Source: an uncultured Prochlorococcus sp. (GTDB taxonomy: Bacteria > Cyanobacteriota > Cyanobacteriia > PCC-6307 > Cyanobiaceae). From it: DNA of 33,730 nt. The stretch is from positions 1 through 33,730 of the forward strand of contig CACJPB010000012.1 of NCBI GenBank assembly GCA_902595175.1, in the 5' to 3' direction. A model generated the notes under the pieces. That model was not told where the DNA came from, searched no databases, and saw only the letters and a program-made list of their open reading frames with translations. Shown piece by piece: positions 1 to 33,730 of the stretch (positions are counted from its first letter, which is position 1; each line of letters starts with the position of its first letter). The position numbers and the translations under genes are program-made.

Positions 1-30
1 AAGAGAATTATCGGAATCATTGTTAGTCAT
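1..30 (-). CDS. ftsY: 5' end of a minus-strand gene, probably ftsY (partial)
   Basis: An ATG on the minus strand at 30 opens a frame that reads M-T-N-N-D-S-D-N-S-L and leaves the window at base 1, so only ten codons are visible. The gene lies 63 bases downstream of the nusB stop on the same strand. From memory, ftsY (signal-recognition-particle receptor) follows nusB in Prochlorococcus. The identity therefore rests on remembered gene order, not on the ten residues, which are not diagnostic. An Asn/Asp-rich polar start would fit the variable acidic N-terminus of FtsY. Confidence 0.35.
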   Translation of the reverse strand, partial: MTNNDSDNSL

Positions 31-93
31 TATTAATAATTCTTATTTAATAATTTTAAAATACTATTTATTTATATCAAATAATCATGATAG

Positions 94-711
94 TTAACTC
101 GTTTGTAATCTCCTTAAAACTCCATTAATAAATTTTCTACCTTGTAAATCACTATATTTATTAGCTAAATTAACAGCTTCATCGCAAGCAACAGCTACAG
201 GTGTGTTCAAAAAGTTAATATCAACGTAAGCTAGACGCAAAATATCTCTATCAATTCTTGGTAATCTTTTTAATCTCCAGCCATCGATCGCTTGATCAAT
301 TTTAGAATCAATACTATTAAGGTTGTTAATTATATTAAAAATCCTTTGATTCACATCCTCTCTAATGTCAATTTGACCACTAGAAACAATTAATTTTGGA
401 AAATCTAGAGTTATTGAGAGTGTATTCATTACAGTTTCAATTTTTGTTAAAGATTTTTTTAACTCATCTCTAACATTTGAATATGAAGAATCAAGACCTT
501 CTTGCAATTCGCTATCTAAAATTTTTTGAGAAGCATTTTCTAAATCTGATTCGCAATTATCTAATTCTTCTCTGCAATGATTTATTAGAGAATCCAAAGC
601 AGATTCAAAAATTTCTTCTATTTGAAATTTATTTAATTTAAAATCACCCTTATCTTTTATAAGGCCAAGAGAAATTAAAGATAATTCTCTGGAAAGGGAT
701 CTATTATGCAT
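94..711 (-). CDS. nusB: Transcription antitermination factor NusB (cyanobacterial long form)
   Basis: NusB binds boxA RNA together with ribosomal protein S10 and supports rRNA antitermination in the cytoplasm. The conserved C-terminal half is clear: LPRIDRDILRLAYVD, then PVAVACDEAVNLANKYSD and a GRKFINGVLRRL ending. The N-terminus (HNRSLSRELSLISLG) matches the RNA-binding start of the family. At 205 residues it is much longer than the roughly 140-residue E. coli protein. The extra length is an acidic, helix-prone insert at about residues 30-115, which I know as typical of cyanobacterial NusB. I chose the ATG at 711; a TTG at 714 directly abuts the DUF502 stop codon and adds only one residue. 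The gene follows the DUF502 gene with essentially no gap, so the two are probably cotranscribed. Confidence 0.93.
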   Translation of the reverse strand: MHNRSLSRELSLISLGLIKDKGDFKLNKFQIEEIFESALDSLINHCREELDNCESDLENASQKILDSELQEGLDSSYSNVRDELKKSLTKIETVMNTLSITLDFPKLIVSSGQIDIREDVNQRIFNIINNLNSIDSKIDQAIDGWRLKRLPRIDRDILRLAYVDINFLNTPVAVACDEAVNLANKYSDLQGRKFINGVLRRLQTS

Positions 712-714
712 CAA

Positions 715-1449
715 TTAAGAAGAAGTATTAGTGGAAGCTCTTAATTGTGAGAACAATTTTGAAAATGTTGGATTTGTAGTATTATTTTTCTCATCTGGAT
801 TAACTATTCCAGCAGAAATTATTGTTCTAAAAGCATCTTCAACAGAAATATCCAAATCCTTAACAGTAGATTCAGGGACGAGTGTATACCATCCAGTAGT
901 TGGGTTTGGTGCTGTAGGTATGAAAACACTTAGTAACTTTTCTTCTAAATCTGGCTGTAATGAAGGTCCTACATCTCCAGTTACAAAGCCAACACTGTAT
1001 AGTCCCTCACGAGGATATTCAACTAAAACAACCCTTCTAAATCTATTAGATTTATTACTTAAGAAAGTTTCTAACAATTGTTTAAGAGTTTTATAAACCG
1101 CTCCAGCTACTGGAATTTTTGATAAAGTACCTTCTCCAAATTCTAATAACCATCTTCCCACGAAATTTCGCGCCATTAAGCCTATAAGCAAAATAGCCAA
1201 TAGAGGAACAGTTAAACCCAAGGTAAGATTAATTAAATCTTGTAATAGAGGATTTAAGTTAATAAAAGGATTTAATTGCTTGGGAACTGAAGTAACTAAG
1301 GTTAAAACAAATTTACTAACTAATGATGACAACCAAATTGTTGTTGCTAAGGGTATTACAACCAACAACCCTGCAATAAGATCATTTTTGAGATCTTGTT
1401 GAAGCCTAGATCCTAAATTCGAATCTTGATTTTGATTAGATTCAACCAA
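715..1449 (-). CDS. DUF502 family membrane protein
   Basis: A 244-residue protein of the DUF502 family, common in cyanobacteria and plants (the plant members are the COV/LCV proteins). Its biochemical function is not established. Two hydrophobic segments are visible at about residues 24-50 and 70-92. They are followed by the family core: the GRWLLEFGEGTLSKIPVAGAVY stretch, VVLVEYPREGLYSVGFVTG, then FIPTAPNPTTGWYTLVPES. The C-terminal part is soluble and ends in an Asn/Thr/Ser-rich tail. The start is a TTG at 1449. No in-frame ATG lies before the first membrane segment, so TTG is the best choice. The gene runs into nusB with no spacing and diverges from queG across a 142-base gap. Confidence 0.85.
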   Translation of the reverse strand: MVESNQNQDSNLGSRLQQDLKNDLIAGLLVVIPLATTIWLSSLVSKFVLTLVTSVPKQLNPFINLNPLLQDLINLTLGLTVPLLAILLIGLMARNFVGRWLLEFGEGTLSKIPVAGAVYKTLKQLLETFLSNKSNRFRRVVLVEYPREGLYSVGFVTGDVGPSLQPDLEEKLLSVFIPTAPNPTTGWYTLVPESTVKDLDISVEDAFRTIISAGIVNPDEKNNTTNPTFSKLFSQLRASTNTSS

Positions 1450-1591
1450 AATAACGTTTTAACTATATTAATTTTACTAATAATTTAACTGTTTTTATTG
1501 AGTTAGGATATATTTTTCTTAAATATATCTTTTTTTTTAAGTTTATTCTCCAAAAATAACTTTTAAAAGAAATGCTATAAAAAATAAAGAA

Positions 1592-2539
1592 ATGATTTAT
1601 ACAATTCAAAACCAAAAAGAAATAAGTAAAAAATTAAAAGAAAGAGCTATTTTTGAAGGTTTTACAGTTGCTGGAATAGCTTCAATATCAGGTAGTTCGC
1701 GCATAAAATTAAGAACCAATGCATTAGAAAGATGGTTATCAAATAACCACCATGCTGAAATGAAATGGATGGAATCAGAAAAAAGAAGGAACATAACCTC
1801 CCTTTTTGAAGGTGCAAAAAGTGTCTTAAGCGTTGGATTTGCTTACATTAATTCACAAAATAACAACAACAATTTCCTCAAGGTAGCTAAATTTAGCCAA
1901 GGGGAAGACTATCATAAAGTGATTCACAAAAAATTAAAGAATATAGGAAAATGGATAAATCTAGAAATTCCTGATTGCAAATGGAAAATATGTGTTGATA
2001 CCTCTCCTCTTCTTGAAAAAGCATGGGCAGAGGAAGCAGGGATTGGTTGGATAGGTAAAAATAGTAATTTAATCAGCAAAAAAAATGGTTCTTGGCTGAC
2101 TTTGGGTTTTATGATTCTTACAAAAGATTTAATGCCTGATAAACCTCATCAATCACTTTGTGGAAAATGTGATGTTTGTATTGAACATTGTCCTACAAAG
2201 GCAATAGTAGAACCCTTTGTAATACAATCAGATCTATGCATTGCTTATCACACAATAGAAAACAGGGATAAAACTATTCCAAAGAAAATAGAAAAAAATT
2301 TAGGCGGATGGGTTGCAGGATGTGATATTTGTCAAGATGTATGTCCATGGAATAAATCAGTACCATACAACAATAATTATGAAACTACACCAAAAGAATG
2401 GATTAAAGATCTTAATATTGACTCCCTCAAGTGGGATGATAAAACTTGGCAAGAAAATCTCAAAGGCACTACTTTAAAAAGAATTAAACCATGGATGTGG
2501 AAAAGAAACATACAAGCAAACATGAGCAATCAAAATTAA
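1592..2539 (+). CDS. queG: Epoxyqueuosine reductase QueG
   Basis: QueG carries out the last step of queuosine synthesis, reducing epoxyqueuosine at tRNA position 34 with cobalamin and two 4Fe-4S clusters. Two cluster motifs are visible: CGKCDVCIEHCPT at about residues 190-202 and GCDICQDVCPWN at about 244-255. The cobalamin-domain segments CVDTSPLLEKAWAEEAGIGWIG (about 133-154) and the N-terminal GFTVAGIASI are family hallmarks. At 315 residues it lacks the extra C-terminal repeat region of E. coli QueG (about 379), which is usual for cyanobacterial forms. It starts at an ATG at 1592 with only a weak purine-rich leader. A TPR protein gene follows after 3 bases on the same strand, suggesting cotranscription. 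Confidence 0.93.
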   Translation: MIYTIQNQKEISKKLKERAIFEGFTVAGIASISGSSRIKLRTNALERWLSNNHHAEMKWMESEKRRNITSLFEGAKSVLSVGFAYINSQNNNNNFLKVAKFSQGEDYHKVIHKKLKNIGKWINLEIPDCKWKICVDTSPLLEKAWAEEAGIGWIGKNSNLISKKNGSWLTLGFMILTKDLMPDKPHQSLCGKCDVCIEHCPTKAIVEPFVIQSDLCIAYHTIENRDKTIPKKIEKNLGGWVAGCDICQDVCPWNKSVPYNNNYETTPKEWIKDLNIDSLKWDDKTWQENLKGTTLKRIKPWMWKRNIQANMSNQN

Positions 2540-2542
2540 AAT

Positions 2543-3397
2543 ATGAAAAATTTTTTAAAAAAAACAATCTGGGCCTCCTTTATCTGTTTTTACTTTTTTC
2601 AAATAGAAAAAATTCAAGCATTAGTTCCCTATTATTATTTCCCAACAATAAACGATTTACAAAAGCAAAGTTTATTTATTAGCAAAAATGCGTATCAACT
2701 ACTTTATTTTGGTCAATATGAAGACAGTCTTAACTTAGCCAAATTAGCTGTAAAAATAAATGCAAAGGATGAAAAACTATGGTTGATTTTGGCTGAAGCA
2801 CAAATAGCTAACGAAGAATACAAAAACGCATTAAATTCTTTAAATAAAGCAGAGCAGATCAATTCAAATATTAGCGAAATATATTTTGCTAAAAGTAATG
2901 TTTACTTAAAAATTTCCCAACAAACAAATGCAAAGATTGCTTTAGAAAAAGGAATCAAGATTGAACCTAATAACCACAAAGCTATTTTTCAATTAGGAAA
3001 TATTTTATTAATGGAAAAAAATTACTTGGGAGCTATCAAATTGTTTGATAGATCTATAAAAATTAAACCTGATTTCTGGCAAGCAATCAATAATCAAGGT
3101 TTAGCTTATTTCGAGAGAAACAATATAAATCTCTCAATCAAACTTTTTGAAAGTGCAATTTCAATTGAGGAAAATGCTGAACCATTACTCGGACTGGCCT
3201 CATGTGTAAGAATTAATGATGCTGAATTAGCAATTCAGCTAGCAAAAAAAGCTTTGGCTAAAGATCCCAAGTATGTCAATTATGATTATAGAAAAGAACA
3301 ATTATGGGGAGAAAAATTACAAGCCTCAACAGAAATTCTTTTGCAAAATAAACAACTTAAACAAGATGTAATGCTTGCAAAATCCAAAATGATTTAA
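2543..3397 (+). CDS. Exported tetratricopeptide-repeat protein
   Basis: A 284-residue TPR protein of unknown specific role. The first 26 residues look like a signal peptide: a Lys-rich start, a hydrophobic Trp/Phe core and a likely cut after IQA. This suggests a periplasmic or thylakoid-lumen location, or membrane anchoring. About five consecutive 34-residue TPR units follow from residue 49 to about 218, with the recurring pattern of small and aromatic residues (for example AIFQLGNILLMEKNYLGAIKLFDRSIKIKP). TPR solenoids bind protein partners; no catalytic domain is present. The C-terminus is charged and helical. It starts 3 bases after queG, so it probably belongs to the same transcript, and ends 86 bases before the gyrA-like gene. 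Confidence 0.82.
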   Translation: MKNFLKKTIWASFICFYFFQIEKIQALVPYYYFPTINDLQKQSLFISKNAYQLLYFGQYEDSLNLAKLAVKINAKDEKLWLILAEAQIANEEYKNALNSLNKAEQINSNISEIYFAKSNVYLKISQQTNAKIALEKGIKIEPNNHKAIFQLGNILLMEKNYLGAIKLFDRSIKIKPDFWQAINNQGLAYFERNNINLSIKLFESAISIEENAEPLLGLASCVRINDAELAIQLAKKALAKDPKYVNYDYRKEQLWGEKLQASTEILLQNKQLKQDVMLAKSKMI

Positions 3398-3483
3398 TCA
3401 TCTTATTTTTCAATACTGGTAAAAATTATTTTACCTATTAGTCTTAATTTAGTTAATCAATAATTTTTCAATTTTGAGCTCTA

Positions 3484-5925
3484 ATGGATAAGAACAATTT
3501 CACTTCTATCTCACTCCAAGAAGAAATGCAACGTTCTTATCTAGAATATGCGATGAGTGTAATAGTTGGACGTGCTCTTCCAGATGCAAGAGATGGTCTT
3601 AAACCTGTACAGAGAAGAATACTATTTGCAATGTACGAATTAGGTTTAACGCCTGATAGACCCTTTAGAAAGTGCGCAAGAGTTGTTGGAGATGTACTTG
3701 GCAAGTACCATCCTCACGGGGATCAAGCAGTATATGATGCGCTAGTTAGACTAGTGCAAAATTTTTCAACAAAATATCCAACTCTTGACGGTCATGGGAA
3801 TTTTGGATCAGTAGATAATGATCCACCAGCAGCAATGAGATACACTGAAACAAGATTAGCGCCAATTGCACATAAAGCTTTTCTTGAAGAAATTGGATCA
3901 GATACAGTTAATTTTTCAAATAACTTTGATGGGTCACAAAAAGAACCAGATGTTCTTCCAGCCCAACTTCCATTTTTATTATTGAATGGATCATCGGGAA
4001 TTGCAGTTGGGATGGCAACAAATATTCCTCCTCACAACCTAGGCGAAATTGTAGATGGATTAGTTGCTTTAGTAAAAAATAAAGATATAAGCAATAAAAA
4101 ACTTTCCAATATTATTAAAGGTCCTGATTTTCCTACAGGCGGAGAATTAATAATTAATGAAGCAATAGATGAACTTTACGAAACTGGGAAGGGATCAATA
4201 ACAATAAGAGGCGTCATAAATACAGAAGAAATAAATTTAGGGAAAGGGAAACATAAAAAAAATGCATTAATTATTACTGAACTTCCTTATCAAATAAGTA
4301 AAGCAGGTTGGATTGAAAAATTAGCGGAACTAGTTAATACAAACAAAGTAAATGGAATATCTGATATTAGAGATGAAAGTGATAGAGATGGCATGAGAAT
4401 TGTAATAGAACTAAAAAAAGACTCTAATGCTGAACTTATAATTTCTAACTTATATAAAAAAACAAATCTCCAAACCAACTTTGGCGCGATATTTTTAGCT
4501 TTAATTAAAGGTAAACCAATACAGCTAAACCTCAAGCAATATCTAAACTTTTTTCTTGAGTTTCGAGAAAAAACAATCAGAAAAAGAACTAGTTATTTTC
4601 TAAAAAACACTCTTGAAAAACTTGAAATATTAGAAGGTTTATCTATAGCAACAAAAGATATAAAAAAAGTTATCGAAATTATTGAAAGCTCAGAAAATTC
4701 TGCAGAAGCCAAATCAAAACTGATTAATAATTTTTTCTTAAGTGAAAAACAAGCAAATTCAGTTTTGGATATGCCACTAAAAAAATTAACAAATTTAGAA
4801 AAAAATGAAATAAATGATGATATAGAAAATTTGCGTAAAAAAAAGAATCATCTTCAAAAATTATTGAACGAAAGAAACTTGTTACTTGAGGTGCTAGTAG
4901 ATGAATTCTTATTGTTAAAGAAAAAGTTTAATGTCAAAAGAAAAACAAGACTTCTTAAGCAAATAGATCAAAATGAAGAATTAGAAACAATTAATAATCA
5001 GATTTTAGAAGAATTTATAAATAAAAAAACTAAATTACAGATCGACAACAGAATGTATTTGAGGAAAGTTTTAATTAATAATTATAAAAAATCTTTTGAA
5101 GGAATAAACAAAATTATAGACAATAAAAATATTCAAAAATTCATATGTAATGTTGACAAAAATTTAAAATTAATTGGAATCACTTATACCGGAAAAGTTT
5201 TTCATTTAGATTGGGAGTCAAATATTAATAATGACCATAAATTAGATAATAAAACCATTGGGAATATTAATCCAAATGAAATAATAAATTTCCATTCATT
5301 AAAAAAAGAAATTAAAAACTACTTATGTATTTTGAATTCTGATGGAAGATTTAAAAAAGTTTTATTTGATAAGAATATGATTAACAGTAATAGATCTTTC
5401 GCAATTACAAAATTAAAAAATAATACAAAAACTATCGATTCATTTATTTCTAATGAAGAAAAAAATTTAACAATATTAACCTCAATAGGAAGAATTTTCA
5501 AATTTAATTTATCTGATGAATTTTTGGCACCAACTTCTAAACAATCTCAAGGATTAATACTTATAAAACTTTTGCCAACTGAAAAGATTGTATCTTGTTG
5601 CCAATATCAAAATGGAGACAATATTTATTTAGTTTCTAAAAAGGGGAAAATCTTTTGCCTAAATACGGATGAAATTTATTACGGTAATGAATGTAGTTTA
5701 GGATACTTAAATGAAAGAACCCAACTTAAAAATGATTCCTTCTTAAAAGTCTTACCAAGTAACCATTACCTTGATATTGAAACTAATAAAAATAAATCTG
5801 CTAGGTTAAACTTTGATAAATTAAATTTTAAATCTAATAAAACAAATTTTTTAATTGACTTTTTAAATTTAGAGACTGGTGAGTATCTTGTAAATTGTTT
5901 CCGACTTGAAAATTTTCTCGACTAA
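3484..5925 (+). CDS. DNA gyrase/topoisomerase IV subunit A paralog
   Basis: An 813-residue type IIA topoisomerase A subunit that cuts and religates DNA with a GyrB/ParE partner. The breakage-reunion domain is intact: the [13 protein letters not shown] motif (about 35-47), [13 protein letters not shown] (73-85) and the catalytic tyrosine Y120 in AMRYTETR. The position equivalent to E. coli GyrA Ser83 is Gln81, and the Asp87 equivalent is kept as Asp85. A long coiled-coil and C-gate region spans about 330-520. The C-terminal DNA-wrapping domain is very Lys/Asn-rich, weakly conserved and shows no QRRGGKG-type GyrA box. Cyanobacteria commonly carry two A-subunit paralogs. This one sits near the origin and could act as ParC rather than GyrA, so I give no symbol. 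It ends convergently with purF, overlapping by 4 bases. Confidence 0.88.
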
Positions 5926-7382
5926 GATTTATATTCATTTTCAACCCAATTTAAGTATTCTTGATTTACTGTTCCTGTTACGTAAGAACCAGTAAAGCAA
6001 CTCATCTCTAAATCTTTAATATGAGAATCACCTATTATAGATTTACGCAAACTTTCAACACTTTGATAGACAAGGCTATCAATTTCAAGTCGATCAGCAA
6101 TTTCACTTATTGTTCTATCGTGAGCTATTAATTCATCTCTATTAGGCATATTAATGCCATAAACGTGAGGATAACGCACAGGAGGAGCTGCTGATGTAAA
6201 AAAAACTTTGTTTGCTCCTGCATCTTTAGCCATCTGAACAATTTCTTTTGAAGTAGTACCTCTTACAATCGAGTCATCAACTATTAATACATTTTTATTT
6301 TTAAACTCTGCACTCATAGCATTTAATTTTTGCCTCACAGATTTCTTACGTTTCTGCTGACCAGGCATTATAAATGTTCTGCCAACATATCTATTTTTAA
6401 AAAAACCTTCCCTATATTCTATTCCTAACTGTCTTGCAACTTGCATTGCAGCAGGTCGAGAAGAATCAGGAATAGGCATAACTACATCTACATCTCCTGA
6501 ATTGATTGTTTCTTTTATTGTTTCAGCTAAATAATCTCCCATCTTTAAACGAGCTTTATATACTGAAATTCCATTCATAATTGAATCTGGCCTAGCTAAA
6601 TAGACATATTCAAACGCACAAGGAAATAACATTGGATTTTTAGCACATTGTTTAGAAAAAAACTCCCCATTTAGATTTATAAAAACAGCTTCTCCAGGAT
6701 CTACATCTCTTACTACTTGATAATCATTATTCTCAAGCACTAGAGATTCGCTAGCAACCATCCACTCTTCTTTTTTTGTAGTTAATGAGTATCTTTTTCC
6801 TATAACTAGAGGTCTAATACCGAAAGGATCTCTGAATGCTAATAAACCATGTCCTGAAATTAAAGCAATTGAAGCATATGATCCTTGAATCCTATTGTGT
6901 AAAGATTTGACCGCATTAAAAATAATATCAGGTTCTAATTCTTGATTATGAATTTGTTCTTGTAATTCTGTTGCAAATACATTTAACAACATTTCAGTAT
7001 CACTTGAGGAGTTTGTATGCCGCTTGTCAACATTAAATAATTGTTTTTCTAAATCTCTGGTATTTGTCAAATTTCCATTATGTATCAAAACAATGCCATA
7101 AGGAGCATTAACATAAAAAGGCTGTGCCTCTTCTACACTTTCTGCAGATCCCTTTGTTGCATACCTAACATGACCTAATCCAATTTTGCCGATTAAATTC
7201 CTCATATCTCTCGTTCTATAAGCAGTATTAACCTGACCTTTAGCCTTATGTATATGAAAAACAGTATTTTCCATTGTGGCTATACCTGTAGAGTCTTGCC
7301 CTCTATGCTGCAAAAGCAAAAGACTATCGTAAATTTGTTGATTTACATCATCTGAAGAAACGATTCCAACTATTCCGCACAT
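5922..7382 (-). CDS. purF: Amidophosphoribosyltransferase PurF
   Basis: PurF commits PRPP to purine synthesis by making phosphoribosylamine with glutamine as nitrogen donor. The mature N-terminal nucleophile Cys2 follows the initiator Met directly (MCGIVGI), with no propeptide to remove. Glutaminase motifs include [22 protein letters not shown] and IHNGNLTN. The phosphoribosyltransferase PRPP motif [13 protein letters not shown] is at about 360-372. Length (486) is normal. Compared with the Fe-S-containing B. subtilis enzyme as I remember it, only two of the four cluster cysteines can be aligned. One matches FPCAFEY and one matches SCFTG; the other two positions carry His (YPHVYG) and Glu (LEMSC). 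The enzyme is probably cluster-free. It follows purL by 47 bases, and its stop overlaps the gyrA-like stop by 4 bases. Confidence 0.97.
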
Positions 7383-7429
7383 AACTTAATATCTTAAAAC
7401 TTTTAATAGTTGAGAAATGTTTTTCATAT

Positions 7430-9769
7430 TTAAAAGTGTCCTGAAATACTATTATTAAATTTTTCGGATAATTCCTCAACCCTAATAATGCAGATATTTT
7501 TATCGTTAATTTTTATCTTAAGATTTTCACTAGATACATATCCTATTTTTTTTACATAAACACTTGATGGAAAATTTATTTGATTTTGTTTTAAGTAATT
7601 AAGCCATTCATTTTGTTTCGTTTTACTAATTGAAAAAATGATTCTAGAACCTCCTTCTGCAAACAACAAATTATCATCTCTATTTAAATCTTTCTTTAAT
7701 TCTATCGTTGCGCCTTTTCCAGACAAAATACAAGACTCCGCTAAAGCTATAGCTAAACCGCCATCGCTGATATCATGAGAAGAAACTACAAAACTCTTTG
7801 AGATAGCATTTCTTAAAAAACTCTGACAAAACTTTTCATCTAATAAATCTATTTTTGGAGGCCTACCTGTAATTTCTCCATGAAAATATTCCAAATAAGA
7901 ACTAGCTGCAATTGTAGTATCTGATTTATAAGAACCAATTAACCAAATTTGATCATCAATATTTTTCCATTCACTACTTATAGCTTTTTCGACATTATCT
8001 AACTTTCCAACCATTCCAATAACTGGAGTAGGATTGATAGGAGTTATTATGTTATCTTTATTTTTGGATTCATTGTATAAAGAAACATTACCTCCTGTTA
8101 CAGGGGTTTCCAATGCTTTACAGGCTTCAGCAATTGCATTACATGAGGATGAGAGTTGCCAATATCCTATTTCATTCTCTGGAGAAGAAAAATTTAAATT
8201 ATTTGTAATTGCTACTGGTTCAGCTCCAACGCAACTAACATTTCTAGCGGATTCTGCTACAGCAGCGATAGTTCCTCTAAAAGGATCAAGAGCAACCCAT
8301 CTACTATTACAATCAACTGAAGCAGCTACACCAGAAAATATTTTACTTTTGTTTTTTTTATTTTGTTCCCTTAGTCTTATTACAGCTGCATCTGATTTTC
8401 CAGGTTTAAAAACTGTATTTGCCTGAACTTGATAGTCATATTGTTTATAAATCCATCGTTTGGAAGCTATTGAAGGATTAGAGAGTAGGTTTAAAATTAT
8501 TTCTGTATAAGAAAAATTCTTATTTTCCTTCAATGAAAATATTTTTTGATCATAAATTTCTGGTAAATCATTTTCTTTCCACTCCCATTTCTTTAAAAGA
8601 TAATCAGGTGGATTATTAATAGCATTGTGAAAATTGATAGGAGTATCATCAGACAAAGCAGAAGTAGGTATTTGGGCAACAATTTTACCTTTATGAGAAA
8701 TAATTACCTCATTAGTTTCTATAACTTGTCCAATTACATTGGCATATAATCCCCACTTATTAAATTTTTCAATAAGATTATTAGTTTTTTCTTCTTTAAC
8801 AACAAACAACATTCTCTCTTGCGATTCAGATAATAAATATTGGTATGGAGACATATCATCTTCTCTAGAAGGCACCAAATCTAAATCAATAGATATACCA
8901 AGTTTTCCATTTGCAGCCATTTCTGCACTGCTACACGTTAAACCTGCAGCACCCATATCTTGAGCTGCAATTACATCTCCTGTCTTAAAAGCATCCAAAC
9001 AAGCTTCAATAAGACTTTTCTCGATAAATGGATCACCTACCTGCACTGCTGGTCTATCATCTAACGAAGCTGTAGTTAATTCTGAGCTGGCAAAGCTGGC
9101 ACCACCAACTCCATCTCTTCCAGTAGTATTACCAACATATAATACTGGTGATCCTATATTTTTAGCTCCAGAACAAACTATTTCATTAGTTTCTAAAAGT
9201 CCTAAAGCCATAACATTCACTAAAGGATTTCCGGAATAACTATCATCGAAGTCAATTTCACCTCCAACAGTGGGCACACCAACACAATTCCCATAGTGGG
9301 CAATACCAGAAACAACTCCTCGAAGTAAATCAACATTTGATGATTTATCAAGGTTTCCGAATCTCAATGAATTCAATACTGCAATTGGCCTTGCACCCAT
9401 TGTAAATATATCTCTTAAAATCCCTCCTACACCTGTTGCAGCACCTTGAAAGGGTTCAATAGCAGAAGGATGATTATGACTTTCTATTTTAAAAACAAGT
9501 TTTTGATTATTTCCAACATCAATAACTCCAGCATTTTCTCCAGGTCCAACTAAAACATTTTTACCTTTGGTGGGAAATTTAGATAGTAAAGGTTTTGAAT
9601 TTCTATAACAGCAATGTTCAGACCACATAACTCCAAACATGCCTAATTCCGTTCTATTAGGTTTTCTCTTTAATCTTTTGCAAATTTCTTCGTAATCATT
9701 AAGTGTTAAATTTTCAACTTTCAGTGCCTCATTAAGATTATAAAGGTCATTATTTTCTTGATTTATCAT
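7430..9769 (-). CDS. purL: Phosphoribosylformylglycinamidine synthase subunit PurL
   Basis: PurL is the ATP-dependent synthase subunit of FGAM synthase (step 4 of purine synthesis). At 779 residues it is the short form, which works with separate PurS and PurQ subunits; neither is in this window. Visible family segments are the N-terminal TELGMFGVMWSEHCCYRNSK (about 40-59), the substrate region VFKIESHNHPSAIEPFQGAATG, GGEIDFDDSYSGNP, QDMGAAGLTCSSAEMA and, in the second half, VTGGNVSLYNES and SSHDISDGGLAIALAES. It starts at an ATG at 9769, three bases after the PRC-barrel stop codon. It lies in the run dnaN - PRC - purL - purF, all transcribed leftward away from the putative origin. Confidence 0.97.
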   Translation of the reverse strand: MINQENNDLYNLNEALKVENLTLNDYEEICKRLKRKPNRTELGMFGVMWSEHCCYRNSKPLLSKFPTKGKNVLVGPGENAGVIDVGNNQKLVFKIESHNHPSAIEPFQGAATGVGGILRDIFTMGARPIAVLNSLRFGNLDKSSNVDLLRGVVSGIAHYGNCVGVPTVGGEIDFDDSYSGNPLVNVMALGLLETNEIVCSGAKNIGSPVLYVGNTTGRDGVGGASFASSELTTASLDDRPAVQVGDPFIEKSLIEACLDAFKTGDVIAAQDMGAAGLTCSSAEMAANGKLGISIDLDLVPSREDDMSPYQYLLSESQERMLFVVKEEKTNNLIEKFNKWGLYANVIGQVIETNEVIISHKGKIVAQIPTSALSDDTPINFHNAINNPPDYLLKKWEWKENDLPEIYDQKIFSLKENKNFSYTEIILNLLSNPSIASKRWIYKQYDYQVQANTVFKPGKSDAAVIRLREQNKKNKSKIFSGVAASVDCNSRWVALDPFRGTIAAVAESARNVSCVGAEPVAITNNLNFSSPENEIGYWQLSSSCNAIAEACKALETPVTGGNVSLYNESKNKDNIITPINPTPVIGMVGKLDNVEKAISSEWKNIDDQIWLIGSYKSDTTIAASSYLEYFHGEITGRPPKIDLLDEKFCQSFLRNAISKSFVVSSHDISDGGLAIALAESCILSGKGATIELKKDLNRDDNLLFAEGGSRIIFSISKTKQNEWLNYLKQNQINFPSSVYVKKIGYVSSENLKIKINDKNICIIRVEELSEKFNNSISGHF

Positions 9770-9772
9770 TCT

Positions 9773-10480
9773 TTATATCCAAGGGTCATCTTCTTTTTTA
9801 TCACTAAACGGCATAGATAATTTATCTTCATTATAAAAACTTTTTTGTTTAAAATCTAAGTTTTGGGTAATATCTTCATCTTCTTCAAGCCAATCCTCTA
9901 ATCTATTGGAAGCAATATTTTTCATATCATCAAATCTTTCAATAATTCTTTTTCCTTTTTGCATAAATTCATTCTTAATACTTGATTTTATTAAAGATAA
10001 ATCATCTAAATTATTAAAGTCACAAAATACCAATCCAGGTTGTTGATCATTAATATTTTCAATATTTAATTTCCATCTACTAGAGCCTGGAATTTTAGGA
10101 TTAGATCTAGAAACCAAGTAATGTATAATCTTACCCGTTTTCATTTCAAATAAAAAATCAGCAATAACTCCTATTTTTGATCCATTTACATTTATAAGAT
10201 TAGCTTCTATTAAAGTTGGAAACCTATTTAAAGTTGCTAAATCAGAAATAGCTGGATCACCTTTGACATATATTTCATTATCTATGATTTGTGAAATTTG
10301 ATTTAATCGCCAAACATTTCTTTTTAAATCAAAATTTGAAGGACGAGAATACCATCCTAAAATCCGATGAACTGGAGGGTGCATCCAGACATTTTCACCA
10401 TTCCCATAATTAAGGACCATATCACCCTTAACACAATAATTTAATAACTCACTTAATAAAATTTCTTTAGGTAATTTCAA
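9773..10480 (-). CDS. PRC-barrel domain protein, cyanobacteria-specific
   Basis: A 235-residue soluble protein with PRC-barrel-like strands at about residues 95-165 (VNGSKIGVIADFLFEMKTGKI and HYLVSRSNPKIPGSSRWKL). PRC barrels occur in the H subunit of photosynthetic reaction centres and in RimM, and usually dock other proteins or RNA. The specific role here is unknown. The N-terminal part has a conserved-looking segment (VWMHPPVHRILGWYSRPS), and the C-terminal 50 residues are acidic and end in DDPWI. The start is a TTG at 10480, a single base after the dnaN stop; the next in-frame ATG would remove the conserved-looking N-terminus. Its place between dnaN and purL implies tight cotranscription with the clamp gene. 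From memory this order holds in other Prochlorococcus and marine Synechococcus. Confidence 0.8.
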   Translation of the reverse strand: MKLPKEILLSELLNYCVKGDMVLNYGNGENVWMHPPVHRILGWYSRPSNFDLKRNVWRLNQISQIIDNEIYVKGDPAISDLATLNRFPTLIEANLINVNGSKIGVIADFLFEMKTGKIIHYLVSRSNPKIPGSSRWKLNIENINDQQPGLVFCDFNNLDDLSLIKSSIKNEFMQKGKRIIERFDDMKNIASNRLEDWLEEDEDITQNLDFKQKSFYNEDKLSMPFSDKKEDDPWI

Positions 10481-10481
10481 G

Positions 10482-11639
10482 TTAAGAACGAACCTGCACA
10501 GGCATAACTAAATAAGTAAAAGAATTGAGATTATCTTCTGGTACAAAAACAGCTGGAGTAGTTGCAATATTGCACTTTAAAAGTACATTTTCAGAAGTAA
10601 TAACTTTTAAACCTTCTAAAAGATATCTAACGTTAAAAGCAATATCAAAATTTTCTCCATCGTAAGAAACAGGTATTAATTCGTTCGCGTTTCCAATATC
10701 TTGTGCATCTGCACTGATAGAAGCTAAATCTGTATTATCTAATTTAATCTTAACAACACTACTTTGCTGATCGGCTAAAACAGCAATTCTTTCAAGTGCA
10801 TCAATTAATTTTTTTGTATTAAAATTGATAATTTTAGAAAAAGTATCAGGAATTAATTGTGAATAATTAGGATAAGTACCTTCAAGAGTCCTTGTCGTAA
10901 TTATTTGACTAGAAGAAATAAATACTACTTGACCTTTGTCATAAAAAAGTTTTATTGAATTTTCTGAGCTTCTCAAAGATACTAGTTTTTCAATTTCCCT
11001 TAATGATTTAGTTGGAATAGTTACTGACAAGTCACTATCATTTAAAGATAAGTTCTCTTTATTTTCGATATGTTCTTCATTACCAATTAAAGCAACAGCC
11101 AATCTGTGTCCATCTGTAGAAGCAGACTCTAGATAATTTGGTTTAAAAGTAAAGTTAACGCCGGTAAGTAATTGCTTTGAGTCATCATTACTACTAGCAA
11201 AAATGGTAGATTTTAAAGCTTTTAAAAAAGAACAAGGATCAATATTCAAAGAAGTCCCGCTTTCAACAAATGGCAAATTAGGATATTCATCAGAGGGAAT
11301 CCCCTTAAGATTAAAAGAACCTCTATCACTTTTTATTAAAATATTATCAGAATTACCATCAACTTCTAAAGAAACAGGAGTTTCATTAGGCAATTTGTTT
11401 ACTATTTCGGATAAAAGTTTTGAAGGTATAGTAATAGCTCCACTATTTTTAACAGTTCCATCAAAAGAAGTTTGAATTCCTAAATTAAGGTCAAATCCTG
11501 TCACGCTAATTTTATTAGTTCCTTCATCGGCTGTTAAAAGTATGTTTGCAAGAATTGGATGTGTTGGTCTTGAAGCAACTGCTTTGCTCACTAGTTGTAT
11601 AGCATTATTTAATTCATTTTGATTACAAAGAATTTCCAT
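10482..11639 (-). CDS. dnaN: DNA polymerase III beta sliding clamp DnaN
   Basis: DnaN forms the dimeric ring that holds DNA polymerase III on its template. The 385-residue length fits three clamp folds. Recognisable pieces are the N-terminal LNNAIQLVSKAVASRPTHPILANILL, the first-domain end GVNFTF, the TDGHRLA motif at about 175-181, EGTYPNYSQLIP (about 270-281) and the C-terminal YLVMPVQVR, which contributes to the partner-binding pocket. It starts at an ATG at 11639 facing the gene-free origin segment and is followed after one base by the PRC-barrel gene. A dnaN next to the chromosomal origin is the usual cyanobacterial layout, with dnaA elsewhere. Confidence 0.97.
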   Translation of the reverse strand: MEILCNQNELNNAIQLVSKAVASRPTHPILANILLTADEGTNKISVTGFDLNLGIQTSFDGTVKNSGAITIPSKLLSEIVNKLPNETPVSLEVDGNSDNILIKSDRGSFNLKGIPSDEYPNLPFVESGTSLNIDPCSFLKALKSTIFASSNDDSKQLLTGVNFTFKPNYLESASTDGHRLAVALIGNEEHIENKENLSLNDSDLSVTIPTKSLREIEKLVSLRSSENSIKLFYDKGQVVFISSSQIITTRTLEGTYPNYSQLIPDTFSKIINFNTKKLIDALERIAVLADQQSSVVKIKLDNTDLASISADAQDIGNANELIPVSYDGENFDIAFNVRYLLEGLKVITSENVLLKCNIATTPAVFVPEDNLNSFTYLVMPVQVRS

Positions 11640-11747
11640 CGGAATTTGGAACTTTTACAAATACAATATACTTTTTTCGTAAATTAAATTCAATAAATTA
11701 ATTTTTTACTTTATTTCTAATAAAAAAAGAAAAATAATTAAAAAATT

Positions 11748-11781
11748 TAGTAGTAGTAGTTCCTGTGGGAACTGTGGAATT
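11748..11781 (-). other. Origin unwinding module: two DnaA boxes, GC-rich spacer, DnaA-trio
   Basis: Read on the minus strand, the order is AATTCCACA, GTTCCCACA, GGAA, then CTA repeated four times. The strand opposite the CTA repeats therefore carries four 3'-GAT-5' triplets. This matches the DnaA-trio consensus 3'-[G/A]A[T/A]-5' of the basal unwinding system described in B. subtilis: DnaA boxes, a short GC-rich step, then trios guiding DnaA onto single strand. The two boxes abut without spacing. An inverted repeat, AGTTCC-TGTG-GGAACT at 11758-11773, overlaps the box and the first trio. Beyond the trio lies an A/T run towards dnaN, as expected for the melting region. Confidence 0.7.
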
Positions 11782-11842
11782 TTTAAAACAAATAACTAGT
11801 CAACTTAGTTTACGCACATAAAAATTTGTGAAAAACATTTTT

Positions 11843-11897
11843 TATTTGTTGAATAGTTTTTTATTTATTTGAAAAATTTGAATTTATTCAACAAATA
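11843..11897. repeat. 13-bp perfect inverted repeat at the origin core
   Basis: TATTTGTTGAATA at 11843-11855 is exactly the reverse complement of TATTCAACAAATA at 11885-11897, with 29 A/T-rich bases between the arms. A third partial copy (TTCAACAAAT) lies at 11918-11927 on the plus strand. Each arm contains a degenerate DnaA box (TATTCAACA, 7/9), so the repeat is probably a pair of inverted protein-binding sites rather than a transcript hairpin. It marks the point where box orientation flips. Confidence 0.75.
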
Positions 11898-11975
11898 GAA
11901 TGACTTATTTTTTATTTTTCAACAAATGATGTTTGTTTTTTAGTTGATTTCCACAGACAGTATTTGTTTTGGATT

Positions 11976-13079
11976 TTAATAACCTAAGATTTTAGTTATA
12001 TTTTTTAACGAAGGTTCAATATTTTTTCTAAAAATAGCATCATTATTTTTTATTGCGCAATCAGGATCTTTCAATCCGTTTCCAGTAAGAACACAAACAA
12101 TAGTCGATTCTTTTTGAATTCTATTTTTATTTTTAATAAGTCCAGCAACTGATGCAGCACTAGCAGGTTCACAAAATACCCCCTCTTTGGCAAGTATTTT
12201 ATAAGCATTGATTATTTCTTCATCTGTAACTGATTGGAAGTCTCCTTTACTTTCTTTTCTTACTTTTTTTGCTTTTTCTCTATTTACAGGATTACCTATT
12301 CTTATTGCAGTTGCAATTGTTTCTGGATCTTTAACTATTATATTTTTTACTAATGGAGCAGATCCTTCGGATTGAAAACCCATCATTATTGGTAATTTTA
12401 AATTTCTTTTTATTTTTGAATATTCTTGAAATCCCATCCAATAAGCAGTTATGTTTCCTGCATTGCCCATTGGAATACAAAGCCAATCAGGAGCTATACC
12501 TAAGTCATCAACTATTTCAAAAGCTGCTGTCTTTTGTCCATGTATTCGATATGGATTAACTGAATTCACAAGTTCTACAGGATGTTTTGAAGATAAATCT
12601 CTAACTATTTCAAGTGCCTTATCAAAGTTTCCATTAATTGATATTATTTCAGCGCCGTACATTAATGCTTGTGCAAGCTTTCCTTGTGCAACAAATCCTT
12701 CTGGGATTAAAACATAAGGTTTTAATCCTCCTCTAGAAGCATATGCAGCTGCAGCAGCAGAAGTGTTTCCAGTGCTTGCACAAATTACTGCTTCACGGCC
12801 TTCTTCTTTTGCTTTGCTAATTGCCATAGTCATACCACGATCTTTAAAAGATCCTGTTGGATTAAGGCCATCATATTTTAAAAAAACTTTTGTCCCATTT
12901 CCAATTAAGTTGCTAATTGATTCACTTAAAATTAGTGGTGTATTTCCTTCATTGAGGGAAATAATAGGAGTTTGCTTTGTAACTGGGAGATATTGTTTAT
13001 AAGCTTCTATTAGACCTGGCCATCTTTTTTTTCTGTAATTAATACGCAGTTTATTTTTGATTTTATTTAATAACACCAT
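11976..13079 (-). CDS. thrC: Threonine synthase
   Basis: ThrC is the pyridoxal-phosphate enzyme that converts O-phosphohomoserine to threonine, the last step of the pathway. The PLP lysine is K79 in [11 protein letters not shown], and the phosphate-binding loop [20 protein letters not shown] lies at about 99-118. NEGNTPLI (43-50) and PMGNAGNI are further fold-type II landmarks. The 367-residue length is that of the short, bacterial class of threonine synthase. It starts at an ATG at 13079. Its stop at 11976 borders the origin, and transcription runs towards it, against the fork. The DUF1400 gene lies 6 bases upstream on the same strand, so the two may share a transcript. Confidence 0.95.
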
Positions 13080-13085
13080 GGCTGT

Positions 13086-13658
13086 TTAATTTGTTTTGAT
13101 TTTTTCTAGAGGAGAACTGGTGAAAAAGGTTAATAATTCCGAAATCGATTCTACTTTATTCATAACTTTGCTCAAAGCGCTGACATCTAAAATTATAGTT
13201 TTAGTAGGATATCCTTCAAAAAATTTTATTAGATTTATTTTTCCGTCCCCTAGGTTAATTCCTTGAATTACGCTTGCTCTAAGGGCCAACATACCTGTTC
13301 TTTCATCAGTTGCTTTGGGTGGGTGGATAATAGATGAAAGTCTTGTTAAAAAAACAATTCCTATTTTAGAATATATTAGTTTGCTTGCAATGGTAATAGG
13401 AACTTCAAAATCTTTGTTTAAAATTTTTCTAATTTCTTCATCAGGAGACCCGGTTGCTTTCAAAATTCTTTTTAATTTTCTTGTGGATTTTCCTTCTTTA
13501 GCATAAGTTTTTAAAGAATTTACTTTAATTGTTCGAGAAAATATACTGTATGTGATTTTAATTTCTTCTGCAGCACTAACTTTTGGTACATTAAAAAATA
13601 ATGGAGAAATTACTAAAATAAAAAATATTTTAGATATTGAAAATTTACTAAAATTCAT
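13086..13658 (-). CDS. DUF1400 protein, exported
   Basis: A 190-residue protein of the cyanobacterial DUF1400 family. The family often appears as the N-terminal part of putative alpha/beta hydrolases, but here no hydrolase domain or nucleophile elbow follows, so it is the stand-alone form. A signal peptide is visible: hydrophobic residues about 10-25, with a likely cut after VSA at residue 29. The diagnostic start of the mature protein (EEIKITYSIFSRTIKVNSLKTYAKEGK) and the GMLALRASVIQG segment match what I remember of the family. Function is unknown; a periplasmic or lumenal location is inferred. The ATG abuts the ABC1 kinase stop with no gap, and thrC follows after 6 bases. Confidence 0.78.
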   Translation of the reverse strand: MNFSKFSISKIFFILVISPLFFNVPKVSAAEEIKITYSIFSRTIKVNSLKTYAKEGKSTRKLKRILKATGSPDEEIRKILNKDFEVPITIASKLIYSKIGIVFLTRLSSIIHPPKATDERTGMLALRASVIQGINLGDGKINLIKFFEGYPTKTIILDVSALSKVMNKVESISELLTFFTSSPLEKIKTN

Positions 13659-15515
13659 TTAAATATTTGCACCAGCGGCAATCCTAACAAGTCTTACTAC
13701 TCCTTTTTCGGTTACTTTTTTTGCAATTTTTATACCCATTTCTTTTGTATAGGGCTCATTAATTAGTCTTGGCATCCTTTTTAGAAAAATGTCAATTGAA
13801 TACCCTGGTACTTTTTGTAAAATCTCTAAAAAGTTTCTCAATGGTTCAACATACATTATAAGGTCACTCAAGTTATTATTTTCGTTAATATTATTTAATT
13901 TAATTGATTCTGGAAGATAATTATTTAAACTTTTCAAGATTTTTAGACTAAATAAATCTATCTGATTTGTTAAACCTTCAACTATCTCATTTCTAAGAAA
14001 ACCTCCATTTTGAGAAAAGAGAAGATTTATAACTTCGTCTAAAAGTTTTTCTAAATCGAGATTAGTTTGCTTTGCAGCGTTAGAAAGCAAATCTTCTAAA
14101 CGATCCCATTTAAATTTTTTATTATCAAAAAGCATTTCTTTAAGGCTTTCCCTCAATTGTGGATCAGGGTCTTCCATTAATCTTCTTGCGAAATATGGAT
14201 AAGCTGCGCCTAATATTTTGAAGTTTGGATCTACGCTTAAAGCTATTCCTTCTAATGTAAGTAATGATCTAATTATAAGGGCATAATATGGGGGTAGTCT
14301 GAAAGGAAATTTATACATAACACCAGACATATCGTCAGTAACGCTCTTAAAATCCATTTTTGAAACTCCTTGTTCAACGGCGTTAATGAAAACATCTTGA
14401 AATGCTGGAACAATGGGTTCTAGATTAACTTCCTCTGATAAAAATCCTAATTTTACGAAATCTTGGGACAATTTATCGAAGTTTTTATTTACTAAATGAA
14501 CTACTGCTTGAATCAATCCTGACCTAGATTCTCTGGAAACTTCGCTCATCATTCCAAAATCTAGATAACATAATCTTCCATCTTCTAAGGCTAATAAATT
14601 ACCTGGATGCGGGTCTGCATGAAAAAAACCATGTTCTAAAAGTTGTTCTAAACTGCATTGCACCCCTATATCAATCATTTCATCAGGATTAATTCCTAAT
14701 TTTTTTACGTCCTCTAAATTTGTTAATTTTGTACCGTCTATCCATTCCATTGCTAAAACTCTTCTTGAAGTTATTTCTTTATAAATTTTTGGTACGGCAA
14801 TCATTTTATTATGTTTATGCATATCTCTAAATTTTTCTGCATTTGCAGCTTCGTTTAGATAGTCCATCTCTTCAAAAACTCTCTTACCTAATTCATCAAT
14901 CAAAGCAACTAGATCACTCCTTATCAATCCGATATTGTTTTTTAGCCAATAAGCAATATTTCTAACAATGTAAAGATCTAAGGTTATTTGTTCTCTTAAA
15001 CCTGGTCGTTGTACTTTTATTGCAACGACTTCTTCATTTTTTAATTTAGCTTTATGCACTTGACCTAAAGAAGCAGCAGAAATTGGGTTTTTATCAATTT
15101 CTAAAAAAATCTCATCTATTTTTTTTCCTAGATCTTCTTCTATTAATTCCATAGCTTTATCTCCATCGAACCCAGGGAGCTGATCTTGCAATTCAGATAA
15201 TTCTTCTAGAAGAATCCCTGGTATTATATCTGGTCTTGTTGATAAAGCTTGGCCTGCTTTAACAAATGCAGGTCCAAGTTCTACTAACAAATTTGTTAAT
15301 TCTCTTGCTCTAAATCTTGCTTGCGGCTCATTTTTTAGTCTTCCAGTTAATTTATCCCATCCAACGGAAAAGATGTAAGCAAAAATAGGTAGGAGTGTTT
15401 GCCAAAGTCTTTTTAAAAGTCTGTTAGGGTTTTTTTTGTAAATTTTAGAAATTGTGTCTGGATCATAATTTAAGAGTCCAGAGACCTCAATAAAATCAGT
15501 AAAATCTTCTTTCAT
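13659..15515 (-). CDS. ABC1/UbiB-family atypical kinase
   Basis: A 618-residue member of the ABC1 (UbiB/AarF/ADCK) family. These atypical protein-kinase-like ATPases are linked to quinone and prenyl-lipid metabolism, and in cyanobacteria and plastids to plastoquinone and tocopherol. Hallmarks in order are the KxGQ motif in FVKAGQALSTRPD (about 83-95), the Ala-rich loop AASLGQVHKA (about 146-155), the ATP lysine in VVAIKVQRPG (about 163-172), the catalytic HADPHPGNLL (about 300) and the metal motif LDFGMM (about 318). The C-terminal 250 residues are helical and variable. Cyanobacterial genomes usually hold several ABC1 paralogs, so I give no symbol. It diverges from recN across 68 bases and is followed without a gap by the DUF1400 gene. 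Confidence 0.92.
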   Translation of the reverse strand: MKEDFTDFIEVSGLLNYDPDTISKIYKKNPNRLLKRLWQTLLPIFAYIFSVGWDKLTGRLKNEPQARFRARELTNLLVELGPAFVKAGQALSTRPDIIPGILLEELSELQDQLPGFDGDKAMELIEEDLGKKIDEIFLEIDKNPISAASLGQVHKAKLKNEEVVAIKVQRPGLREQITLDLYIVRNIAYWLKNNIGLIRSDLVALIDELGKRVFEEMDYLNEAANAEKFRDMHKHNKMIAVPKIYKEITSRRVLAMEWIDGTKLTNLEDVKKLGINPDEMIDIGVQCSLEQLLEHGFFHADPHPGNLLALEDGRLCYLDFGMMSEVSRESRSGLIQAVVHLVNKNFDKLSQDFVKLGFLSEEVNLEPIVPAFQDVFINAVEQGVSKMDFKSVTDDMSGVMYKFPFRLPPYYALIIRSLLTLEGIALSVDPNFKILGAAYPYFARRLMEDPDPQLRESLKEMLFDNKKFKWDRLEDLLSNAAKQTNLDLEKLLDEVINLLFSQNGGFLRNEIVEGLTNQIDLFSLKILKSLNNYLPESIKLNNINENNNLSDLIMYVEPLRNFLEILQKVPGYSIDIFLKRMPRLINEPYTKEMGIKIAKKVTEKGVVRLVRIAAGANI

Positions 15516-15583
15516 AACTTTATATATTTAAAACCTTTATTTTTTTAAAAAAGAAGTTAATTTTTTTATATGGAAGATTTATC

Positions 15584-17263
15584 ATGTTAATACAACTAAA
15601 AATAGAAAATATTGCCTTAATAGAAATTATAGAAATTAATTTTGAAAAAGGTTTGAATATCATAACGGGAGATTCAGGTTCAGGAAAATCATTAATTGTG
15701 GATTCGCTAAATGCTTTATTTGGTGGAACTAATATACCTCTAAAACATTTAATACGTCCAGGAAAAGATTTTTGCTTTATCGAGGCCATATTTTCTTCTT
15801 CTCCCCAAATTAATGATTGGCTAATTGTTAATGGTTTTGAAATAACTTCTTCAGAACTACAAATTAAAAGAAAATCTTATAAAAAAAATAATAAAATTTT
15901 ATCCAAATATAGCGTTAATAATTTATCAATAAATAGACAATCATTAGAAAAACTTGGACGATTTTTAATTGATTTTGCAGGTCAATCCGACACTTTTATA
16001 TTTGATTCTTTAGATAAGAGAAGATTAATTATTGATGACTTATGTTCCCAAGAAGCAAGAAATACTAGCAAAAGGATTAAAAGTATATGGGGAGAAACTA
16101 AAGTTTTAGAAGGATTAATGCATGAAAAAATAGAATTTTCTAGGAATCAAACAGAAAAAAACTTGGCAATTAAGCACATGTTGAAGAGTTTAGAAGAAGC
16201 TGATTTAAATTCAAGTGAAGAAATTTTAGAATTAGAGTTATTAGAAAATAAACTAGTAAATAATCTAGAAATTAATAATTCAATTAAATCATCATTAGAA
16301 AACTTAAACAATTTCAGTCATGATGAACCTTCAGTAACTTCTTTTATCAATCAATCACTAAAGATTTTAAATAAAACAGCAGATTTCGATTTAAAGATTC
16401 AAAAATTTAGAGAGAAGTTATTAAATATTCATGCTGATGTTGAAGATTTAATTTTTGATTTAAAATCATATTTGCAAGAAATAGAAAATTATGAATCTAA
16501 TCTCGCAGAAATACAAGAAAGATTATTCTTTTTAAAAAACTTAGAGAGAACTTTTTCATTGGATTTAACTCAATTAATTGAAAAGCGCGATCAATTAAAA
16601 AAGTATTTTCAACAAAATGATCAAGGTAATGAGATTTCCATGATTAAAGCTCAAATTGAGAATTTACAAAGTAATCTAAATTCTTTATTTGTTATTCAAT
16701 CTACTGAAAGAAAAAAAATTGCTAAACAGTTACAAATTTCAGTAATGTCAATTTTAAGCAATCTAGGTTTAGAAAATGCAAACTTTTCAATTCAATTTTC
16801 TGAGTGCAAGCCTTCTGGCGAGGGAATTGACGATATAAATTTTTTGTTTTCGGCTAATCCTGATCAGAAGCTTGCTCCATTATCAAATGTTATTTCTGGC
16901 GGAGAAATGTCAAGATTCTTGTTAGCTATTAAATCAAGTATTTCTAAAAAACCCAATACTTTCTTTTTAGATGAAATTGATAGTGGTTTAAGTGGTAAAT
17001 CTCTATTTTCTTTGGTAGAGCTTATAAAAGAAATTTCTAAAAATCAACAAGTCTTATGTATTACACATCAGCCATTTCTCGCTGCAAGGGGATCAGCTCA
17101 TTTCAAAGTTAATAAAAAAGTAATTAATGGGATAACTTTTACCTCAATCGCAAAACTAACTACAAAAAATCAAAGAAAAAATGAACTAATAGAACTTATA
17201 GGTGGAGGGTCATGCGAAGTAAACGAATATGCTTCTAGACTTCTTGATCGCTCAGCTGCGTAA
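15584..17263 (+). CDS. recN: DNA repair protein RecN
   Basis: RecN is an SMC-like ATPase that gathers double-strand-break ends. It has the expected split layout. Walker A is near the N-terminus (GDSGSGKS, about 29-36). A long coiled-coil middle spans about 170-370. The ABC signature SGGEMSRFLLAIKS is at about 437, and Walker B (FFLDEIDSGLSG) is at about 460 with the D-loop after it. A C-terminal histidine switch lies in CITHQPFLAA. Length (559) is normal. It starts at an ATG at 15584 preceded by a modest GGA about nine bases upstream. recN and uvrA run in the same direction, separated by 54 bases, forming a repair pair co-oriented with replication from the putative origin. Confidence 0.95.
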   Translation: MLIQLKIENIALIEIIEINFEKGLNIITGDSGSGKSLIVDSLNALFGGTNIPLKHLIRPGKDFCFIEAIFSSSPQINDWLIVNGFEITSSELQIKRKSYKKNNKILSKYSVNNLSINRQSLEKLGRFLIDFAGQSDTFIFDSLDKRRLIIDDLCSQEARNTSKRIKSIWGETKVLEGLMHEKIEFSRNQTEKNLAIKHMLKSLEEADLNSSEEILELELLENKLVNNLEINNSIKSSLENLNNFSHDEPSVTSFINQSLKILNKTADFDLKIQKFREKLLNIHADVEDLIFDLKSYLQEIENYESNLAEIQERLFFLKNLERTFSLDLTQLIEKRDQLKKYFQQNDQGNEISMIKAQIENLQSNLNSLFVIQSTERKKIAKQLQISVMSILSNLGLENANFSIQFSECKPSGEGIDDINFLFSANPDQKLAPLSNVISGGEMSRFLLAIKSSISKKPNTFFLDEIDSGLSGKSLFSLVELIKEISKNQQVLCITHQPFLAARGSAHFKVNKKVINGITFTSIAKLTTKNQRKNELIELIGGGSCEVNEYASRLLDRSAA

Positions 17264-17280
17264 AATAAAAAAAATTTTAC

Positions 17281-17286
17281 TATAAT
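17281..17286 (+). promoter_or_regulatory. Candidate -10 box for uvrA
   Basis: A perfect TATAAT lies 32 bases before the uvrA ATG, inside the 54-base recN-uvrA gap. No convincing -35 element sits 16-18 bases upstream. In this A/T-rich background the match alone is modest evidence that uvrA has its own start in addition to read-through from recN. Confidence 0.4.
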
Positions 17287-17317
17287 AACCTTTTTAAATC
17301 ATATTTTAGATTTAAAC

Positions 17318-20221
17318 ATGGTTAATAAAGTTGATAGTAGTTTTGGAGAAGATAACTCAATTAATATTAGGGGAGCTCGTCAGCATAATTTAAAAAATAT
17401 TGATCTTACTCTACCTAGGAATAAATTTATAGTTTTTACAGGTGTGAGTGGAAGTGGTAAAAGTTCTTTGGCTTTTGATACTATTTTTGCTGAAGGTCAA
17501 AGAAGATATGTTGAGAGTCTTTCTGCATACGCAAGGCAATTTTTGGGTCAAGTAGATAAACCAGATGTTGACAATATTGAAGGTTTATCACCTGCTATTT
17601 CAATTGATCAAAAATCTACAAGTCATAATCCTCGGTCAACAGTTGGAACAGTAACGGAAATACAAGATTATTTAAGATTATTATTTGGTCGTGCTGGTGA
17701 GCCTCATTGTCACCATTGTGGAATTCCAATTGCGCCTCAAACAATTGATGAAATGGTGGATCAAATTCTTCTTTTACCAGAAGGAACAAGGTACCAATTG
17801 TTGGCTCCTGTTGTAAGAGGTAAGAAAGGAACACATACAAAATTAATAAGCGGACTAGCTGCTGAAGGATTTGCTAGGGTAAGAATCAATGGAGAGGTAA
17901 GAGAACTTGCTGATAGTATTGAATTAGATAAAAATCAAATTCATAATATTGAGGTAGTAGTAGATAGATTAATTGCAAGAGAAGGCATACAAGAAAGATT
18001 AAATGATTCTCTACAAACTTGTCTCAAAAGAGGGGATGGCTTAGCAATAGTAGAAGTTGTTCCAAAAAAAGGAGAAAACTTACCTTCTAATTTAGAAAGA
18101 GAAAAACTTTACTCAGAAAATTATGCATGTCCTTTACATGGATCTATCGTTGAAGAACTTTCTCCTAGATTATTTTCTTTTAATAGCCCATATGGGGCCT
18201 GTCCAGATTGTCATGGGATAGGTTATTTAAAAAAATTTACTGCGGATAGAGTTATCCCTGATAAAACATTACCTGTTTATGCTGCAATAGCTCCTTGGAG
18301 TGATAAAGATAATACTTATTACTTTTCTTTACTTTACTCTGTAGGACAAGCTTATGGTTTTGAATTAAAAACTCCTTGGAAAGATTTAAGTGACTTGCAA
18401 AAAAAAGTTCTACTTTTGGGATCAGATAAACCAATATTAATCCAAGCTGATAGTCGTTTTAAAACTTCTAGTGGTTTTGAAAGACCTTTTGAGGGGATTT
18501 TGCCAATATTAGAAAGGCAATTGAATGAAGCCAATGGAGAATCAGTTAAACAAAAATTAGAAAAGTATCTAGAATTAGTTCCTTGTAAGACATGTTCTGG
18601 AAAAAGATTAAGACCTGAGGCTTTGGCAGTTAAAGTTGGTCCATACAATATTACTGATTTAACTTCTATAAGCGTTTCTGAAACCCTAAATCACGTAGAG
18701 CGCATAATGGGCTTAGGTAAAACAAAGAAAGAAAATATATCTTTATCAGAAAAACAAAAGCAGATAGGTGAATTGGTTTTAAAAGAGATTCGTTTACGTT
18801 TGAAGTTTTTAATTAATGTAGGTTTAGATTATTTGACTTTAGATAGACCAGCTATGACTTTGTCTGGTGGTGAGGCTCAGCGTATTAGATTGGCTACACA
18901 AATAGGTGCAGGTCTTACTGGCGTTTTATATGTATTAGATGAACCAAGTATTGGTTTGCATCAGAGAGACAATGACAGATTATTAGAAACATTAAAAAGC
19001 TTAAGAGACTTGGGAAATACTTTGGTTGTCGTTGAACATGATGAAGATACTATGAAATCCGCAGATTATTTAGTAGATATTGGTCCAGGGGCAGGTGTTT
19101 ATGGTGGGGAAATTATTGCTAAAGGATCTTATCAAGATGTCTTAAATTCAGAAAAGTCATTAACTGGAGCTTATCTTAGTGGTAGAAAATCGATTCCTAC
19201 TCCAAAAGAACGTAGATCATCTGTTAAAAAAAGTTTAATTTTAAATAATTGCTCTAAAAATAATTTAAAAAATATTTCTGTTGAATTTCCTTTAGGAAGA
19301 TTGGTTTCTGTAACTGGTGTGAGTGGAAGTGGAAAGAGCACTTTGATAAATGAATTACTTCATCCTGCATTATGTCATTCTCTTGGATTAAAAGTCCCTT
19401 TTCCTCAAGGTGTAAAAGAGTTAAAGGGGATAAAGGCAATTGATAAAGTTATCGTTATTGATCAATCTCCAATAGGAAGAACTCCAAGATCAAATCCTGC
19501 TACATATACTGGTGCTTTTGATCCTATAAGGCAGATATTTACTGCCACAGTAGAAGCAAAAGCAAGAGGTTATCAGGCTGGTCAATTTAGCTTTAATGTG
19601 AAAGGAGGAAGATGCGAAGCTTGTAAAGGTCAGGGAGTCAATGTAATTGAAATGAATTTTCTACCTGATGTGTATGTTCAATGTGAAGTATGTAAAGGAG
19701 CTCGTTTTAATAGGGAAACTCTTCAGGTGAAATATAAAGGTTTTAATATATCTGATGTTTTAGAGATGACTGTTGAACAAGCTGCAGAAACTTTTTCTGC
19801 TATACCTCAAGCTGCTGATAGATTATCTACATTGGTTGATGTTGGCTTAGGATATGTCAAATTAGGCCAGCCAGCTCCTACATTATCTGGTGGAGAGGCT
19901 CAAAGAGTTAAGTTAGCCACGGAATTGTCAAAAAGAGCTACTGGAAAAACTTTATATTTGATTGATGAACCAACTACTGGGTTAAGTTTTTATGATGTTC
20001 ATAAATTAATGGATGTAATACAACGTTTGGTAGATAAAGGCAATTCAGTAATTGTTATTGAACATAATTTAGATGTTATTAGATGTTCAGATTGGATTAT
20101 CGATTTAGGACCTGATGGAGGGGATAAAGGAGGAGAAATTATTGCAGAAGGTATTCCCGAGGATGTAGCTAAAAATCTTACAAGTCATACAGCAAAATAT
20201 CTTAAAAAGGTTCTGAAATAA
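17318..20221 (+). CDS. uvrA: Excinuclease ABC subunit A
   Basis: UvrA is the damage-sensing dimer of nucleotide excision repair. Both ABC modules are complete: Walker A GVSGSGKSS at 42-50 and GVSGSGKST at about 667-675, signature loops with LSGGEAQRIRLATQI and LSGGEAQRVKLATEL, and Walker B in VLDEPSIGLHQRD and LIDEPTTGLSFYD. The C-terminal zinc finger CEACKGQG...CEVCKG (about 764-795) is intact. In the first zinc module one Cys position is occupied by His (ACPLHG then CPDCHG), a substitution I recall as usual in cyanobacteria. Length (967) is typical. The start is an ATG at 17318. A 201-base gap follows before the sps-like gene. Confidence 0.97.
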   Translation: MVNKVDSSFGEDNSINIRGARQHNLKNIDLTLPRNKFIVFTGVSGSGKSSLAFDTIFAEGQRRYVESLSAYARQFLGQVDKPDVDNIEGLSPAISIDQKSTSHNPRSTVGTVTEIQDYLRLLFGRAGEPHCHHCGIPIAPQTIDEMVDQILLLPEGTRYQLLAPVVRGKKGTHTKLISGLAAEGFARVRINGEVRELADSIELDKNQIHNIEVVVDRLIAREGIQERLNDSLQTCLKRGDGLAIVEVVPKKGENLPSNLEREKLYSENYACPLHGSIVEELSPRLFSFNSPYGACPDCHGIGYLKKFTADRVIPDKTLPVYAAIAPWSDKDNTYYFSLLYSVGQAYGFELKTPWKDLSDLQKKVLLLGSDKPILIQADSRFKTSSGFERPFEGILPILERQLNEANGESVKQKLEKYLELVPCKTCSGKRLRPEALAVKVGPYNITDLTSISVSETLNHVERIMGLGKTKKENISLSEKQKQIGELVLKEIRLRLKFLINVGLDYLTLDRPAMTLSGGEAQRIRLATQIGAGLTGVLYVLDEPSIGLHQRDNDRLLETLKSLRDLGNTLVVVEHDEDTMKSADYLVDIGPGAGVYGGEIIAKGSYQDVLNSEKSLTGAYLSGRKSIPTPKERRSSVKKSLILNNCSKNNLKNISVEFPLGRLVSVTGVSGSGKSTLINELLHPALCHSLGLKVPFPQGVKELKGIKAIDKVIVIDQSPIGRTPRSNPATYTGAFDPIRQIFTATVEAKARGYQAGQFSFNVKGGRCEACKGQGVNVIEMNFLPDVYVQCEVCKGARFNRETLQVKYKGFNISDVLEMTVEQAAETFSAIPQAADRLSTLVDVGLGYVKLGQPAPTLSGGEAQRVKLATELSKRATGKTLYLIDEPTTGLSFYDVHKLMDVIQRLVDKGNSVIVIEHNLDVIRCSDWIIDLGPDGGDKGGEIIAEGIPEDVAKNLTSHTAKYLKKVLK

Positions 20222-20422
20222 GAAAATCCTTGTTGTATTTCTTTTTATTTTAATTATTTCAGCAATACGAAATTCTTTTTTAAAGGGGCATAACACTCCT
20301 CCATAACTGCTTTTTTGAAAACTTTCATATAAAAAAAATTTCAAATCATAATGCTTTCTTAATATTTCCTTAGAAAATTCAGCTTATTTGTATTAAAGGC
20401 CGTTGATCGGAGGTTTTCCTGA
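20222..20422. other. uvrA-sps intergenic region
   Basis: A 201-base gap without a credible gene on either strand and without a tRNA-like fold. A TATTAA at 20391-20396 could be a -10 for the downstream gene, but it has no matching -35. The 3' end holds a strong ribosome binding site (described separately). No rho-independent terminator for uvrA is evident. Confidence 0.5.
20409..20413 (+). promoter_or_regulatory. Strong Shine-Dalgarno site for the sps-like gene
   Basis: GGAGG ends nine bases before the ATG at 20423. Most genes here have weak or no Shine-Dalgarno matches, so this one stands out. It fixes the start of the glycosyltransferase. Confidence 0.7.
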
Positions 20423-21832
20423 ATGAGGTTGAAATTTTTACATTTACATTTACATGGTCTTATACGTTCTAAAAATCTTGAGTTAGGTAGGGATGCAGAT
20501 ACAGGAGGGCAAACACAATACGTTTTAGAATTAATTAAAAGCTTGGCTAATATTTCAGAAGTTGATCAAGTAGATTTAGTTACTCGTTTAATAAACGATC
20601 CTAAAGTAGACGATGAATATTCTCAAGAAGAAGAATTTGTAGAACCAGGAGTGAGAATTTTAAGATTCAAATTTGGACCTAATAAATATTTAAGAAAGGA
20701 ATTGCTTTGGCCTTATTTAGATCATTTAACTGAAAGACTAATTTTTTACTATAAAAAAAACAAAAAGCCTAATTTCATTCATGCACATTATGCAGATGCT
20801 GGATATGTAGGAGTTAAACTAAGTAAATCCTTAAACGTTCCTCTTATTTTTACTGGTCATTCTTTAGGAAGAGAGAAAAAAAGGAAATTGCTTGATACTG
20901 GTTTAAAAAATGATCAAATAGAAAAACTTTATTCTATAAGTAAAAGAATTGAAGCAGAAGAAAAAGCATTGAAGTCTGCAGATATTGTTGTTACAAGCAC
21001 TGAACAAGAATCAGTGTATCAATATTCCCAATATTCTTCTTTTTCACCTCACAAAGCTAAAGTTATTCCTCCTGGTGTTGATCATAATAAATTTCACCAT
21101 ATTCACTCCACAAGTGAGACAGCCGAAATTGATAACATGATGAAACCTTTTCTAAAGGATTCTACTAAACCTCCATTCTTAAGTATTTCTAGAGCTGTAC
21201 GAAGAAAAAATATTCCATCTTTGATTGAAGCATATGGAAGATCTGAAAAATTAAAAAGAAAAACTAATTTAATTCTGATATTAGGTTGTAGAGAGAATAC
21301 TTCAAAACTTGACCCTCAACAAAAAGATGTTTTCAATAATATTTTTGAAACAATTGATAAATATAATCTATATGGAAAGGTAGCTTATCCAAAAAAACAT
21401 CTTCCAAGTCAGATTCCTGCTTTATATAGGTGGGCTGCTAGCAGAGGTGGTGTATTTGTAAATCCAGCTTTAACAGAGCCTTTTGGTTTGACTCTTCTTG
21501 AAGCTTCTTCATGTGGATTGCCAATAATATCAACAAATGATGGAGGGCCAAAAGAAATTCGTTCAAAATGTGAAAATGGACTTCTAGTAGATGTTACTGA
21601 TATTAATGAGTTGAAAGTTATGCTTGAAAAAGGAATATCAAATAATAATCAGTGGAAAATATGGAGCAGAAATGGAATTGAGGGTGTTAACAGGCACTTT
21701 AGTTGGAACACTCATGTACGCAATTATTTATCAGTACTTAATGAAGAATTTTCAAATTCAAATAGTTATTCTTCATCTGACATTAAACAAAGTTGTTTAA
21801 AAGGGACTTCTTCACTTATAAAACCCCATTGA
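20423..21832 (+). CDS. sps: Sucrose-phosphate synthase-like glycosyltransferase (GT4), glucosyltransferase domain only
   Basis: A 469-residue family-4 glycosyltransferase with sucrose-phosphate-synthase hallmarks: HLHGLIRSKNLELGRDADTGGQ at about 8-29, FTGHSLGREKKRKLL at about 142-156, and the donor-binding PALTEPFGLTLLEASSCGLP at about 347-366. SPS makes sucrose-6-phosphate from a nucleotide-activated glucose and fructose-6-phosphate; sucrose is a compatible solute in picocyanobacteria. The phosphatase-like HAD domain (DxDxT) found at the C-terminus of many SPS proteins is absent, so dephosphorylation would need another enzyme. The last 22 codons are low-complexity (SNSNSYSSSD) and overlap the antisense 3' end of the minus-strand small gene by 67 bases. 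An SPS relative with another acceptor cannot be excluded. Confidence 0.85.
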   Translation: MRLKFLHLHLHGLIRSKNLELGRDADTGGQTQYVLELIKSLANISEVDQVDLVTRLINDPKVDDEYSQEEEFVEPGVRILRFKFGPNKYLRKELLWPYLDHLTERLIFYYKKNKKPNFIHAHYADAGYVGVKLSKSLNVPLIFTGHSLGREKKRKLLDTGLKNDQIEKLYSISKRIEAEEKALKSADIVVTSTEQESVYQYSQYSSFSPHKAKVIPPGVDHNKFHHIHSTSETAEIDNMMKPFLKDSTKPPFLSISRAVRRKNIPSLIEAYGRSEKLKRKTNLILILGCRENTSKLDPQQKDVFNNIFETIDKYNLYGKVAYPKKHLPSQIPALYRWAASRGGVFVNPALTEPFGLTLLEASSCGLPIISTNDGGPKEIRSKCENGLLVDVTDINELKVMLEKGISNNNQWKIWSRNGIEGVNRHFSWNTHVRNYLSVLNEEFSNSNSYSSSDIKQSCLKGTSSLIKPH

Positions 21833-22011
21833 TCAAAAACCTCAGGATCAGGGTGAAGAATTAGTTGATTATTTTGAGTTTTCTTTAGTTTAAAGCCCTT
21901 CTTAGAAAGTTTTTTCATTAAGTTAGCAGTTTCCTCAAATCTTGATGCCATTGCATCAAGACTCGAGCAGTCACTTGTTAATCCATTATCTTTCCATGTA
22001 AAAAAATTCAT
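21766..22011 (-). CDS. Conserved-looking small protein, 81 residues, unknown function
   Basis: An acidic/basic mixed 81-residue soluble protein with no membrane segment. It reads as a true protein, not a shadow. A W-K-D-N-G start is followed by a helical stretch (SLDAMASRFEETANLMKKL at about 18-36), then a beta-like section (GFKLKKTQNNQLILHPD) and a hydrophobic WGFISEEVPFKQL end. I recall similar short proteins in other picocyanobacteria but cannot name a family. It starts at an ATG at 22011, ten bases after the mraY stop, so it is probably cotranscribed with mraY. Its last 67 bases overlap the end of the sps-like gene on the other strand. Confidence 0.72.
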   Translation of the reverse strand: MNFFTWKDNGLTSDCSSLDAMASRFEETANLMKKLSKKGFKLKKTQNNQLILHPDPEVFDQWGFISEEVPFKQLCLMSDEE

Positions 22012-22021
22012 AACAAATTCT

Positions 22022-23098
22022 TCAAAGATTGATTTTTAAAACTATACCTAAAATTACAAGTAAAATGTTGATTTTCCAAAAATTTTCAACTATTTTTTGT
22101 TCCTTCACTCCTTTAAGTTCAAAGTGGTGGTGTAGTGGAGCCATTAAGAATATGCGTTTACCTCTATGAAATAATTTTTTTGTAATTTTAAAAAATCCTA
22201 CTTGAAAAATTACTGATAACGATTCAATAATAAATATTCCTGAGAAAATAGATAAGGTAAAAACGCTATTGGTTAATAACGCTATAGAACCCAAAATTGC
22301 TCCAATACTTAGAGATCCTGTGTCGCCCATAAATATTTTTGCAGGATAACTATTATATTTGAGAAATCCTAAGCATATGCCGGACATCGAAAAACATAAG
22401 ATGCTAAAAACAAAAAGTTCTTGCTGTTCTTTCAGTAATATCTCTGTTCCTAATCCATAAAAGACAATCCCACTGCATCCAGCTGCTAATCCATCTAGTC
22501 CATCAGTCAAATTTACTGAATTACTTATGCCAACAAGCACTAAAAAAGAAACTGGCAATATGAAAATATTCATATTTATTCCCCAGGAGTCAGAAACTGT
22601 TATTAATGGACTTATTAAATTTTTTTCATAGGCTAACAATATAAAAATTATTGAGATGACACCTTGTAAGAAAAATTTCTCTTTTGTTTTTAAACCTGTG
22701 TTCTCTTTTCTTTTAACACTTAAAAAATCATCTAAAAATCCTGTAATAAAGAAACCAAAAATAGTTAGTAATAAAAGAAATAATTTTAGAGAACCTAAGC
22801 TGATAGTTATTATCAAAAGCAAAATTAAAAAAGGGATTATCATAAAAATCCCACCCATTGTTGGAGTATCACTTTTTTTAAAGTGATTAGCTGGGCCTTC
22901 ATTCCTGATATTTTGAAGTAAATTAAATTTTTTGGTAATCTTTAGTCCATTTTTAGTTGTAAAAATAGAAATAAAGAAAAATAATATGTAAACTCCTGTA
23001 AAAATAAAATTATTAAAAAAATAGGAGGTAACTATTAAAGCAAAAGTATTTAATATAAATAAAGATTCAAAGTTAAACTTTTTAATCTTCCCAATCAT
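22022..23098 (-). CDS. mraY: Phospho-N-acetylmuramoyl-pentapeptide transferase MraY
   Basis: MraY moves phospho-MurNAc-pentapeptide onto undecaprenyl phosphate, forming lipid I in the plasma membrane. About ten hydrophobic segments run through the 358 residues. Catalytic motifs are visible: the aspartate pair in LDDFLSV (about 121), NLTDGLDGLAAG (about 196), GDTGSLSIG (about 259) and the HHH motif in APLHHHFELKG (about 322). The N-terminal DTPTMGGIFM is also diagnostic. The ATG at 23098 lies inside the end of the DUF3134 gene (17-base overlap), and the small 81-residue gene follows after 10 bases, giving a three-gene unit. It is not next to other mur genes here. Confidence 0.95.
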   Translation of the reverse strand: MIGKIKKFNFESLFILNTFALIVTSYFFNNFIFTGVYILFFFISIFTTKNGLKITKKFNLLQNIRNEGPANHFKKSDTPTMGGIFMIIPFLILLLIITISLGSLKLFLLLLTIFGFFITGFLDDFLSVKRKENTGLKTKEKFFLQGVISIIFILLAYEKNLISPLITVSDSWGINMNIFILPVSFLVLVGISNSVNLTDGLDGLAAGCSGIVFYGLGTEILLKEQQELFVFSILCFSMSGICLGFLKYNSYPAKIFMGDTGSLSIGAILGSIALLTNSVFTLSIFSGIFIIESLSVIFQVGFFKITKKLFHRGKRIFLMAPLHHHFELKGVKEQKIVENFWKINILLVILGIVLKINL

Positions 23099-23363
23099 CT
23101 TCTAATGAAGGATCTTCTTCAGTTTTATAATCTTCCTTTTCTCCCATAAGTGCTGAAAGTTCTTCTTCTTCTATTGTACTAATCTCTTGTGAATCTCCAT
23201 CTTTTTCTGCAACGAGTCTACCTGTATTTTCGAGCCAAGATAGTAGATCGGGTTCCTCTCTTAGTGGTAACACAGGAGCTGGATCATTTCTGTGATAGCA
23301 AGTTAAAGCAGGATTGACTTCAGAGATATCATCCAATCTAAGTTTTAATTTATTTGAATCCAT
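23082..23363 (-). CDS. DUF3134 family small acidic protein
   Basis: A 93-residue acidic protein matching the cyanobacterial DUF3134 family as I remember it. The core NPALTCYHRNDPAPVLPLREEPDLLSWLENTGRL spans about residues 16-49. The second half is a Glu/Asp-rich tail ending DDWED. Function is unknown. I chose the ATG at 23363 (MDSNKLKLRLDD). A longer frame to 23408 adds 15 hydrophobic, unconserved-looking residues and would run into the divergent small-membrane-protein region. The last 17 bases overlap the start of mraY, implying translational coupling. Confidence 0.82.
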   Translation of the reverse strand: MDSNKLKLRLDDISEVNPALTCYHRNDPAPVLPLREEPDLLSWLENTGRLVAEKDGDSQEISTIEEEELSALMGEKEDYKTEEDPSLEDDWED

Positions 23364-23417
23364 TAAGTGTTTTGTTCTATATATAAGATAATACATAATG
23401 ATGCACACTTAAAAACT

Positions 23418-23612
23418 TTGTTTGATAAAGGAAATTTAAAATACTTTTTTATTTGGCTAATTTCATTGTTGCTGTCTGGATTATTAAAAATTATTGGATA
23501 TTTGAATCCCAATTTTTTAATAATTAATAACTTTCTTATCTTATTACTAGTTTTTGGTCCAGCTCTTTTAGTTACAATAATATTAGTCTTTAATAAGTAT
23601 TCAAATTCTTAA
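23418..23612 (+). CDS. Small membrane protein, unknown function
   Basis: A short frame encoding about 64 residues from a TTG at 23418, or 81 residues from a GTG at 23367. It predicts two hydrophobic helices: about residues 11-28 (IWLISLLLSGLLKIIGYL) and about 33-57 (NNFLILLLVFGPALLVTIILVF), numbered from the TTG. The turn between them contains NP, and the tail is a short basic KYSNS. I favour the TTG because the upstream 17 residues look non-coding and overlap the promoter region of the divergent DUF3134 gene. There is no clear Shine-Dalgarno site. It lies 37 bases before argG on the same strand. Family unknown; conservation of the LSGLLKIIGYLNPNFL stretch in relatives would establish it. Confidence 0.55.
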   Translation: MFDKGNLKYFFIWLISLLLSGLLKIIGYLNPNFLIINNFLILLLVFGPALLVTIILVFNKYSNS

Positions 23613-23649
23613 TTACGTCAAAAAATTTAAATTTATGGAGCAAATTTAG

Positions 23650-24864
23650 ATGCAGCAGGTAAAAAAAGTTGTACTAGCTTATTCTGGTGGCGTAGATACG
23701 AGTGTTTGTATTCCATATTTAAAGAATGAATATGGAATTTCAGAAGTAGTTACTTTTGTAGCAGATCTTGGACAAGGCGAGGATTTAGAACTTATTAGGC
23801 AGAAAGCTTTAAACTCTGGTGCATCTAAATCAATCGTTGGCAATTTAGTTAATAGTTTTGTTGAGAGATACGCTTTTCCAGCAATTAGAGCAAACGCATT
23901 GTATTTAGATAAATATCCTTTATCTACTGCTCTTGCTAGGCCATTAATTGCTGAAAATCTCGTAAATATTGCTAGAGAGATTAATGCCGATGCAGTAGCC
24001 CATGGATGCACTGGGAAAGGTAATGATCAAGTTCGGTTCGATTTAGCAATTAATGCTTTAGGTCCTGATTTAAAAATAATTACTCCTGCTAGGGAGTGGA
24101 ATATGAGTAGAGAAGAAGCAATAGTGTATGGAGAAAAATTTGGTATACCTGCGCCAGTATCAAAAAAATCACCATATTCTATAGACGTTAACTTACTTGG
24201 TAGGAGTATTGAAGCAGGTATATTAGAAGACCCAATGCAAGAAGCACCTGAGGATATATTTTCGATGACATCATCAGTTGATAATTCACCTGATTCTCCT
24301 CAAGAAGTTGAAATTATTTTCAAAAATGGGTTTCCTATAGGAATTAATGATGAATCTCTAACCCCCGTAGAGATTATTAAAAAAGCTAATGTTCTCGCAG
24401 GTGAGCATGGTTTTGGAAGAATTGATATGATTGAAGATCGAGTAGTAGGAATTAAAAGTAGAGAGATTTATGAAACACCAGGCCTCTTGCTTTTAATCAA
24501 AGCTCACAAAGAATTAGAAAGCATAACATTAAATCCAGACGTTGTTGACTTTAAAGGAACAGTTGAAAAAAAATGGGGTCAACTTGTCTATCAAGGTTTT
24601 TGGTTTGGACCTCTTAAAGATAGTTTAGATTCATTTATTTCGTCGACTCAAACTGCAGTTAATGGAAGAGTAAAGATTAGACTTCATAAGGGGAACGCAA
24701 TAGTAATCGGTAGAATGTCGGAAAATAATTCACTTTACAGAGAAGATTTGGCAACTTATAGCAAAGAAGATGTTTTCAATCATTCTTTAGCAGAGGGTTT
24801 TATTTATATGTGGGGTATGTCTAATAAAATATGGGCTGAATTAAATTCAAAAACAAAAGATTAA
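23650..24864 (+). CDS. argG: Argininosuccinate synthase
   Basis: ArgG condenses citrulline and aspartate with ATP cleavage in arginine synthesis. The N-type ATP pyrophosphatase loop [10 protein letters not shown] lies at about 9-18. Substrate segments [14 protein letters not shown] (about 117-130), [22 protein letters not shown] and the C-terminal [10 protein letters not shown] follow. Length (404) is standard. The start is the ATG at 23650, with a GGAG nine bases upstream. It is convergent with rpsF, separated by only three bases, so the two transcripts probably overlap at their 3' ends. Confidence 0.97.
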
Positions 24865-24867
24865 CAT

Positions 24868-25329
24868 TTATGATTCTGCATTTTCTTTAGTTTCAGTATC
24901 ATCTTTTCCCGAAGTTGAAATATTTGCGCTTACTACTGGTTGTTCTTCCTTAGATTCAACTTTAGTTTCTAGATTTTCTTTATCATCAGCTTTAGTTGAA
25001 CTCTTCGTAGAAGGTCTTGGAGTTGGCAAGGGACCTTCTTGTTTAACGGTCATGTATCTAATAACATCTTCACTTAGTCTCATTGCTTTTTCGATTTTGA
25101 AAATATGTTGTCCATCTCCTTGATGACTTAGTTGGACGTAAATACCTTCTCTATGTTTTGCTATTTGATAGGCTAATCTTCTTTTACCCCTCATTTGACT
25201 ATCGAGGATGGTACCACCAAATTCTTCTAAAAGCTTATTGTATTTATCAATGTGGTTAGTTACTTCATCTTCCGCAATATCTGGGCGGAGGATATACATG
25301 GTTTCGTAATAAGATTGTTGATCGTTCAT
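24868..25329 (-). CDS. rpsF: 30S ribosomal protein S6 (bS6) with acidic C-terminal extension
   Basis: bS6 pairs with bS18 on the platform of the small subunit. The S6 fold is clear in the first 100 residues: [18 protein letters not shown], then [25 protein letters not shown] and the end of the fold in [15 protein letters not shown]. The remaining roughly 50 residues form a Ser/Lys/Glu-rich disordered tail, as in many cyanobacteria. I chose the ATG at 25329; a TTG four codons upstream (25341) is less likely. The usual partner rpsR is not adjacent: argG lies convergently downstream. A palindromic leader lies upstream. Confidence 0.93.
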
Positions 25330-25359
25330 AGTTTCAGACAAGGTCTTTGGCTCATATAA

Positions 25360-25405
25360 ATGATGTCATGAGCGTCTGTTCATCTTTAACGATACATCAT
25401 GATGT
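25360..25405. promoter_or_regulatory. Palindromic elements in the rpsF leader
   Basis: ACATCATGATGT at 25394-25405 is a perfect 12-base palindrome, and ATGATGTCATGA at 25360-25371 shares its ATGATGT half. On the minus strand the two can pair over seven bases (ATGATGT with ACATCAT), giving a leader hairpin 31-76 bases before the rpsF ATG. This could be an operator, or part of an autoregulatory rpsF leader structure. It is inferred only from symmetry and position. Confidence 0.35.
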
Positions 25406-25431
25406 GCAGTTCCTTGAAAATTAGCATTATT

Positions 25432-26292
25432 TTAAAGATGATTTTTGAGTGCGTCATTCATTACATGAAAAGGTACTTCTAAACCATCTGTCCAAAATGA
25501 TAATGATTTTATTCCTTGGGCAACAAGCATTTGCAAACCATCTATAGTTATGCATCCTTTATTGGCGCTAAATTTTAATAGATGAGTCGGAGAAGGATTG
25601 TATATCAAATCATAAACAATAGTTTTTGAGTTAAGAGATCTCCAAAAATAATCTCCATATGGCAATAAATTCATTTCATTTTTAGCTGTTTTCATTCCTA
25701 CTGGTGTTGTATTTACAACTAAATCTGTTTCTTCAATTAAATTTTGAGCTTGATTATCGTTATTTAAGAAGCTCTGAAGTTCAATTTGATTTTCAAAGTT
25801 TTTTCTTAATTCATCTAGTGATGGTTTGTTACGTGATATTACTGAAATTGTTGAAAGATTTAAATTTATTAAACCTTGAATAACAGATCTTGCTGCACCC
25901 CCGGAGCCAAGAACTATTGATTTTTTCTTTGCTAATTTTAAATTTTTTAATGGATAAATAAATCCCTCTACATCCGTATTTGTTGCGCTCCATTCATTTT
26001 CAGAATTTAATTTGAGGGTATTAATTGCTTTAAGTTTGTTAGCAATAGGTGAGATTTCACTACAAAGGTTAAATACTTTTTCTTTGTGTGGAATTGTAAT
26101 GTTTAAACCCTTGCAATTAATCCTTTTAAAAGAATTAAGAACTAATTCTAAATCTTCATCTTTACAGGGTACAGCAATATAAATTAAATCCAAGCCTAAA
26201 TATTGAAGGGCAGCATTTTGGATAATTGGAGACAAAGAATGGCTTACTGGATTGCCAATTAATGCGATGAAAGATGTCTTACTTGAAATCAT
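25432..26292 (-). CDS. aroE: Shikimate dehydrogenase AroE
   Basis: AroE reduces 3-dehydroshikimate to shikimate with NADPH in the aromatic amino-acid pathway. The shikimate pocket is in GNPVSHSLSPIIQN (about 13-26), the catalytic lysine is in NITIPHKE, NTDVEGF follows, and the NADPH-binding GSGGAARSV lies at about 130-138. The C-terminal DGLQMLVAQG motif is present. Length with the ATG at 26292 is 286 residues, normal for the family. An upstream GTG at 26337 would add 15 residues without family support. It diverges from dnaK over about 117 bases. Confidence 0.95.
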   Translation of the reverse strand: MISSKTSFIALIGNPVSHSLSPIIQNAALQYLGLDLIYIAVPCKDEDLELVLNSFKRINCKGLNITIPHKEKVFNLCSEISPIANKLKAINTLKLNSENEWSATNTDVEGFIYPLKNLKLAKKKSIVLGSGGAARSVIQGLINLNLSTISVISRNKPSLDELRKNFENQIELQSFLNNDNQAQNLIEETDLVVNTTPVGMKTAKNEMNLLPYGDYFWRSLNSKTIVYDLIYNPSPTHLLKFSANKGCITIDGLQMLVAQGIKSLSFWTDGLEVPFHVMNDALKNHL

Positions 26293-26409
26293 ATTTAGAA
26301 TTTTAACCCTAAAACTAATGGTCTGTTCGGGAACCACACCCCGTCTTTGAGTAACAATAATGACGACAATGACCGATTATGGAGGTTAGCAAATATAAAG
26401 AATTTACCC

Positions 26410-28317
26410 ATGGGTAAGGTTGTAGGAATTGATTTAGGAACAACTAATAGTTGTGTCGCAGTAATGGAAGGTGGTAAGCCTACTGTAATAGCAAATGCTG
26501 AGGGTTTCAGAACTACTCCATCAGTTGTTGCGTATACAAAAAATCAAGATCAGCTTGTTGGACAAATAGCAAAAAGACAAGCTGTAATGAACCCTGAAAA
26601 TACTTTTTATTCTGCAAAACGTTTTGTTGGTAGAAGAGTTGATGAAGTTAACGAAGAATCTAAAGAAGTTAGTTATTCTGTAGAAAAATCTGGTTCTAGT
26701 GTTAAATTAAAATGCCCAATTTTGGATAAACAGTTTTCTCCTGAAGAGGTTAGTTCTCAAGTTTTAAGAAAGCTAGCAGATGATGCAGGTAAATATCTTG
26801 GTGACAAAGTTACACAGGCTGTAATTACAGTTCCAGCTTATTTTAATGATTCCCAAAGACAGGCTACTAAAGATGCTGGAAAGATTGCAGGTTTAGAAGT
26901 TCTCAGAATCGTTAATGAGCCAACTGCTGCGGCTCTAGCATATGGTCTGGATAAAGAAAATGAAAAGATTCTTGTTTTTGATTTAGGTGGAGGTACATTT
27001 GACGTCTCAGTTATTGAAGCTGGTGATGGAGTAACTGAAGTTCTATCTACATCTGGAGATACACATTTAGGTGGTGATGATTTTGATAGATGCATCGTAG
27101 ATCACTTAGCAAATACTTTTAAATCTAATGAGGGAATTGATCTCAGACAAGATAAGCAAGCTTTGCAAAGATTGACTGAAGCTGCAGAAAAAGCAAAAAT
27201 AGAGCTCTCAAATGCTACGCAAAGTGAAATAAATTTACCTTTTATTACAGCGACTCCTGAAGGACCAAAACATTTGGATTTGAACCTTACTAGAGCAAAG
27301 TTCGAGGAATTAGCAGCTTCTTTAATTGATAGGTGTAAGACCCCAGTTGAGAGAGCTATAAGTGACGCAAAAATTTCTACTAGTGAAATTGATGAAGTTG
27401 TTATGGTTGGAGGCTCATCTAGAATACCTGCTGTTCTAGATTTAGTAAAAAAAATAATTGGTAAAGAACCAAATCAAACTGTTAATCCTGATGAAGTAGT
27501 AGCTGTTGGAGCTGCAATTCAGGGAGGAGTTTTGGCAGGAGAAGTTAAAGATATATTGCTGCTCGACGTTACTCCACTCTCTTTAGGTGTAGAAACTTTA
27601 GGGGGAGTAATGACAAAAATGATAAATCGAAATACTACAGTACCTACGAAGAAATCTGAAACATATTCAACTGCTGTGGATGGACAAACAAATGTAGAAA
27701 TTCACGTGTTGCAGGGTGAAAGAGAAATGGCTTCTGATAACAAAAGCTTAGGAACTTTTAGATTGGATGGAATACCGTCAGCACCAAGAGGAGTTCCGCA
27801 AATCGAAGTTACATTTGATATCGATGCAAATGGAATTCTTAGTGTTACTGCTAAAGATAAAGGAAGTGGTAAAGAGCAAAGTATTTCTATCACTGGTGCT
27901 TCTACTCTATCTGATAATGAAGTAGAAAAAATGGTAAAAGATGCTGAATCAAATGCATCTGCAGATAAAGAAAAAAGAGAAAAAATTGATTTAAAAAATC
28001 AAGCTGAAACACTTGTCTACCAGACAGAAAAGCAACTTGGTGAATTAGGAGACAAAATTGATGCTGCAGCAAAGTCTAAAGTTGAAGAAAAAAGTAATGC
28101 TTTAAAAGAAGCAACTTCAAAAGAAGATTATGAATCAATGAAAAAACTTCTTGAAGAACTCCAGCAAGAACTTTATGCTGTTGGTTCATCTGTCTACCAG
28201 CAACCAGGCAATCAGCCACCATCTCCTGGCGCAGCAGGCGGTCCCGATCAGAGTGATTCAAATGAAAAAGGTGGAGATGATGTAATTGATGCAGACTTTA
28301 CTGAAACAAAAGATTAG
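26410..28317 (+). CDS. dnaK: Molecular chaperone DnaK (Hsp70)
   Basis: DnaK is the ATP-driven Hsp70 chaperone. The N-terminus [18 protein letters not shown], the phosphate loop [13 protein letters not shown], the hinge [10 protein letters not shown], the linker [18 protein letters not shown] and the C-terminal DVIDADF tail are all canonical; length from the ATG at 26410 is 635. Cyanobacteria carry several dnaK paralogs. This canonical form with the conserved tail is probably the essential DnaK2, but paralog assignment is inference. A TTG at 26347 could extend the frame by 21 residues, and a GGAGG at 26381-26385 lies too far from the ATG to serve it well. No CIRCE (HrcA) operator is visible upstream. 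Its stop overlaps the next, convergent gene by 4 bases. Confidence 0.96.
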
Positions 28318-29396
28318 TAAAGATATTTTTTAATTTCATTAGCAACCCATTTAGAACAAGCGGGAGCCAGTAATATCCCATTTTTATAAAAACCTGTACA
28401 TATAATTAGTCCATCTTCAAGATTTTTCATTATTGGTGAAGGCTCACCATCTGGTCTTGACCTAATTCCGTACCACTTTTTAGAAATTTTTCCTTTCTCC
28501 AGCCAATTTGGTTTTTTATCGAGAAAATTTGTGAGTTTTTCGAATGTATTTTTTTCTGGCTTAGTACTATATTCGTCAGTTGATCCAATAATTAACTTAT
28601 TTTTTGATTTTGGAATAATATTTTTACCATTTATATTGAATTGTTTTGGCAGCGATAACAAATCAACTTCTGCATCATTAATCTCAATTTCCATAGCTTG
28701 ACCTAAAACAGGCTTTAATTTGATGTTGTGAGATCTGCTATCTATTAAATCAATCGCTTTTAGAGAATTACACAAAATAACCATGTCAGATTTTATATTT
28801 TCATTATTCCTTGTTGTAGAAATCCATTGATTGTTTGATTTTCTTATTTTTATTATTTCTCCTTGTAAATAATTTACTTTTTTATGTTTTAGATATTTAT
28901 CTAATGTTTGAAGTAAAGATAAAGCATTTATTCTTCCATCTTTGAAGGAGATCATTCCTTTTATATTTTTTGTTTGGAAGGCTTTATTTATATTCTTGAT
29001 TAATATTGAGTCTCTTTCTAAAATTAGTAACGTTGGATCATTATTTTCATAAACAAATTTCTCTAATTTCTTAAACTTTTCTTCATTAGTAGTTAGTTGT
29101 ATTAATGGTTTTTCCATATTTAATTCATAATTAAATTTTTGTAGGAACGTAATCCATTGTGGCCATAATTCAATGCTTTGTTTTCTGAGATCCCAGCTTT
29201 TACCTCTTCTTTTTTGATACATATTACCCATTAGCAAGCCTAAAGCTGCATTGCTACTATTTTGGAGTTGAGTTGGATCTATTATCGTTACCTGAAAACC
29301 TAATTCTGATAATTCTAAGGCGTTAAATTTTCCAATAATACCTGATCCAATAATAACTATGTTTGCTTTTTGAAAATTTTCTTTTAAGCTTTTCAT
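28314..29396 (-). CDS. FAD-dependent amine oxidase/dehydrogenase (DAO family)
   Basis: A 360-residue flavoprotein of the D-amino-acid oxidase/glycine oxidase (DadA-like) fold. The N-terminal Rossmann motif GSGIIG lies at 17-22, followed by an acidic strand end (VTIIDP). The family's C-terminal segment [14 protein letters not shown] and [18 protein letters not shown] at about 305-350 contribute to the flavin and substrate site. The substrate cannot be told from sequence; glycine-oxidase-like (ThiO) activity or another amine are both possible. The protein is Lys/Asn-rich through most of its middle, reflecting strong A/T drift. It starts at an ATG at 29396, diverging from purU over 48 bases, and is convergent with dnaK with a 4-base overlap. 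Confidence 0.82.
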
Positions 29397-29444
29397 TGAT
29401 ATATTAGATATACTTGCTTACTTGACTAAATAATTAAAGATTTT

Positions 29445-30299
29445 TTGGAACATCCTTCAATTATATTCAAAATTGTTTGTCCCGATCGTCCTGGCCTTGT
29501 AAGTTTACTTACAAGTTGGATTTCAAATTACGGTGGCAACATAAAACATTCTGATCATCACACAGATCAAGATGCAGGTTTGTTTCTTAGTCGAATTGAG
29601 TGGAATAGTAACAATGAATATTTTAATAGGGATGAAATTTATAAAGAATTTGCAAAAATTGCAGATGAAGTAAATGGAAAATTTAATGTAAATTATTCTG
29701 ATGAAACCCCAAATGTTGCTATTTTCGTGAGTAAACAAAATCATTGTTTGATTGATTTACTTTGGCGAGTAAGAAATGGAGAACTCAAAATGAAAGTTCC
29801 TTTAATAATTTCAAATCATTCTCATCTTGAAAATATTGCAAATGACTTTAATGCCAAATTTGTCCATATTGATACCTTCAAAACTGATAAAACTATTGTT
29901 GAAGATCAATTTTTAAATTTACTAAAAGAATATGACATTGATCTTGTTGTATTAGCTAAATATATGCAAATTTTGAGTGACTCTTTTTTAAAAAAGTTTT
30001 CTTCAATAATAAATATTCATCATTCTTTTTTGCCTGCATTTAAGGGCGGGCAACCATATCATAGAGCATGGAAGAGAGGTGTTAAATTAATCGGTGCTAC
30101 TGCTCATTATGTTACTGAAGATCTTGATGAAGGCCCGATAATAGAGCAATGTACAGTTAATGTAAGTCATAGGGATGAAGTTGATGATTTGATTAGAAAA
30201 GGAAGAGATATTGAAAGAATAGCTTTAGCAAGAGCAGTTAGATTACATCTAAATCATCAAGTATTTGTCTATAACAGCAAAACTGCTGTTTTTGATTGA
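29445..30299 (+). CDS. purU: Formyltetrahydrofolate deformylase PurU
   Basis: PurU hydrolyses 10-formyl-THF to formate and THF, balancing one-carbon pools and supplying formate for purine synthesis. An N-terminal ACT domain (residues about 5-80, IVCPDRPGLVSLLTSW) precedes the formyltransferase domain. The catalytic Asn/His/Asp set is in INIHHSFLPAFKGG (about 190), ATAHYVTEDLDEGPIIEQ (about 222-240). Length (284) matches the family. The start is a TTG at 29445. The frame is closed by a stop six codons upstream and contains no ATG near the conserved start, so TTG is the only reasonable choice. Its 3' end carries a terminator-like hairpin and is convergent with the ClC gene. Confidence 0.95.
   Translation: MEHPSIIFKIVCPDRPGLVSLLTSWISNYGGNIKHSDHHTDQDAGLFLSRIEWNSNNEYFNRDEIYKEFAKIADEVNGKFNVNYSDETPNVAIFVSKQNHCLIDLLWRVRNGELKMKVPLIISNHSHLENIANDFNAKFVHIDTFKTDKTIVEDQFLNLLKEYDIDLVVLAKYMQILSDSFLKKFSSIINIHHSFLPAFKGGQPYHRAWKRGVKLIGATAHYVTEDLDEGPIIEQCTVNVSHRDEVDDLIRKGRDIERIALARAVRLHLNHQVFVYNSKTAVFD
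30273..30295 (+). terminator. Terminator-like hairpin overlapping the end of purU
   Basis: AACAGC (30273-30278) pairs with GCTGTT (30285-30290) across a six-base loop and is followed by further Ts, giving a run of five Ts counting the stem end. It lies inside the last codons of purU, so coding and termination signals would coincide. The stem is short, so the call is tentative. Confidence 0.4.
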
Positions 30300-30309
30300 A
30301 AATAGTTTC

Positions 30310-31668
30310 TTAGTCTTCTAATTCTATTTGTATTTGTCTTTCATAAATTGATTCTTCATTAAAAGCTCTTGCTATCAAGAAACTGGCAATGCAGCTGATT
30401 AACACAGGTTTCATTATTAATAAATTTTTTGTTAAAGCGAAAGCTAAAAACATTGCTGTTATTGGCGTTCGCGAACATCCAGCTACGAAAGCTCCCATTC
30501 CCGCAAAAATGTATGTACTTGGTGCATGTCCTGTAGCAATTTCCACCCAGCTCCCCATTATTAGTCCGATTGACCCTCCTAAAGTAAGCATTGGATAGAA
30601 TAATCCTCCAGGAGCTCCGGATGCTGCTGCTAAACCTGTCGTGATAAATAGTACTAAAACTGCTAATAAAGCAATTTCAATACTTGTATTTTGTTCAGCT
30701 ATTATTTTCTGTAATTCATCTAAATTATGAAATGTACTGGGTAAAAAAGAGTAGATACTTCCTAAAATAAGTCCACAGATACTCATTTTTAAAACAAATT
30801 TATTTTTATACCACTTTTTCCCAAGATTTTGCATTAACAAAACATATCTGCTGTACAATTCTGCAAATAACCCAATAATTATTCCTAGTAAAACCAAGTA
30901 AATAAAATCTACAGGTAAGAAAAAAACTGATGGGTCATATTCTTTTTGAATCAAAAATCCGAGGTTAAAATCAAAGCCTCCTGCTTTAGGATCTAAACCC
31001 AAGGCTTGAATAATATCAGCAGATGAATCTGCAATAAAAGTTGTAATTACTACTAATAATAAAATTACTGGTCTAGCAGAGTTTAATAACTCCTCTATTG
31101 CATAGATAAACCCTCCTAATGGAGCGCTAAATACTGCAGCTATTCCAGCACCACCTCCTGCTGCTACTATTACTCTTCTGAAAGCTGTAGGAGCTTTTAG
31201 CCACTTGGCCATTTGCCAAGCTACGGATCCTCCCATTTGAACTGATGGACCTTCTGGACCTAAAGGGAATCCACTACCAATCGCAATTATTCCTGATATG
31301 AGCTTAACTAATCCTACTTTTAAATTCATTGGAACTTTTTTATGTCTTAAGAAACCCATGATTTGACTCACACCTGAACCTTTTGCAGCAGGTGCTATAT
31401 TTTTGATCAAATATCCTGCAATAGCTCCTCCTAGAGCTCCAAAAATAGGTAAGACCGTAATAGATGGAAATTGGTCTAGTAATGCTAATCTCCAATTATT
31501 AATAAAATAGATTCCAGTTTTAAAAGATATGCTTGTAATTGAAGCCCCTAGACCTGTTAATAAGAGCGAAAATGCAACGACTAGAGATCTTTGTTTTAAT
31601 AATTTTTTGATGCTACGAGAAGAATTATTACTTGTTTTTTGGATATTATCTTTTATAAAGTTTGGCAT
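30310..31668 (-). CDS. ClC-family chloride channel/H+ antiporter
   Basis: A 452-residue ClC protein with about ten or more membrane helices. Signature motifs are GSGVSQIMG (about 96-104), GSGFPLGPEGPSVQMGG (about 129-145, containing the gating glutamate), and GGLFYPMLTLGG near 350. The proton glutamate of exchangers is matched by AIEELL at about 190, suggesting Cl-/H+ exchange rather than a plain channel. The GPEGP form resembles plant thylakoid CLC-e/f more than GREGP of E. coli. Unlike many ClC proteins it has no C-terminal CBS domains. It starts at an ATG at 31668, nine bases after the acnB stop, so it may be transcribed with acnB, and is convergent with purU. Confidence 0.92.
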   Translation of the reverse strand: MPNFIKDNIQKTSNNSSRSIKKLLKQRSLVVAFSLLLTGLGASITSISFKTGIYFINNWRLALLDQFPSITVLPIFGALGGAIAGYLIKNIAPAAKGSGVSQIMGFLRHKKVPMNLKVGLVKLISGIIAIGSGFPLGPEGPSVQMGGSVAWQMAKWLKAPTAFRRVIVAAGGGAGIAAVFSAPLGGFIYAIEELLNSARPVILLLVVITTFIADSSADIIQALGLDPKAGGFDFNLGFLIQKEYDPSVFFLPVDFIYLVLLGIIIGLFAELYSRYVLLMQNLGKKWYKNKFVLKMSICGLILGSIYSFLPSTFHNLDELQKIIAEQNTSIEIALLAVLVLFITTGLAAASGAPGGLFYPMLTLGGSIGLIMGSWVEIATGHAPSTYIFAGMGAFVAGCSRTPITAMFLAFALTKNLLIMKPVLISCIASFLIARAFNEESIYERQIQIELED

Positions 31669-31677
31669 GGTCCATGA

Positions 31678-33730
31678 TTACTTTGTCAAGCTGAAATCGT
31701 GTATTTCATCAAATTGAAGATAGCGATAAAGTTCATCTGAATATGGATTAATTTTATTTTTAGTAATATCCTGATATTCTTCTATTTCAGGTATTTTTCC
31801 AAGCAGTGCACAAACCGCTGCTAATTCTGCACTCCCTAAAAATACTTGCGCATTCTTGCCAAGTCTATTGTCAAAATTTCTTGTACTGGTAGAAAATACT
31901 ACAGACCCTTCATCAACTCTAGCTTGATTTCCCATACATAAAGAACAGCCTGGTAACTCTAATCTTGCACCACAATCCTCGAATATTTTATAGTAGCCTT
32001 CAGCTTTTAGAGTTTCTTCATCCATCTTTGTTGGTGGACAAATCCATAATTTAGCTTTTAAATTTTGTATTCCTTCAAGAACTTTTGCAGCTGCCCTGTA
32101 ATGACCAATATTTGTCATGCAAGAACCTATAAAAACCTCGTCAATATTTGTATTTGCAACATCAGTGATTTCTTTTACATTATCTGGATCATTAGGGCAA
32201 GCAACTATAGGTTGTGTTACTTTTGCTAAATCAATTTCAATGATTTCTTCATACTGAGCGTTTGAATCTGGTTGAATTAATGATGGTTTTTTTAACCAAT
32301 TTTTCATATCATTTATTCTTCTTGAAATCGATTTTGAATCTTCATAATTGCTCTCGATCATTTTTTCTAGTAGGCAAATATTGCTTTTTAAATATTCTTG
32401 AACAGTTTCTTGGGATAAAAGTATTGTGCTACCAGCGCATGAGCGTTCTGCAGTAGCATCAGTAAGTTCAAAAGCTTGTTCAAGTTTTAGATTTGGTAAT
32501 CCCTCAATTTCCATGATTTTCCCGTTGAATATATTTTTCTTATTTTCTTTCTCAACAGTTAAGAGTCCTTTTTTAATTGCGAAGAGAGGGATTGCATTAA
32601 CTAAATCCCTAAGAGTAATTCCTGGTAATAATTCTCCCTTAAATTTAACCAGCACAGATTCCGGCATATTTAATGGCATTGATCCTATCGCAGCGGCAAA
32701 TGCAACAATGCCTGAGCCTCCAGGAAATGAAATGCCAAGAGGAAATCTTGTATGACTATCTCCGCCTGTGCCAACAGTATCAGGGAGAAGCATTCTGTTA
32801 AGCCAGCTATGAATTATTCCATCGCCCGGCTTAAGAGCTACTCCACCTCTTTGAGATATAAAATCAGGTAATTCTTTATGGGTAATTAGATCTACTGGTT
32901 TAGGATATGCAGCTGTATGACAAAAACTTTGCATCACTAAATCTGCAGTAAATCCTAAACAAGCTAGTTCTTTTAATTCATCTCTAGTCATTGGCCCAGT
33001 AGTATCTTGACTACCAACTGTGGTCATAATTGGCTCACAGGTCATTCCTGGCCTAACTCCATCAAGACCACATGCTTTGCCTACTATTTTTTGAGCTTGA
33101 GTAAATCCGGCACTGCTTTCGGTTGGATTTTGTGGTCTAGTAAATATTTCACTTGGTAGATAATTTAATTTGTTTCTAATTTTGTCCGTAAGAGATCTTC
33201 CAATCATAAGATTAATTCTTCCGCCAGCTTGAATTTCATCAGTAAGAGTTGATGGATACAACTCGAATTTGCTTATTAATTCTTCAGTATTTGAATCTTT
33301 TTCAATTTTTTTAATAATCCCTTTATAAGGATATATTTTAATAATATCTCCTGTTTTCATTTGAGATACGTCAGCTTCTATAGGAAAAGCTCCTGAATCT
33401 TGTGCAGTATTAAAGAAAATTGGAGCTATTTTACTGCCAATTATTATTCCACCTGTTTTTTTATTTGGAACAAAAGCAATATCTTCTCCTATATGCCAAA
33501 TCAGTGAATTAATAGCAGATTTTCTAGAACTCCCTGTTCCAACAACATCTCCAACATAAGCTATTGGTAAATTTTGTTTTTTTAAATTATCAAGAATCTT
33601 TAATCCATTAGGTTTTTTAAATTCCAACATAGCTAATGCATGCATTGGAATATCCGGGCGTGTTGTTGCATGTACAGCTGGAGATAAGTCATCTGTGTTT
33701 GTCTCGCCGTCAACTTTAAATACTAAACAA
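31678..33730 (-). CDS. acnB: Aconitate hydratase B (5' end outside window)
   Basis: AcnB interconverts citrate and isocitrate in the TCA cycle using a 4Fe-4S cluster. The frame is open to the right edge, so the start is missing. The outermost visible codons read [18 protein letters not shown] then [12 protein letters not shown], a classic internal AcnB segment; the Met at 33645 is therefore not the start. Downstream are [51 protein letters not shown] with [19 protein letters not shown], and the cluster cysteines in [13 protein letters not shown] and [13 protein letters not shown]. About 680 residues are visible; AcnB proteins are usually about 850-870. The ClC gene follows after nine bases. 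Confidence 0.96.

Follow-up and report, generated by a model that had tools for sequence, protein, structure and literature searches.

A probable DnaA-dependent unwinding element at the Prochlorococcus chromosome origin, and the bases of its DnaA-trios

The gap between dnaN and thrC in the genome of an uncultured Prochlorococcus very probably contains the DnaA-dependent unwinding element (BUS) of the chromosome origin, an assignment made from sequence and by analogy with studied systems. The support observed for it consists of sequence, spacing, polarity and conservation, a nearby GC-skew switch in a relative with a closed genome, and a dnaA gene, elsewhere in this assembly, that retains the base-reading residues. 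The window, the whole stretch of 33,730 nucleotides that was analysed, is contig C12 of an assembly (G000) of 1.11 Mb in 38 contigs, 66% complete. Within a known system the element is well formed and unexceptional, and it is already known from Synechococcus elongatus that a cyanobacterial BUS works in vitro; new here are an A↔C pattern at the middle base of the DnaA-trios and a clade with serine and lysine at DnaA positions 187 and 202.

Layout of the dnaN-thrC gap

The minus strand from 11781 to 11748 reads AATTCCACA-GTTCCCACA-GGAA-CTACTACTACTA, and the plus strand from 11748 to 11781 reads TAGTAGTAGTAG TTCC TGTGGGAAC TGTGGAATT; both coordinates and letters had been given exactly in an earlier, sequence-only reading of this DNA. 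The features of the gap and its flanks are:

10482..11639, minus strand: dnaN, DNA polymerase III beta clamp (TIGR00663 at 328 bits, cut-off 137.65)
11665..11693, minus strand: dnaN promoter-like site TTGAAT-17-TATATT (9/12 consensus match)
11700..11747, no strand assigned: A/T-rich tract beyond the trios, almost without G or C, the putative duplex-unwinding region (from sequence)
11748..11759, plus strand: four DnaA-trios, 3'-GAT-5' four times, from the boxes towards dnaN (from sequence)
11760..11763, minus strand: 4-nt spacer GGAA (length constant in template-matching loci; sequence variable, A/T-rich in the genus)
11764..11772, minus strand: DnaA box 2, GTTCCCACA, trio-proximal and abutting box 1 (sequence and genus conservation)
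11773..11781, minus strand: DnaA box 1, AATTCCACA, distal from the trios (sequence and genus/class conservation)
11827..11835, minus strand: weak outer DnaA-box-like 9-mer TTTTTCACA, oriented like the tandem boxes (1 mismatch)
11947..11955, plus strand: outer DnaA-box-like 9-mer ATTTCCACA near thrC, in the opposite orientation (1 mismatch; in a block conserved over 81 loci)
11976..13079, minus strand: thrC, threonine synthase (TIGR00260 at 321 bits, cut-off 167.1)

The two boxes abut, are co-oriented, and each lies two mismatches away from the cyanobacterial box TTTTCCACA. On the minus strand the trio array is 5'-CTA-3' four times, with trio 1 at 11757-11759, 4 nt past box 2 and 13 nt past box 1. 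The polarity is that of the BUS: the boxes lie 5' of the CTA array, and on the complementary strand the trios extend away from them. The element thus combines boxes with at most two mismatches, a first trio within 16 bp of a box at a gap of about 4 bp, at least three 3'-NAN-5' trios, here all in the preferred 3'-GAT-5' form, and the polarity by which a BUS is recognized. Its spacing and polarity equal those of the published BUS, for which PMC8287927 provides a precedent in vitro from S. elongatus, and the interpretation as a BUS is supported. The arrangement had also been called textbook, a description that suits the architecture but not the boxes, each of which is a weak match by itself. Tandem boxes together with two outer box-like 9-mers in the dnaN-thrC gap, beside a replication gene, are also what is looked for in an oriC.

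Conservation of the element and competing explanations

The dnaN of the window is 91-98% identical to those of the 80 relatives kept for comparison (78 labelled Prochlorococcus and 2 Synechococcaceae), the best being HOT208_60m_813B04. Stretches upstream of dnaN were scored against the template TTTTCCACA-NTTTCCACA-NNNN-CTA, worth 20 points, which includes trio 1 and excludes trios 2-4. In the genus, dnaN was found in 151 of 200 genomes and 110 upstream stretches were taken, of which three were too short (L012, L032, L083) and 107 were scored. A score of at least 16 was reached by 105 of these 107, by 31 of 40 family loci and by 27 of 40 class loci, against a top score of 14 in 561 mononucleotide shuffles; the two genus loci below 16 are L035 and L054, the latter still with CTACTAATACTA. 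When at least three C-T/G-N triplets are demanded as well, 105 genus, 31 of 40 family and 25 of 40 class loci are retained; with at least three CTA triplets, the family and class counts are 18 and 22 of 40. The opposite strand of the same 187 stretches served as a control and scored 16-18 in 16 of them, so the template score without the trio count is not decisive. Fifteen of these hits fall on the outer DnaA box beside thrC, with GACA and CTA after it in most cases, and one is a second box pair. Three CTA triplets were present at none of the 187 best opposite-strand sites, versus 105 of 105 on the reported strand.

Column by column, conservation was measured over 81 nearer loci (those numbered up to L030 or from L055 among 102 with a score of at least 16 and at least 330 bp). 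The trios are the most conserved of the eight blocks compared, at 1.91 bits per column, against 1.85 for box 1, 1.69 each for box 2 and the dnaN leader, 1.21 for the A/T-rich tract and 0.99 for the spacer. CTA occupies trio 1 in all 105 genus loci, trio 2 in 103, trio 3 in 98 and trio 4 in 92, so that at least three perfect triplets are present in every locus and four in 83. The comparison proposed earlier, to see whether the TAG repeats and boxes hold at a fixed spacing across relatives, has thereby been made, and the trios do not vary freely. Box 1 is AATTCCACA in 70 and TTTTCCACA in 17 of the 105 genus loci, and TTTTCCACA in 22 of the 27 class loci at template score; box 2 is GTTCCCACA in 32 of the genus loci, GTTTCCACA in 30 and ATTTCCACA in 21. 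Across the genus, box 1 starts 135-161 bp upstream of dnaN.

The spacer behaves differently. GGAA is found in only 2 of the 105 genus loci, one of them the window, and mean spacer G+C is 20% in the genus, 69% in the family and 86% in the class, with 50% in the window; the commonest class spacer is GCCC. The GC-rich step that had been proposed between boxes and trios is therefore conserved in other cyanobacteria, but not in the genus in which it was proposed. From these sequences, the step was probably ancestral and then lost in the A/T-rich Prochlorococcus, with boxes and trios retained. The published search program of PMC8287927 fixes the length of the spacer only, so a GC-rich spacer is not a defining feature there.

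Among the genomes of the window's family (L113-L152, L303-L362), box 1 is strongly drifted in the GC-rich genera; box drift in the GC-rich Cyanobium is noted alongside the DoriC and Ori-Finder predictions (PMC6323995, PMC10225481). In one genome the deposited record begins within box 2 (G119:C1:1-29), which leaves the remaining box pair at the other end of the record, and automated origin scans of such records may miss the element.

The gap contains further repeated motifs. At the outer site 11827-11835, a TTTTTxCAC core is visible over the 81 loci. Between the tandem boxes and thrC, at 11840-11940, a TTTGTTGAA/TTCAACAAA word recurs in both inverted and direct orientation, its copies being partly conserved over the 81 loci and possibly weak DnaA sites. 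After the outer box near thrC, which points away from dnaN, comes a conserved GACA and, in many loci, a single CTA, which is GTA in the window, where the whole unit spans 11947-11962. This unit of box, 4 nt and one trio on the opposite strand is also present in L004, L007, L037, L041, L055, L064 and others; it may be half of an element for the opposite direction, or a chance arrangement.

Not all loci carry the element. Nine of the 40 family loci and 13 of the 40 class loci score below 16, and two of the 27 class loci above 16 (L183, L188) have the box pair without trios. Among the 13 low class loci, L165 has a box, 4 nt and four CTA triplets, L168 is shifted by one base and L159 has drifted boxes with trios; no recognisable box pair with trios was found upstream of dnaN in L167, L171, L176, L177, L179, L181, L182 and L184-L186. 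A dnaA match is absent from 2 of the 40 class genomes (G559, G565), both lacking the element upstream of dnaN. Loss of dnaA was considered as the general cause of the missing class elements and rejected: it covers 2 of the 13 low loci, and as the other 11 genomes have dnaA, it does not alone explain absence beside dnaN. The class loci without the element would fit the repeated loss of DnaA dependence in cyanobacteria described in PMC7198777.

DnaA is able to regulate genes through its boxes, and the element lies 109-142 bp upstream of dnaN. It might thus be an operator or promoter part that controls transcription of dnaN and merely resembles a BUS. Nevertheless, a separate promoter-like site lies closer to dnaN, at 11665-11693, at least 90% conserved at most columns over the 81 loci, even if shuffled sequences contain a mean of 3.2 sites of this quality. 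In the 27 template-matching class loci the element is anywhere from 150 to 660 bp from dnaN, while the register of boxes, spacer and trios is kept in 25 of them. The middle bases of the trios also lean to the base-capture rule discussed below, for which an operator would have no reason. We consider control of dnaN as the sole role of the element very unlikely. The -35 hexamer of the promoter-like site adjoins the A/T-rich tract that would be expected to melt.

A palindrome offers another explanation: the plus strand reads AGTTCC-TGTG-GGAACT at 11758-11773, and a scan calls a stem at 11756-11775 with a T-rich tail on that strand, for which shuffles give a mean of 0.0, as expected for an intrinsic terminator or a palindromic protein site. 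The stem, however, requires the GGAA spacer present in just 2 of 105 genus loci, and is rejected on that ground; its arms have at least 5 pairs in 24 of the loci and 2-4 pairs in the other 81, where boxes and trios stay. A terminator or palindromic protein site is hardly credible here, even less so than control of dnaN.

Counting boxes was rejected as evidence for an origin: a scan of the window for TTWTCCACA with up to one mismatch misses both tandem boxes and finds no enrichment (29 found, 28.0 expected). With up to one mismatch, CTACTACTACTA occurs once in the window, where 0.10 occurrences are expected, and the assembly (1.11 Mb, 66% complete) contains a single instance of the joint pattern, even when up to three mismatches are allowed. 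Chance resemblance within an A/T-rich gap, which the weakness of the single boxes and the unenriched box-like 9-mers would allow, is already contradicted by conservation over genus, family and class and by the single joint match, leaving it a negligible probability. Points against the BUS itself include the two mismatches in each box and the lack of a conserved GC-rich step in the genus, along with the opposite-strand scores and the loci without the element.

The probable origin and its predicted opening

The assembly of the window is fragmented; strand asymmetry was sampled in a closed relative (G049), in 20 samples of 20 kb taken 88 kb apart, which locates a switch only to that precision. 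GC skew is positive in 9 of the 10 samples of the half that starts with dnaN and negative in 9 of 10 of the other half; for T-A skew the figures are 10 of 10 and 8 of 10. Rotation of the record to dnaN was the depositor's choice, so the skew, and not the start of the record, is the evidence for the origin.

The dnaA gene of G000 is not beside dnaN but on a separate contig, C4. Its product retains the residues corresponding to E183, N187, I190, R202, K222, E223 and E228 of B. subtilis DnaA, with N196 replaced by D. A BUS calls for a DnaA that carries trio-reading residues of the initiator specific motif, as this one does. According to PMC10721633, the residues listed contact the trios or the fork in B. 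subtilis; in the structure described there, DnaA captures bases one and two of every trio and leaves the third facing out, the trio G being held by Arg202 and Glu228 and the middle A by Asn187 via its amino group. Because the G000 DnaA keeps the base-capture residues, the same mechanism as in B. subtilis would be expected.

Binding, base capture, melting and helicase loading can be outlined by analogy with the work on B. subtilis and S. elongatus. Two DnaA molecules would bind the abutting boxes at 11773-11781 and 11764-11772, setting their AAA+ domains over the 4-nt spacer. More DnaA would then join the plus strand along the four 3'-GAT-5' trios, from 11759 to 11748, and the G and A that begin each trio would be flipped into pockets between neighbouring DnaA molecules. 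Opening would affect 11748-11759 first and next the A/T-rich tract towards dnaN, where the helicase would be loaded. The start of unwinding had been put at 11681-11747; this range needs correction, as the trios would belong to the region that opens first, and it overlaps the promoter-like site. The outer box-like sites at 11827-11835 and 11947-11955 could supply DnaA, as upstream boxes feed DnaA in at the B. subtilis origin (PMC6669920).

The element resembles the B. subtilis BUS (DnaA-boxes #6/#7 with DnaA-trios) in having two co-oriented boxes, a short spacer and 3'-GAT-5' trios on one strand, leading away from the boxes into A/T-rich DNA, all beside dnaN. It differs in that the Prochlorococcus boxes are weaker, the genus spacer is A/T-rich, there is no adjoining dnaA, and the trios of the window number four and are all perfect GAT, against six of mixed sequence in B. 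subtilis. The nearest tested case is the BUS of S. elongatus, from the same phylum: according to PMC8287927, its DnaA opens its own BUS scaffold in vitro, and opening depends on the boxes and trios as well as on the arginine finger and the isoleucine that binds ssDNA, whereas ATP is not required. The S. elongatus oriC is near dnaN, and dnaA is essential (PMC7198777). Two genomes taken to be close to S. elongatus (L161 and L162, f11/g50) read TTTTCCACA-TTTTCCACA-GCCC-CTA-(C/T)TA-CTA-CTG; they have a GCCC spacer and consensus boxes, in contrast to the A/T-rich spacer and drifted boxes of Prochlorococcus. DoriC and Ori-Finder predictions put cyanobacterial oriC in the same place, by dnaN, with boxes of the same family, TTTTCCACA (PMC6323995, PMC10225481). 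Neither the Prochlorococcus element nor the trio middle-base change is reported in the available parts of these two papers. In the literature searched, we found nothing on DnaA-trios in Prochlorococcus and no melting or DnaA-binding data for Prochlorococcus; a supplementary list of 1755 predicted BUS sequences may include the element.

Evolution of the trio bases

In the GC-rich genera of the family, the trios read CTA CGA CTA CGG, CTA CGA CGA CGG, CTA CTA CGA CTG or similar on the box strand, which is 3'-GCT-5' or 3'-GCC-5' on the captured strand. The 156 box-strand middle bases of 39 family loci, unconditioned on trios 2-4, comprise 117 T, 34 G, 3 C and 2 A. Changes were counted by parsimony on one FastTree tree of dnaN with 60 tips (61 loci were tried, and G202 was left out for lack of a readable frame), and the counts represent one among several equal reconstructions. 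The middle base changed 31 times, of which 27 are T↔G (A↔C on the trio strand), the others being one T to A, one T to C, one G to A and one G to C. The third base changed 20 times, with 19 A↔G and one A to T, and the first base once. On the assumption of independent events, the contrast in transitions between middle and third base has p = 8e-11, and the share of T↔G among changes involving T (27 of 29) differs from that at dnaN fourfold sites (117 of 625, p = 6e-17) and at T columns of the boxes (4 of 42, p = 4e-13).

Of the 59 tips besides G000, 48 matched a selection pattern that demands C as the first base of trios 2-4 and A as the third base of trio 2, the middle base being free; it fixes some neighbours of the middle base, which biases the count for position 1 and some of the count for position 3. 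At position 3 of trios 3 and 4 only, 16 of 17 changes on the same tree are transitions. An unconditioned subset of 34 tips (26 family tips fetched before selection on the trio pattern, and 8 Prochlorococcus) gives 11 T↔G among 15 middle-base changes, with two T to A, one T to C and one G to C, and 6 transitions among 7 third-base changes (p = 6e-4, again for independent events). In 28 further, likewise conditioned genomes among the matches listed, T or G occupies the middle of trios 2-4 in all 84 cases; listed matches that fell within coding sequence distant from dnaN were excluded from this set, which shares G233 with the 40 family loci and includes six genomes with unchecked closeness to dnaN (G252, G274, G618, G637, G651, G655).

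At the middle base, B. subtilis tolerates C in place of A better than it does G or T, and this holds in vitro as well as in vivo (PMC10721633). These sequence comparisons suggest that middle-base evolution in the family leans to the A-or-C rule measured there. Against a strict rule, two g30 genomes of the tree and the fetched locus L148 (AAA) have a trio-strand T at trio 3, in one case (G228) despite a DnaA with N187, and G221, G290 and G261 (L136) each have a G in one trio.

Nineteen Prochlorococcus genomes (loci L366, L367, L368, L372, L393-L401 and L403-L408), forming one clade with a support of 0.98, have a DnaA with S187 and K202 in B. subtilis numbering; the other 65 DnaA proteins that were read have N187 and R202, and the class DnaA of L446, unreadable, was left out. 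Alanine at 187 or 202 causes a severe growth defect in B. subtilis (PMC10721633). In the 105 genus loci there are four middle-base changes, all at trio 3 (TAA in G050, CCA in G010, CAA in G198 and G105) and all in this clade, in which 14 of the 18 genomes with a scored element have T in the middle of all four trios. The link between clade and change is suggestive, and statistically weak: with membership assigned by dnaN range, 4 of 20 versus 0 of 85 loci (Fisher p 0.001), and where both DnaA and element were read, 4 of 18 versus 0 of 10 (p 0.27, or 0.11 in an earlier form), both uncorrected for kinship.

On balance, we favour a two-letter middle code in nature. The GCT/GCC trios of the GC-rich relatives (for instance CTA CGA CGA CGG on the box strand) would work because DnaA reads the amino group common to A and C, and not adenine as such; the published trio search, which requires a middle A, would tend to miss or under-score such origins; and in the N187S and R202K clade the reader would have changed and the middle-base rule loosened at trio 3. 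Deviant trios without a middle adenine were already suspected in PMC8287927, and in PMC8235120 the middle T on the complementary strand is described as highly conserved. No report of natural trios with a middle C was found in the portions available of PMC8287927, PMC8235120, PMC10721633, PMC6323995 and PMC10225481.

The middle-base rule derived from B. subtilis origin mutants (PMC10721633) recurs as the main direction of change among the genera of one family. The pattern also suggests that searches demanding a middle A could overlook trios. One clade has a DnaA changed at two base-reading residues, yet has mostly kept GAT trios. The comparison provides natural evolutionary support for the DnaA base-capture model, plus two variants that can be tested. 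Prochlorococcus is among the most abundant photosynthetic organisms, and the element gives it a precise, testable place of origin opening.
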